Shown here: positions 1 to 64,000 of the stretch, piece by piece | How positions within the stretch are numbered: position 1 is the first letter of the stretch | How the letters are laid out: every line of letters begins with the position of its first letter | Origin: Marinomonas hwangdonensis | GTDB lineage: Bacteria > Pseudomonadota > Gammaproteobacteria > Pseudomonadales > Marinomonadaceae | Reading direction: 5' to 3' | NCBI RefSeq assembly: GCF_003721245.1 | Contig: NZ_RIZG01000004.1 | Location: 1 to 64,000, forward strand | Length of the DNA stretch: 64,000 bases | Notes under the pieces: generated by a model | What the model saw: only the letters and a program-made list of their open reading frames with translations | What the model was told of the DNA's origin: nothing | Databases searched by the model: none | Position numbers and translations under genes: made by a program

Positions 1-34
1 TATGTCAACGTATTTTAGGATGGGACAGTAGATC

Positions 35-66
35 AAAAAAGGGCTGAATAGATCAGCCCTTTTTTG
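35..66 (-). terminator. Rho-independent terminator of mltD
   Basis: A 13-bp stem (AAAAAAGGGCTGA with TCAGCCCTTTTTT) is followed by a T run on either strand. It lies just past the mltD stop codon, so it ends the leftward mltD transcript and would also stop rightward transcription from outside the window. The first 34 bases of the window show nothing else. Confidence 0.85.
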
Positions 67-105
67 TTTGTCACATTGTAAAATCTTGCAGCTTTGGATT
101 ATCCG

Positions 106-1731
106 CTAGCCACCAACTACGTTTACCAAAAGTGTCACCTTATCCCCTGGTTGAACGTATTTTTGACTGCTCACTTTCGGGTTCCATTTTTGGATGTCGT
201 TTATGGACACTTTAAATTTGTTAGCAACCAAAGCGAGTGACTCGCCTGGTCGTATGGTGTAGATCACTTTTTTTACAACACTTCTAGCATTGCTTTTCTG
301 TTGTTTGGGTTCTAGCCAGATCACCAGCTTCTTGCCAGGTCTGAGTGTGTCTCCCAGCCCCATGTTGTTCCAGCGCGCCAGTGTTTTCGTGTCTACATCG
401 TACTTATTGGCAATCAACCATAAGCTGTCTCCTGACGCCACTGTGTGGTTTACCTTAATACGATTGCGAGTTGGCGACTTTGATTGTTTGGCAAGCAATC
501 TCTGATGAGAACTTAGTGTATAGCTTTCAATCTTGTTGCCAGCAACGGGAATCATCAGCTCCTGACCCACGCGTATCATGGTAGAAGAGATTTTGTTGAC
601 GTCCTGAAGAACATTCACCGTGGTATTGTGCTGCTTGGCAACCAAAAGTAGGTTGTCTCCGGCTTTTACAGTATAACGAACCCAAGTGACTCTGTCTTTG
701 CTGGGGATCTCTGCTAATCTGGTTCTAAATTGTTTGGCTTTACTCACTGGCATTAATAGTCTGTGGGGGCCATCGGGGGATGTTGCCCACTGATTAAAGC
801 CTGGGTTCAGTAAATACACTTCATCTATGCTCACATCAGCCATTTCTGCAGCCTGAGCGAGATCGATCTGTCCACCTATATTGACCACTTCGAAGTAGGG
901 CTTATTGGGGATAAAATACGTAGAGTAGTTGTATTTTTCAGGGTTTTTAATGATTTTTGCTAATGCGATAAGTTTTGGGACATAAGCGCGAGTTTCTTTG
1001 GGTAGATCCAAAGACCAAAAATCGGTTGGTTTACCGGCCGCCTTGTTCTTTCTTATGGCTCTCATCACGGTGCCTTCGCCTGAGTTGTAAGAGGCTAATG
1101 CGTGCATCCAATCCCCATCAAACATTTTATGTAGACGTGTGAGATAGGCAATCGCCGCTTGAGTTGATCCGATAATGTCGCGCCTACCGTCATACCACCA
1201 TGTTTGGTCTAAACCATACATTTGGCCAGTCGATGGAATAAACTGCCAAGGCCCTGACGCACGTCCGTGACTGTAGCCAAATGGATCAAAGCCACTTTCA
1301 ACAATAGGAAGTAAAGCGATTTCAGTTGGAAGGCCAGCTTTTTCTAGCTCGTCAACAATGTAATACAAATAGCGAGCGCCGCGTTTTGATACTCTGTCTA
1401 GGTGGGTGGGGTGAGTGCTGTACCAACGTAGTTGAGAGGATAATCTAGGGCGATCTATATCGATATCGAGTTGATAGCCCGCACGGATACGATCCCAGAT
1501 ATCCGTTGGAACGCTCGGTTCTTCAATAACGGCTACGGTATCTAGGTCCTCTTCGGTGGGCTCAAGAGCAGGTACTGTGTCGATAAATCCCAGCTGTTCG
1601 GTGTCGGCTTCGTCTATCTCTTCTTCGAGCTCTATTAGGTTGGTGGAAGTATTGTCGCCTAGGTTAGAGGGAGTTTGACACGCGCTAAGACCAAAAACAG
1701 CAATAACAATCCAAAAGAATTTATAAATCAT
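106..1731 (-). CDS. mltD: Membrane-bound lytic murein transglycosylase D, lipoprotein with three LysM repeats
   Basis: MltD cleaves the MurNAc-GlcNAc bond of peptidoglycan to form 1,6-anhydro products, acting from the periplasmic face of the outer membrane. The N-terminus is a lipoprotein signal ending in L-S-A-C (Cys18). After an acidic linker comes the SLT domain (about residues 110-240), with the catalytic Glu in PIVESGF (about residue 145) and the downstream GPWQFIPSTG motif. Three LysM peptidoglycan-binding repeats follow (about 354-400, 432-475 and 493-538), each beginning with a V/I-x-x-GD/E-S/N-L signature. At 541 residues it is longer than the E. coli enzyme, which has two LysM units. 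The ATG at 1731 was chosen because it places the hydrophobic stretch right after the basic residue; an in-frame GTG at 1740 would add three residues. Its neighbour gloB is the same as in E. coli. Confidence 0.93.
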   Translation of the reverse strand: MIYKFFWIVIAVFGLSACQTPSNLGDNTSTNLIELEEEIDEADTEQLGFIDTVPALEPTEEDLDTVAVIEEPSVPTDIWDRIRAGYQLDIDIDRPRLSSQLRWYSTHPTHLDRVSKRGARYLYYIVDELEKAGLPTEIALLPIVESGFDPFGYSHGRASGPWQFIPSTGQMYGLDQTWWYDGRRDIIGSTQAAIAYLTRLHKMFDGDWMHALASYNSGEGTVMRAIRKNKAAGKPTDFWSLDLPKETRAYVPKLIALAKIIKNPEKYNYSTYFIPNKPYFEVVNIGGQIDLAQAAEMADVSIDEVYLLNPGFNQWATSPDGPHRLLMPVSKAKQFRTRLAEIPSKDRVTWVRYTVKAGDNLLLVAKQHNTTVNVLQDVNKISSTMIRVGQELMIPVAGNKIESYTLSSHQRLLAKQSKSPTRNRIKVNHTVASGDSLWLIANKYDVDTKTLARWNNMGLGDTLRPGKKLVIWLEPKQQKSNARSVVKKVIYTIRPGESLALVANKFKVSINDIQKWNPKVSSQKYVQPGDKVTLLVNVVGG

Positions 1732-1785
1732 GGGAACCACAAGGTTGAATAAAGTTTAGCCATTTTAAAGCGGTAATCTCATAGG

Positions 1786-2559
1786 TCAACTAAAACTGTC
1801 TTTAGCACTTCTGACTTGTCTAAAAGATCCAACAGGTTCGTTTGCTGGGGATTCATTAAGTTGTTGAGCTGCCGAGGTTTTAAGCGCTTCTATGTGTGTC
1901 CTAAGAAACGGATTGGTATTTTTTTCTAACGCTAAGCTGGTGGGTAGTGTTGGCTCGTTGTTGCGTCTTTTTTGCTGACTGCGTTCATTTTCAGCTACAA
2001 GTTCTGCATTGTTAGGTTCCAAAGAAAGGGCAAACCGGTAATTCGCTAAAGTGTACTCATGGGTGGCGTAGATTAGTGTATTATCGGGTAGCGCTGAAAT
2101 CACAGTCATGGCGGCGAGCATTTGTGCTGGATTGCCTTCCATAATGCGCCCGCACCCACCTTTAAACAGCGTATCGCCACTGAATAGGATTGGTGTTTCC
2201 TGTGATGAAAAGTAGCATAGGTGATCCAGTGTGTGTCCTGGTGTTTCTAGTACTTTAAACGTGTGTGAAAAAATCGTCACTGTATCCCCTTTGGTCATAG
2301 GATGAGTGACTAGCTCCGTTAGGTGTGTTGGCCCATACACTGGACAATCGGCAAAGTGTTTTAATTCTGCCACGCCGCCAGTATGATCCTTATGGTGATG
2401 CGTGATTAAAATGCCTTTTAAAAGGACGTCTTGTTCACGACAATATTGCAATACAACACTGGCATCACCTGGGTCCACGGCCCATATTTCTGAACTTTTT
2501 GCGTCTTTTAGAATCCAGATATAATTATCTTGAAAAGCGGGGAGTGGAAAAATAGTCAT
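1786..2559 (-). CDS. gloB: Hydroxyacylglutathione hydrolase (glyoxalase II)
   Basis: GloB hydrolyses S-D-lactoylglutathione to D-lactate and glutathione, the second step of methylglyoxal detoxification in the cytosol. The metallo-beta-lactamase fold is clear: the binuclear metal motif THHHKDHTGG, then the metal-binding ETPGHTLDH and FSGDTLFKGGCGR, and a C-terminal part with ATHEYTLANYRFA. The start at 2559 gives MTIFPLPAFQDNYIW, the usual family N-terminus, and 258 residues. An upstream in-frame ATG at 2667 would add 36 residues that match nothing in the family and would overlap the divergent methyltransferase gene, so it was rejected. The glyoxalase I partner, gloA, is about 45 kb away at 47322. 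Confidence 0.95.
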   Translation of the reverse strand: MTIFPLPAFQDNYIWILKDAKSSEIWAVDPGDASVVLQYCREQDVLLKGILITHHHKDHTGGVAELKHFADCPVYGPTHLTELVTHPMTKGDTVTIFSHTFKVLETPGHTLDHLCYFSSQETPILFSGDTLFKGGCGRIMEGNPAQMLAAMTVISALPDNTLIYATHEYTLANYRFALSLEPNNAELVAENERSQQKRRNNEPTLPTSLALEKNTNPFLRTHIEALKTSAAQQLNESPANEPVGSFRQVRSAKDSFS

Positions 2560-2652
2560 AAAATGTCTGCTTTGTGGTGGTTTTCGTTCATACGACGTGA
2601 TGACAAAAACAAAAAATAACACGTCTACATCGTTAAAAAGTGAGTTCATTGT

Positions 2653-3393
2653 ATGTTGGATGATCAATCAAGACAATTTTTTCAAACTTGGTATCAAACA
2701 GAGCTAGGTGAAAATTTGTTGCAACGTGAAAAAGAGGAAATCATTGCCGAGCTGGATGCCGTGGTTGGTTACTATCTTGTGACTCAATCCCCAGTTAAAG
2801 CACTTACTCTAGATCCTCATCGCTTACGTGACAGTATTTTGATTGCACCAAGCTTGGAGTTGGGAGCATCCCCCAATACTGTTGTGGCGAGATCAAGTGA
2901 ATTACCTTTTGAACCAGATGGGGTGGACGTTCATGTTTTTCATCATACGCTGGATATTTCGGCCACTCCCCATGACGATTTGCGTGAGGCCGCTCGAACC
3001 CTACTGCCCAGTGGTAAACTGATTATTGTAGGATTTAATCCCTGGGGGTTGTGGGGGGTATGTCGATTGTTTTCAAAACGACGAAAAGCGCCTTGGTGTG
3101 GACATTTTATTGCCCACCAACGATTGGAAGATTGGTTAAAGGTCGCGGGACTTACTTTAGAAGTTAAACGATTTGTTTGGTATCATCCGCCCCTACAATG
3201 CGGTAAATGGCGGGCGCGTTTTAATTGGCTTGATAAAATTCTTCAGCCTCTGAAGCTGCCTTTTAGTGGCGTTTATATCATAGTGGCGACTAAGCAAGAA
3301 AAGCGATTTATTCCGCTGAAACCACGTTGGTCAGGCGCTCGAGTTCGAGTGCCGCCCTTAACAAAACCAACAGCAAAAGAGATGAGAGAGTGA
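2653..3393 (+). CDS. SAM-dependent methyltransferase, YafS-like
   Basis: This is a class I SAM-dependent methyltransferase-like protein of 246 residues. The central [19 protein letters not shown] and the following [18 protein letters not shown] segment resemble post-motif-I strands of the methyltransferase fold, but the glycine-rich SAM loop near residue 70 is not well kept (LELGASPN). The position between divergent gloB and downstream rnhA-dnaQ matches E. coli yafS, whose substrate is unknown. Its stop codon overlaps the GTG start of rnhA (GTGA at 3390-3393), which suggests translational coupling. The true substrate cannot be read from the sequence. Confidence 0.8.
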
Positions 3394-3833
3394 AGAAGGT
3401 AGTACTGTACACAGATGGTGCCTGTAAGGGCAATCCAGGAATTGGTGGTTGGGGAGCTTGGCTGACGTTTGGTGAACATGAAAAACGTTTATGTGGTGGC
3501 GAGCACGACACAACAAACAATCGGATGGAGTTGATGGGGGCGATAGAAGGTCTGAGAGCACTAAAGGAGAAATGCTCTGTGATACTTTATACCGACTCGT
3601 CTTATGTCCAAAAAGGCATTACGGAATGGTTGGCAGGTTGGAAGCGAAAAGGTTGGATGACCGCGTCTAAGCAACCCGTTAAAAATAAAGACTTATGGCA
3701 AGCCTTAGATGAACAATGCCAGCGCCATGAAGTCACTTGGAAATGGGTAAAAGGTCATGCCGGTATAGAAGGCAATGAAATTGCCGATGAGCTGGCGAAT
3801 CAAGGTATAGATGAATTGAGGGCCGCATCATGA
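3390..3833 (+). CDS. rnhA: Ribonuclease HI
   Basis: RNase HI cuts the RNA strand of RNA-DNA hybrids, removing R-loops and primers. All four carboxylate sites are visible: Asp in [12 protein letters not shown], Glu in NNRMELMGA, Asp in LYTDSSYV and Asp in [10 protein letters not shown], plus the active-site His region VKGHAG. The GTG at 3390 was chosen because it starts the protein with [12 protein letters not shown], the standard family N-terminus, preceded by a purine-rich GAGATGAGAGA segment, and gives 147 residues. An upstream ATG at 3327 in the same frame would add 21 unrelated residues lying inside the methyltransferase gene. The 3' end overlaps dnaQ by ATGA. Confidence 0.95.
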
Positions 3834-4549
3834 GGCAGGTTGTTCTAGATACGGAAACCACGGGGATCGACCCTAAGCAAGGGCACCGTATTATCGAGAT
3901 TGGTTGTGTCGAAATGATAGGGCGTAAACTCACCAAACGTCATTTTCATGTGTATATCAATCCTGATAGAGAAGTCGAAGAAGAAGCCTTCCGTGTCCAC
4001 GGCATCAGTAATGAGTTTCTGGCTGATAAACCGCGTTTTCATGAAATTGCTCAAGAGTTTTTTGATTTTATTAAAGGCGCTGAGCTGATTATTCATAACG
4101 CCCCCTTTGATATTGGTTTTATGGATCACGAATTCGCACGCTTGGGTGGTTATCCTAAAACACATGAGGTCTGTCGTGTCTTTGATAGCTTGGTGTATGC
4201 GCGTAAAAAGCATCCTGGTCAGAAGAACAATCTAGATATTCTTTGTAAGCGTTACGGTATTGATAATTCCCATCGAGAATTGCACGGAGCCCTATTAGAT
4301 TCCGAAATCTTGGCGGATGTGTATTTGCTGATGACGGGGGGGCAAACCAGTTTAGGATTGGCAAACCATTCTGATTCACAAAATAAGGAAGAAGGGGATG
4401 TGGATGCTATTAGAAGGCTGTCGAATGAACGTAAGCCACTGAAAATCATCCGAGCCAGCCAACTTGAACTGCAATCTCACGAAGAAAGATTGAATCTTAT
4501 TGATAAAAAATCTGGACAATCTTTGTGGCGTAAGCCGAACGTCCAATAA
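3830..4549 (+). CDS. dnaQ: DNA polymerase III epsilon subunit (3'-5' proofreading exonuclease)
   Basis: DnaQ is the proofreading exonuclease of the replicative polymerase core. The DEDDh nuclease motifs are present: Exo [10 protein letters not shown] at the N-terminus, Exo [16 protein letters not shown] (about residues 87-100) and Exo [21 protein letters not shown] (about 144-161). At 239 residues it is close to the E. coli length of 243, including the C-terminal tail that binds the alpha subunit. It overlaps rnhA by four bases (ATGA), so both are translated from one message. In E. coli the two genes are divergent; here they form one rightward operon. Confidence 0.95.
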
Positions 4550-4550
4550 A

Positions 4551-4621
4551 AAAACCTCATTTTATGCCTTTCAATGCAGAGTAGTCCGCGATATTGAAAG
4601 GCATTTTATTGAGGGTTTTTA
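4551..4621. terminator. Bidirectional terminator between dnaQ and nhaB
   Basis: A long imperfect hairpin pairs CCTCATTTTATGCCTTTCAAT with ATTGAAAGGCATTTTATTGAGG around a 17-base loop. It is flanked by A and T runs on both sides and sits between convergent genes, so it can end transcription in both directions. Confidence 0.8.
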
Positions 4622-4639
4622 ATGAACTATGGGTCAACT

Positions 4640-6142
4640 TTATAGTAAATAGACAACACAGAAGCCGCCTACAATGCTCAACACGATTGTGTAGGGCAGT
4701 GCCATCCAAACCATTTTTCCGTAGGACAAGCGCAGCAAGGGAGCAATGGCAGAGGTTAACAAGAACAAGAAAGCCGCTTGGCCATTAGGTGTCGCAACAC
4801 TTGGCAAGTTTGTTCCTGTGTTTACCGCCACAGCCAATACATCAAAATGCTCACGTGTAATCAAACCAGCATCCAAAGCTGCTTTAATTTCATTGATGTA
4901 AACAGTCGCAACAAACACGTTATCACTGATCGCTGATAAGACGCCGTTTGCGATAAACAACACGATAGGCTGATGTTCAACCGGCATGCTAAAGACCAGA
5001 TTAATCACGGGTTGGAAAAGGTGCTGGGCGTGAATAACGGAAACAACAGTGAAGAAAACCACCAAAAGTGCGGTGAAAGGAAGTGACTCTTCGAACGCGT
5101 GTCCGATTCTGTGTTCTTCAATAATGCCGTTAAAAGAGGTTAGTAAGACAATAACCATTAGGCCTACTAGACCGACTTCAGCAACATGGAAAGCAAGAGA
5201 TAATACCAGAATAACAGCCACGATGCCTTGAATAATCAATTGCGCTTTGTGCTTATTGGTGTGCTTTTGCGATTCTTCTTTTTCGAAGTTATTCAAAATG
5301 TCTCGAACGGTATCAGGAAGCTGGGCACCGTAATCAAACCACGCGGTTTTTTCTAATACAATCACGGTCAGCAGGCCACAGACTAAGACAGGCATAGAGA
5401 CGGGGGCGACATTTAGGAAAAATTCCAAGAAATCCCAGCCAGCAACTTTGGCAATGAGAAGGTTTTGTGGTTCACCTACTAATGTAGAAACGCCACCGAG
5501 TGCGGTACCCACAGCACCGTGCATCATCAGATCACGTAAGAAAGAGCGAAACTCACTCAAATCTTCTGCGTTGACGGGCAAGATGGAATCGTCTTTGCCA
5601 TGATCATGATTTTTGTTAGAGCTCTGTCCGGATGCCGCTTTATGGTAGACTGAATAAAACCCGACACCGACACTGATAAGGACTGCGGTGACGGTTAACG
5701 CGTCAAGAAATGCAGACAATAAGGCCGCAGAAAAGCTAAAAATCAATGAAATAACAATTTTAGATTTCACTTTGACCAATAATTTGTTGAAGACAAATAA
5801 CAGCATGTCTTTCATGAAGTAAATACCAGCGACCATGAACATCAGCAGTAAAATGACTTCTATATTATGGGAGACTTCAGTGTATACACCTTCGGGAGAG
5901 GTTAAACCAAGTACGACCGCTTCGATAGCAAGCAAACCGCCAGGCTGTAAGGGGTAGCATTTTAATGCCATGGCCAAAGTGAAAATAAATTCGACAATTA
6001 ACAACCAACCCGCAACGAAAGGTCCAAACACCACCAGTACAATAGGGTTAATAATCAGAAAGGCTAGAATGACTTGCTTATACCAGAGTGGGGCAGCGCC
6101 CAGAAAGTTTCTGCCGAACGCTTGCGCGAGAGAGGGTTTCAT
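4640..6142 (-). CDS. nhaB: Na+/H+ antiporter NhaB
   Basis: NhaB is an inner-membrane sodium/proton antiporter that exports Na+ at the expense of the proton gradient, in keeping with a sodium-based energy economy (Na+-NQR is 6 kb away). The protein has 500 residues (E. coli 513). It starts [22 protein letters not shown], has many hydrophobic segments, and has the family motifs [21 protein letters not shown] (about residues 217-237) and [16 protein letters not shown] (near 410). A Shine-Dalgarno-like GGAGAA lies before the ATG. The long upstream gap (6143-6400) is shared with the divergent gene sohB. Confidence 0.94.
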
Positions 6143-6318
6143 TGGTTTCTCCTTTTAAGAAAAGGCACGAAAATGTGCGAAAAAAATAACAAGATTTCTC
6201 TGGTGTAAAAATGTCCAAAGGAATCTTGTTAGTTCTTTCACATCGAGTGTTTTCTAAAGCAGGGAAATTCTGAAGCGCCAGATAATAAGGCATATGAAAT
6301 TTAGTATCTAGAGTGAAT

Positions 6319-6333
6319 TGTAATAAAATTACA
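6319..6333. promoter_or_regulatory. Perfect 6-3-6 dyad in the nhaB/sohB divergent promoter region
   Basis: TGTAATAAAATTACA is a perfect inverted repeat (TGTAAT-AAA-ATTACA) in a very AT-rich gap between divergent nhaB and sohB. The size and symmetry suit a dimeric repressor or activator, but I cannot assign a regulator. The rest of the gap shows no clear ORF. Confidence 0.35.
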
Positions 6334-6400
6334 TTGTTTTTTACATAATTACCCCAAATATATCTATAAATTATCAATATCTAGACAGAAGGAAGGCATT

Positions 6401-7447
6401 TTGGAATTTTTAACCGACTACGCCGCGTTTGCTTTAAAGTTAATCAGTGTTGCTTTAGTGATTGGTGTGTTGCTGGCGATGATGGCCAGTGGCAAGCGCA
6501 AATCACAGCCGGGTCATTTATCCGTAGCAAAATTAAATGACGCTTATGATGCAATGAAAGCTGAGTTAGACAGTCAGCTTTTGGATAAAAAAACGTTAAA
6601 AGCTCGACTCAAAGAAAAAAAGAAGAAAGAGAAACTTGAAAAGAAATCACAGAAAAAAACACCCAACAAGACAGAGGCGACAGAAGTCGTAAAAAAACGT
6701 GTATTTGTGTTGGATTTTGATGGTGACATAAAGGCTTCTGCCGTTGAAACCATGCGGGAAGAGATAACGGCAATTTTGAGCGTGGCGACGCCAGAAGATG
6801 AAGTTATAGTGCGCCTTGAAAGTGGCGGTGGTGTTGTGCATGGCTATGGGCTCGCTGCCTCACAGTTGCAACGTGTTAGAGAGGCCAATATACCGCTGAC
6901 GGTATGTGTCGACAAAGTCGCTGCCAGTGGAGGGTATATGATGGCGTGCGTCGCGGATAAAATCATTGCCGCGCCTTTCGCTATTCTGGGGTCTATTGGC
7001 GTAGTGGCTCAAATCCCTAACGTACATCGACTATTAGACAAAAGTTTGATTGATGTTGAGCTTCATACGGCGGGACGTTATAAGCGAACGCTTACCATGC
7101 TAGGTGAAAATACCGATGAAGGGCGTGAGAAATTCAAACAAGATTTGGAAGATACGCATGATTTGTTTAAGCGTTTTGTGTCCAGTCAGCGACCACAGTT
7201 AGACATTGAAAGTATTGCTACAGGCGAGACTTGGTATGGTTCTGAAGCGTTGGAAAATAACTTGGTAGATTCGGTGATGACAAGTGATGCGTATTTAGTG
7301 TCTCACTATGACAAAGCAGACGTGATTCAAGTGACTTACAAGCAGCCAAAAGGCATGGCAGAACGGTTTGGTTTGTCCTTATTTTCTGCCTTAGAGCAGA
7401 AAGCCGTTAGTTGGATTGGTAAACTGACTCAGACGCGCGGTTATTAA
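6401..7447 (+). CDS. sohB: Inner-membrane S49 family protease SohB
   Basis: SohB is a periplasm-facing serine protease of the signal peptide peptidase A (S49) family. The protein has one N-terminal membrane segment (about residues 8-28), a long basic charged linker (60-100, rich in Lys), then the ClpP-like fold. The nucleophile Ser lies in VDKVAASGGYMMACVAD and the general-base Lys in HTAGRYKRTLTMLG. Length is 348 residues, as in E. coli (349). The start is a TTG at 6401, preceded by a good AGAAGGAAGG Shine-Dalgarno; no ATG lies in a suitable place. Confidence 0.93.
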   Translation: MEFLTDYAAFALKLISVALVIGVLLAMMASGKRKSQPGHLSVAKLNDAYDAMKAELDSQLLDKKTLKARLKEKKKKEKLEKKSQKKTPNKTEATEVVKKRVFVLDFDGDIKASAVETMREEITAILSVATPEDEVIVRLESGGGVVHGYGLAASQLQRVREANIPLTVCVDKVAASGGYMMACVADKIIAAPFAILGSIGVVAQIPNVHRLLDKSLIDVELHTAGRYKRTLTMLGENTDEGREKFKQDLEDTHDLFKRFVSSQRPQLDIESIATGETWYGSEALENNLVDSVMTSDAYLVSHYDKADVIQVTYKQPKGMAERFGLSLFSALEQKAVSWIGKLTQTRGY

Positions 7448-7461
7448 AAAAGTAAAATTCG

Positions 7462-7496
7462 AAAAAAAGGAGCCTCAACAAGGGCTCCTTTTTTTT
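7462..7496. terminator. Bidirectional terminator between sohB and csiV
   Basis: The stem AAAAAAAGGAGCC pairs with GGGCTCCTTTTTTTT around a TCAACAA loop. T runs on both strands and convergent flanking genes indicate two-way termination. Confidence 0.9.
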
Positions 7497-7539
7497 GCTC
7501 TGAATTTTTAACGCCAATTAAGCCTAGCAAAAACGTGTT

Positions 7540-8388
7540 TTAACGACTGTAAAGCTCGTTGGTGCTTTGTAGTTCATCGTAGTTCAAGCTGGCTCCGGTT
7601 TCAGGTGTCATTGTTTTCAATGCGATTCGCTCGAAAGCGTCTTCTAATTCAATCGGTTCAAAATACAATAAAGTGCCTATGGTTGGATGATCGAGGTAAT
7701 TGACTTTTTTGCTGGCAGTCTTATTACTCTGATACAAAGTTAGCACGGCTGAAGGAACAAAGGCTTCGTCATTAATCGCCAAGTTAGGCAGTTCAATGCT
7801 GGTGCTCGTTTGCTCGGGTGCTTTTAGCAAGGTGATGTTGCTGTCTGTTACATCAAGGCTTGCTGACTGATCAGGTGTGTCATCTTGTGATGAGCTGACG
7901 GTGTTTTGCAATGCATTCCGACTAAATAAATAATGCTGATAACGAATGTCAGTTTCAAGATAGCGCCCCAGTTTTATGGCAACGTCCGCCGTAAGTTCAG
8001 GGTAGCCGAATGCTTCGCTGTAATGCGTAAACTGCTTGCGAATGCTGTCTCCTGGGGCTTTGAAAATCAGTGTCCATTCTTGATTGGCGAGTATGTCTAC
8101 CCGACGTTTGAGTTTGTTTTCCATGGCAACAAACGGTGAATCGAGCTGTAGATCAAGAGGTGACTCTTTCTCATTGGCTTGTTGTTTATTGTTAGTCAGC
8201 AACCCCAATTCGGCAGGCAATAAATCCACATAATTGACTTGTTCAGTAGATTGGCCTTCAGGCCAACTAAACGTCAACAAGTATCCTTGATAAGCTCTGG
8301 CGGTTTCTGGGTCGTACTGTTCGGTGTCCGCTAGCAAGGGATGGCTGAACAAGCATGCTGTTAGTAGAACAGAAGTTGCGACTTTCAA
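7540..8388 (-). CDS. csiV: CsiV-family exported protein
   Basis: A 282-residue protein with a cleavable signal peptide (MKVATSVLLTACLFSHPLLA-D), so periplasmic or outer-membrane associated. The sequence (GYLLTFSWPEG..., later FIFKAPGD-like and HPTIGTLLYFEPIEL segments) and its place directly downstream of mfd match the CsiV family. In Vibrio cholerae CsiV is needed for the response to non-canonical D-amino acids and binds peptidoglycan. Its start overlaps the end of mfd by four bases, so the two are translationally coupled. Family assignment rests on my reading of sequence and synteny; no enzymatic motif is visible. Confidence 0.7.
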   Translation of the reverse strand: MKVATSVLLTACLFSHPLLADTEQYDPETARAYQGYLLTFSWPEGQSTEQVNYVDLLPAELGLLTNNKQQANEKESPLDLQLDSPFVAMENKLKRRVDILANQEWTLIFKAPGDSIRKQFTHYSEAFGYPELTADVAIKLGRYLETDIRYQHYLFSRNALQNTVSSSQDDTPDQSASLDVTDSNITLLKAPEQTSTSIELPNLAINDEAFVPSAVLTLYQSNKTASKKVNYLDHPTIGTLLYFEPIELEDAFERIALKTMTPETGASLNYDELQSTNELYSR

Positions 8389-11300
8389 TGTAATAACTCC
8401 AAGGTTTTTGTCGTTTCTTGAAAACGCTCATCAGCGCTGTTCATTGTGGCAATAAACTTTAAGGTGTCTGGCCCTGCCAGTTTATATTGATCGGGTTTGG
8501 TTTGTATCAGCTTGATCAGTTTCATTGGGTCTACTGGGGTTTTGCTGTTAAAGAATATTTTACCTTCTTTGAGGTTGGCTTCAATTTTTTTGATGCCCAG
8601 CTGCTCCGCTTTGAGTTTTAGTTCCGTTTGACGAAACAGGTTTTTAGTGGCATCGGGCAGTAAACCAAAACGATCAATCATTTCCACTTGCAGATCTTTT
8701 AAGTCATCACTGGTTGCGGCACTGGCAATACGCTTATACAGAATTAGGCGTGAATGAACATCGCTTAAGTAGTCTTCCGGTATAAGGGCGGGGACGCGTA
8801 AATTGATTTCGGTTTGGGCAGGTGAAGATATGTCTATGTCAGGTGATTCGCCATTTTTAAGCGACTTTACCGCTCTGTCTAGCATGTCCATAAACAATGA
8901 AAAGCCCACATGTTCGATGTGACCGCTTTGGCCATCACCCAGTAGTTCACCCGTGCCACGGATTTCTAAATCGTGGGTGGCTAACGTGAAGCCGGCCCCG
9001 AGAGTGTCGGCTAAAGTAATGGCTTCGAGACGTTTTTCGGCATCGGTGGTCACCTTGCGATCACTTGGCGTCAGCAGATACGCATAAGCTTGATGGTGCG
9101 AGCGTCCGACACGACCTCTAAGTTGGTGTAATTGAGCCAGACCGAATTTATCGGCGCGTTCTATAATAATGGTATTGGCATTTGGGATGTCGATGCCTGT
9201 TTCAATAATGGTGGAACATACCAATACATTGGCGCGTTTATGGTAGAAGTCTGACATGACTTGTTCCAGTTCTCTTTCACGCATTTGGCCGTGGCCCACA
9301 ATGACACGCGCTTCGGGAATCAGCTCTTCCAATTCTTCGGCGGCTTTTTGAATCGTTTGCACTTCGTTATGCAGATAGTACACCTGACCGCCACGATGCA
9401 GTTCACGCAAAATGGCTTCTTTTATTTGATGGGCGTCCTTCTGTTTTACAAAGGTTTTTACCGACAACCGTTTGGCGGGTGGCGTGGCGATAATAGACAA
9501 ATCACGAATGCCCGAGAGTGACATATTGAGAGTCCGTGGTATCGGTGTCGCGGTCAAGGTGAGTATGTCTACTTCGGCTCGTAACGCTTTAAACTGTTCT
9601 TTTTGCTTCACGCCAAAGCGGTGCTCCTCGTCAATAATAACCAGGCCAAGGTTGGCGAATTTAATGTTGCTTTGAATCAGTTTGTGGGTGCCAACCACGA
9701 TATCGGCTTTGCCATTTTCAAGTCGTTCAATGGCCGCATTGGATTCTTTGCCTGAACGAAAGCGTGATAAGAGTTCTACTTCTATTGGCCAATCAGCAAA
9801 GCGGTCGCAGAAATTTTCATAGTGTTGTTGTGCAAGCAAGGTAGTAGGCACAAGAACCGCCACTTGCTTGCCGCCTTGAACCGCCAGAAAAGCAGCACGC
9901 ATGGCGACTTCTGTTTTGCCAAAGCCAACGTCGCCACAAACGAGTCGGTCCATAGGTTTTTTGGTCGACATGTCTTGCATAACGGCATCAATGGCCATTT
10001 GCTGGTCAGGCGTCTCTTCAAACGGGAAGCCAGCCGAGAAGATTTCGTATTGATCATCTGGTTTTGCAAAAGCATGACCGACTCTGGCTTCTCGTTTGGC
10101 GTAGATTTCCAGTAATTCGGCGGCTGTATCGCGGGCTTTCTCCGCGGCTTTTTGTTTGGCAACGCTCCATTTGTCTGTTCCCAGTTTGTGTAGTGGAGCG
10201 GTGTCTTCGTCGGCACCAGTGTAGCGAGAAATTAATTGCAAGGACGAAACAGGCACATACAGCTTGGCGTCGTTGGCGTAGCCAAGGGTTAATAGTTCGG
10301 TTTCCTGACCATCAATTTCGAGGTTGGTTAAGCCAAGATAGCGCCCAACGCCATGATCAATATGCACAACCGGGGCGTTTAATCTAAGTTCTGTTAAGTT
10401 GCGAATAATGGCATCGTCGCTGATATTGCTGTGCTTGTTGCGTCTGCGATGCTGAGAAACCCGTTCACCCAGAATGTCACTTTCGGGTATCAGGGTCAGT
10501 GTGTCCTGAATAACAAAACCGCGTCCGATGTTACCCTCAGTGATGGCTACTTTGTCGTTTGAATTTTCAAACGTTTTCCAGTTGCTGGTGAGTTTTGGGG
10601 TAATCTTGTGCTTTTTAAGTAGCTCAAGAAGCGCTTCTCGACGACCCGCTGATTCGGCGACGATAAGCACTCTGGTGTTTGTCTGATTTAAATGCTCTTG
10701 CAGCCTATATAAAGGTTGAGCCGCTTTCGAGTCGATTTTGACGTTGCTTAATGGCTTAAAGGTAGGGTGTTCGCCTTCGGCAGAAAAAATGACATTAGTG
10801 AAATGCTTTAATTCGGCAAATATTTCTTCTTCCTTTAAGCAGATTTCATCTGGATGAAGAATAGGGCGCTCTATGTTGTAGCTAAGCGACTCGTGTCGTG
10901 TGCGAAAATCGAGCTGGATACTAGCAAGTTGTTCGTTAAATGTACCAGATCGAATCACCAAGGTGTTCTTAGGTAAATAATCAAAGATGCTGGTGGTGTG
11001 TTCAAAAAAGAGCGGTAAATAATACTCTATTCCTGCTGGAATGAGTCCGCTGCTGACATCTTGGTAAATAGGGCTAGACAATGGGTCTTTGTCAAAACGC
11101 TCTCGAAAAGCTTGGCGAAAATATTGTATGCCCTGAGACGAGGTAGGAAACTCTTTTGCAGGCAACATCTTTATTTCAGTAACTTTACCAGTGCTGCGTT
11201 GAGTCTCTGGGTCAAACCAACGAATAGAGTCAATGTCGTTATCAAACCAATCGATTCGAATGGGATTCTCGGCGCCCATGGGGTAAACGTCCATTAATGC

Positions 11301-11798
11301 GCCACGGATGGTGTATTCTCCGTGTTCACTAACATGATCAACATTCGCATAGCCAGCGTCTACGAGTTTTCTCGACAAGGTTTCGAGGGGCAGTGTTTGG
11401 CCCTCTTTTAAATGAAAGCGTTGGGCATCCAAATGTTGTTTCGGACATAGACGTGTGAGGCACGAAGCCACTGTGGTCAAGATAATCGGGTTTTCAGCTT
11501 CATTTAAACGCGCTAGTGTCTCCAGTCGTTGCGATACGATATCTTGGTGGGGTGAAAAGGCGTCGTATGGCAAGGTTTCCCAGTCACTGAACCTGAGCAG
11601 CTCGTGCTGCTTGCTGCTGAGAAAAACGAGCTCACTTTCAAGTTCGTTCAGTTCAGCAACAGTGTCAACCATATAGAGAATGGGTTGTTTGTTGGAGGAG
11701 GCAATAGATAAAAGCTGTAATACTTTGCGACTGCCATCGAGGCCCGATATGAGGTTTTTGTAGCCAGGTTTTAGGGTGATGTTTGCAGTATCAGGCAT
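8385..11798 (-). CDS. mfd: Transcription-repair coupling factor
   Basis: Mfd removes RNA polymerase stalled at DNA lesions and recruits UvrA. The 1137-residue protein (E. coli 1148) shows the UvrB-like N-terminus, the RNA-polymerase interaction region (about 470-540, PVVHIDHGVGRYLGL), a superfamily 2 translocase with Walker A GDVGFGKTEVA (near 620) and the DEEH-box IIDEEHRFG, the second helicase domain with VGRSHHQAYAYLL, and the C-terminal UvrA-blocking domain. The start MPDTANITLK lies only 7 bp after the folX stop, and its 3' end overlaps csiV. Confidence 0.96.
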   Translation of the reverse strand: MPDTANITLKPGYKNLISGLDGSRKVLQLLSIASSNKQPILYMVDTVAELNELESELVFLSSKQHELLRFSDWETLPYDAFSPHQDIVSQRLETLARLNEAENPIILTTVASCLTRLCPKQHLDAQRFHLKEGQTLPLETLSRKLVDAGYANVDHVSEHGEYTIRGALMDVYPMGAENPIRIDWFDNDIDSIRWFDPETQRSTGKVTEIKMLPAKEFPTSSQGIQYFRQAFRERFDKDPLSSPIYQDVSSGLIPAGIEYYLPLFFEHTTSIFDYLPKNTLVIRSGTFNEQLASIQLDFRTRHESLSYNIERPILHPDEICLKEEEIFAELKHFTNVIFSAEGEHPTFKPLSNVKIDSKAAQPLYRLQEHLNQTNTRVLIVAESAGRREALLELLKKHKITPKLTSNWKTFENSNDKVAITEGNIGRGFVIQDTLTLIPESDILGERVSQHRRRNKHSNISDDAIIRNLTELRLNAPVVHIDHGVGRYLGLTNLEIDGQETELLTLGYANDAKLYVPVSSLQLISRYTGADEDTAPLHKLGTDKWSVAKQKAAEKARDTAAELLEIYAKREARVGHAFAKPDDQYEIFSAGFPFEETPDQQMAIDAVMQDMSTKKPMDRLVCGDVGFGKTEVAMRAAFLAVQGGKQVAVLVPTTLLAQQHYENFCDRFADWPIEVELLSRFRSGKESNAAIERLENGKADIVVGTHKLIQSNIKFANLGLVIIDEEHRFGVKQKEQFKALRAEVDILTLTATPIPRTLNMSLSGIRDLSIIATPPAKRLSVKTFVKQKDAHQIKEAILRELHRGGQVYYLHNEVQTIQKAAEELEELIPEARVIVGHGQMRERELEQVMSDFYHKRANVLVCSTIIETGIDIPNANTIIIERADKFGLAQLHQLRGRVGRSHHQAYAYLLTPSDRKVTTDAEKRLEAITLADTLGAGFTLATHDLEIRGTGELLGDGQSGHIEHVGFSLFMDMLDRAVKSLKNGESPDIDISSPAQTEINLRVPALIPEDYLSDVHSRLILYKRIASAATSDDLKDLQVEMIDRFGLLPDATKNLFRQTELKLKAEQLGIKKIEANLKEGKIFFNSKTPVDPMKLIKLIQTKPDQYKLAGPDTLKFIATMNSADERFQETTKTLELLH

Positions 11799-11805
11799 AG
11801 TAAGG

Positions 11806-12174
11806 TTAAAGCTCTCTAGAAGCGGAAAGGGTTAAAGATACAGAGTCAGCAAAGCGTAAGGCGTGGGGTTTAGCGACCTCGACTTTTGCAAAAGTGACAT
11901 GGTCGGCTTGCATGCAGATTTCAAGTAAATCTGCTGTCAGTTTTTCAAGCAACAAAAAACGATTGTTTTCAGTGTGTGAAATTATCTGCTTGCATATGGT
12001 GCGATAATTGACAGCATTATTGACATCGTCTGTGTGATAGGCGTCGGATGCTTGGTATTGCATCCAGGCATTAATCACCACATCTTGCTTGTTTTCTTTT
12101 TCAGAATCATTGAATCCAATATAGGTTCTAAGACGTAAATTGTTTATATGTATTTGCGCGTTTGGCTTAATCAT
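11806..12174 (-). CDS. folX: Dihydroneopterin triphosphate 2'-epimerase
   Basis: FolX epimerises 7,8-dihydroneopterin triphosphate to the monapterin form. It belongs to the same tunnelling fold as FolB dihydroneopterin aldolase. The 122-residue protein reads IHINNLRLRTYIGFN near the start and HALRFADSVSLTLS at the end, very close to E. coli FolX (NLRLRTFIGI and HALRYADSVSMTLS), and it has the NYRTICKQI and ENNRFLLLEKLT segments. This supports FolX over FolB. It is the first gene of a leftward folX-mfd-csiV unit; a strong palindrome lies 29 bp upstream of its start codon. Confidence 0.88.
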   Translation of the reverse strand: MIKPNAQIHINNLRLRTYIGFNDSEKENKQDVVINAWMQYQASDAYHTDDVNNAVNYRTICKQIISHTENNRFLLLEKLTADLLEICMQADHVTFAKVEVAKPHALRFADSVSLTLSASREL

Positions 12175-12202
12175 AACTCATTGACTTCCGTTTTATTTGA
12201 GC

Positions 12203-12220
12203 TTGTTAATAAATTAACAA
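12203..12220. promoter_or_regulatory. Perfect 8-2-8 palindrome upstream of folX
   Basis: TTGTTAATAAATTAACAA is a perfect inverted repeat 28 bp upstream of the folX start codon. The rest of the 12175-12594 gap, which also holds the nqr promoter region, shows no supportable gene. A possible 5' UTR hairpin is suggested by TTTTCCC...GGGGGG near 12530. Regulator unknown. Confidence 0.4.
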
Positions 12221-12594
12221 AGCAATATTGTGGCGTGTTAGGAAAAGTATAGCAACTTCGAAAGTACGGTGGTGATCGCTCGTTGGATCCTTTTATTTGC
12301 GGATGAATCTAAAAGTGTCTAATTGCTGTCAGTGCATTGATGTTCTTCTTTACGCCTTTTTGACGGACGCTTGGTGCGAATTGTGTTTCTGAGAATGAAA
12401 GATGCAAGCCAAAAGCGAAGGGCTTTGCTGGTCAAACCGTTGAATGCCCTTTATAATGTTGCGGTTTTTGGTGAAGTGAGTTTGTGTCAATAATCTACCC
12501 TTTAGATTAGTGGATTTACGCATGTTTTCCCGGAGGGGGGTGTAAACCTTGCACATTACGCTTTTTGTGTTCAATAAATTGTTGGGCAGAACAT

Positions 12595-13932
12595 ATGTTT
12601 AAAATCTCGAAAGGCCTAGATCTGCCGATCTCAGGCTCTCCCAATCAAGTGATTGATAATGCGACATCTGCCAAGACAGTCGCTGTCATCGGTCCTGACT
12701 ACCATGGTATGAAACCTACTATGCTGGTTAAGGAAGGAGACGTTGTTAAAAAAGGCCAAGTCATTTTCACAGACAAGAAAACGGATGGTGTTAAGTATAC
12801 CTCCCCAGCGTCTGGTGTAATTGAAGCGGTACATCGCGGTGAAAAACGCGTCCTGCAGTCCGTTGTTATTAAAGTTGAAGGCAGTGAAAGTGAAGCATTT
12901 GCTTCCTATTCAGGTTCTCAGCTTAAATCACTCGAACGCAGCAAAGTGGTTGAAAATTTAATAGAGTCTGGAATGTGGACTGCGTTTCGTACGCGCCCAT
13001 TCAGTAAAGTGCCTGAAGTTGATTCGGTACCGAATTCTATCTTTGTAACTGCCATTGACACAAACCCTTTAGCGGCTTCACCAGAAGTTGTTTTAGCGGA
13101 CCAAGCTGAAGCGTTTGCAGACGGTTTGACCGTTTTGACTCGATTAACAGAAGGCAAAGTTTTCCTTTGTAAAGAGCAAGGCGCCAAGATACCTACTACG
13201 TCTGATGTGACTGTTGAAGAGTTTGCGGGTGTTCACCCTGCCGGTCTTGCGGGAACACACATACATTTTCTTGACCCAGTCAGCGACAAAAAAACGGTTT
13301 GGTCAATCAACTATCAAGACGTTATTGCCGTTGGCAAGTTGTTCACAACGGGTGAGCTTTACGTTGAACGCGTTATTTCTTTAGCCGGTCCACAGGTTAA
13401 AAAGCCGCGTTTGATTCGCACTCAGATTGGTGCTGATCTTCTTGCCTTGACTGCGGGTGAGTTATCAGAAGGCGACAATAGAGTGGTATCCGGTTCAGTG
13501 TTGTCTGGCCGTAATGCGTTTGGTCCTTACGCTTACCTTGGTCGCTATCACAATCAAGTGTCTGTTTTGCTTGAAGGTCGCGAGCGCCAAATGGTGCATT
13601 ACCTTCGTGCTGGTGTTGAAAAACACTCGACCATCAATGTGTTTGTTTCAAAATTGATGGGCAAAAAGACATTCGACATGTCCACTACGACAAATGGCAG
13701 TGACCGCACTATGTTGCCATTAGGTAACTTCGAGCGCCTAATGCCACTGGATATTCTGCCAACTCAGCTTTTGAGAGCTTTGGTAGTTAATGATACAGAA
13801 CAAGCACAAAAGCTTGGTGCACTCGAGCTGGATGAAGAAGATCTAGCATTATGTACTTACAGCTGTTCAGGTAAGTTCGAATATGGCCCGATTCTTCGGG
13901 ACTGCCTAACTCTAATTGAGAAAGAGGGTTGA
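12595..13932 (+). CDS. nqrA: Na+-translocating NADH:quinone reductase subunit A
   Basis: NqrA is the cytoplasmic, quinone-interacting subunit of the sodium-pumping NADH dehydrogenase. The ATG at 12595 gives [14 protein letters not shown], the standard NqrA start, and 445 residues (V. cholerae 446); an in-frame ATG ten codons upstream is not family-like. Typical segments are the lipoyl-like N-terminus ([18 protein letters not shown]), [16 protein letters not shown] in the middle and [19 protein letters not shown] at the end. It starts the nqrABCDEF operon and is followed after 3 bp by nqrB. Confidence 0.96.
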
Positions 13933-13935
13933 TTC

Positions 13936-15132
13936 ATGGGACTTAGAAAAGTACTTGATAAAATTGAACCTGAGGTTCACTCAGGTGGCAAATACGAAAA
14001 ATGGTATGCGCTTTATGAAGCCGTCGATACTATTTTTTATCGTCCGAGTTCCGTGACGAGAAACGGTTCACATGTGCGTGATGCGGTTGACATGAAGCGC
14101 ATTATGATTCTCGTGTGGATGTGTACATTTCCAGCAGTTTTTTTTGGGATGTACAACATTGGTTTGCAGGCAAATACTGCGATGGATGCCATGGGTATCA
14201 CAGCAGGTGAGTCATGGCGTCACGCGGTGATTGGAGGGTTAACATCCTACAATGCCGACAGTGTATGGGATAACATGATTTATGGTGCCATGCATTTCTT
14301 ACCCGTTTATTTGGTGACCTTTATTGTAGGTGGTTTCTGGGAAGTATTGTTTGCTTCGGTTCGTAAACACGAAGTGAACGAAGGCTTTTTCGTTACCTCT
14401 ATCTTGTTCTCATTGTCTTTGCCAGCGACTATTCCGCTATGGCAAGTGGCGTTGGGTATCACCTTTGGTGTTGTGCTTGCTAAAGAAGTATTCGGTGGAA
14501 CAGGTAAAAACTTCCTAAACCCAGCGTTAGCAGGTCGCGCATTCTTGTTCTTCGCATACCCAGCGTCTATGTCTGGTGATGCTGTTTGGACAGCAGTGGA
14601 TGGTTATTCAGGCGCGACTGCATTGAGTCAGTTAGCAGTTGATGGTGTTCCAGGCTTAACCATTGCTTGGTCTCAGGCCTTCTTTGGGTTTATTCAAGGC
14701 TCAATGGGTGAAACCTCTACACTTGCCATTTTAATTGGTGGTGGTGCCTTACTGATTATGCGAATTGCGGCTTGGCGTATTGTGGCGGGTGTGATGCTCG
14801 GTATGATTTTGACGTCAGGACTGTTCAATCTGATTGGTTCTGACACAAACCCAATGTTTGCAACACCTTGGTATTGGCATCTTGTTTTGGGTGGCTTTGC
14901 CTTCGGAATGATGTATATGGCCACAGACCCAGTATCGGCTTCCATGACAAACAATGGTAAGTGGTTTTACGGTATTTTGATTGGCCTTATGGTTGTTCTT
15001 ATCCGTGTAGTTAACCCTGCTTACCCAGAAGGTATGATGTTGGCGATTTTGTTTGCAAATCTATTCTCGCCATTTATAGACCACTTTGTTGTTCAGGCGA
15101 ATATCAAGCGGAGGATGGCTCGTAATGGCTAG
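13936..15132 (+). CDS. nqrB: Na+-translocating NADH:quinone reductase subunit B
   Basis: NqrB is the large membrane subunit that carries a covalent FMN and riboflavin and forms part of the Na+ channel. At 398 residues it has about ten hydrophobic segments. The FMN attachment motif S-G-A-T is present in [11 protein letters not shown], with Thr228 as the acceptor. The N-terminus [12 protein letters not shown] and the [24 protein letters not shown] segment are family hallmarks. The 3' end overlaps nqrC by 8 bp. The FMN would be attached by the ApbE encoded at 18524. Confidence 0.96.
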
Positions 15133-15919
15133 TAGTAACGATAGTATCAAAAAGACCGTCATAGTTGCGTTGTCATTATGTTTGGTTTGTTCAATTTTTG
15201 TTGCTGCGGCAGCCGTTGGACTAAAGCCTATTCAGACCGCAAACAAGGATTTAGATAGAAAACGTAATATTCTATCTGCGGCAGGTCTGCTTGAAGAAGG
15301 TAAGTCTGTTGATGAGATCTTCGAGAACGTTGAAGCGCGTATTGTAAATTTACAGACTGGCAAATTTGCTACAGACGAAGAGATGCAAGCGGCAGGTATA
15401 TCAGCGGGTAGCTTCAATCAGCAAGCGGCCGCTAAGGATACAGCGCTATCGATTGACCTAAAAGGAAACGATCCTGCAGGCATCAAGCGTCGCTCGAACT
15501 TCTCTGAGGTGTATTTGGTGAGAGCAGGTGACGATATTGATCGTATCATCCTGCCCGTTCATGGATATGGGTTATGGTCCACTATGTACGGCTTTATGGC
15601 GCTTCAAGGGGACTTTAATACGGTACTTGGATTTGGTTTCTATGACCAAGCTGAAACACCAGGTCTTGGTGGTGAGGTAGATAATCCAAATTGGAAAGCC
15701 TCTTGGGAAGGGAAAAAAGTCTACAACAGTGATGGTGAAGCTGTGCTTCAACTTGCTAAAGGTAGTGTAGACAGCTCTGACCCTCAAGCAGATTACAGAA
15801 TAGATGGACTTTCAGGTGCAACATTAACATCTCGTGGCGTAACTCAGCTTGTTCAATATTGGTTGGGAGACAATGGTTTTGGAACATTTTTGTCGCACTT
15901 ACGTAGCGGAGGAGTGTAA
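15125..15919 (+). CDS. nqrC: Na+-translocating NADH:quinone reductase subunit C
   Basis: NqrC has one N-terminal membrane helix (about residues 10-32) and a periplasmic FMN domain. The covalent FMN site S-G-A-T lies in [13 protein letters not shown], with Thr233 as acceptor. The ATG at 15125 gives [10 protein letters not shown], which overlaps the nqrB 3' end; a longer reading from 15086 lies inside nqrB and was rejected. Length is 264 residues. The FMN-cradling [11 protein letters not shown] and ETPGLGGEV motifs are conserved. Confidence 0.96.
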
Positions 15920-15921
15920 TA

Positions 15922-16584
15922 ATGTCTGAAGTAAAAAAAGTCCTTTTTGGGCCGATTCTTGCGAATAACCCGATTGCCTTGCAAATATTAGGTATTTGCT
16001 CGGCTTTAGCGGTAACAAGTAGCTTGAATGTAAGTTTGGTTATGGCGATAGCTTTAACATTAGTAACAGGGTTCTCTGGTTTTTTTATTGCGATTATTCG
16101 TAATCACATACCAAATAGTATCCGTATCATAGTGCAGATGATTATTATCGCTTCGCTCGTTATTGTGGTTGATCAAATTCTTAAAGCTTTTGCATTTGAG
16201 ATTAGCAAGCAGCTTTCTGTGTTTGTTGGTTTGATTATTACCAACTGCATTGTAATGGGTCGCGCAGAGGCCTTCGCAATGAAAAATGGCCCTGTCATGA
16301 GCTTTGTTGATGGCATTGGTAATGGACTGGGTTACAGCGCGATGTTGATTGTGGTGGCCTTTTTCCGTGAGTTGCTTGGTGCTGGAAAACTGTTTGGTGT
16401 CGAGATTTTAGCTACGGTACAGAATGGTGGCTGGTATCAGCCTAACGGTTTGATGTTGCTTCCTCCTAGTGCATTTTTTGTTATTGGTTTAGTAATTTGG
16501 GCACTTCGTGCTTACAAGACCGATCAAGTAGAAGAGCCAGAATTCAAGATTGCAGCCAATTCCCGTTCACAGGAGGCACTATAA
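15922..16584 (+). CDS. nqrD: Na+-translocating NADH:quinone reductase subunit D
   Basis: NqrD is a six-helix membrane subunit, homologous to NqrE and RnfA/RnfE, which with NqrE forms the intramembrane 2Fe-2S centre. At 220 residues it has the family start ([25 protein letters not shown]) and the Cys-containing [14 protein letters not shown] segment. It sits 2 bp after nqrC and directly abuts nqrE, after a GGAGG Shine-Dalgarno at the nqrC end. Confidence 0.95.
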
Positions 16585-17193
16585 ATGGAACAGTTAATTA
16601 GCCTATTTATTAAAGCGGTTTTCGTTGAAAACATGGCTTTGGCCTTCTTCCTTGGCATGTGTACTTTCTTGGCTTTGTCTAAGAAAGTTGAAACTGCCAT
16701 TGGGCTAGGTATTGCGGTTGTTGTGGTATTAACGATTACCGTGCCGCTTAACAATTTATTGTACAAAAATCTTTTAGCGGATGGTGCTCTGGAGTGGGCT
16801 GGCTTGCCAGGAGTGGATTTAAGCTTCCTAGGTTTATTGAGCTACATAGGTGTTATAGCGGCGGCTGTTCAAATATTGGAGATGCTTCTCGATAAGTATA
16901 TGCCATCTTTGTACAACGCACTTGGCGTATTCTTACCGTTGATTACGGTAAACTGTGCCATTTTAGGTGCGTCATTGTTCATGGTAGAAAGGGATTATAA
17001 CTTTAGTGAAAGTGTCGTTTACGGCGCTGGCGCTGGTGTTGGTTGGGCGTTGGCTATTGCGGCGCTTGCTGGTATTCGCGAAAAACTTAAGTATTCAGAT
17101 GTTCCAGCTGGTTTGCGTGGTCTTGGTATCACTTTTATCACGGTTGGTCTAATGAGTTTAGGTTTTATGTCATTTTCGGGTGTACAGCTGTAA
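16585..17193 (+). CDS. nqrE: Na+-translocating NADH:quinone reductase subunit E
   Basis: NqrE is the six-helix membrane partner of NqrD. The 202-residue protein has the Cys-bearing [14 protein letters not shown] near residue 26 and [15 protein letters not shown] near residue 120; these are the cysteines thought to bind the intramembrane iron-sulfur centre. It starts immediately after the nqrD stop with an AGGAGG Shine-Dalgarno inside nqrD. Confidence 0.95.
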
Positions 17194-17235
17194 TACGCTG
17201 TACATTTAGGCAATCAAGAATAAGGTATAACTAAC

Positions 17236-18462
17236 ATGGTCAACTTAGAAATTATTCTAGGTGTGGTGATGTTCACGGCTATCGTGCTTGCGCTTGTGGC
17301 AATTATCCTTGCTGCTCGTGCACGCTTGGTAAGTACTGGTGACGTTACAATTCGCATCAATGGTGAAAAAGAGATTACCTCCCCAGCGGGTGGTAAGTTA
17401 CTTCAAACTTTAGCTAATAGCGGCGTTTTCTTATCGTCAGCGTGCGGCGGGGGCGGTACTTGTGCCCAGTGTACTTGTAAAGTGATGTCTGGTGGTGGTT
17501 CTATGCTATCGACTGAGCAGTCGCACTTTACACGTCGTGAAGAAAAGGAAGGCTACCGTTTGTCATGTCAAGTTGCTGTAAAACAAGACATGGACATTAT
17601 CGTGCCTGAAGAGGTATTCGGTGTGAAGGCGTGGGATTGTACTGTTGAGTCCAATCCTAACGTGGCAACTTTTATCAAAGAATTAACACTGAAATTGCCA
17701 GAGGGTGAGAACGTTGATTTTCGCGCAGGCGGATATGTTCAGCTTGAAGCGCCAGCTCATACGGTTCATTACAAAGACTTTGATATCGAAGAAGAGTACC
17801 GTGGTGACTGGGATAAGTTTAACCTTTGGAAGTTCACTTCTAAAGTAAACGAAACCGTTATTCGTGCCTATTCAATGGCAAACTACCCTGAAGAAAAAGG
17901 CTTGGTGAAGTTCAATATCCGTATTGCTTCTCCACCACCAGGTAAAGATGATTTACCACCAGGGCAGATGTCTTCTTACGTATTTAGCCTTAAACCGGGC
18001 GATAAAATTAAAGTGTATGGTCCTTTTGGTGAGTTTTTTGCCAAGGACACAGAAGCAGAAATGGTCTTTGTTGGTGGTGGTGCCGGTATGGCTCCAATGC
18101 GTTCCCACATTTTTGACCAGCTTAAGCGCCTTAATTCTAAACGTAAAATTTCTTTCTGGTATGGTGCTCGTAGTATGCGTGAAGCATTCTATGTGGAAGA
18201 GTACGATAAGCTACAAGAAGAAAATGAAAACTTTGAATGGCATTTGGCGTTGTCTGATCCACAACCTGAAGATAATTGGGAAGGTAAGACAGGCTTCATT
18301 CATAACGTTCTTTATGAAAACTATCTTAAAGACCACCCTGCGCCAGAAGATTGTGAGTTTTACATGTGTGGACCTCCAATGATGAACGCTTCGGTTATTA
18401 AGATGCTCGAAGATCTCGGTGTAGAAAAAGAAAATATTCTACTAGATGATTTTGGTGGCTAG
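17236..18462 (+). CDS. nqrF: Na+-translocating NADH:quinone reductase subunit F
   Basis: NqrF takes electrons from NADH. It has an N-terminal membrane helix (about residues 5-27), a 2Fe-2S ferredoxin domain with Cys70, Cys76, Cys79 and Cys111 ([10 protein letters not shown] and LSCQV), an FAD-binding domain with [11 protein letters not shown], and an NADH domain with [14 protein letters not shown] and the C-terminal [10 protein letters not shown] and LLDDFGG motifs. The 408-residue length and cysteine numbering agree with the Vibrio enzyme. It is the last subunit gene and is followed by a terminator. Confidence 0.97.
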
Positions 18463-18472
18463 AAACTGAATA

Positions 18473-18498
18473 AAAGACCCACCTTATGGTGGGTCTTT
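18473..18498 (+). terminator. Terminator after nqrF
   Basis: AAAGACCCACC and GGTGGGTCTTT form an 11-bp stem around TTAT. The trailing T run is short, so some read-through into apbE is possible. Confidence 0.75.
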
Positions 18499-18523
18499 AC
18501 GTTAATGACAACATAAGAACATT

Positions 18524-19537
18524 ATGCGCATAAAAATATGGTTACCCGTTTTACTGATTCTATTGGCGGCTATTGTTTATCGTTTGGCGGCTTTTACCCC
18601 AGAGCTGGTAAGCTTTTCTGGTCCGACGATGGGTACCACCTATACAGTCAAATTTTACACGACAGAGGATTATGAATCGTCGTGGCGTGTAAAAGACAAT
18701 ATTGATGAACTCCTGCTAAAGGTTAACAAATCCATGTCAACCTATGACTCTCAGTCGGAGTTATCTTTGTTCAATAAGTCACCGTCTCAACAAGTTACAA
18801 AAATTAGTGATGAGTTGGCCTTTGTTATTGATAAGGCGCTGTTGATTAGCACCATGACGAACGGTGAGTATGATGTCACTGTTGGTCCTTTGGTAAACCT
18901 ATGGGGATTTGGGCCAGGAAGGCTTGAAGACAAGGTTCCGTCTGACGTTTCCATTTTCGAAGCGAAGCGCAATGTTGGCTATCAGTACTTGTCTCTTCAG
19001 GATGGTGAATTGGTGAAAAGCAGAGACATATACGTAGATTTGTCATCCATTGCCAAAGGCTATGGCGTGGATGTTCTAGCAGAATTCCTAGATACAAAAG
19101 GGATTACGAGTTACCTAGTTGAAGTGGGTGGTGAGATCAAAGGCAAAGGTGTTAAGCTAGATGGATCGCCTTGGCGAGTTGCCATTGAAAGCCCTGCCGG
19201 TGGTCTAAACATGGCGGAAAAAGTAATTTCGCTTAATAACGCAGCGATGGCAACGTCCGGAGACTACCGTAATTATTTTGAAAAAAATGGTGTGCGATAT
19301 TCTCATACTATTAGTCCGACAACAGGTAAGCCTATTACACATCGCTTAGCGTCTGTGTCCGTGATAGCAGAGACAGCAACGATGGCTGATGGCTTTTCTA
19401 CAGCCATTTCCGTACTTGGTCCTGAATTGGGTTATGAGTTTGCTCAAGAAAATGGCATCGCCGCTTACTTAATAATGAAAACAGACTCAGGATTTGAATC
19501 TAAGTATTCAGAAAGCTTTAACGCTTACCTTGAATAA
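18524..19537 (+). CDS. apbE: FAD:protein FMN transferase
   Basis: ApbE uses FAD to attach FMN covalently to the Thr of S-G-A-T motifs, here most likely on NqrB and NqrC encoded just upstream. The 337-residue protein has an N-terminal membrane anchor or signal (about residues 5-25) without a clear lipobox Cys. Family motifs are SGPTMGTTYTVKF, DLSSIAKGYGVDVL, GSPWRVAIESP, HTISPTTGKPITH and the metal-binding TATMADGFSTAISVLG. It starts 61 bp after nqrF, behind a hairpin. Confidence 0.93.
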   Translation: MRIKIWLPVLLILLAAIVYRLAAFTPELVSFSGPTMGTTYTVKFYTTEDYESSWRVKDNIDELLLKVNKSMSTYDSQSELSLFNKSPSQQVTKISDELAFVIDKALLISTMTNGEYDVTVGPLVNLWGFGPGRLEDKVPSDVSIFEAKRNVGYQYLSLQDGELVKSRDIYVDLSSIAKGYGVDVLAEFLDTKGITSYLVEVGGEIKGKGVKLDGSPWRVAIESPAGGLNMAEKVISLNNAAMATSGDYRNYFEKNGVRYSHTISPTTGKPITHRLASVSVIAETATMADGFSTAISVLGPELGYEFAQENGIAAYLIMKTDSGFESKYSESFNAYLE

Positions 19538-19595
19538 GAATTTCTTATATTAAACAATATACATATCATTACTGGTTAATGAATAGGAGTAGAAA

Positions 19596-19829
19596 ATGTT
19601 AACAATAGTATTAGCTTTTTTTCTTATGCTGGCTCTTGTGGCAGCTATGGCCGTCGGTGTATTGATGGGCAGAAAGCCCATAGCAGGGTCATGCGGCGGT
19701 ATGGGTGCATTAGGTATGGAAGTTGCGTGTGACCTATGTGGTGGCGATAAAGGTAAATGTGAAAAAGAATCCAGCAAAAGTGACGCTGGGAAAGTTGCTG
19801 ATAAAAAGTTTTACGACGCAACAAAATAA
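19596..19829 (+). CDS. nqrM: NqrM, Na+-NQR maturation protein
   Basis: NqrM (formerly DUF539) is a small membrane protein required for Na+-NQR assembly, probably for delivery of iron to the NqrD/E centre. The 77-residue protein has one N-terminal hydrophobic helix (about residues 2-24) and then four cysteines in GSCGGMGALGMEVACDLCGG and GKCEKES, the family signature. A GGAG Shine-Dalgarno precedes the ATG. It lies between apbE and sthA, the common position in Na+-NQR gammaproteobacteria. Confidence 0.92.
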   Translation: MLTIVLAFFLMLALVAAMAVGVLMGRKPIAGSCGGMGALGMEVACDLCGGDKGKCEKESSKSDAGKVADKKFYDATK

Positions 19830-19850
19830 TTCGATATCAAAGAGGGTGTT

Positions 19851-21245
19851 ATGACGACAAGACATTATGACGTAGTAGTATTAGGGACCGGCCCCGCAGG
19901 AGAAGGCGCGGCCATGAGTGCTGCAAAAGCAGGAAAAAAAGTAGCCGTTATAGAGGCGAGCTCACAAGTCGGTGGTAGTTGTACGCACTTAGGAACCATA
20001 CCCTCAAAAGCATTGCGTCATGCTGTTAAGGAAATCATCGCTTTTAACACCAACCCAATGTTTCGTGATATCGGCGAGCCACGTTGGTTTTCATTCCCAA
20101 AAGTATTGGATAGAGCGAATCGAGTTATTGATCAACAGGTAATGGGGCGAACGGAGTATTACGCGCGTAATCGAATAGATATTTACTTCGGTACAGGTAA
20201 ATTCAAAGATGCTAATACCATTGAAGTGAATACTTATGAAAAAGGGCCGGAGCTACTAGAAGCTAAAAAAGTCGTTATTGCCACTGGGTCTCGCCCATAC
20301 CGGCCTGCCAATATCGATTTCTCACACCCAAGAATTTATTGCTCTGATACCATACTAAGTTTAAGTCACACGCCACGATCTTTGATTATTTACGGTGCTG
20401 GTGTCATAGGGTGTGAATACGCTTCTATTTTCTGTGGGTTAGGGGTTCGTGTCGAATTAATTAATCCGGCCAAGAAATTGTTGAGCTTTTTGGATGATGA
20501 AATTACTGATGCGCTAAGTTATCACCTACGCGATGGTGGTGTGTTGATTAGACATAACGAAACCTTTGAATCTGTTGAAACAACGGATAGAGGGGTAGTC
20601 ATGCACATGACTTCAGGTAAGAAGCTTCGCGCTGATGCCTTGTTATTTTGCAATGGACGTTCTGGGAATACAGATAGCTTGGGTTTAGAAGCCATTGGGT
20701 TGGAAGCGAATGCCCGCGGTCAACTTGCCGTCAACGATACTTATCAGACTCAGGTAGAGAATGTGTTTGCGGCGGGTGATGTCATTGGTTGGCCAAGTCT
20801 TGCCAGTGCGGCGTATGATCAAGGTCGTGCAGCAGCAGCAAATATGTTTGGCTTAATCGGTGGGGAGTTTATTAGCGAAGTCCCCACAGGTATTTACACA
20901 ATTCCTGAGATCAGTTCGGTTGGTAAGACAGAAGCGGAATTGACGGCAGAAAAAGTTCCTTACGAAGTGGGCCGAGCTTTCTTCAAAAACACGGCTAGGG
21001 CTCAAATAACTGGTGAAGCTGTGGGTATGCTTAAAATACTGTTTCATCGCGAATCACTGGAATTGTTGGGCATACACTGTTTTGGTGACCAAGCATCAGA
21101 GATCGTGCATATCGGTCAAGCTATAATGAAGCAGCCAGGAAAGCAAAACACACTTAAGTATTTCCTAAATACGACCTTTAACTATCCGACAATGGCAGAA
21201 GCTTATCGGGTTGCCGCCTTAAATGGTTTCAATCGGGTCTTCTAG
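19851..21245 (+). CDS. sthA: Soluble (Si-specific) pyridine nucleotide transhydrogenase
   Basis: SthA equilibrates NADPH and NAD+, mostly oxidising excess NADPH. The 464-residue flavoprotein (E. coli 466) has the N-terminal FAD motif [18 protein letters not shown] and [17 protein letters not shown], where the second redox Cys of the dihydrolipoamide dehydrogenase family is replaced, as is normal for SthA. It also has the NAD motif [13 protein letters not shown], the FAD-binding [17 protein letters not shown] and a C-terminal dimer domain. It lies 21 bp after nqrM and ends at a terminator. Confidence 0.94.
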
Positions 21246-21266
21246 ATTAGTATAAGTTGTAACAGC

Positions 21267-21293
21267 AAAAAACCCACTTTAAGTGGGTTTTTT
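21267..21293. terminator. Bidirectional terminator between sthA and hpt
   Basis: AAAAAACCCACTT and AAGTGGGTTTTTT form a strong hairpin with T runs on both strands between convergent genes. Confidence 0.9.
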
Positions 21294-21339
21294 ATGCGAG
21301 CAAACTAAGGTTGCTTGAGTCTGTGTAATTAGGGCTCTT

Positions 21340-21891
21340 CTAGCTGCCTTTGATTGCGTAAATGCCTTTAAGATTTCTAAAATAGCCTTTGTAATCCATG
21401 CCATAGCCGAAAAGAAAGCGGTCCGCGACATCTGTGCCTATGTAATCTGGAACGATATCTGTTTTTCTATCATGCAGTTTGTTAATGACAGTAGCGGAGT
21501 GGACACTGGATGTATCTTGTTGTTCCAACCATTTAATAATGGCCTGCAAGGTGTGCCCCTGGTCAAAAATATCGTCAATCACAAGGATATGTCTGTCTTT
21601 TAAACTGCTTTGAGGGTAACTAAGCCAATTTAAAGCAGCCCCTTCTGTTTCCATTCCATAACGTGTTGCGTGAATGTAATCCAGTTCGAGCGGGAAATTC
21701 AAGCGCTCAATAAGGGCTGCTGTGGGAACTAAACCACCATTCATCACACATAAAACCAGTGGGAGTTTGTCGGCTAGGTCAGCGGTGATTTGAGCGGCCA
21801 TCTTATCGAGCGCAAGGTTGAGTGTGTGTTCGTTAACTAAGCAATCAGCGTCGTTCAGGATTTCATTTAAGTCATTGAGTGTGAGTGTCAT
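21340..21891 (-). CDS. hpt: Hypoxanthine-guanine phosphoribosyltransferase
   Basis: This purine salvage enzyme joins hypoxanthine or guanine to PRPP. The 183-residue protein has the type I PRTase PRPP-binding loop ILVIDDIFDQGHTLQ (about residues 98-112), the flexible-loop region LDYIHATRYG and the late DFVG-like segment PDYIGTDVADRFLFGYGMDY. It is close in length to E. coli Hpt (178). The exact base preference (hypoxanthine against guanine or xanthine) cannot be read with certainty. It is followed on the left by the bidirectional terminator. Confidence 0.88.
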   Translation of the reverse strand: MTLTLNDLNEILNDADCLVNEHTLNLALDKMAAQITADLADKLPLVLCVMNGGLVPTAALIERLNFPLELDYIHATRYGMETEGAALNWLSYPQSSLKDRHILVIDDIFDQGHTLQAIIKWLEQQDTSSVHSATVINKLHDRKTDIVPDYIGTDVADRFLFGYGMDYKGYFRNLKGIYAIKGS

Positions 21892-21946
21892 GGAGGGGTC
21901 CCATTTTAAAAAATTGGCGCGATTCTACATCAATCTTTACCAGATG

Positions 21947-22771
21947 CTAAGTTTTAATATCATGCAGGCTTGCGCAGAGGCAAATCGATGCCAACACGAT
22001 AAGCCAAGAGCTTTGCAGCCACACAATTAATATAGGTATGGCAGCGAAGGCACCATAGATTACCTGATAGCCAGTAAAAAACTGAGCGAATGAACCAAAA
22101 ATGATATTGAGTATGTACAGACCTATGCTACCGGCTAGTGCTGAGATGGCAGCCCACTTGGGTGAGACATCGGCGTTAGGGGTCAAAAAATTTAATGTAA
22201 GCAACATTAGAAAGTATAAAATCATACTGCCTAGTTCGAGCAAACCATTCAACCAGATATTTGATTCGAGATTTTGTATCTGTATCGAGATTAGCGTGCC
22301 GTACATACTAAGCGAAGCCGCAAACAGAATTGGCCCTAATGTTAATATCGCCCAGTAAGTCAGTAGTCTCTCCCGTAACTTGCGAGCTTTCCTTATTCCC
22401 CATATTTCCTGAACACTGCCTTCAAAACTGTTTAGCAACAAAAGAGCAGTAAGAAACAAAGCCACTAAACCCGCTATAGGCAAGTTTTTCGCTTGTTCTG
22501 AAAAAGTGATCAGATAAGGTAGAACGACATCACTTGAGCCTGGCGCTAAGTGTTGTTCCACTAAATCAAAAAGCTGTATCTGCATTGATTCAAGCGCGGG
22601 TGTAAAGCTAAGGATGCCAAGAATAATACTGATAATTGGTACCGCTGCTAACAGACTTGATAGCGTCAGTTGAGAGGCTTTTTGTGACAGGTTACGATTC
22701 TGGAATCGAGCCAATGTTGGTTTTACGTAACGGGTAAAAGCCTCTTGGAATTGGAGTTTCTGAACAGTCAT
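21947..22771 (-). CDS. YihY/BrkB family inner-membrane protein
   Basis: A 274-residue polytopic membrane protein with about six hydrophobic segments. The family features are RNLSQKASQLTLSSLLAAVPIISIILGIL near the N-terminus (about residues 23-51), FEGSVQEIWGIRKARKLRERLLTYW (about 114-138) and the late FTGYQVIYGAFAAIPILIVWLQSSW. The family has been called 'ribonuclease BN' in error in older annotation; its function is not settled. It lies 55 bp upstream of hpt on the same strand and could be co-transcribed. Confidence 0.85.
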   Translation of the reverse strand: MTVQKLQFQEAFTRYVKPTLARFQNRNLSQKASQLTLSSLLAAVPIISIILGILSFTPALESMQIQLFDLVEQHLAPGSSDVVLPYLITFSEQAKNLPIAGLVALFLTALLLLNSFEGSVQEIWGIRKARKLRERLLTYWAILTLGPILFAASLSMYGTLISIQIQNLESNIWLNGLLELGSMILYFLMLLTLNFLTPNADVSPKWAAISALAGSIGLYILNIIFGSFAQFFTGYQVIYGAFAAIPILIVWLQSSWLIVLASICLCASLHDIKT

Positions 22772-22971
22772 TTTATAAAGCTCTTTCGATTAGTGCGGTT
22801 ATTATCGCAGCTTTTATCGGCGTTTCAAAAGCGCATTTCAATATCAACTGTCTAATTTCTAGTCATTGAGCTATTGAGTGTATTTTTTGTGACGTCAGGT
22901 GTGGATGAGTGCTTTTGTTGTTAAAAGCGAAATGCACAAATACGGTGCAAGAGTGCGTAACTATTGGTTTT

Positions 22972-23002
22972 TTGCTTGTTTTCTGGGCGTTGAGTCTATA
23001 AG
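22972..23002 (+). promoter_or_regulatory. Possible promoter for a small RNA
   Basis: TATAAG(AT) at 22997-23002 makes a good -10 element. The best -35 match is TTGCTT at 22972 with a long 19-base spacer, or GCTTGT at a 17-base spacer. It would start transcription near 23009, about 100 bases before a terminator that has no gene in front of it. Weak on its own; supported by the orphan terminator. Confidence 0.35.
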
Positions 23003-23008
23003 ATCCGC

Positions 23009-23110
23009 TTCGTTCCTTTTGTGATATTTGTATTGAAGGCGACAAATACTAGCTATTTATAGTTCCTTGTCTACAAATTGTCATTTAGCCCAGTTTTACT
23101 GGGCTTTTTT
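23009..23110 (+). ncRNA. Putative small RNA ending at an orphan terminator
   Basis: The 407-base gap between the leftward YihY gene and tRNA-Arg has no ORF of weight, yet holds a strong rightward terminator (23087-23110: AGCCCAG, loop, CTGGGCT, six or more T). Upstream of it lie a possible promoter and a second hairpin with a 7-bp stem (TATTTGT at 23025 with ACAAATA at 23042) around a 10-base loop. This is the layout of a Hfq-type sRNA of about 100 nt. I recognise no known RNA family. The rest of the gap (22772-22970) shows nothing supportable. Confidence 0.4.
23087..23110 (+). terminator. Rightward terminator without an upstream gene
   Basis: AGCCCAG-TTTTA-CTGGGCT is followed by T6. The T run is present only on the plus strand. 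No plus-strand coding gene precedes it, so it probably ends a small RNA. Confidence 0.85.
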
Positions 23111-23121
23111 ATGACTATTGG

Positions 23122-23149
23122 TTGACGATTATTATTCCATCCCTATAAT
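23122..23149 (+). promoter_or_regulatory. Sigma-70 promoter of tRNA-Arg
   Basis: TTGACG, a 16-base spacer and TATAAT, ending 29 bases before the mature tRNA 5' end. Near-consensus. Confidence 0.8.
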
Positions 23150-23178
23150 AGCCCTCCAAATGAAATGTAATGACATTA

Positions 23179-23255
23179 GTTCCGTTAGCTCAGTTGGATA
23201 GAGCAACCGCCTTCTAAGCGGTAGGTCACTGGTTCGAATCCAGTACGGAGCACCA
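23179..23255 (+). tRNA. tRNA-Arg (anticodon TCT)
   Basis: A complete 77-base tRNA with encoded CCA. The acceptor stem pairs GTTCCGT with ACGGAGC (one U-G). The anticodon stem ACCGC/GCGGT holds the loop CTTCTAA, so the anticodon is TCT and it reads AGA arginine codons. The T arm has GGTTCGAATCC. It has its own near-consensus promoter. Confidence 0.97.
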
Positions 23256-23318
23256 TTTCAGTCCATTACTTTAATTAAATTTTTTATTTAGGTTTTGTTG
23301 GCTGCAATCAAATAAACG

Positions 23319-23335
23319 TCTTGTTAATAACAAGA
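23319..23335. promoter_or_regulatory. Perfect palindrome upstream of tig
   Basis: TCTTGTTAATAACAAGA is a perfect 8-1-8 inverted repeat 39 bp before the trigger factor start codon. It could be an operator or a 5' UTR hairpin. It has no T run, so it is not a terminator. Confidence 0.35.
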
Positions 23336-23374
23336 TTGCCAACAAATTAAAGCAGGTTCCCGAGAGGAAGTTTT

Positions 23375-24700
23375 ATGCAAGTTTCTGTAGAGACAACGTC
23401 TCCAATCGAGCGCGTTCTAACAATTAGTGTTCCAGCTGCTCGTGTTGACGAAAAAGTAAATTCTGAAGTGGCTAAAACAGCGAAAACAATCCGCATAGAT
23501 GGTTTCCGTAAGGGAAAAGTGCCTGTCAGCGTTGTGAAAAAACGTTACGGTCAAGGTATCCGCATTGATGCTGTTGAGCAAATCATGCGTGATGCTTATG
23601 TTGAAGCACTGCAAAAAGAATCGATTCAACCTGCTGGCGCTCCTTCCATCGAACCTAAGAGCCTTGCTGAAGGTGCTGATCTTGAGTTCGTGATTAAAGT
23701 TGAAGTTTACCCAGAAATTACTCTTGCTGATAACTCTGCGATTAAAGTAGAGCGCATCATTTCTGAAGTAACAGATGCTGATGTTGATACAATGCTTGAA
23801 ACTTTGCGTAAGCAAAACTCAGAGTGGACATCCGTAGAGCGTGAATCAGCCGATGGCGATCAAGTAACGATTGATTTTGTTGGCTACCTAGGCGACGAAG
23901 CCTTTGAAGGTGGTGCAGCTCAAGGTCACAAATTAGTTTTGGGTTCCAACACCATGATTCCTGGTTTTGAATCCGGTATTCTTGGTGCTAAAGCAGGCGA
24001 AGAACGTACTATTTCTGTGACTTTCCCAGAAGATTACCAAGCTGAAAACTTGAAAGGCAAAGAAGCGTCTTTCAAAATTACTGTTTCCGAAGTAGCTGAA
24101 CAGGTTCTTCCAGAACTTAATGATGCCTTTGTTGAAAAATTCGGTCTTGAAGAAGCAACGCTAGATGCTTTGCGTGCTGAAGTGCGTAAAAACATGGATC
24201 GCGAACTAAACCAAGCGGTTAAATCTAAGCTAAAAAATTCTTTGTTCGAAGGTTTGTCGTCTATTAATGAAGTTGAAGTTCCTTCCGCTTTAATTGATCA
24301 AGAAGTCGATGGCTTACGTAAACAAGCAGGCCAGCAATTTGGTGGTCAAGGTTTTGACGTGTCTCAGTTGCCAGCAGAGCTTTTCCAAGACGAAGCGAAA
24401 AAACGCGCTAAATTGGGTTTGCTGATTTCTGAAATCATCAAGTCAAACGAAATGAAAGTGGACGACGAGCGTGTATATGCTTTCTTAGAAGAGATGGCGC
24501 AAGCGTACCAAGAGCCACAACAAGTGATTGACTTTTACTTGAAGAATAAAGAGCAGCTTTCTCAGGTTCAATCTGCTGTACTTGAAGAGCAAGTTGTTGA
24601 TAAACTGTTAGAATCTGCCCAAGTAACGGAAGTAACCTTGGGTTACGAAGACGCTATCAAGCCAAAAGCCCAAGCTGAAGAGGTTGGGGAAGAAGCATAA
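23375..24700 (+). CDS. tig: Trigger factor (ribosome-associated chaperone and PPIase)
   Basis: Trigger factor binds near the ribosomal exit tunnel and helps nascent chains fold. The 441-residue protein has the N-terminal ribosome-binding domain with the loop GFRKGKVPVSVVKKRYG (about residues 43-59), the FKBP-type PPIase domain (about 160-245, with DQVTIDFVGYLGDEAFEGG) and the alpha-helical C-terminal chaperone domain. The order tig-clpP-clpX-lon-hupB-ppiD is the conserved gammaproteobacterial proteostasis cluster. A GAGAGGAAG Shine-Dalgarno precedes the ATG. Confidence 0.96.
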   Translation: MQVSVETTSPIERVLTISVPAARVDEKVNSEVAKTAKTIRIDGFRKGKVPVSVVKKRYGQGIRIDAVEQIMRDAYVEALQKESIQPAGAPSIEPKSLAEGADLEFVIKVEVYPEITLADNSAIKVERIISEVTDADVDTMLETLRKQNSEWTSVERESADGDQVTIDFVGYLGDEAFEGGAAQGHKLVLGSNTMIPGFESGILGAKAGEERTISVTFPEDYQAENLKGKEASFKITVSEVAEQVLPELNDAFVEKFGLEEATLDALRAEVRKNMDRELNQAVKSKLKNSLFEGLSSINEVEVPSALIDQEVDGLRKQAGQQFGGQGFDVSQLPAELFQDEAKKRAKLGLLISEIIKSNEMKVDDERVYAFLEEMAQAYQEPQQVIDFYLKNKEQLSQVQSAVLEEQVVDKLLESAQVTEVTLGYEDAIKPKAQAEEVGEEA

Positions 24701-24724
24701 GACGAGTCTTATCTTTTTTAATAA

Positions 24725-24758
24725 GGTCGACATAGCATTTTGTTATGTCGACTTTTTT
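24725..24758 (+). terminator. Terminator between tig and clpP
   Basis: GTCGACATA and TATGTCGAC form a 9-bp stem around a 9-base loop, followed by T6. It partly or fully separates tig from clpPX. Confidence 0.85.
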
Positions 24759-24775
24759 GTTTTAAGGAATGCGAA

Positions 24776-25408
24776 ATGAATTTGATGAACCAAACTACCG
24801 GTCCTGTTGCGATAACAAGTAATGGCCTTGTTCCAATGGTAATTGAACAGACTGCTCGTGGAGAAAGGTCATTTGATATTTACTCGCGCTTACTTAAAGA
24901 GCGAGTGATTTTCTTAGTAGGTCAAGTGGAAGACCACATGGCTAACCTTGTAGTCGCTCAATTGTTATTCTTAGAATCTGAAAATCCTGAAAAAGACATT
25001 CATTTGTACATTAATTCACCAGGTGGTTCTGTTACTGCAGGCATGTCTATTTATGACACCATGCAGTTTATTAAACCTGACGTCAGCACCATGTGTATCG
25101 GTCAAGCGGCCAGTATGGGTGCATTGTTATTGACTGCCGGTGCCGCAGGTAAGCGTTTCTGCCTTCCTAATTCACGCGTTATGATTCACCAACCTTTGGG
25201 TGGCTATCAGGGTCAAGCTTCTGATATCGAGATTCATACTCGTGAAATCTTGGGTATAAAACATAAGTTGAATGAGATTATTTCTCATCATTCTGGTAAG
25301 CCAATTGAGCAAGTTGCTGCGGATACAGATCGTGATAATTTCATGAACCCGCAAACAGCAAAAGAATACGGTTTGATTGATGAAATACTACAGAAACGAA
25401 CAGTTTAA
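24776..25408 (+). CDS. clpP: ATP-dependent Clp protease proteolytic subunit
   Basis: ClpP forms the tetradecameric proteolytic chamber used with ClpX. The catalytic triad is visible: Ser in [11 protein letters not shown], His in VMIHQPLGG and Asp in DTDRDNFM. The ATG at 24776 (MNLMNQ), with an AAGGAA Shine-Dalgarno, gives 210 residues, near the E. coli length of 207. A longer frame from 24740 starts inside the terminator hairpin and was rejected. clpX follows after 16 bp without a terminator. Confidence 0.96.
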
Positions 25409-25424
25409 AATAAGGGTGGAATAA

Positions 25425-26705
25425 ATGTCAGATGATAATACTAGCCGTGGCGACCACTCTGATCGGTTATTATATTGCTCTTTTTGCGGGAAGAGTCAAG
25501 ACGAGGTAAAAAAGCTCATTGCTGGACCTTCAGTTTACATCTGTAATGAGTGCGTTGATCTATGCAACAATATTATCACGCAAGAATTATCTCAAGCGGC
25601 CGACAGTGCTGAAGCGACGGACGTGTTGCCGTCACCAGCCAAACTTAGTGCAGCATTAGATGAATACGTAATTGGTCAAGATAAAGCCAAACGAGTGTTG
25701 GCTGTGGCGGTTTACAATCACTACAAACGCTTACGCCATCAAGGTAAATCGGATACCAGTATTGAGCTTGGCAAAAGCAATATATTGCTTATTGGTCCAA
25801 CGGGTAGTGGTAAAACATTGCTTGCCCAAACGCTTGCTCGTGTTTTAGATGTGCCTTTTACTATTGCTGATGCGACTACGCTGACAGAAGCGGGTTATGT
25901 GGGCGAGGACGTAGAAAATATCATTCAAAAACTACTGCAAAACTGCGATTACGATGTTGAAAAAGCCCAGCGCGGTATTGTGTACATTGATGAGATAGAT
26001 AAAATTTCAAGAAAGTCTGATAACCCATCTATTACTCGTGATGTGTCTGGTGAAGGTGTTCAGCAAGCCTTGCTTAAGTTGATTGAAGGTACGGTTGCCT
26101 CTGTACCGCCACAAGGGGGGCGTAAGCATCCTCAACAAGAATTTTTGCAAGTAGATACCTCCAACATTTTGTTTATTTGTGGTGGTGCGTTTGCAGGTTT
26201 AGAGCGTGTTATCAGTGATAGAACAGAAAAGAGCAGTATCGGTTTCTCAGCCACCGTGAAAAGCAAAGAAGTCGGACGTTCGTTCTCGGAAGCGGTTCAT
26301 AAAGTGGAAACCGAAGACTTGGTTAAATTTGGTTTGATCCCCGAGTTTGTAGGTCGTCTACCTGTTGTAGCTACTCTTTCTGAGCTCGATGAAGAAGCGC
26401 TTATGACGATTCTCAGCGAGCCTAAAAATGCCTTGGTAAAACAGTACCAACATTTATTTGAACTAGAAGGTGTTGAGCTTGAGTTTACGCCAGAGTCATT
26501 GCGTGAAGCTGCTATTCTTGCACTAGAGCGTAAAACAGGCGCGCGTGGACTTCGTAGTATTCTTGAGTCGGCTTTGCTTGATTGCATGTTTGAACTGCCA
26601 ACCCGAACGGATGTGGTTAAAGTGGTGATGGATGGTCCGGCCATACGTGGAACTTCTGAACCCAAAATGGTGTTGCAAAAGGAAGAGTTAGCGAAAAACG
26701 GCTAA
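25425..26705 (+). CDS. clpX: ATP-dependent Clp protease ATPase subunit ClpX
   Basis: ClpX unfolds substrates and feeds them into ClpP. The 426-residue protein has the N-terminal zinc finger (CSFCGKSQ and CNECVDLC, residues 15-45), Walker A GPTGSGKT (about 124-131), Walker [11 protein letters not shown], the IGF-type ClpP-docking loop (EKSSIGFSA, near 270) and the C-terminal sensor-2 [11 protein letters not shown]. It is co-transcribed with clpP. Confidence 0.97.
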
Positions 26706-26727
26706 CCACTTTTACATAAGCCTAGCT

Positions 26728-26768
26728 AAGCCGAATTTGAGTATGATTGCTCTTATTCGGCTTTTTTT
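26728..26768 (+). terminator. Terminator after clpX
   Basis: AAGCCGAAT and ATTCGGCTT pair around an 18-base loop with an inner AG/CT pair, then T5. It separates clpPX from lon. Confidence 0.85.
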
Positions 26769-26820
26769 ATGGTGTTTTGCGATAAAACACTGTGTACACT
26801 AAATTGAAATAACGATGGCG

Positions 26821-26848
26821 CTTGTAATTTCGGGCTTAGCCCTTATCT
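26821..26848 (+). promoter_or_regulatory. Possible heat-shock (sigma-32) promoter of lon
   Basis: CTTGTAA, a 12-base spacer and CCCTTATCT resemble the sigma-32 consensus CTTGAAA-N13-15-CCCCATNT. Lon is a heat-shock gene in E. coli. The spacer is one base short and the -10 is imperfect, so this is a candidate only. Confidence 0.35.
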
Positions 26849-26908
26849 CTTTCCTATCAAAATGAATATAAAAGTGCGCGTTTTTTTGCGCCCAGATTGG
26901 AAGTCAAT

Positions 26909-29302
26909 ATGTCAGATTCTTTGCTCATGCCAATGTTGCCCTTGCGTGATGTGGTTGTCTATCCGCATATGGTGTTGCCCTTGTTTGTTGGTCGTCCTAA
27001 ATCCATCGCGGCGTTAGAGTCCGCTATGGAAAATGACAAATATGTCTTTTTAGTGGCTCAGCAAGACGCGTCTAAAGATGATCCCAAGATTGAAGACCTT
27101 TATAAAATAGGGACAACGGCGAAAGTTATGCAGTTGTTGCGCCTACCGGACGGCACAGTCAAAGTGTTAGTAGAAGGGGGCAAGCGCGCTCGTCTTGACA
27201 AGATGGAAGAGGCGGACGGTTTTGTTCTAGGAAACATCACAGAAGTCAATTTAGAAGAAGAGAAGCAAGACGAACATGATGTGATCCGTAGCGCGCTCCT
27301 TAAGCAGTTAGATGAATATGTAGCTGGTAGTAAGCGCATACCTGCGGAAGTGGTGACTTCTCTTAAATCAATCGATGAATTGTCGAAACTGATTGATAAC
27401 ATCACAGGCCATATGAGCTTGAAGTTAGAAGATAAGCAAAAAGTGCTTGAGATCAACTCGCTAATTGGTCGTGGCGAATATCTTATGGGCTTAATGGACG
27501 GTGAATTAGACATAGCTCACCTAGAAAAGAACATCCGCAGCCGCGTGAAAAAACAAATGGAGAAGAGTCAGCGCGAGTACTATTTGAATGAGCAAATGAA
27601 AGCCATTCAAAAAGAACTGGGCGATATGGAAGATGGCAGCAACGATCTTGATATGCTTCAAGAAAAGATAAATGAAGCTGGAATGTCTGTTGAAGCGAAA
27701 GAAAAAGCCGACGCTGAGTTGAAAAAACTTCGCATGATGTCACCTATGTCAGCCGAAGCCACGGTTGTGCGTGGTTATATTGACTGGTTGACGTCACTGC
27801 CTTGGAAAAAACGCAGCAAAGTGCGTAACGATCTCGCTTATGCAGAAAAAGTGTTAAACCAAGACCATTATGGCCTGCAAGATGTTAAAGAGCGCATTTT
27901 AGAATTTCTTGCTGTGCAGCAGCGCGTGAAAAAAGTAAAAGGCCCAGTACTTTGTTTGGTTGGGCCGCCGGGTGTGGGTAAAACCTCATTAGGTCAATCT
28001 ATCGCGAAAGCCGTTAACCGTCAGTATATTCGTATGGCGCTTGGGGGGGTTAGGGATGAAGCTGAGATCCGAGGTCACCGTCGTACCTACATAGGTTCTA
28101 TGCCAGGTAAGCTTTTACAGAAGCTGGCAAAAGTCAAAGTGAAAAATCCGCTCTTTTTGCTTGATGAGATCGACAAGATGGGGATGGATCAACGAGGCGA
28201 TCCAGCCTCGGCGCTATTGGAAGTATTAGACCCAGAGCAAAACCATACTTTTAATGATCATTACCTGGAAGTGGATTTTGATCTATCTGATGTTATGTTT
28301 ATTTGTACTTCGAATAGCATGAACATTCCAGGTCCTTTGCTTGACCGAATGGAAGTGATCCGTATTCCGGGTTACACCGAAGACGAAAAACTCAATATTG
28401 CTAAGCGTTACCTGTTGCCTAAGCAGATTAAGTTAGCGGGTCTTAAAGACGGTGAGATTCAGGTCAGTGATGAAGCCTTGATGGATGTCATTCGTTATTA
28501 CACCAAAGAAGCGGGCGTGCGTGGATTAGAGCGCGAACTCAGCAAAATTTGCCGTCGAGTGGTAAAAAAACAAGCACTCAACAGTGCAAAAGAAATTCAA
28601 GCGGTAGAAGTAACGCATTCTAATTTGGAAGATTTCTCAGGCGTTCACAAGTTCAGCTACGGGAAAGCAGAAGAAAAAAACCAAATTGGTCAAGTCACTG
28701 GCTTAGCTTGGACATCGGTAGGTGGAGAATTGCTCACTATTGAAGCGGCCGGCGTTCCGGGTAAAGGGCGTCATGTTAAAACCGGTTCTTTAGGTGACGT
28801 CATGCAAGAATCCATTCAAGCCGCGCTAACCGTGGTTAGAAGTCGGGCGATTGGTCTAGGGATAGATGAAAACTTCCATGAGAAAGTCGACCTTCATTTG
28901 CATGTTCCTGAAGGGGCAACGCCTAAAGATGGACCGAGTGCGGGTGTGGCAATGTGTACAGCTATTGTTTCAGTGCTAACTATGATCCCTGTTAAGGCCT
29001 CTGTGGCAATGACAGGAGAGATAACTCTGCGTGGTGAAGTCTTGCCTATTGGGGGGTTAAAAGAGAAGCTCCTAGCGGCTCACAGAGGAGGTATTAAAAC
29101 CGTTATTATTCCTCAGGAAAACGCCAGAGATTTAAAAGAAATTCCGGATAATATCAAGTCTGATATTAAGGTGATTCCGGTGAAATGGATTGATGAGGTG
29201 TTGGATATCGCTTTAGAGAGCATGCCGTCACCAAAAAAGGACGAAACCTTAACAACGAATGAAAAAACTGTTGATGATCAGGAGCCTGTCAGTCATCATT
29301 AG
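26909..29302 (+). CDS. lon: ATP-dependent protease Lon
   Basis: Lon degrades misfolded and regulatory proteins in the cytosol. The protein has an N-terminal substrate domain with LPMLPLRDVVVYPHM-type start, coiled region, AAA+ module with Walker A GPPGVGKTS (about residues 355-363) and Walker B FLLDEIDKM, and the C-terminal protease domain with catalytic Ser in PKDGPSAG and Lys in GGLKEKLLAAHRGG. The ATG at 26909 lies 5 bases after a GGAAG Shine-Dalgarno and gives MSDSLLMPML, 797 residues. A TTG four codons upstream is possible but less likely. Confidence 0.97.
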   Translation: MSDSLLMPMLPLRDVVVYPHMVLPLFVGRPKSIAALESAMENDKYVFLVAQQDASKDDPKIEDLYKIGTTAKVMQLLRLPDGTVKVLVEGGKRARLDKMEEADGFVLGNITEVNLEEEKQDEHDVIRSALLKQLDEYVAGSKRIPAEVVTSLKSIDELSKLIDNITGHMSLKLEDKQKVLEINSLIGRGEYLMGLMDGELDIAHLEKNIRSRVKKQMEKSQREYYLNEQMKAIQKELGDMEDGSNDLDMLQEKINEAGMSVEAKEKADAELKKLRMMSPMSAEATVVRGYIDWLTSLPWKKRSKVRNDLAYAEKVLNQDHYGLQDVKERILEFLAVQQRVKKVKGPVLCLVGPPGVGKTSLGQSIAKAVNRQYIRMALGGVRDEAEIRGHRRTYIGSMPGKLLQKLAKVKVKNPLFLLDEIDKMGMDQRGDPASALLEVLDPEQNHTFNDHYLEVDFDLSDVMFICTSNSMNIPGPLLDRMEVIRIPGYTEDEKLNIAKRYLLPKQIKLAGLKDGEIQVSDEALMDVIRYYTKEAGVRGLERELSKICRRVVKKQALNSAKEIQAVEVTHSNLEDFSGVHKFSYGKAEEKNQIGQVTGLAWTSVGGELLTIEAAGVPGKGRHVKTGSLGDVMQESIQAALTVVRSRAIGLGIDENFHEKVDLHLHVPEGATPKDGPSAGVAMCTAIVSVLTMIPVKASVAMTGEITLRGEVLPIGGLKEKLLAAHRGGIKTVIIPQENARDLKEIPDNIKSDIKVIPVKWIDEVLDIALESMPSPKKDETLTTNEKTVDDQEPVSHH

Positions 29303-29315
29303 GGGATAACCTGTG

Positions 29316-29345
29316 TTGACAGGGAGTAGGTTTGACTTGTATAAC
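29316..29345 (+). promoter_or_regulatory. Sigma-70 promoter of hupB
   Basis: TTGACA at 29316, an 18-base spacer and TATAAC at 29340. It lies 82 bp before the hupB start codon, just after the lon stop. Confidence 0.65.
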
Positions 29346-29426
29346 TGCTCGCTCGGCCTTGTGGCAAGGCATTTATACTGCGCCGAAAATTATTAAGGAT
29401 CCACGAAAATACTGAAGGGGTACAAC

Positions 29427-29699
29427 GTGAACAAATCTGAATTGATTGATGCTATTGCAGCGTCTGCTGATTTATCTAAAGCGTCTGCTAGCAATGCACT
29501 AGACGCGACTTTAAAAGCCATTGAAGCGGCTTTAGCAAAGGGTGACCAGGTTACACTAGTGGGTTTTGGTACTTTTGCAGTGAAAGAACGTGCGGCGCGT
29601 ACAGGTCGTAATCCTCAAACTGGTGAGGAAATCCAAATTAAAGCAGCGAAAGTACCTGGTTTCAAAGCCGGTAAAGGTCTTAAAGACGCTGTAAACTAA
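29427..29699 (+). CDS. hupB: DNA-binding protein HU-beta
   Basis: HU is a dimeric nucleoid protein that bends DNA without strong sequence preference. The 90-residue protein starts [18 protein letters not shown] and carries the beta-arm motif [15 protein letters not shown] with the DNA-intercalating Pro in GRNPQTG. The position directly after lon matches E. coli hupB. Start codon is GTG at 29427. Confidence 0.95.
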
Positions 29700-29706
29700 T
29701 GTTTTT

Positions 29707-29783
29707 GGAGCAGTAGTTCAGTTGGTTAGAATACCTGCCTGTCACGCAGGGGGTCGCGGGTTCGAGTCCCGTCTGTTCCGCCA
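29707..29783 (+). tRNA. tRNA-Asp (anticodon GTC)
   Basis: A complete 77-base tRNA with encoded CCA. The acceptor arm pairs GGAGCAG with CTGTTCC (one G-U). The anticodon arm CCTGC/GCAGG holds the loop CTGTCAC, giving GTC. It starts 7 bp after the hupB stop, so it is probably transcribed together with hupB. Confidence 0.97.
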
Positions 29784-29791
29784 TTAGACAC

Positions 29792-29826
29792 AAAAGGTGT
29801 ATTCTAGTCAGGATACACCTTTTTTA
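29792..29826 (+). terminator. Terminator after tRNA-Asp
   Basis: AAAAGGTGTATTC and GGATACACCTTTTT form a stable stem followed by T residues. Confidence 0.85.
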
Positions 29827-29859
29827 TTGGTCATTTAATTAACTTAATTGGAGGCAGTA

Positions 29860-31686
29860 ATGCTCCAGGATATAAGAGATAAGTCTCAAGGCATTGTGGT
29901 AAAGATCATTGTCGGTTTTATCGTTGTGACTTTTGCTCTATTTGGTGTTGATGCATTAGTGCAAAGTTTTACGTCGTCTGAAACCGCTGCCGAAGTAGAC
30001 GGTGTTGAGATCAGCCGTACCGAAGTGATGCAAGGGGCTGAAACTCAGCGTCGTCAGTTAATTTCGATGATGGGAGGGCAGGTTAATCCAGCACTACTAG
30101 AAGACAATCTTCTGCAGCGTCGTGCCCTAGATGAATTGGTTCAACGAGTTGTATTGTCTAACCAAGCGCGTGAATTAGGTCTTGGTGTGTCTGACGCGCA
30201 AGTAGACGCCTATTTACTGCAAGCAGAACAGTTTCAAACGAATGGTGTATTTGATCAAAACAAATACCTTAATTTCATACGCTCCCTTGGATTTACGCCA
30301 CTTGCTTTTAAGGAGCGAATTAAACAGGACGTTCTGATTCAACAGCCGCGCAATGCCATTGCTGGTTCTGAGTTTGTTCTGCCTTACCAAGTAAACAGCG
30401 TAGCTACATTACAATCTCAGCAAAGATCATACGACTACGTGACTTTTTCATTGGCAAATGAAGCAGAAACCATGAGTGCTTCTGACGATGAACTAAACGC
30501 CTATTACGAAGAAAATAAGCAAAACTTTACTGCGCCTGAGCAGGTTAAAGTCGACTATGTGCTCATTTCCAGCGCGGATTTTTACAACAAAATCGAAATC
30601 AGCGATAACGAATTGCAAAATGAATATCAAGTGTCTATCGCATCTATGCCACAAGAAGAAAGGTTAGCCTCGCATATCCTTATAGATACTTCTGAGCGCA
30701 GTGACGATGAATCGCAAGCGCTGGTTGATGAGATTCAAGCGCGACTATCATCAGGGGAGTCTTTCTCTGCTTTAGCGGCGGAATATTCAGATGATATTGG
30801 TTCAAAAAATGAGGGAGGGAATTTAGGGTATGTTGCAGCCGGTACTATTGACCCAGCATTCGATGACGTATTGTTTTCTATGGAAGAAGGGGCAACTGAA
30901 CTGGCGCAAACCCAATTTGGTTTCCATCTCATTCGCTTAGAAGCCATTACGCAAGCTGATGTACCAAGCTTTGAGTCTCAAAAGGATATCTTGGAACAAG
31001 CCTTACGAGAGACCAAAGCTAGGGATGCCCTGTTAACGGCGCATGAAGACATTACTGACCTTGCTTATGCGAGTGATAAACTGGGCGTACTTGCTAAAGA
31101 GTACGGTGTAGATATTCTGCAAAGTGCGTATTTTGACCGCAATGGTGGGACAGATCTCGTCACCAGCCACCCTGAGGTCATTGCAGCGGCGTTTAGTCCG
31201 ACTATTCTTGAAGATAAATTGAACAGTAATTTGATCGAATTAAATGATGACGAAGTGGTGGTGATTCATTTAAATGATTACAAGGCCGCTTCTTTGATGT
31301 CATTTGAAGAAACCGTTGAGCAAATTACGTCTATTGTTGTTCAGGAAAAAGCCACAGCGTCTTTGAAAGCCAAAGCCGAGGCGGCTAAAGATTCCGTTGA
31401 TACCGAATGGCGTGCGGTCGAGCAAGCGCAACGTGGTCAAGATGAAGTGACTGCATTGGCATTTGCTATGCGTCATCCAGAAGGTGACAACGCAGTTACA
31501 GAGGTGAAAAACTTGTCAAACGGTGATCTTGTGTTAATCCGTTTAAACAAGGTTGAGAATGGTACGGATGCGGTATCGGAAGAGCAGATCCTTGCTTACG
31601 AGCGTTATCTAAACCAAACTCAAGCTAGTATGAGCACACAAGGGCAACAAGCGTTACTGCAGAATAAGGCAGAGATTTCTCGATAA
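29860..31686 (+). CDS. ppiD: Periplasmic folding chaperone PpiD (SurA-like, PpiC domain)
   Basis: PpiD is an inner-membrane-anchored periplasmic chaperone near the Sec translocon. The protein has one N-terminal helix (about residues 13-35, KIIVGFIVVTFALFGVDAL), a SurA-N-like region, a parvulin domain (about 262-355, with ASHILIDTSE, AAEYSDDIGSKNEGGNLGYV and TQFGFHLIRLE) and a long C-terminal helical part. Length is 608 residues (E. coli 623). The ATG at 29860 is preceded by a GGAGG Shine-Dalgarno; a TTG at 29848 overlaps that site and was rejected. Confidence 0.94.
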   Translation: MLQDIRDKSQGIVVKIIVGFIVVTFALFGVDALVQSFTSSETAAEVDGVEISRTEVMQGAETQRRQLISMMGGQVNPALLEDNLLQRRALDELVQRVVLSNQARELGLGVSDAQVDAYLLQAEQFQTNGVFDQNKYLNFIRSLGFTPLAFKERIKQDVLIQQPRNAIAGSEFVLPYQVNSVATLQSQQRSYDYVTFSLANEAETMSASDDELNAYYEENKQNFTAPEQVKVDYVLISSADFYNKIEISDNELQNEYQVSIASMPQEERLASHILIDTSERSDDESQALVDEIQARLSSGESFSALAAEYSDDIGSKNEGGNLGYVAAGTIDPAFDDVLFSMEEGATELAQTQFGFHLIRLEAITQADVPSFESQKDILEQALRETKARDALLTAHEDITDLAYASDKLGVLAKEYGVDILQSAYFDRNGGTDLVTSHPEVIAAAFSPTILEDKLNSNLIELNDDEVVVIHLNDYKAASLMSFEETVEQITSIVVQEKATASLKAKAEAAKDSVDTEWRAVEQAQRGQDEVTALAFAMRHPEGDNAVTEVKNLSNGDLVLIRLNKVENGTDAVSEEQILAYERYLNQTQASMSTQGQQALLQNKAEISR

Positions 31687-31708
31687 TGTGTTTGTTTTGT
31701 CCTGTTTG

Positions 31709-31736
31709 AGAGGGTGTTGACACACCCTCTTTTTAT
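31709..31736 (+). terminator. Terminator after ppiD
   Basis: AGAGGGTGT and ACACCCTCT form a 9-bp stem with a 4-base loop, then T5. It just overlaps the stop codon of the convergent GGDEF gene. Confidence 0.85.
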
Positions 31737-34633
31737 ATGAGTTCAACCCTATTGCGACCCTCTTGCTTGGCTTTATATAGTGCCTTGTCAGCGGATCGTA
31801 ATAGGTCTTCATAGCTCCTCACTTGATCAGAAAATGCTAAACCAATACTGACTGTCATCGCGAAATTCTCGCCAAGGTCTGTGTAGTCGAGATTAGCAAT
31901 CTTCTCGCGTAAATGATCACAATATGAAATGGCCTGATGAGCTCCAATGCCTTCTATCAGCAAAGTAAATTCTTCTCCTCCCCATCTGGCAACGTGCACA
32001 TTATCATTTGTCATCGCATGCAGCTCTTTCGCTATAAGCTGTATGGCTTGATCACCAACGAGGTGAGAGTAGTGATCATTGATCGCTTTAAAATGATCGA
32101 TGTCTAAAATAGCAAGGGCTAAAGAGGTGCCTTGACTCTTTGCATTGGCAAACGTACTGCTTAATGAGCGATCAAATGCACGACGATTTGGTAGGTGCGT
32201 TAAGCCATCTTCGTTGGCAAGACAACGAAGCTCTTCTGTTTGTTGTTGCAACGCAAAAGTTTGCTTATCAACCAGCTTTTTGAGTCTCAACTCGTTGGCC
32301 TGCAGCTGACGCAGGCGCCACTTTACACCAGCGGTCAAGAGTAGTAACAACACCACAAAAGCAGAAATTTGCATTTCTCTTGTTTGCCAAATAAAAGGCT
32401 GTATGGTGAACTCGTATAGGGTTTCGCTAGGTGTCCAATCGTTGTAAGGATAGCGCGCACTGAGCTTAAGCTGATAGTGTCCTGGAGGTAAATTGGTGTA
32501 CTCTGCGGTCGTACCTTTGTCTCGGAAAGACCAGCCTTCTTCAAAGCCGACAAGATGGGTACGGTATTGGATACGTGAAGACAGTACATAGCCAAGTCCG
32601 GCATAGTGTATAGCCACTCGGCTTGTACCCGGTTTAAAAGCAGCATTTTGGGTTGAATCCACTAGCTCACCATCAACAAAGACCGATTCCAGCACCAGTG
32701 GTAGCGGACGAGCGATCTTTTCGGTCAAGCGTAAGCTGTTTATCATGGACACGCCTTTCGCCGTGGCAAACCACAGAGTGCCATTGCTCATTACAACCGC
32801 GGTCGGATTGGATCCCCCATTGGCTTGAGCGCTGGCCATGCCATCACTTTGGGAAAAGTGCTCAAAGTCGATATTTTCTTGCTTTCCATCGGCCACAGCT
32901 TGGGCTGAATCATACGCCACTTGCCAAATACCGCGATTACTCGTCAGCCACAAACTGCCATGGTTGTCACTGATCACCTGAAATAACTTATCAATGGGTA
33001 ACCCCGCCTTACGGCCGACTAAGCCAAGGTGACCGTCTTTGTGCCGGTAACGAATTAACCCACGGTCCGTGGCAATCCAAACGTAGTCCTTTTCTGGCCA
33101 AAAACCAAACGCATATTCCGCACCCTCCATCGCGTTTATGGATAGCGTATTGATCTCATTTCCTGTGATTATGGCAACACCGACTCCGGTCCCCACCCAG
33201 ATCTGGCCCTTGGTGTCCTCCGACAGTGCCATTATATAATTACCTGGTAAACCTTGTTCACGAGTAAAAAGGGTTTGTTCACCTTGTGCATTGCGTCGAA
33301 CCAACCCTGTGGTAGTACCAATCCACAAGTTACCCTTGGTGTCTTCAAGTACTGCCCGGACTTCATTACTGGGTAAGCCATTTTTCTCGTTAAAATAAGG
33401 GGTAAGCTGGTTATCTTGCCATACCATTAGGCCGTTCAAATAGGTGCCAACCCAAACGCCACCCGCGCGCCGCCGGGCAAAGCTCAATGTTGAGACTTGT
33501 GCGCTTTTTTGATTCAGTGCGCTATAAGCTAGGCCTTTTTCTATAACGCTAAGACCCTCGCTGGAGCCGACCAGCAAGCTGTCCGGTGATAATGCGAAAA
33601 CGCTTCGGACGTAATCCCCAACCAAGCCACGCTCTTTCGTCCAGCTGCTAAAAGGCGCGTTACGCAAGCGCATTAAGCCTCCGTTTGTGCCTATCCAAAT
33701 GCTGTTTTCCAAATCCTGAAATATGGACAGCACTCGGTTATTAGGTAGACCTGAATCAGCACTCAGTTTTTCGATTTTTTGGTGAGCGAACCGAAAAACG
33801 CCCATATTGACGGTGCCAAGCCAAATATTATTTTGCTTGTCTTCAAGCAGTGTGGTGATGGTGGCTCCTGCCAAACTAGGGTGAAGTAGTAAGGCTTGTG
33901 AGCCCTTAATCACATACGCGCCTCGATTAGTGGCAACCAACAGCTCTTTATTGCGGGTTTCAATCACAGAATACACCTGTCGATTGGGGAGGTTATATTG
34001 CGCCAGAACGTCCTGCTGGCTGTTGCCATTTAAGTGATATAAGCCACTATCAGTTGCGGCCCAAATACGGCCTTGAGAATCCTCTAGCAAGCGATAAGCG
34101 CTCTTGTTTTTCAGTACCCAGACTTCGTTATGGGCATTGGGCGCACCGTCAGATTTTTGTGTTGGCCTGAAAAACACTCCCGTGCCTTCCACTGCAAGCC
34201 AGAGGTTATCCTTGGTATCCTTCATTACATGATTGACCATGCTTTGAGCGGGTGGTTGTGGTTTCCATTGTTGATGGTTTCGGTAGGTGATACCACCGCG
34301 TGCCCCTGCAATCCATAACCCATTTTCTGAATCGGGCACTAAGGTTCGAGTACCAGAGTCAATGATGCCTGTCTGTTCAGAACGTTCAAAAAAGCGAAAC
34401 TCACTGCCATTATAGCGAGCCACGCCCTCCCACGTGGCAAACCACAAGTAGCCATCGCTGGTTTGTGTGATGGCGTTAATGCTGTTATGAGGTAATCCGT
34501 CTTCAGTGGTCCAAGTGTCGGCAAAGTAATTGGCCAATGGCGTACCTTGGTTACTGTATGTGTTGGTAGATAAGAGCGCGATAAGAAAAGTCACGCTCAA
34601 GAACCAAGGTTTTTTGAATCGAAGTAAGAACAT
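31733..34633 (-). CDS. Diguanylate cyclase with periplasmic two-component-regulator propeller
   Basis: This large sensor probably makes c-di-GMP in response to a periplasmic signal. From the ATG at 34633 it has 966 residues: a signal segment (1-28); a long periplasmic beta-propeller of repeats with the pattern D-x-x-G-x-L/I-W-x-x-T/G (about 40-620); a Y_Y_Y domain (about 690-750, GYVLSSRIQYRTHLVGFEEGW, LPPGHYQLKLSARYPY); one membrane helix (about 757-777); and a GGDEF domain with the active-site variant GGEEF at residue 885. The RxxD inhibitory site expected five residues before the motif is absent. It lies 28 bp after the M48 gene on the same strand, so the two probably share a transcript. 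The ligand is unknown. Confidence 0.9.
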   Translation of the reverse strand: MFLLRFKKPWFLSVTFLIALLSTNTYSNQGTPLANYFADTWTTEDGLPHNSINAITQTSDGYLWFATWEGVARYNGSEFRFFERSEQTGIIDSGTRTLVPDSENGLWIAGARGGITYRNHQQWKPQPPAQSMVNHVMKDTKDNLWLAVEGTGVFFRPTQKSDGAPNAHNEVWVLKNKSAYRLLEDSQGRIWAATDSGLYHLNGNSQQDVLAQYNLPNRQVYSVIETRNKELLVATNRGAYVIKGSQALLLHPSLAGATITTLLEDKQNNIWLGTVNMGVFRFAHQKIEKLSADSGLPNNRVLSIFQDLENSIWIGTNGGLMRLRNAPFSSWTKERGLVGDYVRSVFALSPDSLLVGSSEGLSVIEKGLAYSALNQKSAQVSTLSFARRRAGGVWVGTYLNGLMVWQDNQLTPYFNEKNGLPSNEVRAVLEDTKGNLWIGTTTGLVRRNAQGEQTLFTREQGLPGNYIMALSEDTKGQIWVGTGVGVAIITGNEINTLSINAMEGAEYAFGFWPEKDYVWIATDRGLIRYRHKDGHLGLVGRKAGLPIDKLFQVISDNHGSLWLTSNRGIWQVAYDSAQAVADGKQENIDFEHFSQSDGMASAQANGGSNPTAVVMSNGTLWFATAKGVSMINSLRLTEKIARPLPLVLESVFVDGELVDSTQNAAFKPGTSRVAIHYAGLGYVLSSRIQYRTHLVGFEEGWSFRDKGTTAEYTNLPPGHYQLKLSARYPYNDWTPSETLYEFTIQPFIWQTREMQISAFVVLLLLLTAGVKWRLRQLQANELRLKKLVDKQTFALQQQTEELRCLANEDGLTHLPNRRAFDRSLSSTFANAKSQGTSLALAILDIDHFKAINDHYSHLVGDQAIQLIAKELHAMTNDNVHVARWGGEEFTLLIEGIGAHQAISYCDHLREKIANLDYTDLGENFAMTVSIGLAFSDQVRSYEDLLRSADKALYKAKQEGRNRVELI

Positions 34634-34661
34634 CACAATCACATCCTGTAAAATTTAAACG

Positions 34662-35468
34662 CTAGTAGCAATTCGCTTGTTTGTTATCGGCGACTAGCGC
34701 CTCATATGTCACAAGATGAGGTGGTACATTTTTTTGTAAAGTGTCAATTCGAGTAGAGTGAGAAGGGTGAGTTGACAATAATTCTGGCGTTTTGCTGCTT
34801 CCCTTGGCGGCCATATTTTTCCATAACTGAGCGCTTTCTCTAGGATCGAATCCGGCTTCTGACATGTAGGCTAAGCCTAGTAAATCGGCTTCTGTTTCAT
34901 GAGCGCGACTGAAAGGCAATATGATACCAACTTGAGCACCCAGACCCAGGGCTTGAAAGATGGCGGCTTTTTCTGGCGTAGCTTCTCCACTCAGCTGATA
35001 ACCCAAAGCGAGCGCTTGGCTAGTGGCCAGCTGTGTCGAGACACGTTCATTACCATGACGGGCCAATACGTGGGCGATTTCGTGCCCGATGACGGCCGCT
35101 AGTTGGGACTGATTTTGTGCGACGTCCAACATGCCCGCATACACCCCAATTTTATAACCTGGCAGTGCAAACGCATTGACTTGTTTATCATCAAATAAAA
35201 CAACTTCCCAAGCCTGGTTACGATATTTATCTGGCAGCGTAGCAATAAGTTTGTCGGTAACACATTGTACTTGCTGTTTGAGTGGGGTGTTGGTGGAGGC
35301 TGGCGTTTCTTGTTTCATCACCGCAAAGGATTTCACTCCCATCTGATTGATTTGGCTGTCAGGCAATATAGCAAACTGTTTACGTCCGGTTGGCGAAGAG
35401 CTGCAACCTACTAAAGTAATCAGCGTGGTGACTAAAAGGGTTTTATATAAAGTCGTCATTTGATGCAT
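34662..35468 (-). CDS. M48 family metalloprotease, lipoprotein
   Basis: A zinc peptidase of the M48 family anchored as a lipoprotein in the envelope. The signal ends in L-V-G-C-S-S-S (lipobox). The zinc motif is HEIAH in AVIGHEIAHVLARHGN, with the third ligand Glu in HETEADLLGLAYMSEAGFDP. It resembles E. coli LoiP/YcaL-type envelope proteases and lacks the TPR domain of BepA. Two close starts exist (ATG at 35468 and at 35459); both give the same signal peptide and neither has a strong Shine-Dalgarno. The longer reading to 35525 adds a hydrophobic, unlikely leader. Confidence 0.87.
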   Translation of the reverse strand: MHQMTTLYKTLLVTTLITLVGCSSSPTGRKQFAILPDSQINQMGVKSFAVMKQETPASTNTPLKQQVQCVTDKLIATLPDKYRNQAWEVVLFDDKQVNAFALPGYKIGVYAGMLDVAQNQSQLAAVIGHEIAHVLARHGNERVSTQLATSQALALGYQLSGEATPEKAAIFQALGLGAQVGIILPFSRAHETEADLLGLAYMSEAGFDPRESAQLWKNMAAKGSSKTPELLSTHPSHSTRIDTLQKNVPPHLVTYEALVADNKQANCY

Positions 35469-35575
35469 CTTTTGTTTGTCGATATTAGAGGGATTTAATA
35501 ACAAGAGAGAAGCGACGACAACCATCGTTTCCCTCTATTTTTTGGTAACGGTTTATGTGATTATTGATGTGCACA

Positions 35576-36271
35576 CTATGGCTTAGTTTTATCTTGTTTG
35601 GCACGATGAACTAAGGCTTTAAAGAGAGCACGTTGAGATCGCATATAAAGTAAAAACTCTGGGTGCCATTGCACTCCTAACATAAACGCCTTACTTGGCG
35701 CTTCAATCGCTTGAACTATGTTATCTGAGTCTCTGGCGGTCACCACCAAATGGTCACCTACCTGATCGATTCCTTGATTATGAAGGCTGTTGATTCGAAA
35801 ACGGCCTTTGCCAATAAGGGACTGAATTAATCCGTTTTGAATGTCAGGCTTATCGGCTGTATACAATTTTTTAAACGGTAAAATAGTCCATCTATTGGAC
35901 GTGTTTTTTCTCTGCAAACGCAGTTCTTGAAACAAGGTTCCTTTGCAGCACACATTCAGTAATTGTGCGCCACGGCAAATCCCCAGTAAAGGTATGTTTT
36001 TCTCTAGCGCATTATTTATGATCGCCATTTCAAAAGCGTCACGATCACTGTCGTAATTCGATTCTACTTCTGGTTTGGCCGCGTATAATACGGGCTCAAC
36101 ATCATGTCCACCGGTTACCACAACCGCGTCATAGTGCGGAGCGTGTTTTTCATCGCCAGGTTTAAGCTGCAGTGCACGACCACCAAACCAACGAATGATC
36201 CAAGCAACACAAGTGCGTGGCCCAAAAGCCCCTTTTGAAGGGCCTGTAATCGCAATTATGGGTTTAGCCAT
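35576..36271 (-). CDS. Class I glutamine amidotransferase-like protein (peptidase C26 family)
   Basis: A 231-residue protein of the gamma-glutamyl-GABA hydrolase / class I amidotransferase family. The nucleophile Cys lies in LLGICRGAQLLNV (about residues 95-107) and the catalytic His and Glu in LGVQWHPEFLLY (about 200-211). Its start overlaps the end of the upstream amidoligase gene by 16 bp, so both are made together. In the amidoligase neighbourhoods known from comparative genomics, such enzymes are thought to remove or recycle the gamma-linked product. The true substrate is unknown; PuuD-like hydrolysis of a gamma-glutamyl compound is the nearest analogy. Confidence 0.82.
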   Translation of the reverse strand: MAKPIIAITGPSKGAFGPRTCVAWIIRWFGGRALQLKPGDEKHAPHYDAVVVTGGHDVEPVLYAAKPEVESNYDSDRDAFEMAIINNALEKNIPLLGICRGAQLLNVCCKGTLFQELRLQRKNTSNRWTILPFKKLYTADKPDIQNGLIQSLIGKGRFRINSLHNQGIDQVGDHLVVTARDSDNIVQAIEAPSKAFMLGVQWHPEFLLYMRSQRALFKALVHRAKQDKTKP

Positions 36272-37248
36272 TTTGCCTCCACGATTGACGCCCAGTCACC
36301 CATGAGGCGTTTTAATGGACTCTGTAAAAATTCATGGTAAGCGGAACAGCAGGCGTCTAAACGTTGTTTGTCAGCGGCCAATCGCTCCACTTCAATCCAG
36401 TCATTCCACGCGACGTTTATTCCCCAAGCTGGGTCATCAATCTGGCAGTCAGGTAAACGGTAATGAAACGTAGGTCTGGCTTTAATCAGCACATCCTCCG
36501 TGCTTGCTAAGACTCTTTGCTCATCGAGAAACTTAAATAACGGCAGCATATCGAGCGCCCGATTACGGGTAGGGTTGTCAGCCAGATAATCGTCGATCAG
36601 ATTAGCCAAATCAGGCCAATATTCTGCCACGATGATTTTTTTCACATACTGTGGCGGAAAAGGGTCAACGTAGCTGGTGACACGACGTGTGAAATTAATG
36701 TCTGATTGCTTGTAGAGCCAGTCGTATAGACACACAAAAGCTTTTAAACACGCCATAATATGTTGGGCATCATGACTGGCTAATTCAGGATTGAGTTGCA
36801 TGCCAAAAGCATTAACCGCACTGTCTGCGGTCCCTTTCGCGCCTTTTTTACGCAAAAATGAAACGAGGTGTTCTACTTCATCAAGACGGCCCAGTGGCAA
36901 GGGAGGACTGACAATCTCAACGGGCACTAAATTTTTAGCAGCCCAAGCCAGTAGCTCTTCTGTCGAACGGTTCACCAGATCAGCAAACGATTCGTCTCTA
37001 AGTTCTTTACGCCCCAGCTTCTTAATCAGATCGAAATCCAATTCAATAATCCATTCGCCGGCGCTGTCACCCGTTAAGGTTCTTTCATAACGACCTTTTT
37101 CATTGACCGTTAGAGAGAGATATTCTGCGACGAGATCGGCTAACGCATCCAGCTCAAGACCACTCATTTCAAGCTCAATACCAATGTGTCTTTCCCCCCC
37201 TTTGGCGTTGTCATGCCAAGGTGGAGACTGAAAATCTGACGCTGTCAT
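36256..37248 (-). CDS. Amidoligase enzyme family protein
   Basis: A 330-residue protein of the COOH-NH2 ligase (amidoligase_2) family, a glutamine-synthetase-like fold predicted to form amide bonds using ATP. The N-terminus has GGERHIGIELEMSGLELDAL, where the paired Glu residues (IELEM) match the metal-binding start of the fold, and later NAFGMQLNPELAS. The family is best known by prediction, with peptide or polyamine-type substrates proposed. It is translationally coupled to the C26 amidotransferase. Upstream, 130 bp away on the same strand, is an SLC13 permease. No biochemical substrate can be read here. Confidence 0.8.
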   Translation of the reverse strand: MTASDFQSPPWHDNAKGGERHIGIELEMSGLELDALADLVAEYLSLTVNEKGRYERTLTGDSAGEWIIELDFDLIKKLGRKELRDESFADLVNRSTEELLAWAAKNLVPVEIVSPPLPLGRLDEVEHLVSFLRKKGAKGTADSAVNAFGMQLNPELASHDAQHIMACLKAFVCLYDWLYKQSDINFTRRVTSYVDPFPPQYVKKIIVAEYWPDLANLIDDYLADNPTRNRALDMLPLFKFLDEQRVLASTEDVLIKARPTFHYRLPDCQIDDPAWGINVAWNDWIEVERLAADKQRLDACCSAYHEFLQSPLKRLMGDWASIVEAKWLNP

Positions 37249-37378
37249 GATTCTGTTTCTCCTTGAAAATCCGTATAGGAATAACGCTTATAGGTTGTTT
37301 GAAGTCGTCACCGTTTCTTAAGCAGAAAAGACTAATATACGCGTTTTAAAGGGAAATGAAAAAAAACCGCCAAAAAAA

Positions 37379-39199
37379 TCAAAAAGGAAACACAATCGGC
37401 ACCAAAGCGAGAGTGACTATTAAAGCCAAAATTTGCAGTGGTATGCCCACTTTTGCAAAATCAGCAAAGCGATACTGCCCAGGCCCAACAACCAAGGTAT
37501 TAACGGGGGAGGCAATGGGCGTTGCAAACGCAGTAGAAGCGGCTATTGCCACGGTGACCATAAGGGGTTCTGGACTTATGTTCAGCATTTGTGAGATTGA
37601 CAAAGCAATGGGGGCAACCAAAACCGTTGTCGCCGTATTGGAAATAAATTGGCTTAACAAGGTAGTCAGTAAGAAGAAGCCCGCGCATAAAAACAAAGGG
37701 CTGGCGTGTCCGTATTCAGCGGCCAAGAGGTTAACGACGTAGCTCAGCGCACCGCTTTTTTCCATTGCCAGAGCCAGCGGCAGCATCCCTGCAATCAATA
37801 CCAAGCTGGTGGCATTAAGGGATTTATAAGCGTCGTTTAAACTTAAACATTTAGTGACAACCATTAATAAGGCAGCAATTAAAATAGCGGTTAAGTTAGC
37901 CACCCAACCAAATGTCATTGCCAGCAAGAGTCCGAACGTGATCATCAAGGCAATTGGCGCTCTTGATGCGGTTTCAGGGATTTCTTGCATTTCGGTCGGC
38001 GTGTCCAGCACCACAAAATCACGCTTTCGCTCAATATTGCGAATATGTTGCCAGCTTCCCGCCAGCAAAAGCGTGTCGCCCGCCGACAGTTTGGTTTGAG
38101 CGAATTCGGTCGACAAGGGCGCAAGGTCACGTCGCACACCAATCACACTCAGGTTGTAATGTTCTCTAAATTGACTGTCCTTGATCGACCGGTCACATAA
38201 CCGAGATAGAGGAGGGACAATGACTTCCGCTACCCCAAATATGTCATTCAACCGTGACAGCTCTTTTTCTTTGTATTGCAAACAACCTAGTTGTAAAGCC
38301 TGACAGGCGTTGTCTATGTTGTTAGGGTCGCCATAAGCCCACAAAATATCAGCGTGCTTTAACTGAGTATTTGCCAAGACGGGCATCAAATTAGACAGCC
38401 AGCTCCCCCTTCGTTCGATACCCACCACGGTCACTTCAAATTCGCTTCTCAATCCCACATCGGCCAATGTGCGAAAAGCGAGTGGGCTGTGCGGCTGCAC
38501 AATCAATTTGTGCAGCTGGTTGTGAGTCCCGTATCGGGCATTGAATTCTTTTAAATTTGACCGTACTTCTTCTGACTTCACTTGCTTGGCACTGGGCAAT
38601 AAGTATTTAGAGACAAACACCAAATACAGCATGCCGACAATGAAAATTGCCAGCCCCACTGGGGTAAAGGCGAAAAAGCCAAACGGCTCAAAGCCAGCCG
38701 CGCGCATTTGTGAACTGACAATAATATTTGGCGGCGTCCCTATTAGAGTTAACATACCCCCAATCAAGGCCGCAAACGCCAGCGGCATTAACAGTCGAGA
38801 AGGCTGCATGCCGGACTTACTTGCCATACTCAAGACAACAGGTATCAGCAGTGCTACCGCCCCTGTTGAGCTCATAAACGCAGAAAGAAGCGCCACCACC
38901 GGAAGCAAACACATCAGCAATCGTTGTTCGCTACTACCGCCGACTTTTAATAGCCAATTCCCCGCCGCTGCGGCGACGCCTGTTTTATAAAGCCCTTCGC
39001 CAATCACAAATAAGCCAGCAATCATAATAACCACGGCATTACCAAACCCTGATACCGCTTCCGCTGGTGTTAATACGCCAGACAACGCCAGAGCAATCAC
39101 CACCATCAAAGCAATGGTATCCATACGCATTTTATTGCTCAAAAATAAAATGACAGTCGTGCCCAGCAAACCAAAAACAAACATCATATCCGTCGTCAT
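37379..39199 (-). CDS. SLC13/DASS family permease with two RCK-C (TrkA-C) domains
   Basis: A sodium-coupled anion transporter of about 606 residues with two membrane halves separated by a soluble insert. Membrane segments fill about residues 5-195 and 385-606. The insert (about 200-375) contains two TrkA-C-like domains (LIVQPHSPLAFRTLADVGLR..., and EVIVPPLSRLCDRSIKDSQF...). The first half has the GGMLTLIGTPPNIIVSSQMR motif and the second the FISNTATTVLVAPIALS motif typical of DASS transporters. Substrate (sulfate, dicarboxylate or other) is not determined. The ATG at 39199 is preferred because it begins at the first membrane helix; ATGs at 39208 and 39256 are also in frame. Confidence 0.85.
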   Translation of the reverse strand: MTTDMMFVFGLLGTTVILFLSNKMRMDTIALMVVIALALSGVLTPAEAVSGFGNAVVIMIAGLFVIGEGLYKTGVAAAAGNWLLKVGGSSEQRLLMCLLPVVALLSAFMSSTGAVALLIPVVLSMASKSGMQPSRLLMPLAFAALIGGMLTLIGTPPNIIVSSQMRAAGFEPFGFFAFTPVGLAIFIVGMLYLVFVSKYLLPSAKQVKSEEVRSNLKEFNARYGTHNQLHKLIVQPHSPLAFRTLADVGLRSEFEVTVVGIERRGSWLSNLMPVLANTQLKHADILWAYGDPNNIDNACQALQLGCLQYKEKELSRLNDIFGVAEVIVPPLSRLCDRSIKDSQFREHYNLSVIGVRRDLAPLSTEFAQTKLSAGDTLLLAGSWQHIRNIERKRDFVVLDTPTEMQEIPETASRAPIALMITFGLLLAMTFGWVANLTAILIAALLMVVTKCLSLNDAYKSLNATSLVLIAGMLPLALAMEKSGALSYVVNLLAAEYGHASPLFLCAGFFLLTTLLSQFISNTATTVLVAPIALSISQMLNISPEPLMVTVAIAASTAFATPIASPVNTLVVGPGQYRFADFAKVGIPLQILALIVTLALVPIVFPF

Positions 39200-39342
39200 A
39201 AACCGCATCCGTATTCGTAAAAGTCGAGTCAAAATGCACCGATCATACCGTTTCATATTTTTAATGGCGACCGGAATACTTACGGTAAACCTGAGCTAAA
39301 TCAAAAAAACATCCCCTTTTCTAGCGACTATTTTTCGCCTTG

Positions 39343-39358
39343 TTAGACAAAAGTCTAA
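39343..39358. promoter_or_regulatory. Perfect dyad upstream of the lactate permease promoter
   Basis: TTAGACAAAAGTCTAA is a 6-4-6 perfect inverted repeat, ending 16 bp before the -35 element at 39375. The location suits an upstream activator or a second operator. Regulator unknown. Confidence 0.35.
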
Positions 39359-39374
39359 TTTTGTTAGGCACTTA

Positions 39375-39403
39375 TTGACTCACACACGTCAAGGCCCTAA
39401 CAT
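39375..39403 (+). promoter_or_regulatory. Sigma-70 promoter of the lactate-type permease
   Basis: TTGACT, a 17-base spacer and TAACAT. Transcription would start near 39410, just before the LldR-like operator. Confidence 0.6.
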
Positions 39404-39421
39404 AAATCCTAATAGAGGTAA

Positions 39422-39436
39422 ATTGGTAAGACCAAT
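39422..39436. promoter_or_regulatory. LldR/FadR-type GntR operator
   Basis: ATTGGTAAGACCAAT is a perfect palindrome of the form TTGGT-N3-ACCAA, the site type bound by LldR and related FadR-subfamily GntR regulators. It lies just downstream of the predicted transcription start and 48 bp before the permease start codon, the expected place for a repressor. No GntR gene lies in this window. Confidence 0.6.
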
Positions 39437-39483
39437 GTGCTTCTTGTGCAGAAGATTAACAATCCAATAATAAGAGAATGCTT

Positions 39484-41181
39484 ATGCAATCAACCCTTTT
39501 TCCACTCTTAGCCTTCGCCCCTTTAGTGTTGGCTGCTATTTTACTGGTTGGCCTAAACTGGCCTGCCAAACGCGCGATGCCAATGGTGTTTTTAGTCACA
39601 GCGGCCATCGCACTGCTTGCTTGGGAAATGAGCTTTAATCGAGTCCTTGCATCGACCTTGCAAGGCTTGGTGCTAACCGGTGCCATTTTGTGGATCATAT
39701 TTGGTGCGATTTTGCTGCTGAATACGCTCAAACACTCTGGTGCCATCACGGCGATTCGTGGTGGTTTTTCCAGTATCAGCCCCGACAGGCGAGTGCAGGT
39801 CATCATAGTGGCATGGTTATTTGGCTGCTTCATTGAAGGCGCTTCCGGTTTTGGTACGCCAGCGGCCGTTGCTGCCCCCTTGCTGGTCGCTCTTGGTTTC
39901 CCCGCTCTTGGTGCGGTCATGATTGGCATGATGATTCAGTCAACGCCGGTGTCTTTTGGCGCTGTGGGAACACCCATCGTGGTGGGTGTTGCTGGTGGTC
40001 TTGATCAAGCCAGCATTACGCAAACACTGGTTGCAAACGGATCTGATTGGGAAACCTTTTATCGTCTCATTACGTCAGAAGTGGCTATCATGCACGCCCT
40101 AATCGGTGTGCTTATGCCGTTGTTCATGGTGATGATGCTGACCCGTTTCTTTGGCCGTAATCGTTCATGGAAAGAAGGATTAGCCATGGCGCCTTTTGCC
40201 TTATTTGCCGGCTTAGCGTTTGTTATTCCTTATGCGGCGGCTGGTGTCTTCTTAGGGCCAGAGTTTCCATCCATGATTGGTGCCCTAGTGGGACTCTTGA
40301 TCGTGGTTCCCGCGGCGAAGGCCGGTTTTCTTCTACCAAAAACACAATGGGACTTTGCAAAAGCAAGCGAATGGCCTGTTGAGTGGATGGGTAAAATAGA
40401 AATCAAACTGGACACACTCACTGGCAAAGCGCCTATGTCAATGAAATTGGCATGGTTCCCTTATGTTTTACTTGCTGCCTTGTTGGTCTTGTCTCGAGTC
40501 AATGCCGATGTTAAAGCCTTTTTCACTCAGAATCTGGTACTTGGTTGGAGCAATATTCTCGGTGAAACGGGCGTCTCTGGTAGTATCCAATTTCTCTACT
40601 TGCCGGGTGGTATCATGGTGTTGGTCGCGCTAACGACCTTTTTCTTGCATCGTATGAAGTTCAGTGAATTTCAAGCGGCATTGGGTGAGTCTTCGAAAAC
40701 TCTCTTAGGCGCGGGCTTCGTACTACTCTTTACCATTCCTATGGTGCGTATCTTGATTAACTCAGGCGTCAACATGGCCGATCTGCCTTCCATGCCACGT
40801 GCCATGGCCGAATTAGTCGCTGGCAGCGTGGGTGACGTGTATCCTTTCTTTGCTGCGACGGTCGGCGGGTTAGGTGCCTTCATCGCAGGCTCAAACACCG
40901 TATCAAACTTGATGATGTCGCAATTCCAGTTTGACACCGCGCAACTGATCGGCGTATCGGGTGCCTTATTGGTCGCCGCTCAAGCGGTAGGTGCAGCGGC
41001 GGGTAACATGATCGCCATTCACAATATCGTTGCCGCCTCCGCTACCGTTGGACTGCTTGGACGAGAAGGGCAGATGCTACGTATGACCATCATCCCGACC
41101 ATTTACTACCTGATTATGGCAGGCATACTGGCCATGATTGCCATTCATGTAGTGGGCGTCACAGATCCAATTATGGGTTAA
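39484..41181 (+). CDS. L-lactate permease family transporter (LctP/LldP/GlcA)
   Basis: An inner-membrane 2-hydroxycarboxylate:proton symporter with about 12-14 membrane helices and 565 residues. The family signature region [23 protein letters not shown] (about residues 119-141) and [19 protein letters not shown] (about 461-479) are present. The likely substrates are lactate or glycolate. An ATG at 39484 has an AAGAG Shine-Dalgarno at good distance; the ATG at 39478 lies too close to it. No lactate dehydrogenase gene is next to it, but a lactate-type operator is. The gene ends at a terminator. Confidence 0.88.
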
Positions 41182-41199
41182 CCTTTATCCATGCTATTA

Positions 41200-41226
41200 A
41201 AAAAGGGCCGACATTCGGCCCTTTAC
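41200..41226 (+). terminator. Terminator after the lactate-type permease
   Basis: AAAGGGCCG and CGGCCCTTT form a 9-bp stem around ACATT, followed by ACTTATTT rather than a pure T run. Confidence 0.8.
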
Positions 41227-41343
41227 TTATTTCCTTCTCACAGCACAATCAAAACCTCGAAAACAACAGGATTCAGAACACCATAGAAAAAACCGCGTAT
41301 CCTTATGGTATAAAGCAGCCATCTACTTACGAGGATTGGATTT

Positions 41344-42336
41344 TTGAACCGAGAAACGCTAGAAAAATATCAGGTATTCCTTTATCTGATCGCCATTATT
41401 GTTGGCTTGACGCTAGGAATACAAAGCCCTGCGCAGTCAGGGAATCTAGAGTTGGCTTTGTGGCCTTTGCTCGGCGTGCTCCTTTATGCCACCTTTACTC
41501 AAATTCCCCTTTCGCAGTTAGGTGACGCCTTCACCGATACTCGCTTTATGTTGGCCGCCGTCATTGGAAACTTCGTTGTACTGCCTTTGATCGTTTGGGT
41601 GCTGATGCTTTCTGCGCCTAACGTTCCTGCCGTTAAGCTAGGAATATTACTGGTACTGCTGGTTCCCTGTACCGACTGGTTTATTACCTTTACTCACTTA
41701 GGTGGGGGCGACACAAAACGCGCCGTTGCTTTTACCCCCGTGAGTTTACTGCTTCAGCTGTTTTTATTGCCCGTGTATATATGGCTTTTCCTTGGTGCGG
41801 AAATCGCCATTAGCCTAGTTCAGCAAGAACTGCTTTTGGTTTTTTTTGGACTGATAGTCCTGCCTTTAATCGCGGCGTTTATCACCCAGAAATGGACGGA
41901 GCAACGAGCAGGCCGCCAACCATTTGTAAACGCGGTTGGCTGGCTCCCCGTTCCATTACTGTCCATGGTTGTGTTTTCTATCGCCGCGGCCCAAGTGAAT
42001 GTCGTGATGGACTCATTGCCCCTGCTTCCTAGCGTATTGATGATATTTTGTGCTTTTCTACTCATCGCCGGGGTTTTATCCGTCCTGCTAGCAAACGCGT
42101 TTTCATTACCCACATACCAAGGCAGAGTGCTTGCGTTCAGCCTAGGCAGCAGGAATTCCTTCGTGATACTGCCCCTTGCCCTTTCATTGCCATCATCGCT
42201 TGAACTAACCGTCGTCGTGATCGTATTTCAGTCCTTAATTGAACTATTCGGCATGGCGATATACCTATGGTGGGTACCGAAAAAACTCCATCGCACCAAC
42301 ACCAAATTGTTAAGCATTACATCAAATTCAGCGTAA
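41344..42336 (+). CDS. ACR3/SBF-type transporter (arsenite or bile-acid symporter family)
   Basis: A 330-residue membrane protein with about ten helices of the BASS superfamily. The segment VLLVPCTDWFITFTHLGGGDTKRA (about residues 98-121) lines up with the Cys-containing ACR3 signature (RCIAMVIVWN), so it is commonly labelled an arsenic resistance protein. No arsR or arsC lies near, so arsenite export is not supported by context. The start is a TTG at 41344 with a GAGG Shine-Dalgarno nine bases upstream; no nearby ATG fits. Confidence 0.75.
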   Translation: MNRETLEKYQVFLYLIAIIVGLTLGIQSPAQSGNLELALWPLLGVLLYATFTQIPLSQLGDAFTDTRFMLAAVIGNFVVLPLIVWVLMLSAPNVPAVKLGILLVLLVPCTDWFITFTHLGGGDTKRAVAFTPVSLLLQLFLLPVYIWLFLGAEIAISLVQQELLLVFFGLIVLPLIAAFITQKWTEQRAGRQPFVNAVGWLPVPLLSMVVFSIAAAQVNVVMDSLPLLPSVLMIFCAFLLIAGVLSVLLANAFSLPTYQGRVLAFSLGSRNSFVILPLALSLPSSLELTVVVIVFQSLIELFGMAIYLWWVPKKLHRTNTKLLSITSNSA

Positions 42337-42348
42337 AAAGGACGAAGA

Positions 42349-42537
42349 GTGAGTATTCAATATACCGATATGCACGCAGACGGTGGAGAGCCTGATCGTA
42401 TAGAACGACTCAAAAGTAAAATCCCGATGCAACGGGGAGGTTTGCCTGATGAAGTCGCAGAGGCAATTTATTGGTTAGCGTCTGAACAATCCTCATTTTC
42501 AACGGGTAACTTTCTAGATTTAGCCGGTGGTTTGTGA
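42349..42537 (+). pseudogene. 3' remnant of a short-chain dehydrogenase/reductase
   Basis: The 62-residue reading contains YTDMHADGGEPDRIERLKSK, IPMQRGGLPDEVAEAIYWL and TGNFLDLAGG, the C-terminal end of an SDR enzyme in which the catalytic Tyr and Rossmann parts are missing. A full SDR has about 250 residues. It begins 12 bp after the ACR3-like gene, so about three quarters of the gene was lost. A GTG start is possible but a stable product is unlikely. Confidence 0.8.
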
Positions 42538-42541
42538 AAAG

Positions 42542-42580
42542 TAAGCTCAGATGAAAGAAAGCGTTTTCATCTGAGCTTAA
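42542..42580. repeat. Hairpin repeat, variant of the TCAGATGAAA family
   Basis: TAAGCTCAGATGAAA pairs with TTTCATCTGAGCTTA around the loop GAAAGCGT. The core and the AGCG of the loop match the hairpin at 47012-47059, suggesting a common repeat family. It could also act as a weak terminator. Confidence 0.6.
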
Positions 42581-42675
42581 ATACATCGTGTCTGTAACCT
42601 TATTTACCTATGTAATAAGATGACTGAAATGGATACCGTTCTGGATAACCAAAGGCACATAGGATAAAAACAACC

Positions 42676-44172
42676 ATGTCTCATTACGACAAGTTAACGT
42701 CACATTACCAAACACTCAGCCACTTTAATCATGCTCAAGCCATGCTTGGCTGGGATGCTGCGGCGAACATGCCATCTGGCGGTAGCGAAGCACGTTCCAA
42801 TGCTATGGCCGAGTTATCGGTTCATATTCACCGTTTATCAACGCAACCACAGCTAGAAGAGTTGTTTGGTAACGCCGAGCAAGAATCCTTAAGCACAGAA
42901 CAAAAAGCTAGCTTACGTGAGATGAAACGCCAATGGCAGCAAGCGACCATGGTTCCAGAAGACTTAGTACAAGCGCAATCCATCGCGGGTTCTAAATGCG
43001 AACATGCGTGGCGTTCACAACGCCAAGAAAATGATTGGACAGGCTTTGAGAAGAACTGGAAAGAAGTCGTTGCTTTATCCCGTGAAGAAGCCAAAATCCG
43101 TGGTGTAGCACTTGGTCTTACGCCTTATGACGCCATGCTCGACAAATACGAGCCGGGCACCACAACTGCGTCGCTTAATACTTTGTTTACCGATGTGAAA
43201 ACCTGGTTACCAGAACTGATTGAAACAGTACTGGAAAAGCAGCGATCTGAATCCATCATTTTGCCATCAGGCACTTTTTCCACCACGACACAAAAAGCCC
43301 TTGGCTTAGAAGTCATGAAGCTTCTGCAATTCGACTTTGACCGTGGTCGACTAGATCAGAGTGTTCACCCATTTTGTGGCGGCGTACCAACCGATGTGCG
43401 CATTACCACCCGCTATAATGAGCAAGACTTTGTACAAGCCTTAATGGGCATCGTTCATGAAACAGGCCACGCTCGCTACGAACAAGGCTTGCCAAAAGCG
43501 TTTGCCGGATTACCCGTCGGCGAAGCGCGCTCAATGGGGATTCATGAATCTCAGTCCTTATTCTTCGAAATGCAGATCGGTCGCAGTAAACCCTTTATTT
43601 CGCATTTATCACGACTCTCAGCGGAAGCCTTTAACGCACACAATGACCCTGTGTTTGCCGAAGAAAACCTCTATAAAATCTATACCCAAGTAGAAAAAGG
43701 CTTTATTCGAGTGGATGCGGATGAACTTACTTATCCGGCTCACGTCATCATGCGTTACGAGATCGAACGCGACCTCATCAACGGCGTAATAGAAAACACA
43801 GACGTACCCGCACTGTGGGACGAGAAAATGAAAGCCGCTCTTGGCATCTCTACCAAAGACAACTACAAAAACGGCTGCATGCAAGACATTCACTGGACAG
43901 ATGGGGCATTTGGATATTTCCCAAGCTACACACTCGGCGCCATGTACGCCGCCCAATACAAAGCCACCATGACACAAAACGTCGACTTCGGCTCTGATTT
44001 CGATATGGCTATCCAAAGCGGCGATCTAACCCCCATCTTCCAATGGCTCAGCGACAACATCTGGTCACAAGCCTCCCTCCACACCACAGATGAACTCGTC
44101 AAACGAGCCGCAGGCGAAACTCTAAATGCCGCGCATTTTAGAAAACATTTAGAAGGGCGATACCTAAAATAA
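42676..44172 (+). CDS. M32 family metallocarboxypeptidase (carboxypeptidase Taq type)
   Basis: A 498-residue zinc carboxypeptidase that removes C-terminal residues in the cytosol. The zinc motif HETGH is at residues 261-265 (GIVHETGHARYEQG). Other family marks are HPFCGGVPTDVRITTRY, GIHESQSLFFEMQIGRS with the third metal ligand Glu, RVDADELTYPAHVIMRYEIER and the DGAFGYFPSYTLGAMYAAQ segment. A decayed copy of this last segment lies 7 kb downstream at 50959. Confidence 0.94.
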   Translation: MSHYDKLTSHYQTLSHFNHAQAMLGWDAAANMPSGGSEARSNAMAELSVHIHRLSTQPQLEELFGNAEQESLSTEQKASLREMKRQWQQATMVPEDLVQAQSIAGSKCEHAWRSQRQENDWTGFEKNWKEVVALSREEAKIRGVALGLTPYDAMLDKYEPGTTTASLNTLFTDVKTWLPELIETVLEKQRSESIILPSGTFSTTTQKALGLEVMKLLQFDFDRGRLDQSVHPFCGGVPTDVRITTRYNEQDFVQALMGIVHETGHARYEQGLPKAFAGLPVGEARSMGIHESQSLFFEMQIGRSKPFISHLSRLSAEAFNAHNDPVFAEENLYKIYTQVEKGFIRVDADELTYPAHVIMRYEIERDLINGVIENTDVPALWDEKMKAALGISTKDNYKNGCMQDIHWTDGAFGYFPSYTLGAMYAAQYKATMTQNVDFGSDFDMAIQSGDLTPIFQWLSDNIWSQASLHTTDELVKRAAGETLNAAHFRKHLEGRYLK

Positions 44173-44360
44173 GCCAAGAAAAGACTTCTATCTCTATAGT
44201 TATTCGAGATGTTTCCTTAATAACTCGAGTTGAGTGACCTTTTGTCTGTCTTGGTTCACGGTTTATTTTCAGTACTCAAAAAACATCAAACACGTGGGAG
44301 CTTATCGGTTAAATTCTCTCTCTTTATTTATGCGGTAATAATACTAACTGGATCAAACAC

Positions 44361-45248
44361 ATGGCTCAAAACTACACACCTACTCTTAAAAACTGGCTTT
44401 CTCTGTTGTTACTCATTCTGCTGTGGGGGACGTCATTTATGTTTACCGCTGTCTCACTGGAAAGTTTTAGCCCTGTGGCGATAGTCTCTCTTAGAGTCTT
44501 GGTTGCAGCGATTATTCTCACTCTCTTTATGTATGCCAAGGGTTGGCGTTTGCCTTTGGACCCTTTGGCTTGGGCGGTATTTTTGCTGCTGGGTATTATG
44601 GGTAACTTGTTGCCATTTTTTTTAATCTCCACAGGTCAGAAGGATATTAGCTCGGGCATTACAGGATTGTTGATGGCATTTATGCCGTTGGCGACAATGA
44701 TTTTGGCACACTATTTTGTGTTAGGAGAAAGCCTTAATCGCTTTAAAGTCTTCGGTTTTATGCTTGGTATTACTGGCGTGGTGATTGTACTTTGGCCGTC
44801 GTTAATAGGCGCCCACAGTAACTTACTGAGTGGTCTATTGATTTTACTCGCTACTTTTAGTTATGCAATAAATGCCATTTTGGTGAGGCGATTGCCCTCC
44901 TATAACCCTGTTGTAACAGCGGCTGGCGTGATGATTATTTCCAGCATCGTTATCGTGCCATTGTGGCTGTGGCAAGATTTACCGTGGCAACAAAGCTATT
45001 CTTTAAAAGCCACATTATCAATGTTGTGGTTAGGTGTCGGTCCAACTGCGTTTGGCACCATTCTCTTGTTTGCCGTTATCGCCATAGCAGGCCCTACGTT
45101 TCTTTCGTACATTAATTACATGATTCCTATCGTGGCGTATTTTACTGGCGTGCTTCTTTTAGGCGAAGCCATTGAATGGCAAAGCCTAGCGGCCATGTTA
45201 TTAATAATTTTGGGGATAGCGCTAACGCGAAAGCGGGTTGCTGATTAA
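44361..45248 (+). CDS. EamA/DMT family transporter
   Basis: A 295-residue inner-membrane exporter with ten helices in two EamA repeats (about residues 10-140 and 155-290). Typical segments are LLILLWGTSFMFTAVSLESFSPVAIVSLR in the first repeat and FLSYINYMIPIVAYFTGVLLLGEAIEWQ in the second. The DMT superfamily exports amino acids and other metabolites; the substrate is not known here. The upstream spacer (44173-44360) shows no clear gene. Confidence 0.87.
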   Translation: MAQNYTPTLKNWLSLLLLILLWGTSFMFTAVSLESFSPVAIVSLRVLVAAIILTLFMYAKGWRLPLDPLAWAVFLLLGIMGNLLPFFLISTGQKDISSGITGLLMAFMPLATMILAHYFVLGESLNRFKVFGFMLGITGVVIVLWPSLIGAHSNLLSGLLILLATFSYAINAILVRRLPSYNPVVTAAGVMIISSIVIVPLWLWQDLPWQQSYSLKATLSMLWLGVGPTAFGTILLFAVIAIAGPTFLSYINYMIPIVAYFTGVLLLGEAIEWQSLAAMLLIILGIALTRKRVAD

Positions 45249-45284
45249 ACAAAAAAGCCGACAGGACATTTAGGGTATTAAGTG

Positions 45285-45304
45285 AATTTAGGGTCAGATG
45301 AAAA
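45285..45304 (+). repeat. Single arm of the hairpin repeat
   Basis: AATTTAGGGTCAGATGAAAA is identical to the left arm of the hairpin at 47012-47031. The matching right arm is missing or decayed here (a weak CTGACGACCCATTTAG follows about 40 bases later). Confidence 0.7.
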
Positions 45305-45388
45305 ATTGCACGAATGTTTTATCAAGGCTACTCTCATTGACTGACGACCCATTTAGAAACTAAATTTGGTCATAATAAAGGGGCATTT

Positions 45389-45704
45389 ATGAAGTTATCA
45401 GATCAAATCAAACCTATTAGCTATTTGAAGGCTCATGCTGCGTAACCTGTCTACTAACATGCAGCCAATGGTGATCACTCAAAACGGTGATGCTAAGGCT
45501 GTTATACAAGACATAAAAAGCTATGAGCAAACTCAATAGACCATGGCGCTACTTAAGATGTTGGCTCTGGGTCAGCGTCAGATTGACGAAGGAAAAATTC
45601 AGCCTGTCGGTGATGTTGTTGGCAAGCTTCGTAATCGAAGCTATGTCATGGTGATTGCTAATGTACCGCACAGCGGCTTTGAGTGTAAAACGATCTCCCG
45701 ATAA
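45389..45704 (+). pseudogene. Decayed Phd/YefM-type antitoxin gene
   Basis: The first frame reads MKLSDQIKPISYLKAHAA and stops. After a small out-of-frame deletion near 45440, the next frame reads R-NLSTNMQPMVITQNGDAKAV then IQDIKSYEQTQ, an in-frame stop (TAG at about 45537), then ALLKMLALGQRQIDEGK and a short tail to a stop at 45702. This is the layout of a Phd/YefM antitoxin broken by one frameshift and one nonsense change. No recognisable ParE/RelE toxin follows; the last 20 codons match nothing I know. Confidence 0.75.
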
Positions 45705-45716
45705 AGGATAGCTACA

Positions 45717-45935
45717 TTGCGAAAAGAGCTTAGAGAAAGAATTGTCGAAGTATGTGATCTAAAAATTGAGAAGAAGGGCGCGATGGTTGGGCTATCGTTT
45801 TACGCTTTCTTCAAGAATAAAAACGACCAGCCGGAGGTCCTCATGGAAGCCGCTCGGTGGTGGATAGAAACACACAAGTTAGACCACTTTGAAAAAGCGG
45901 TTAAGATCAAAGAAATGGTTCTAGCGGGTGTTTAG
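45717..45935 (+). CDS. Small conserved protein, DUF6500-like
   Basis: A 72-residue protein starting at TTG 45717 after AAAGGATA. The sequence (VGLSFYAFFKNKNDQPEVLM, EAARWWIETHKLDHFEKAVK) looks well conserved and matches what I remember of the DUF6500 family; function is unknown. It has no membrane segment or signal. It lies 12 bp after the decayed antitoxin frame, inside the repeat-flanked patch 45285-47059. Confidence 0.6.
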   Translation: MRKELRERIVEVCDLKIEKKGAMVGLSFYAFFKNKNDQPEVLMEAARWWIETHKLDHFEKAVKIKEMVLAGV

Positions 45936-46037
45936 CTGAGTCATGAAATTCAGTCGCTGCTAAGAAATGTTATCTTCTATGCACATCCTGAGCTAAAATG
46001 CTGGCCTTGTCCGTCCCTTAATACATGAGATTTATAA

Positions 46038-46190
46038 ATGACTGCATTTGATACAAAAGTGGAAGAGTTGATCGCTAAACATCCTAATTTAACCAAGGAT
46101 GAGGCCATCAAAATCGTCACTGAGAAAAATAACCGTAAGAAACAGAAGAGAAATGCAAGATCCAATAAAGGCGATGGTCATAAAGGCTAG
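46038..46190 (+). CDS. Small basic protein, 50 residues
   Basis: An ATG frame of 50 residues: acidic-neutral first half (MTAFDTKVEELIAKHPNLTK, DEAIKIVTEKNN), then a strongly basic tail rich in Lys, Arg and Asn. Function unknown. The 3' two thirds recur with few changes at 47079-47192, and the changes keep the reading frame, which supports coding. No strong Shine-Dalgarno is seen (GAGATTTATAA). No family is recognised. Confidence 0.55.
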   Translation: MTAFDTKVEELIAKHPNLTKDEAIKIVTEKNNRKKQKRNARSNKGDGHKG

Positions 46191-46260
46191 AATTTTCCTC
46201 TGATCTCAATAGCCTAAACGCGTATACTGACTGTTCATTTACCCGTTTAGGATCCTATAT

Positions 46261-46995
46261 ATGTCGCTTCTGTTTGAAGAGCTAGACAGTCAAGACTCAT
46301 CATTGGGGGAGATTTCCCTCCGTAGGCGCCGCATTCCAGCTTTGGGTGATCGTGATATCTATGAAGTGAAGCTAGGTGATGAGTTTTTAATGTCGAGTAT
46401 GTTTGTCGCGGCGGAAGAAGCGCTGTCAACGCTGGGCTTGGCGAAGGTGAAAGGCGAGTCGCTGAGTGTTGTTGTGGGCGGTTTGGGGCTGGGTTATACC
46501 GCGGTGGCGGCTTTGACCGATGAGCGTATTGCAGAACTGTTCGTCGTGGATGCGTTAGAGACGGTCATTCACTGGCATCAACAAGAGAGAGTGCCGCTGG
46601 GCAAAGTGCTCAACGCTGATCCTCGTAATCACTATGTGTTGGGCAGCTTTTTTGATTTAGCAACGGCAACTGAAACAGGCTTTGATCCGCAACATGCCGG
46701 TAAGAAGTTTGATGCGATTTTGTTAGACATAGACCATTCTCCCACCGAATATCTGAATCCCTCCAATGCGGGCTTTTACACTACGACGAATTTGTCTCTA
46801 ATGGCAGAACACTTGATTGATGATGGGGTGTTTGCGATGTGGTCACAGAATCTACCGGAAGACGATTTTATCGCTTTGTTGGAAACTGTGTTTGAGGCCG
46901 TAGAATCTCATTTAGTCAAGTTTGAAAACCCTTTTCAAGGCGGCTTTGCCACCAACTCTGTCTATGTGTGCGAGCGTCCCATTCGTAAGCCCTAA
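46261..46995 (+). CDS. Spermidine synthase-like protein
   Basis: A 244-residue Rossmann-fold protein of the polyamine aminopropyltransferase/SAM-binding superfamily. The nucleotide-binding VVVGGLGLGYTAVAAL (about residues 69-84), the acidic LFVVDALETVIHWH (about 92-105) and DAILLDIDHSPTEYL (about 151-165) fit a spermidine synthase core. The N-terminal beta-domain is short and the active-site GGGDG loop is altered, so the activity may not be spermidine synthesis. The start ATG lies at 46261 after AGGATCC. Confidence 0.78.
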   Translation: MSLLFEELDSQDSSLGEISLRRRRIPALGDRDIYEVKLGDEFLMSSMFVAAEEALSTLGLAKVKGESLSVVVGGLGLGYTAVAALTDERIAELFVVDALETVIHWHQQERVPLGKVLNADPRNHYVLGSFFDLATATETGFDPQHAGKKFDAILLDIDHSPTEYLNPSNAGFYTTTNLSLMAEHLIDDGVFAMWSQNLPEDDFIALLETVFEAVESHLVKFENPFQGGFATNSVYVCERPIRKP

Positions 46996-47011
46996 CTGTT
47001 TTGGGGTGGAT

Positions 47012-47059
47012 AATTTAGGGTCAGATGAAAATAGAGCGTTTTTCATCTGACCCTAAATT
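47012..47059. repeat. REP-like perfect hairpin with 20-bp arms
   Basis: AATTTAGGGTCAGATGAAAA at 47012 is perfectly complementary to the right arm at 47040-47059, around an 8-base loop. It is followed by a tandem of the 9-mer CTAAATTCA (three units, 47052-47078). The size and sequence style are those of REP-type elements that move with RAYT transposases. No such transposase lies in this window. Confidence 0.75.
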
Positions 47060-47078
47060 CACTAAATTCACTAAATTC

Positions 47079-47192
47079 AATCATCCCCATTTAACCAAAG
47101 ACGAAGCCATCAAAATCGTCACTGAGAAAAATAACCGTAAGAAACAGAAGAGAAATGAAAGATCAAATAAAGGCGGTGCAAACAAGGGCTAG
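47079..47192 (+). pseudogene. Partial duplicate of the 50-residue small gene
   Basis: This stretch reads HPHLTKDEAIKIVTEKNN, KKQKRNERSNKGGANKG and then stops at 47190. It repeats residues 14-50 of the protein at 46038, but its first 13 codons are replaced by the tandem repeat tail of the hairpin element. No good start codon is left. Confidence 0.75.
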
Positions 47193-47272
47193 CAATACGA
47201 CATATAACACTTTGTAAACACGCGGTTTCGAAGTTGTGTCTTAGTCCATTCTTGGCGAAATGACACAGCAGA

Positions 47273-47310
47273 AAAAAGGCCCCTTTGTCATGTTGCAAAG
47301 GGGCCTTTTG
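47273..47310 (-). terminator. Terminator of gloA
   Basis: AAAAGGCCCCTTTG and CAAAGGGGCCTTTT form a 14-bp stem; on the minus strand it is followed by T6. It lies 12 bp past the gloA stop. Confidence 0.9.
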
Positions 47311-47321
47311 CTTAATGTCGT

Positions 47322-47846
47322 TTAACTTGCCATACGGCTAGCATTGAAAATTTCAATCCAATAACCGTCTGGGTCTTTAATAAAGGCAATGTTGTTCATC
47401 TTGCCATCGCTTAGTTTTTTCTGGAATGGCACACCGAGCGCCTCGAAACGCTGACACGCGCCTTCTAGATCGGGCACATGAAAGCCAATGTGACCAAAAC
47501 CACGAGGATCGCTGTTACCATTGTGATATTGCGTATTGTCTGGGGTATCGTCCCAGTTATGGGTAAGCTCTAACATGGCAGGGCGACCAAAGGTTTGCGC
47601 CGTTCGTTCCGAATCATCGTGACTAATATCGGAAAAATCTTCACCGTGAGTCAGAAAATACAAACTGAATTTCATGTCTGGAAAATCGAGTTTCTTTAAT
47701 AGCGTCATACCCATCACTCGGGTATAAAAATCGAGTGTGCGCACAGGATCGGCAATGCGCAACATGGTTTGGTTGAATACAAACTCGTTTGTTGCTGGGT
47801 CTTTTTCTTCACACAAGCCTTCGGCTTGTTCAAAATGACGACTCAT
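47322..47846 (-). CDS. gloA: Lactoylglutathione lyase (glyoxalase I)
   Basis: GloA isomerises the methylglyoxal-glutathione hemithioacetal to S-lactoylglutathione, feeding GloB (1786). The 174-residue protein belongs to the longer class with an N-terminal extension ([19 protein letters not shown]). Metal-site residues are in [28 protein letters not shown] and YWIEIFN. It has its own terminator and no operon partner. Confidence 0.93.
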
Positions 47847-47929
47847 ATTTGTACTCCCGTGTGGTAATGAATGTATAACTTAGGAGCTGGGGGCTGGCTG
47901 CGAAATTCCAACCCCTATGACCTTGTTCG

Positions 47930-48805
47930 TTAGTACGCCAGCGCCATCTCTGCCATTTTCATGGTGTTTTCAAACGATTCACAGCCTGCGATAAACAAGC
48001 CGTTATGACAGAACATGGCATCGTTTAAACCTGTTACGTCTTGCAGTTCTTTATCAGACAAACCTGCCCACGGCGCGGGGAGTTTTTTACGGTCTTCAAA
48101 CGAGCCTAGTTCAACTGGTACGGTTTGTATGCGCCATTGTCCTGTTTGCGATGGGTAAACCATAAACAAGGCATCTTGCGATAATCTAAGTACTGTGGTT
48201 TTCCATGGTGTATATTGTTCTAACACGATGACTCTTGGATCTTCGGCTTCTTCGATTGCGTTGGCGACGATGGTTTTTGCGTTTACGCCACCGCTTGCTG
48301 CGGCGATGAATCGAGTTAATATGCGAGATGCAAAGGCAACCGCTTCATCGAAACAGGCATCAAAATCGCCTTCTTCTTGCCATGTAGGATTAAACATTGA
48401 TATGGTTTGGCTCAGGCTAATGCCTGTTTGTACACCCTCTACGTGTCCACAATCTATTGCGTCGATGGTAGATACTAAATTTTTATCCAGTGAGTTAGCG
48501 ACTTCTTGATTGCCAGCGCATATTTCTAGGCCGTACTTTTGCCAAATCAAGCCAAATGATGAAAACGGGATGCCGTTTTCTCGTGTACCTGCGCCGCCTT
48601 TTTGGTGGTGATCAAAACGGCCTTTGTCGGCGTCGTATATACCACCTACGTCGACCACAATGTCGGCTTTGGTTATGATTTCTAAGTCACGTGTACGTAC
48701 TAATTCTATAGACGGAAAAATGCTTTTAAGTGCGGCTACGGCAAATACGTCGTCTGCATGAAAGTTTGCATTGTGCGTTGCGATTACTTGAGTTTGTTCG
48801 GTCAT
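47930..48805 (-). CDS. MYG1 family protein
   Basis: A 291-residue member of the MYG1 family, related to DHH phosphoesterases; the eukaryotic member is a 3'-5' RNA exonuclease. The metal-binding motifs are visible: ATHNANFHADDVFAVAALK at the start, VVDVGGIYDADKGRFDHHQK (about 50-69, with the DHH-like DHH) and DAIDCGHVEGV (about 118). Bacterial function is not established. It stands alone between gloA and a divergent GNAT gene. Confidence 0.88.
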   Translation of the reverse strand: MTEQTQVIATHNANFHADDVFAVAALKSIFPSIELVRTRDLEIITKADIVVDVGGIYDADKGRFDHHQKGGAGTRENGIPFSSFGLIWQKYGLEICAGNQEVANSLDKNLVSTIDAIDCGHVEGVQTGISLSQTISMFNPTWQEEGDFDACFDEAVAFASRILTRFIAAASGGVNAKTIVANAIEEAEDPRVIVLEQYTPWKTTVLRLSQDALFMVYPSQTGQWRIQTVPVELGSFEDRKKLPAPWAGLSDKELQDVTGLNDAMFCHNGLFIAGCESFENTMKMAEMALAY

Positions 48806-49099
48806 TCTATGATCTCTTTTATTGGCATCATTTCACTTAACAGCACACACGTCACTTCACAGTACATACGTACCAAGGGTCGGCATTTTACGGGGTTTTA
48901 ATGATGGGTGACACCCTTCGTTTCAACCGTATCTAAGGCAAGCTTGTGTAAAAGCTAATAAGAAAAATAAACTGTCGTTTTTATTCAATATTTGAATTTG
49001 TAGACCTCTTAACATTGACATCATCTAAAGGCGGCTCTTCCTATGGAAGAACGGCGCCTTCTCTCTACATATGATCATGTCAATTTAAAGGTAAGTGCG

Positions 49100-49924
49100 A
49101 TGTTTGAAATTAAAGCTACAGAATCATTAGATGTTATTAAAGAGTTAAAACAACAATACTTTGCGCTATCAACAGCGCCTCTAGACGGAATGTGGCATTT
49201 TGGCTTTGTGCCAATGGCTAACCATTTTAGCTTTTACGAACATGATGTGTTGATCGGTTACTGTTGCATCAATGCAGAGGGGTATTTATTACAATTTTTC
49301 CTATCACCCACTGCTAATGTAAAGGCAGCAGAGCTATTTACTTCAATCACGAGTCAGAGCAACGCTGAGTTGATGGGTGAAATTAAAGGAGCATTTGTCA
49401 GTACCGCCGAGGCGGATTTTCTTTCGCTATGCTTAGATAATTCGTCTTCATTTAAAGTGAATGCCTTAATGTACGTGCAAGACCCACTTCAAACGATAGA
49501 AGAAAAGGCGCTATTGCCAATGAAGCTGGTAGAACCATCACAACTGGACACGTGCATTAAATTTGTCAACGAGTCTATCGGTGCTCCAGAAGATTGGCTA
49601 TCAAGTTACTTGGGTAACTTAATTCAACGTAAAGAGTTATTCGCTTATTGGAGGGGGAATGAAATCTTAGCGACAGGTGAGTGCCGTCTGTTCGATGATT
49701 ATCAAACGGATTATGCTGAACTGGGTATGATAGTCGCCGAGTCTGAACGTGGTAGAGGTGTCGCAACCCAAGTATTAAAAACGCTGTGTCATAAAGCAAA
49801 AGAGCAGGGTCTAAAAGTAATCTGCTCAACTGAAAGAGATAACATCGGTGCACAAAAGGCGATCACTCGAGCAGGCTTTTTCGCTCCCAATCGGCTGATC
49901 CAATTTGAATTTAAGCGCACATAG
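49100..49924 (+). CDS. GNAT family N-acetyltransferase
   Basis: A 274-residue protein whose C-terminal half is a GNAT domain. The acetyl-CoA site is MIVAESERGRGVATQVLKTL (about residues 212-231), followed by CSTERDNIGAQKAITRAGF. The N-terminal half (1-140) has no signature I recognise. The ATG at 49100 has AAAGGTAAG before it and was preferred to the longer frame from 49043. The 294-base gap upstream (48806-49099) shows no gene. Substrate unknown. Confidence 0.85.
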   Translation: MFEIKATESLDVIKELKQQYFALSTAPLDGMWHFGFVPMANHFSFYEHDVLIGYCCINAEGYLLQFFLSPTANVKAAELFTSITSQSNAELMGEIKGAFVSTAEADFLSLCLDNSSSFKVNALMYVQDPLQTIEEKALLPMKLVEPSQLDTCIKFVNESIGAPEDWLSSYLGNLIQRKELFAYWRGNEILATGECRLFDDYQTDYAELGMIVAESERGRGVATQVLKTLCHKAKEQGLKVICSTERDNIGAQKAITRAGFFAPNRLIQFEFKRT

Positions 49925-50047
49925 TGATCGCCACTTTTTTGTAATCATAATCATTTATTGATGTGAGTTTATGAAGGGGTACAGGTCACTACAATGCTTA
50001 ACCAACTTGGTATATATTGAAAATTATACCGTCAGAATTGAGAACGT

Positions 50048-50881
50048 ATGCTGAATTGGATCGAAAGCCCCAAGTCACGAGAAGTTTGCCAATACATTGA
50101 ATGTTATTGGCTTATTGAAAAAGATGCGCAGTCTGATAGCTATCAACATCCAAAATTGAATCCAGACCCTTGCGCACATTTGATCATATCCCCAGAAAAC
50201 CAATCCTACCTTTATCAAATAGACGCAATGGATCATAAAGGGATTGGTAGTCATTGGCTGTTTCCGCATCAACACACGTTTCAATTAGATCACTCTGAAC
50301 CCTTTATTCACTTAGGTGTTAAGTTTAGAGTTGGTGCCATTTACTCTTTAGGACTTGAAGATTGCCCTCACCCAGTGATTGATGCTGTAAAAGATGTTTG
50401 CCTTTCCACATTATTAAATGACATTGGGGTATCTGGCGATGAACTTACGCAATTAGGAAGAAGTGATCCAAGTCTCTGTCGGGATAAGTTAGATCGTTTG
50501 TTTTCAATTTGGTTGAGTAATTGCAAAGAAGATCAGCATAGTAAATTGACCCGAAAGTCTCTTTTGTTGCTAGATATCATGCCAATATCAGAAATTGGTA
50601 ACAAGCTTGGTTGCTCGCAGAGAACATTAGAGCGGAGCTTTACTCGTGTTGTCGGATTAACATTGAAACAATGTCAGTCAATGAACACACTTGAAGCTAT
50701 ATTGGAATATCTCTATCAACGTGAAACGATTGATATAGATTGGGCCGAAGTGGCTATTCAATTTGGTTTTAGCGATCAACCTCATCTTATTCGCCAACTA
50801 AAAAAACAGATTGGTGTCACTCCTCAGAATTATGCAAAAAATAGAGGGCTAACAATTGATGTATATGGCGGCGTTAATTAA
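50048..50881 (+). CDS. AraC family transcriptional regulator
   Basis: A 277-residue regulator with an N-terminal ligand domain of the DUF6597 kind (ECYWLIEKD..., PDPCAHLIISPE) and a C-terminal AraC-type double helix-turn-helix (about residues 175-270: SEIGNKLGCSQRTLERSFTR, VVGLTLKQ, and IQFGFSDQPHLIRQLKKQ IGVTPQNY). Target genes are not known; no divergent partner is obvious. It is not like GbdR, the regulator of glycine betaine genes, which has an amidotransferase-like N-terminal domain. Confidence 0.9.
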   Translation: MLNWIESPKSREVCQYIECYWLIEKDAQSDSYQHPKLNPDPCAHLIISPENQSYLYQIDAMDHKGIGSHWLFPHQHTFQLDHSEPFIHLGVKFRVGAIYSLGLEDCPHPVIDAVKDVCLSTLLNDIGVSGDELTQLGRSDPSLCRDKLDRLFSIWLSNCKEDQHSKLTRKSLLLLDIMPISEIGNKLGCSQRTLERSFTRVVGLTLKQCQSMNTLEAILEYLYQRETIDIDWAEVAIQFGFSDQPHLIRQLKKQIGVTPQNYAKNRGLTIDVYGGVN

Positions 50882-50958
50882 GTCTTTAGTATTACCTTAA
50901 ATGAGCAAGAAATATTTGTGATCAGAGTGAAACTAAAGCCCTTCCATAGTACGAGATC

Positions 50959-51046
50959 GACAGTGCATTCGGCTACTTTCCTTAAGATACTTCAGGTGGC
51001 ATGTCCACCACGTAATACAAAGCCACCATGATATAAAACGTGACAC
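50959..51046 (+). pseudogene. Decayed fragment of an M32 carboxypeptidase gene
   Basis: About 88 bases match the intact M32 gene around 43900-43985. The frame reads S-A-F-G-Y-F-P, then stops, then Y-K-A-T-M, stop, N-V, compared with GAFGYFPSYTLG and YKATMTQNV in the intact protein. The block AATACAAAGCCACCATGA is identical in both. Several stops show that it is not coding. Confidence 0.7.
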
Positions 51047-51100
51047 AGGCGAAAACTTAAATACTGTGTATTGTTAAGCAATATAAATAGGAATATGATT

Positions 51101-51220
51101 CGCAAAACCTTAGGGGAGTAGTCTCTCAGCTTTAGCTGAGATAACCGTCAACAGTCTCCGAACAATCGTTCGTGGCGGTTATATCCAGTTTTCTGGATTG
51201 ACCAGACTTAAGGCAAGCGT
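51101..51220 (+). ncRNA. yybP-ykoY (Mn2+-sensing) riboswitch
   Basis: The conserved GGGGAGTAG lies at 51113-51121, directly after the P1 5' strand (CCTTA, pairing with TAAGG at 51209-51213). P2 is TCTCAGC/GCTGAGA. Then TAACCG pairs with CGGTTA and encloses GTCAACAGTCTCCG, like the E. coli mntP leader, and another hairpin ATCCAG/CTGGAT follows. This class binds Mn2+ and controls cation exporters. It lies upstream of a CaCA-type antiporter, as expected. A possible -10 TATAAA lies near 51083. Confidence 0.88.
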
Positions 51221-51270
51221 TGTTCTCGGGGGGGAGGGCATTGCTTGCCTTTGTCTCTTCCGCCCCGAGG
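51212..51270 (+). promoter_or_regulatory. Candidate expression platform of the riboswitch
   Basis: Two interleaved stems are possible: GGCAAGC (51212-51218) with GCTTGCC (51243-51249), and CTCGGGG (51225-51231) with CCCCGAG (51263-51269). The first uses the GG of the P1 3' strand, so it competes with the metal-bound form. Neither is followed by a long T run, so control by translation or by Rho is as likely as intrinsic termination. Confidence 0.45.
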
Positions 51271-51330
51271 ACGCTAATGTACTTAATCTAACTGTTTTCC
51301 TTGCTCTGTCCTTCGCTGGAGGGTTTGGAA

Positions 51331-51477
51331 ATGAATAACCTCAATGGGCTATGGCTTTTGATAAAGCGATACGCCACCGCTATTCTTTTCAAGTCTTGTT
51401 TGTTTAGATCAATACTACCCGAATCCATGATCTTTTTTGCATCGTTTCTTTTTTTCAAACGTGAGGTAACGTTATGA
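51331..51477 (+). CDS. Small hydrophobic ORF between the riboswitch and the antiporter
   Basis: A 48-residue frame (MNNLNGLWLLIKRYATAILF..., ending FFKREVTL) with a strong GGAGGG Shine-Dalgarno 8 bases before the ATG. Its stop codon overlaps the antiporter start as ATGA (51474-51477). It is rich in Leu and Phe. It may be a leader peptide that couples translation to the antiporter, or a small membrane protein. No homologue is recognised. Confidence 0.5.
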   Translation: MNNLNGLWLLIKRYATAILFKSCLFRSILPESMIFFASFLFFKREVTL

Positions 51478-52445
51478 CGCTCGCTATTTTCGCCTTATTA
51501 GGTGGCTTTATTTTGTTGGTATGGAGTGCGGATCGTTTTGTTGAAGGGGCGGCCGTTACAGCAAAATACGCCGGTATGCCTTCATTATTGATTGGTATGG
51601 TAATCGTTGGTTTTGGTACGTCGGCGCCTGAAATGGTGGTGTCTGCGATGGCAGCGATGGATGACAATCCTGATCTTGCTTTGGGTAACGCGCTGGGTTC
51701 GAATATTGTAAATACGGGGTTGATTTTGGGTGTGACGGCCCTGATTGCTCCGATTATGGTGCAATCTAATATTGTTCGAAAAGAACTTCCGTTGTTGCTG
51801 TTAATCGGTTTGGTATTTGGTTATTTGATTTGGGATGGGTCGTTGACACGTTTTGAGTCTGCGCTTTTGTTGGTTGGTTTTTTTGCTTTGGTTGGCTGGA
51901 GTATTTATTCTGCAATGAAAGGCAAAGGCGATGCACTTGAAGGCGAAATGGAACAAGAGCTGGTGACCCAGACAATGTCTAAATCCAGAGCCATTTTTTG
52001 GTTAGTGTTTGGCCTGGTTGTGTTGATCATAAGCTCTCGGGTATTGGTGTGGGGAGCGGTGAATATTGCCCAAGCGTTTGGGGTGAGCGATTTGATTATC
52101 GGCTTGACCATTGTGGCATTGGGAACTTCGTTACCTGAATTGGCGGCGTCTATTATTGCGGTGCGAAAAGGCGAGCACGATATTGCCATTGGTAACGTCG
52201 TGGGATCGAATATGTTTAACATACTTGCCGTAATAGGAATTGCGGGGAGTATTTCGCCGATGACAAATTTGTCTGCCGAGGTGTTGTCACGGGATTGGCT
52301 GGTAATGATGGGGATGACGGTGATGTTACTGGTTATGGCATATGGTTACCGTCGTGCAGGGCGTATCAATCGATTTGAAGGTGCGGGTCTGTTGCTGGCC
52401 TTTGTGGCTTATAACATTTGGCTGGTTTCCTCTGTTATTGAGTAA
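51474..52445 (+). CDS. Calcium/sodium antiporter (CaCA family, YrbG-like)
   Basis: A 323-residue inner-membrane antiporter with ten helices and two inverted alpha repeats: VGFGTSAPEMVVSAMAA ... LGNALGSNIVNTGLILG (about 43-85) and VALGTSLPELAASIIAV ... IGNVVGSNMFNILAVIG (about 215-260). The motif pairs G-T-S-x-P-E and G-N-x-x-G-S-N form the cation site. The Mn2+ riboswitch upstream suggests that Mn2+ (perhaps also Ca2+) is exported. A GAGGT Shine-Dalgarno lies in front; the start overlaps the upstream small ORF. Confidence 0.92.
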   Translation: MTLAIFALLGGFILLVWSADRFVEGAAVTAKYAGMPSLLIGMVIVGFGTSAPEMVVSAMAAMDDNPDLALGNALGSNIVNTGLILGVTALIAPIMVQSNIVRKELPLLLLIGLVFGYLIWDGSLTRFESALLLVGFFALVGWSIYSAMKGKGDALEGEMEQELVTQTMSKSRAIFWLVFGLVVLIISSRVLVWGAVNIAQAFGVSDLIIGLTIVALGTSLPELAASIIAVRKGEHDIAIGNVVGSNMFNILAVIGIAGSISPMTNLSAEVLSRDWLVMMGMTVMLLVMAYGYRRAGRINRFEGAGLLLAFVAYNIWLVSSVIE

Positions 52446-52488
52446 TTTAATAGTGTATTGGTTAGAATAAAACGAAGAAGAGAGGCTT

Positions 52489-53340
52489 ATGCAAGAGACA
52501 CTGATTCAATTTTGGCAAAATCATTCGGATACGATTATTGCGCTTTGTTATAACCTTGTATTGACCGTGGTGATATTTTTTGCCAGTTCCTTTATGGCAA
52601 AAGCGGTGCGAAAGACGATATTAGATACCAATTCTAAGGTAAAAAAGTTAGACGAAACCCTGATACCGATTTTATCGACCGTTGCCAGTTATGCGGTGTA
52701 TGTGATTGGTGGTGTGTTTATTTTAGATATTTTTGGGGTCAATACGGCCAGTCTTATTGCCCTGATGGGGGCGGCAGGTTTGGCAATCGGGTTAGCGTTA
52801 AAGGACACCTTAAGTAATATTGCTGCGGGTATTATGTTGCTGATATTGCGGCCATTTAAGGCGGGTGATTTTATTGAATTTGGCTCAACGCAAGGTACGG
52901 TAAAGGAAATCAATTTGTTTACCTGTGTGTTTGAAACAGTTGATGGCTTATACATCGCTTCGCCCAATAGTATTTTGTGGGGGAACAATATTAAAAACTT
53001 CACCCGCAATGGTAAGCGACGAATGGATATTGTCGTCGGAATTTCCTATTCAGATTCCATCGACGTTGGCTTGTCTGTATTGCAGAAAATCATCGCCAGT
53101 GAACCTAGGCTATTGCCAGATCCCGCGCCTCAGACCATGGTGGTGTCCATGATGGACAGTTCAGTGAATATCCAACTTAGAGCGTGGGCAAAAATTGATG
53201 ACTATTGGCCGACTTACTGGCATTTAAATAAGCAAGTGAAAGAGTCCATCGAAGAGGCGGGTTTAACCATCCCATTCCCGCAGCGTACTTTGCATGTGGT
53301 CACGGAACAAAGTATGCCCATGTTGAAAGAAAAGTCTTAA
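52489..53340 (+). CDS. MscS family mechanosensitive ion channel
   Basis: A 283-residue small-conductance mechanosensitive channel. Three membrane helices lie in about residues 17-110. The pore helix is AGLAIGLALKDTLSNIAAGI (about 93-112), followed by RPFKAGDFIEF and the soluble vestibule with NSILWGNNIKNFTRNGKRR. It opens on membrane tension after hypo-osmotic shock. It lies 43 bp after the antiporter on the same strand, and so may also be under riboswitch control. Confidence 0.92.
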   Translation: MQETLIQFWQNHSDTIIALCYNLVLTVVIFFASSFMAKAVRKTILDTNSKVKKLDETLIPILSTVASYAVYVIGGVFILDIFGVNTASLIALMGAAGLAIGLALKDTLSNIAAGIMLLILRPFKAGDFIEFGSTQGTVKEINLFTCVFETVDGLYIASPNSILWGNNIKNFTRNGKRRMDIVVGISYSDSIDVGLSVLQKIIASEPRLLPDPAPQTMVVSMMDSSVNIQLRAWAKIDDYWPTYWHLNKQVKESIEEAGLTIPFPQRTLHVVTEQSMPMLKEKS

Positions 53341-53362
53341 TACTTCCAATAAAAAACACCAC

Positions 53363-53391
53363 AAAAGCGACTTGCTTACCAAGTCGCTTTT
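53363..53391 (+). terminator. Terminator after the MscS gene
   Basis: AAAAGCGACTTG and CAAGTCGCTTTT form a 12-bp stem with a 5-base loop. It closes the antiporter-mscS unit. Confidence 0.88.
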
Positions 53392-53502
53392 AGTCTCCCT
53401 CTAGTCGTTTCCAGCCACCTCCTATTCGTAGCGAAAAATTACACTGAGTTCATTAGTAATCACTCCTTTTAAAAGCCCATATTTGGTAGGTAAGGAAAAA
53501 CA

Positions 53503-54480
53503 ATGAACGCAGCAGAGTTACACGACAAGTCCATTATCATTGACGGTTTGATATGTGCGAAATATAACCGCGAATTATTTGAAGATATGGCAAAAGGCAA
53601 GCTGACGGCGGCGAATTGCACTGTGTCGTTTTGGGAAAATTTCGAAGGCACGGTTCGCAATGTGGTTGAGATGAATCAGCTGATTGAAGCCAACAGCGAT
53701 TTGCTATTAAAAGTCCGTACCACAAAAGATATTCACCGTGCTAAAGCGGAAGGCAAAACGGGCGTGATGATGGGCTTTCAAAATGCCCATGCGTTTGAAG
53801 ATCAAATTGGTTACGTGCAGATTTTTAAAGACCTGGGCGTGGGCATTGTACAGATGTGTTACAACACGCAAAACTTGGTTGGCACGGGCTGTTATGAACG
53901 CGATGGCGGTTTATCTGGCTATGGTCGTGAAATTGTGGCGGAGATGAACCGTGTCGGTATGTTGTGTGATTTATCTCACGTTGGTCCAAATACCGCGAAA
54001 GAAGTCATCATCGAATCGAAAAAGCCAGTAGCGTATTCCCATTGTTTGCCTGCGGGTTTAAAAGAACACCCACGTAATCGCACCGACGAAGAGCTTAAGT
54101 TCATTGCTGACAATGGCGGTTTTGTCGGTGTCACCATGTTTGCGCCTTTTTTAAAAGCCGGCATTAACGCGACCATTGACGATTATGTCGAAGCCATTCA
54201 ATACATCTACAACATTGTCGGTGAAGATGCCATTGGCATCGGCACGGACTTTACCCAAGGTCAAGGTTACGACTTCTTCGAATACTTAACCCATGACAAA
54301 GGCTATGCCCGTCGTTTGACACGCTTTGGCGAGATTATCAATCCGCTGGGTATGCGTACGGTTGGCGATTTTCCGAACTTGACTGAAGCCTTGTTGAAGC
54401 ATGGTTTTAGTGAACGTCAGGTGGTGAAAATCATGGGCGAAAATTGGGTGAATCTTCTTGCAGAAGTATGGGGAGAATAA
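53503..54480 (+). CDS. M19 family membrane dipeptidase (dgc cluster)
   Basis: A 325-residue zinc dipeptidase of the renal dipeptidase type, cytoplasmic here (no signal). Family segments are SIIIDGLICAKYNRE, MGFQNAHAFED, VGMLCDLSHVGPNTAKEVI with the metal-ligand His, KPVAYSHCLPAG and GIGTDFTQGQ with the late Asp. It is the first gene of the dimethylglycine cluster and corresponds in order to PA5396 of Pseudomonas aeruginosa. Its role in glycine betaine breakdown is not defined. The stop overlaps the next start (TAATG). Confidence 0.88.
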   Translation: MNAAELHDKSIIIDGLICAKYNRELFEDMAKGKLTAANCTVSFWENFEGTVRNVVEMNQLIEANSDLLLKVRTTKDIHRAKAEGKTGVMMGFQNAHAFEDQIGYVQIFKDLGVGIVQMCYNTQNLVGTGCYERDGGLSGYGREIVAEMNRVGMLCDLSHVGPNTAKEVIIESKKPVAYSHCLPAGLKEHPRNRTDEELKFIADNGGFVGVTMFAPFLKAGINATIDDYVEAIQYIYNIVGEDAIGIGTDFTQGQGYDFFEYLTHDKGYARRLTRFGEIINPLGMRTVGDFPNLTEALLKHGFSERQVVKIMGENWVNLLAEVWGE

Positions 54481-55028
54481 TGATGACGACACATGCGCCA
54501 GAAATGCCAATTTTAGTGGATGACAAAACCGGAGTTTGGACAACCGATGCCTTGCCCATGTTGTATGTACCACGTCACTTTTTTGTCAATAATCACATGG
54601 GCATTGAAGACGAGATCGGTACCGAGCGTTATGCCGAGATTTTATACAAAGCGGGTTACAAGTCTGCCTATTTTTGGTGTGAACAAGAGTCTGCATGTCA
54701 CGATATTTACGGTGAAGACATTTGGCACCATTACTTGAAGCGTCTATCTCAACGTGGCTGGGGCTTTTTTATTACCGAAGCATTAGACATAGAAAAAGGC
54801 ACGGCAAAAGTGCGTTTAGAAAATTCAGCGTTTGTTTACCACTACGAAAAAATCCACGGTAAAAAAGTCAATCGCAAGGTGGATTATATGTTTACAGGTT
54901 GGTTTGCGGGTGCGTTGGATCAGATCTTAGAAAGCAAAGGTTTGACGACTCAAACGAAAGCGATTCAAACCCAGAGTGCAGCCGAGGAAGGCTGTGATGT
55001 AGGGTACTTTGAAGTCACACCGCTGTAA
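54480..55028 (+). CDS. DUF5943 protein (V4R-like domain), dgc cluster
   Basis: A 182-residue protein that matches the DUF5943 family seen next to dgcA. The middle part (RYAEILYKAGYKSAYFWCEQE..., RLSQRGWGFFITEALD, FTGWFAGALDQIL) resembles the small 4-vinyl-reductase/V4R ligand-binding domain. The ATG at 54480 overlaps the dipeptidase stop and follows GGGAG; another ATG is the next codon. It corresponds in order to PA5397. Function unknown; a ligand-binding or accessory role is an inference. Confidence 0.8.
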   Translation: MMTTHAPEMPILVDDKTGVWTTDALPMLYVPRHFFVNNHMGIEDEIGTERYAEILYKAGYKSAYFWCEQESACHDIYGEDIWHHYLKRLSQRGWGFFITEALDIEKGTAKVRLENSAFVYHYEKIHGKKVNRKVDYMFTGWFAGALDQILESKGLTTQTKAIQTQSAAEEGCDVGYFEVTPL

Positions 55029-55051
55029 TTCACTTTAATAAGGCTGTTTTT

Positions 55052-57118
55052 ATGTCCCAGTATGATGCGTTGTTCGAGCCACTTAACATTAATAAATTAA
55101 CCATCCGCAATCGTATTGTCAGTACGGCTCATGCCGAGGTGTACGCCACTGATGGCGGCATGACGACAGATCGTTATGTGAAGTATTACGAAGAAAAAGC
55201 CAAAGGCGGTTGTGGCCTGTGTATTTGCGGTGGTTCCAGTGTGGTGTCCATTGATAGTCCACAAAGCTGGTGGAGTTCGGTGAATCTTTCGACAGATCGT
55301 ATTATTCCTCATTTCCAAAATCTGGCCGATGCGGTGCATAAACACGGCGGCAAGATCATGATTCAAATTAGCCATATGGGGCGTCGCTCTCGCTGGGACG
55401 GAGAAAACTGGCCCAACTTAATGTCGCCTTCTGGCATTCGTGAACCGGTTCACCGTGCGACCTGTAAAACCATCGAAGTGGAAGAAATGTGGCGTGTGAT
55501 TGGGGACTTTGCCCAAGCCGCGCGTCGTGCCAAAGAAGGTGGTTTGGACGGCGTGGAACTGTCTGCGGTTCACCAACATATGATTGACCAGTTCTGGTCG
55601 CCACGAGTCAACAAACGTACCGATGAATGGGGCGGCACCTTTGAAGGTCGCATGAAGTTTGGTATGGAAGTGCTCAAAGCGGTGCGCGCTGAAGTGGGGC
55701 CGGATTTTGTCGTGGGTATGCGTATTACCGGCGATGAGTTCCATCCCGATGGCTTGGGCCACGAAGAAATGAAGAAGATCGCACAGTATTATGACGCCAC
55801 TGGCATGGTGGATTATTTTGGTGTGGTGGGTTCCGGTTGCGATACGCACAATACTTTGGCCAACGTGATTCCAAACATGAGCTACCCGCCTGAGCCGTTC
55901 CTTTATTTGGCGGCGGGAATCAAAGAAGTCGTGAATGTGCCTGTCATTCACGCGCAAAACATCAAGGATCCGAATCAAGCCAAACGCATTATTGAGGCTG
56001 GTTATGTGGATTTTGTCGGCATGACACGAGCGCACATTGCGGACCCGCACTTTATCGCCAAGATAAAAATGGATCAGGTAGATCAAATTCGCCAGTGTGT
56101 GGGCGCGAACTATTGTATCGATCGTCAGTATCAAGGTTTGGATGTCTTGTGTATTCAAAACGCCGCGACATCGCGGGAATACATGGGCTTGCCGCATATC
56201 ATTGAAAAAACCACAGGCGTCATTCGTAACGTGGTTGTGGTTGGCGGTGGTCCTGGTGGATTGGAAGCCGCGCGTGTTGCCGCGGAGCGGGGTCATAAAG
56301 TCACCTTGCTCGAGAAAGCGGACGAGTTGGGTGGGCAGTTAGTCTATGCAGCCAAAGCGCCGCAGCGGGATCAAATCGCAGGTATCACTCGCTGGTTGGT
56401 GATGGAAATCGAGCGTTTGGGCGTAGAGGTGCGTTTGGGCACCGCGGCCAGCGAAGAGATGATTAAGGCATTGAATCCAGACGTGTGCATCTTGGCAACT
56501 GGCGGCCGTCCTTTCTTGGAGCAAAACCCAGAGTGGGGCGCGGCGGAAGGCTTAGTGGTATCTACTTGGGATATTCTCAGTGGCAAGGTGGAACCGGGTA
56601 AAAACGTCTTGGTTTACGACACCATTTGTGAATTCTCTGGTATGTCGGCGGCGGACTATTTGGCGTCCAAAGGGTCATTGGTTGAATTGGTTACTGACGA
56701 TATTAAACCGGGTGTTGGCATTGGTGGCACGACCTTCCCAACCTATTACCGCTCTTTGTACGAAAAAGAAGTCATCATGACCTCGGACATGCTGCTCCAC
56801 AAGGTTTACCGCGAGGGCGATAAATTGGTCGCTGTGCTTGAGAACGAATACACCGCGCAAAAAGAAGAGCGGGTCGTGGATCAAGTTGTCGTCGAAAACG
56901 GCACGCGTCCCATTGAAGACTTGTATTACGCTCTAAAACCAAGCTCGCTCAATAAAGGTCAAATTGATAACGAAGCCTTGTTTGATATTAAACCGCAACC
57001 GGTTTTAGCAGAAGAGAAGGGCGCAGGCATGATCTTGTGGCGGTTAGGTGACATTGTGTCGCAGCGCAATGTTCACGCCGCCATGTACGATGCTTTGCGT
57101 CTTTGCAAAGACCTCTAA
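55052..57118 (+). CDS. dgcA: Dimethylglycine demethylation protein DgcA (NADH:flavin oxidoreductase family)
   Basis: DgcA with DgcB converts dimethylglycine to sarcosine in glycine betaine catabolism. The 688-residue protein has an N-terminal Old-Yellow-Enzyme-type FMN barrel (about 1-340, with ISHMGRRSRWDGENW and GVELSAVHQHMIDQFWSPRVN), an iron-sulfur segment (Cys349, Cys355, Cys367) and C-terminal FAD/NAD domains with VVVGGGPGGLEAARVAAERGH (about 391-411). This is the trimethylamine dehydrogenase layout. The second Cys of the usual C-x2-C-x2-C-x11-C motif is Ala352 here. A homologue of PA5398 by order and content. Confidence 0.93.
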   Translation: MSQYDALFEPLNINKLTIRNRIVSTAHAEVYATDGGMTTDRYVKYYEEKAKGGCGLCICGGSSVVSIDSPQSWWSSVNLSTDRIIPHFQNLADAVHKHGGKIMIQISHMGRRSRWDGENWPNLMSPSGIREPVHRATCKTIEVEEMWRVIGDFAQAARRAKEGGLDGVELSAVHQHMIDQFWSPRVNKRTDEWGGTFEGRMKFGMEVLKAVRAEVGPDFVVGMRITGDEFHPDGLGHEEMKKIAQYYDATGMVDYFGVVGSGCDTHNTLANVIPNMSYPPEPFLYLAAGIKEVVNVPVIHAQNIKDPNQAKRIIEAGYVDFVGMTRAHIADPHFIAKIKMDQVDQIRQCVGANYCIDRQYQGLDVLCIQNAATSREYMGLPHIIEKTTGVIRNVVVVGGGPGGLEAARVAAERGHKVTLLEKADELGGQLVYAAKAPQRDQIAGITRWLVMEIERLGVEVRLGTAASEEMIKALNPDVCILATGGRPFLEQNPEWGAAEGLVVSTWDILSGKVEPGKNVLVYDTICEFSGMSAADYLASKGSLVELVTDDIKPGVGIGGTTFPTYYRSLYEKEVIMTSDMLLHKVYREGDKLVAVLENEYTAQKEERVVDQVVVENGTRPIEDLYYALKPSSLNKGQIDNEALFDIKPQPVLAEEKGAGMILWRLGDIVSQRNVHAAMYDALRLCKDL

Positions 57119-57136
57119 GCTAATGAGGGGGTTACT

Positions 57137-59092
57137 ATGATGCTTGATTGGTTAGTTCCAACTTTAATAAGCGTTTTGCTGGTGCTTGCGAGTATCGGTG
57201 CGGTGCGTCGAATCAATTTATGGCGCGCAGGGCAGGCGGAAAAAGTCAACATGCTGGCGGGTCTGCTGGCCATGCCAAAACGCTATTTGCATGACCTTCA
57301 TCATGTGGTGGATCGGGACAAATACATTTCCCGAACTCACGTGGTGACCGGTGGTGGTTTTGTATTGGCGATGGTGCTGGTGGTGTGTGTTCACCTGTTT
57401 GGTGTCGACAGTAAGATTCTTGCGTGGGCTTTATTGGCGGCGTTGGTGATGATGTTTTGTGGTGCTCTTTTTGTTTATAAGCGCCGTATTAATCCGCCTT
57501 CACGCCTGTCGAAAGGGCCGTGGATGCGTTTGCCAAAAAGTTTGCTGACTTTTTCGATTACTTTTTTTGTGTTGACTCTGCCTGCTGTGGGAGTGCTACC
57601 GGAGGGCTTTGGTGGTTGGCTGCTTACTTTGGTTTTGTCAGTGTTAATCTTAATGAGTCTCAGTGAAATGCTGTTCGGTATGACATGGGGTGGGCCGATG
57701 AAGCACGCGTTTGCGGGGGCGTTACATCTTGCCTTTCATCGTCGTCCAGAGCGTTTTGGTGGCGGTCGATCTACTGGGTTAAAACCAGTCGATTTTGGCG
57801 TTGGCGTAAGTGCGAAAGAAGTGCACGGCGTGGCGAAGCCAACGGATTTCAAATGGAATCAGTTATTAGGTTTTGATGCCTGTGTGCAATGTGGTCGTTG
57901 CGAAGCGGTGTGTCCGGCGTTCGCGGCGGGGCAGCCGCTAAACCCTAAAAAACTGATTCAAGATATGGTGGTGGGTTTTGCGGGGGGCACAGATGAAAAC
58001 TACGCGGGCAATCCGTATCCTGGTATTGACCTTGGTCACGCGAAAGGCGAGCCGAATCAGATTATTACCGATGGTTTAATCCATCCCGATACGCTGTGGT
58101 CATGTACCACTTGCCGCGCCTGTGTGGAAGAGTGCCCAATGATGATTGAGCATGTGGATGCGATTGTTGATATGCGCCGTTTCTTGACGCTGGAAAAAGG
58201 CGAAACGCCGAACAAGGGGGCACAAGTCCTCGAAAATATTATCGCGACGGATAATCCGAATGGCTATGCGCCAGCGAGTCGAACTCACTGGGCGGCGGAT
58301 CAGAACTTGCCTGTTATGAAAGACGTGAAACAAGCCGATGTGTTGTTTTGGGTCTCTGACGGTGCGTTTGATATGCGTAGCCAGCGGATTCTGCGTGCGT
58401 TTGTCAAATTGATGAAAGCCGCCAATGTAGACGCGGCGATTCTAGGAGACGAAGAATTAGACAGTGGTGATGTGGCTCGTCGTTTGGGCGATGATGCGAC
58501 GTTTCAAAGCTTGGCGAAACGTAACTTGGCAACCTTGTCGACATATCAGTTCAATAAGATTGTCACGACTGACCCTCATGCCTTTCATTGTTTGAAAAAC
58601 GAATACGGTGATTTTGGTTCTGATGCTCTACAGAACGTGGAAGTATTGCATCATACGATGTTTTTGAATCGCTTGGTAAAAGACGGCCTTTTGCAACTGG
58701 AACCCTTTAAAGGTGGCAAGGTAACCTATCACGATCCTTGTTATTTAGGACGTTACAACGGGGAATACGAAGCACCTCGTGAACTCTTGGCGAGTTTGGG
58801 TATTGATGTCGCTGAAATGGAGCGATCAAAATTCCGTTCTCGTTGCTGTGGTGGCGGTGGTGGTGCACCGATTACGGACATTCCGGGCGAACGTCGTATT
58901 GCCGATATGCGCATGGAAGATGTTGTCAGCACTGGCGCCAGCATGGTGGCCGTTGGTTGTCAGCAGTGTACCGCTATGTTGGAAGGCGTGGTAGAGCCAA
59001 GGCCAGTGGTGCGAGATATTGCTGAAATACTGGTGGGCCAGTTAGTTGAAGCAACGTCGATTAGCGTGAAAGAGGAGGTGGTTCATGAGTGA
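57137..59092 (+). CDS. dgcB: Dimethylglycine demethylation protein DgcB (Fe-S, DUF3483)
   Basis: DgcB is the membrane-linked iron-sulfur partner of DgcA. The N-terminal third (DUF3483) has about five hydrophobic segments (residues 3-25, 70-90, 95-115, 135-155, 160-180). Then come two 4Fe-4S motifs, CVQCGRCEAVCPAF (about 252-265) and CTTCRACVEECPMM (about 322-335), and CCG-type domains with YHDPCYLGRYNG and RCCGGGGGAP. It probably passes electrons to the ETF encoded next. The start may be ATG 57137 or 57140, after a GAGGGGG Shine-Dalgarno. Confidence 0.93.
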   Translation: MMLDWLVPTLISVLLVLASIGAVRRINLWRAGQAEKVNMLAGLLAMPKRYLHDLHHVVDRDKYISRTHVVTGGGFVLAMVLVVCVHLFGVDSKILAWALLAALVMMFCGALFVYKRRINPPSRLSKGPWMRLPKSLLTFSITFFVLTLPAVGVLPEGFGGWLLTLVLSVLILMSLSEMLFGMTWGGPMKHAFAGALHLAFHRRPERFGGGRSTGLKPVDFGVGVSAKEVHGVAKPTDFKWNQLLGFDACVQCGRCEAVCPAFAAGQPLNPKKLIQDMVVGFAGGTDENYAGNPYPGIDLGHAKGEPNQIITDGLIHPDTLWSCTTCRACVEECPMMIEHVDAIVDMRRFLTLEKGETPNKGAQVLENIIATDNPNGYAPASRTHWAADQNLPVMKDVKQADVLFWVSDGAFDMRSQRILRAFVKLMKAANVDAAILGDEELDSGDVARRLGDDATFQSLAKRNLATLSTYQFNKIVTTDPHAFHCLKNEYGDFGSDALQNVEVLHHTMFLNRLVKDGLLQLEPFKGGKVTYHDPCYLGRYNGEYEAPRELLASLGIDVAEMERSKFRSRCCGGGGGAPITDIPGERRIADMRMEDVVSTGASMVAVGCQQCTAMLEGVVEPRPVVRDIAEILVGQLVEATSISVKEEVVHE

Positions 59093-60386
59093 TTTTTCTT
59101 TGGAGGAGATGTTGCGTCGCGACCCAAGGAACGAATGGATCGCCCGTAATCGTTTGCACCCGCTGCACGACACTGTGCTGTCTGCCGAGCAGGGTGAAAG
59201 GCGTGGACCATCCGGCTTGCTGCGAAAGGATCCTCATCTTGTCGGTTTTATTGGTCCTAATGGGATTAAGCGGATCGATCGCGCGGATGTGTTTTCTTCT
59301 GTAGGTGCTGAGCTAGCAGGCAAAAAGCGCAGCACTGAAGCAAAAGCGGTGTCATTGCCATGGCATATTGTCGAAAATCCAGCAGGCTACATTATGGTGG
59401 TAGCGGATATGGTGGGCGGGCGTTTGACGCGTCATGACAAAGATATTTTAGGATTGGCGCATCAACTTGCGACTGAAAAAGCCGCCGTCGCCGTGGTGTT
59501 GGTGTGTTTTGGAGAGAGTAAAGAGACACAATTTGATTTAGCGGGGGTGGATCGCTTGATTCATCTGGCAGGTCAGGAATTTAATGGCTTTGCACCAGAG
59601 GCAAGGCTAGCGGCACTGGAACAGATAGAAACACAATTTTATCCGGATTATTGGTTGTTTCCAGACAGCGTGAACGGTGGGGCGGATTTGGCTTCCCGTT
59701 TGGCCGCTCGGTTAGGCGAACGACCCGCGACTCAAGCGTGGCAGGTGAATGGCACACAAACGCTGTGTCGTGGCGCTTCGTCGAGTGTGGACATTCGCCG
59801 CGCAACACCGCGTATTTTGATGCTGCTCGAAGAATGTGCCGACGCCATAGACAGCACACGCCATCAGGCTTTGCCGCTTCAAATCAAGCCATTAGCCGCA
59901 CTGAAGAAATCAAATGGCTCGTCGAAGATGCTAGACAGAGGCATGATAGACGTGGATGCTAGCGCGGTTCCTTTGGCGGAAGCAGAGTTTATCTTGTCAG
60001 CGGGTAACGGCATTCATAATTGGAACCAGTTCCACGCCGCGGCGGCCGCGTTGGGTGCGACAGAAGGTGCCAGCCGTGTGGCTGTAGACGATGGCTTTAT
60101 GCCGCGAGAGCGACAAGTGGGGGCATCAGGCACCTGGGTGACCGCTCGGGTGTATCTGGCGGTAGGCATTTCGGGTGCTATTCAGCATATGCAGGGGATT
60201 GGGCAATGTGACAAGGTGGTGGCGATTAATACGGATGCCGGTTGTGACATGGTGAAACGGGCAGATTTGGCCGTGATTGCAGACAGTGACGCCGTACTAG
60301 CTGAGCTAACAAAACTGGCTAACGCCTTTATGGCGTCAAAACAGCAAACGTCTTCTAAACAAGGGGAGAAGAGTGATGCCGCCTAA
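59085..60386 (+). CDS. Electron transfer flavoprotein alpha subunit, dgc cluster
   Basis: A 433-residue ETF alpha subunit of the long type. The C-terminal FAD domain (about 300-415) has VPLAEAEFILSAGNGIHNW, GATEGASRVAVDDGFMPRERQVGASGTWV and VYLAVGISGAIQHMQGIG, where the FAD-contacting Arg and Ser/Thr residues are kept. The first 90 residues are an extension not found in housekeeping ETF alpha. It overlaps dgcB by 8 bp and the beta subunit by 14 bp, which shows tight coupling. It corresponds to PA5400. It should accept electrons from DgcAB for the quinone pool. Confidence 0.88.
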   Translation: MSDFSLEEMLRRDPRNEWIARNRLHPLHDTVLSAEQGERRGPSGLLRKDPHLVGFIGPNGIKRIDRADVFSSVGAELAGKKRSTEAKAVSLPWHIVENPAGYIMVVADMVGGRLTRHDKDILGLAHQLATEKAAVAVVLVCFGESKETQFDLAGVDRLIHLAGQEFNGFAPEARLAALEQIETQFYPDYWLFPDSVNGGADLASRLAARLGERPATQAWQVNGTQTLCRGASSSVDIRRATPRILMLLEECADAIDSTRHQALPLQIKPLAALKKSNGSSKMLDRGMIDVDASAVPLAEAEFILSAGNGIHNWNQFHAAAAALGATEGASRVAVDDGFMPRERQVGASGTWVTARVYLAVGISGAIQHMQGIGQCDKVVAINTDAGCDMVKRADLAVIADSDAVLAELTKLANAFMASKQQTSSKQGEKSDAA

Positions 60387-61152
60387 TATCAATGTGGTTT
60401 CTTTGGTGTCTATTGGTCGCCATCCTCAGTCGGGTCGTGCTCGTCGAGCGGAGCAAGATGGTCGCGCTGTTGAGTTAGGTTTAACAATGGTGGGTGAAGC
60501 ATTAACGGTATTGCATGCAGGCAATCCACAAAACCCTGTGTTACGCCAATATGCCGGCATGGGATTGCCCAGTTTGACTGTGCTAGATCAAGCTTCCAGC
60601 TGTGACGCTGTGTCAGTATTGCTGCGTTATTTGCGTAAAAATCCAACCGACATTGTGTTAACTGGGGTGCGCGCAGAGAGAGGCGAGTCCTCCGGCATGT
60701 TGCCGTACTTGTTGGCGGAGCAGTTGGGGTGGCCTTTGGTGCCTAAAGTCGCCGAGATTGTGAGCGTACAAGATGGTAAGGCCGATGTTTTGCTGGCATT
60801 GCCTCGTGGTCAACGTCGTTCGGTACAAGTCAGTTTGCCTTTTATTGCCACCATCGATAATGCTGCGCCAGAAGCCCGTCAAAGTGCGTTTGGCCCCGGG
60901 TCGAGAGCGCTTTTTAGCATTCAAAAAGGCGACAACCTTGCGGACGACGCCTTCATGGAGTGGAAAATAAGCCCTGCTAAACCACGACCAAAACGTTTAA
61001 AAGTGGTCAAAGCAAAAACCGCTGCCGATCGAATGAAAGCCGCGACGGCTAAACCAGTGGGGGGCGGCGGTAAAATAATGAAACAAGAAAGCCCAGAAGA
61101 AAAAGCCCAAGCTATTTTCGACTTATTACTTGAAGAAAAAGTCATTCGCTAA
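60373..61152 (+). CDS. Electron transfer flavoprotein beta subunit, dgc cluster
   Basis: A 259-residue ETF beta subunit. The nucleotide-binding N-terminal half reads VVSLVSIGRHPQSGR and LTVLHAGNPQNP, and the IVLTGVRAERGESSGMLPYLLAEQLGWP segment is the usual ETF recognition region. The Lys/Arg-rich C-terminus (about residues 200-230) is longer than in many family members. It is coupled to the alpha subunit by overlap and corresponds to PA5401. Confidence 0.86.
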   Translation: MMPPNINVVSLVSIGRHPQSGRARRAEQDGRAVELGLTMVGEALTVLHAGNPQNPVLRQYAGMGLPSLTVLDQASSCDAVSVLLRYLRKNPTDIVLTGVRAERGESSGMLPYLLAEQLGWPLVPKVAEIVSVQDGKADVLLALPRGQRRSVQVSLPFIATIDNAAPEARQSAFGPGSRALFSIQKGDNLADDAFMEWKISPAKPRPKRLKVVKAKTAADRMKAATAKPVGGGGKIMKQESPEEKAQAIFDLLLEEKVIR

Positions 61153-61177
61153 ATAAACATATTCCTAGGTCACCCTT

Positions 61178-61420
61178 ATGATGATAGTAGACTTAATTGA
61201 CGAAGTGGATTTAAAAGACAAGCTCAGGTTACTAGGGGCGCCGATCCACCAGGAACAGCGGTTAGCCGATGTGCAAGAAACGGTGTTATTGTGGCTGGAA
61301 AATGACCCTAAACACTTGGCTCTCATACACGGTCTGTGCAATGAGCTGCAACAAAGTCATATAACGGTTCATCCGAGTGTGATGCAAGTCATAACCGCAC
61401 TCGATCAGGCCTCTCAGTGA
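61178..61420 (+). CDS. Small unknown protein ending the dgc operon
   Basis: An 80-residue soluble, helix-rich acidic protein (VDLIDEVDLKDKLRLLGAPI, VLLWLENDPKHLALIHGLC) 25 bp after the ETF beta gene, with AGGT ahead of the ATG pair. No family is recognised. The position suggests co-transcription with the dgc genes. The 61421-61802 gap after it shows no gene and no clear terminator. Confidence 0.65.
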   Translation: MMIVDLIDEVDLKDKLRLLGAPIHQEQRLADVQETVLLWLENDPKHLALIHGLCNELQQSHITVHPSVMQVITALDQASQ

Positions 61421-61802
61421 TTCATTGTTAGCCCACTTACCTTTTCATGAGAGAAGAATGTGGGCATCTAGGTGAGGGTTTTGTTACATTTTGTTGTTTT
61501 TATTGATTAGCCCTAGTGCGTTTTCAGTTTGTGTCGTAATGTTATTTGAAGGGAAAACAAAAATACTGAAGGGATGCGTGAAGTGTGCGATTTGACGAAA
61601 GTATCCGAGACAGTATGAGCTGATTAATGTCTTTTTCTATTATTATCATTTTTTTGAAGTAATGTGCTGAGATATTTTCTTTTAATCATTGTTAAAGTAC
61701 TTGGTTGATGTGATTGCTCTAGCTGTCTGTTAACACAATGTATTTATTGAATGTTGTTTATTTCCATCATAATTTGAGTTTTCTCTTACGTGAGACACGC
61801 CT

Positions 61803-63770
61803 ATGAAAATTAAATCGAAACTGCTGGTGGCCTTCTCGGTTGCTACCCTCTTGCCGGTGTTGATTGTGAGTTCGATCACGGCATTTTTAGCCTCTGACCA
61901 GGCGTTAAAAAGCTTCTCTCAAAACAGTGGACAGACCTTAACCGCGGTTGAAAACTCGTTTGATCAATTCATGAGTGATATCAAATCTGTGGTGGGTTTT
62001 ATGGCAGACAGTGCCCCTGTGACCGCGGCTGACGCTAAACCACTGACCACCTACCATGATAAACAAGGTAAAGCGCCTAGTCTTGTTGCTAAACAAAATG
62101 GCGGTCGAGAAGCTGAAATTTTCAACCTGTTTGAGGCCATTGGTAAAAATAATTCCAACTACGTCTACGTGTACATGGGGGACGAAGGGGATGGTTACAT
62201 GGAGTGGCCAGGAACCTATGAATACGCTGAGTGGCACCCCAAAAAACGTGGATGGTACCCAAGAGCCATGGAAACACCCGGTAAGGTTGCGTTACGTGAT
62301 GCTTACTACTGGGAGCCCGATGATGCCGTTTTTGTGTCTGCGGTGCGCACTTTTAACAAGGGGAGTGCCATTGGTGGCGTGGTCGCCGTTGATGTTTCGA
62401 TCAAGACACTGACAGAGATGGCCAATAATACCCAGCTGGGAGATTCTGGCAGCATCATGGTGGTAGAAAATTCCGGTACCATTCTGGTAGACGCGTTAAA
62501 CGAAGAGAATAATTTCAAAAAAATAGGCGATCTTACTGGAGAAGCTTACGCAAAAATTGCGCAAACCTCGTCAGGGGTGATTCGTTTTGACTTAGGTGGC
62601 GTCGATTACTACGCCAATATTTACACTTCGCCCAACTTAAAATGGAAGTTTGTGGGATTAATGCCGGCTTCGGAAATTTATGCTAGTACCGTTGAACTAG
62701 TAAAAACCACCGCTATTGTCTGTGTATTATTGTTGATTTTATTCGGTTTTGTGGCTTTCTGGATGGCGAGAAGCATGATCACCCCGATTGAGTCAGTGTC
62801 GGATCATTTGCGTGTGCTTGCTGAAGGCGAAGGTGACCTTACTTCTAAAATTGATATTAAAACGAACGATGAAACAGGTGTTTTATCTAATTGGTTTAAT
62901 CAGTTTGTTGGTTCAACACGAGCGCTGATATTGGGGATCAAGCAATCCAGTACTCAGATAGATAAAATAGCCGCTGAGACATCGTTAAAAGCCAGCGATG
63001 TTGCCAGTGCAGCGAGTGATCAGTTGCAGTCTATTGAGCTGATTTCAGAGGCTGGTCAGCAAATGTTGATCGCTTCGAACGAAGCGGCCGAGAGCTGTGC
63101 CAATTCTGCCCAAGTTTCTGAGAAAGGCTTGGAAACCACAATAGCGGGTAAAAATCTGCTTAAAGACAGTGCTGAGGGAGTGAACCGTTTAGGTTCTCGT
63201 CTTAAAGAGTCAAATCAGATTATTACTGAGCTACAAAAAGAGACCGTTAATATTAATCAGATTTTGTCCACCATTCAGGGGATTGCGGAACAAACCAATC
63301 TGTTGGCTCTCAATGCCGCTATTGAGGCAGCACGAGCAGGAGAACAAGGTCGAGGCTTTGCAGTTGTAGCTGATGAAGTGCGCACCTTAGCAGGTCGAAC
63401 TCAAGAATCAACAGAACAGATTAGCAATATTTTGGGTTTGCTCGGCAATCGGACGAAACAGGCATCGGATTCCATGGTGACGAGTTTAGCGGAGTCGGAA
63501 AATGCGATTAAACTCTCAGGCCAAGCATTAGTCTCTTTTGAACAGATTGAAGAAGTGGTTAAGCAGATGCGTGATATGACGATGCAAACCGCGGCTTCGG
63601 CTGAAGAGCAGAGAGCTGTGACCGAAGGGGTGAATGCCAACATTGGCGCGATTAGCGAATCAGCCCATCGCGTTTCAGGCATCTCGGGCGACGTGGCTGA
63701 GTTGTGCCGTAAGCAAGATCAGTTAAGTAAAGAGCTGCATTCTATGGTAGCCCGTTTCCGAACTGAATAG
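61803..63770 (+). CDS. Methyl-accepting chemotaxis protein with dCache sensor
   Basis: A 655-residue transmembrane chemoreceptor. It has a membrane helix at about 8-29, a periplasmic dCache_1 domain (about 33-290, with [29 protein letters not shown] and [11 protein letters not shown]), a second helix at about 298-318, HAMP (about 320-372) and a signalling domain whose hairpin tip reads [20 protein letters not shown]. The dCache pattern R-x-W-Y-x(n)-Y/D is typical of amino-acid or amine receptors, but the ligand is unknown. It follows the dgc operon without an obvious shared promoter; a betaine-type ligand is only a guess. Confidence 0.94.
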
Positions 63771-63795
63771 GGAAGGTGTTGCTAAGATGAAGGGC

Positions 63796-63824
63796 AAAAA
63801 AACCACCGAGAGGTGGTTTTTTTT
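63796..63824 (+). terminator. Terminator after the chemoreceptor gene
   Basis: AAAAAAACCACC and GGTGGTTTTTTTT form a stem around GAGA, ending in T8. Confidence 0.9.
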
Positions 63825-63870
63825 GTGCTGATGCTCAGATCAGATCTGAGTAAAACTAAACAGAACCGAA

Positions 63871-64000
63871 CTAGAAAGGACAAGGCGATACAAACGCCAC
63901 CCATGCTTGTGTGTATGGGTGGCGAAATTCAAGCCGGAAAGCATGAAGCAAGAGTCTTGGGTCGTTGTGATAATCGGCGTCGTAGAATTCGTCGCCAATT
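63871..64000 (-). CDS. RluA-family pseudouridine synthase, C-terminal part
   Basis: The minus strand at the window edge reads, in one open frame, IGDEFYDADYHNDP, RLLLHAFRLEFRHPYTQAW and VAFVSPCPF before a stop at 63871-63873. The G-D-x-x-Y, RLLLHA and L-x-F-x-HP motifs are the C-terminal signature of RluA-type rRNA/tRNA pseudouridine synthases (RluA resembles it most, TruC is an alternative). The rest of the gene lies beyond the window. Confidence 0.75.
   Translation of the reverse strand, partial: IGDEFYDADYHNDPRLLLHAFRLEFRHPYTQAWVAFVSPCPF

Follow-up and report, generated by a model that had tools for sequence, protein, structure and literature searches.

A short leader ORF between a Mn2+ riboswitch and a cation antiporter gene of Marinomonas as a probable translational relay

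Introduction

In Mycobacterium tuberculosis, a B12 riboswitch, the uORF uPPE2 and the ppe2 gene form a riboswitch-uORF-AUGA relay, demonstrated by mutation, in which the switch governs the Shine-Dalgarno (SD) sequence of an out-of-frame uORF, the stop of which is joined to the next gene in an AUGA overlap, and in which ppe2 expression depends on uORF translation (PMC11260477, as described in the accessible part of that paper). The arrangement reported here has a like anatomy of switch, leader ORF, and overlap, and differs in that i) the M. tuberculosis switch belongs to the B12 class and is an OFF switch, whereas ours belongs to the Mn2+ class and is presumably an ON switch; and ii) here the architecture could be counted over 25 loci, the leader peptides are unconserved, and the leader is split in the clade of the window, by which we mean the whole 64,000-nt stretch analysed (positions 1 to 64,000 of contig NZ_RIZG01000004.1 of Marinomonas hwangdonensis). 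The relay as such is already known from the B12 system; what appears to be new, judged by sequence, is a Mn2+ version with a leader ORF.

Riboswitches of the yybP-ykoY class, which one study is said to have defined as Mn2+-responsive, are also found at mntP and alx. They precede UPF0016/GDT1 exporters in 328 of the 333 strains that carry such a gene (PMC7380456, accessible part), and in Bordetella pertussis a riboswitch of the same class belongs to the exporter gene BP3410, which is Mn2+-induced via transcription stopping in the riboswitch region (PMC8546581, accessible part). Both systems share with ours an aptamer of this class upstream of a cation transporter; they differ in that, in the 51 UPF0016 loci we inspected, the start codon after the switch belongs to the exporter itself, whereas here it belongs to a leader ORF, and in that control in B. 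pertussis is ascribed to transcription stopping and not to an SD (PMC8546581). The uORF CruR likewise controls metal-related genes after transcription, but its nascent peptide senses copper and stalls, its peptide motifs are conserved, and the 162-bp gap to its next gene is called incompatible with coupling (PMC9426467, accessible part). In Salmonella, a short intergenic ORF promotes translation of a Mg2+ transporter and the initiation regions are hidden in structure, but the opening of the abstract describes no riboswitch relay of the present form (PMC8092293).

Among the titles and abstract openings of the open-licence literature we recognised no report of a leader ORF or uORF coupled at a yybP-ykoY riboswitch, and the accessible parts of PMC9426467, PMC2659441, PMC5331693, PMC8546581, and PMC7380456 describe no such Mn2+-riboswitch leader. 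The usual reading of a riboswitch assigns its control to whichever annotated gene comes next; at this locus the controlled start appears to be that of a short leader.

Results and Discussion

The antiporter gene and the ORF that overlaps its start

Positions 51474-52445 of the window (+ strand) encode a CaCA-family cation antiporter (calcium/sodium antiporter), which matches both Na_Ca_ex (PF01699, E 5.1e-68 in a Pfam search) and TIGR00367 (234.1 bits, above the curated cut-off of 179.65); its closest named relatives are those of other Marinomonas, with 98% antiporter identity to M. arctica. An earlier note had described a 48-codon ORF between a Mn2+ riboswitch and this gene, and had suggested that it might be a leader translationally coupled to the antiporter or might encode a small hydrophobic membrane partner of it. 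A recheck of the sequence found the ORF exactly as claimed: 51331-51477 on the + strand, with ATG at 51331-51333, TGA at 51475-51477, and a product of 48 aa; an SD, GGAGGG, at 51318-51323, 7 nt 5′ of the ATG (8 nt if counted from GGAGG); and an ATGA at 51474-51477 common to the ORF stop and the antiporter ATG (51474-51476). That this SD is better than the antiporter's own is arguable, since the latter, GAGGT at 51463-51467 with a spacing of 6 nt, is likewise a five-base match. The 48-codon frame has an additional upstream TTG at 51301.

The Mn2+ riboswitch and its alternative helices

By sequence and predicted structure, the upstream element is a yybP-ykoY Mn2+ riboswitch. The RF00080 covariance model matches 51108-51268 with 37.9 bits and E 1.1e-8 in a 721-base search, below the gathering score of 45; the aptamer itself spans 51108-51213 (+ strand; RF00080 match, alignments A2 and A3), and the alignments show conserved GGGGAGTAG and TCAACA together with covarying stems. 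The helix formed by CCTTA (51108-51112) and TAAGG (51209-51213), which we take to be P1.1, is paired in 89.4% of alignment cells. A second model, R1, built from 19 leaders, scores the window at 173.2 bits, the window being one of the 19. Directly 5′ of the aptamer lie sigma-70-like promoter hexamers, TTGTTA-17-TATGAT (51071-51099, + strand; 9/12 matches); the promoter scan gave 2 sites in the region against 1.4 expected and is weak alone, while TTGTTA is kept in six of the seven riboswitch-bearing rows of alignment A1 by a count made by eye, and is absent from locus L066. The scan for intrinsic terminators found none in the riboswitch platform.

Three further helices compete in this region. 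The strand CTTAGGGG (51109-51116, + strand) can pair with CCCCGAGG (51263-51270) when P1.1 is unformed, an RNAalifold helix that would hide the SD just after the switch and that is paired in 98.3% of cells in 17 sequences, with no compensatory change among the 17. Hairpin S1 (51210-51251, + strand) pairs AAGGCAAGC (51210-51218) with GCTTGCCTT (51243-51251) and overlaps the 3′ strand of P1.1; four of its six counted pairs change on both sides and remain paired. Hairpin S2 (51225-51269, + strand) pairs CTCGGGG (51225-51231) with CCCCGAG (51263-51269), crosses S1 and excludes the anti-SD pairing; it has compensatory changes in 4 of 10 pairs and is paired in 87.7% of cells. P1.1 and the hidden leader SD are mutually exclusive because both need the strand CTTAGGGG.

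In unconstrained single-sequence folds of nine leaders the SD core is mostly paired, and by eye the anti-SD strand is its partner in the minimum-energy folds of six, the window not among them. Forcing P1.1 freed the whole SD in none of the nine and part of it in L091 and L067; in L071 and L133 it released some outer SD bases only, and in the four Marinomonas leaders none, S2 retaining GAG. We infer the ON sign of the switch, rather than read it from the folds, because forced P1.1 frees the SD partly at best; an ON sign would fit the Mn2+-induced exporter riboswitch of the same class in B. pertussis, where the route is transcriptional.

A fixed start beside the switch in 25 loci

We gathered orthologues of the antiporter from 48 genomes of the genus and from named records (the best 80 of 168 loci), and R1 matched 30 of 89 sources in this first set, a thirty-first match being weak and on the opposite strand of L067. 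For the family of L071, 98 of 295 genomes with antiporter matches at E <= 1e-95 formed a second set: five matches were already riboswitch loci, and the other 98, scanned with R1, gave one new locus (1/98), L210, their upstream stretches being 800-1500 nt long, which could leave undetected a riboswitch that stands in front of an intervening gene. Removing second genome copies (L003 = L062, L004 = L064, L005 = L065, L006 = L066, L007 = L068) and the near-identical L069 and L128, and adding the window, left 25 non-redundant loci, from Marinomonas, Pseudoalteromonas, Paraglaciecola, Catenovulum, Salinimonas, Acinetobacter, Shewanella, Marinobacter, Porticoccaceae, and Thiogranum among others. Three of them were recovered by R1: L074 and L075, beyond the stretch first pattern-searched, and L121, with a variant motif; L095, flagged by the pattern search, had no R1 support and was left out. 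R1 scores are not independent proof for 19 of the 25 loci, since those 19 trained the model; independent matches to RF00080 come from eight Marinomonas antiporter loci, of which two exceed the cut-off. No match was found by RF00080 or R1 at the closely related Marinomonas orthologues in genomes G001 and G029, nor by R1 upstream of the close same-genus orthologues L072 (M. alcarazii) and L009. Class-wide, R1 matched 6 of 369 genomes, and by eye the loci shown, apart from the window, are exporter-type or unrelated.

Taking as start the first ATG, GTG, or TTG 160-172 nt after the GGGAGTAG motif, a range set after an earlier look at the distances, we found a start codon in 25/25 loci, 161-171 nt from the motif, against 13.3 expected from shuffles. 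L121 carries GGGAGGAG in place of GGGAGTAG; L066, with a start at 162 nt, has a second motif copy. In none of the 25 is the start beside the switch's SD that of the structural gene, which begins 211-451 nt from the motif. The ORF from the switch-adjacent start ends within -10 to +25 of the next gene start in 21 of 25 loci, with 1.44 expected from dinucleotide shuffles; the actual ends of these 21 lie +1 to +19 from the A of the next gene's start codon, overlapping it every time and never falling before it. When each of 12 lineages, which were delimited by eye, is represented by a single locus, with the window standing for Marinomonas and counted as a miss, 11/12 fit where 0.88 would be expected (P 2.5e-14). 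An earlier, SD-based start rule gave 18/22 against 4.1 expected, and taking the chosen starts as given, three later loci having been picked by eye, gives 21/25 against 5.5.

The exceptions are the window, L062, and L063, in which a stop follows after four codons, and L068 (M. pontica), which is frameshifted. Compared with M. polaris, the leader of the last (L068, 1889-2200) is short by one base, and its frame continues for 200 nt beyond the point where the antiporter starts; this may be a real exception or a sequencing error.

In two of the 25 loci the next gene is not the antiporter. In L074 (969-2972, Shewanella algicola) and L075 (956-2981, Marinobacter vinifirmus), riboswitch, leader, bacA, and antiporter stand in one apparent operon; the leader overlaps the start of a full bacA (PF02673) and the antiporter comes after it. 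In two others the leader runs through what is left of such a gene: in L098 through a bacA tail (BacA positions 217-257; 29.8 bits, below the cut-off of 33.4), in another frame and open, the bacA-tail frame itself being open to about 10 nt 5′ of the antiporter, and in L210 through a bacA-like tail (identified by eye), again open in a frame other than that of bacA. These tails prompted the idea that the leader is a vestige of bacA, which was dropped because L074 and L075 carry a full PF02673 bacA with a separate leader before it.

Loci in which the switch directly precedes an exporter

As a control we inspected 57 RF00080 loci, 51 of which have a UPF0016 motif in the next gene; one representative, when checked, was GDT1 (PF01169). 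In these 51 the exporter's own start stands 155-226 nt from the riboswitch motif, directly after the switch, and a pattern search found an SD-like string before it in 43. The other six comprise the window, L178 and L180, which are antiporter loci of Marinomonas, and L159, L162, and L164, which lack the motif and whose next genes are presumably MntP-like. Since in 51 of 57 loci the exporter start adjoins the switch, the platform as a rule acts directly on the exporter, and it is the antiporter loci examined here that are marked by an inserted leader. The genome of the window holds both forms: one copy of the antiporter leader, and a second RF00080 site (L165; G000:C19:498810-499023) directly 5′ of a UPF0016-type exporter with no leader ORF.

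A probable relay from switch to leader to antiporter

Taken together, these loci make it probable, on sequence grounds, that the Mn2+ switch acts on the leader ORF and the leader ORF in turn on the antiporter. Without Mn2+, the aptamer 5′ strand CTTAGGGG would pair with the SD that follows and hide it; Mn2+ would stabilise P1.1, which would reclaim the strand and free the SD; ribosomes would begin on the leader ORF at the fixed site just after the switch; and, the leader stop overlapping the next gene start, terminating ribosomes would restart there and make the antiporter. The suggestion in the earlier note of a leader coupled to the antiporter under the Mn2+ riboswitch is the best reading of the locus, and 21 of the 25 loci have an equivalent leader ORF. 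Against it stand the four loci that depart from the simple form, and a hiding helix with neither compensatory change nor a place in the window's minimum-energy fold. If the control point is the leader start, it would escape any reporter fusion or model that takes in the antiporter start only.

The split leader of the window clade

In the window, the start beside the switch is not that of the 48-codon ORF. The switch-adjacent SD, GAGGA (51267-51271), precedes an ATG at 51277, 163 nt from GGGAGTAG, which opens a mini-ORF of four codons (ATG TAC TTA ATC, then TAA ending at 51291; the whole feature 51267-51291, + strand; peptide MYLI). A four-codon ORF is also found in L062 (M. arctica; MCFS) and L063 (M. 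rhodophyticola; VCLI), start codon and TAA being kept in 3/3 species. The ATG at 51331 lies 54 nt downstream of 51277 and 39 nt after the mini-ORF stop; since the two starts are 54 nt apart, the two ORFs share a frame, and the leader amounts to a single frame interrupted by a stop. The switch-adjacent ORF of the window does not overlap the antiporter start; the second, same-frame ORF does. The earlier placement of the 48-codon ORF under the switch is accordingly to be amended: the start next to the switch is 51277, and the 48-codon ORF would be the second step of the relay.

In the alignment of close relatives, the ATG, SD, and ATGA of the 48-codon ORF are kept in the three species of the clade, window included; none of the other Marinomonas leaders in alignment A1 has its start codon. 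M. polaris and M. lutimaris are without the extra stretch and have one uninterrupted leader, which by eye aligns in frame with the C-terminal half of the window ORF.

A local hairpin (51296-51331, + strand) covers the SD of the 48-codon ORF and the A of its ATG, with predicted energies of -11.8 kcal/mol in the window and -15.6 and -14.6 in the sister species (z -1.4, -2.6, and -1.9); the predicted probability that the SD is unpaired is <=0.12 in the window, and reaches 0.79 in L062 and 0.19 in L063 for single SD bases. In the three split species the TAA is followed within one to four nt by the beginning of the 5′ arm. The footprint of a terminating ribosome should cover such an arm, and since the SD-holding hairpin begins within this expected footprint, a two-step hand-over suggests itself: ribosomes would load at 51277 and stop after four codons; a ribosome terminating on the mini-ORF would sit on the 5′ arm of the SD-hiding hairpin and so permit initiation at 51331; and the 48-codon ORF would hand ribosomes to the antiporter at the ATGA. 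We put this forward tentatively, its basis being three related species and modest fold z-scores. Equally speculative, and to our minds slightly short of an even bet, is the wider proposal that the switch's SD serves the four-codon ORF only, that its terminating ribosome melts the hairpin and opens a leader indifferent to its peptide and through it the antiporter, and that this riboswitch subtype is built to control a disposable frame behind which any first gene (the antiporter, or bacA in two loci) could be placed.

The main competitor concerns this two-step part only. Given its GGAGGG and the 39 nt that separate its ATG from the mini-ORF stop, the 48-codon ORF could start independently of the riboswitch, in which case the relay would be short-circuited and the antiporter weakly Mn2+-regulated; yet in each of the three species the folds predict an SD that is mostly paired, and each also keeps the start codon and stop of the mini-ORF. 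We regard an independent start as rather doubtful.

Polarity and peptide as alternatives

With an SD of its own, the antiporter could be initiated independently, and leader translation might then do no more than shield the transcript from Rho. The terminator scan points in the same direction: its single terminator-like site is inside the antiporter gene, and termination control in the leader would therefore need Rho. Shielding alone would not, however, need the leader to end where it does, within the first 19 nt of the next gene in 21 of 21 fitting loci, and polarity control with the antiporter starting on its own SD seems to us improbable compared with a relay by re-initiation.

Still less likely is that the ORF encodes a functional small protein, such as the hydrophobic antiporter partner that the earlier note had proposed. 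The window ORF is indeed hydrophobic (GRAVY 0.75), the three sister species have MNN[LV]N and the C-terminal end in common, and the leaders of L067, L070, and L071 are alike; but the 48-aa peptide has no match in Pfam or NCBIfam searches, and the GRAVY of 20 leaders ranges from -0.58 to 1.41, with nine hydrophilic on average. Leader dN/dS is 0.40-0.89 in eight of nine pairs of related loci, the remaining pair being saturated and not computable, and overlaps the 0.27-2.39 of the two wrong frames, some leader values lying below wrong-frame ones; single leader values are imprecise because the leaders are short, and weak peptide constraint may exist. The antiporter gives 0.04-0.13 in the seven of nine pairs where it is computable. 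Between the window and L062, 142 of 149 aligned bases are in the same frame despite long insertions, whereas in the sister species L063 a different frame is used for 74 of the 143 bases of the 48-codon ORF that align, both frames being open to the same ATGA. Neither dN/dS nor these frame changes between sister species give a sign of purifying selection on the leader peptide, and by eye the leaders compared have no motif in common. The earlier note had held that a frame not conserved in close relatives would refute its proposal; such changes count against the peptide and leave coupling standing.

With the start adjacent to the switch, the ATGA overlap, dN/dS like that of wrong frames, and the exporter control, it is probably the act of translating the leader, and not its product, that relays the switch, the peptide itself being disposable. 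This in turn suggests that what keeps a short ORF in place can be its translation, the peptide that it encodes being little constrained.

That short open frames arise by chance in a stop-poor leader is hardly credible: the 48-codon ORF by itself is weak evidence, since 10-13% of dinucleotide shuffles of the ORF body also remain open to the antiporter start, but the 21/25 loci and 11/12 lineages counted above are far from the 1.44 and 0.88 expected, and on this comparative sequence evidence the ORF is lifted above chance.

Natural variants and annotation

For the requirements of termination and re-initiation the locus set offers natural variants, among them leaders whose out-of-frame reading passes through gene remnants. 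In Paraglaciecola, a Moraxellaceae MAG, Acinetobacter, and Pseudoalteromonas (L067, L069, L070, and L071), the layout of riboswitch, leader, and antiporter is nearly identical and the antiporters are 80-82% identical to that of the window; so similar an arrangement across these four suggests horizontal transfer. Lastly, the RF00080 sites at six of the eight Marinomonas antiporters fall below the gathering cut-off (30.6-43.7 bits), so annotation based on that cut-off would miss them.
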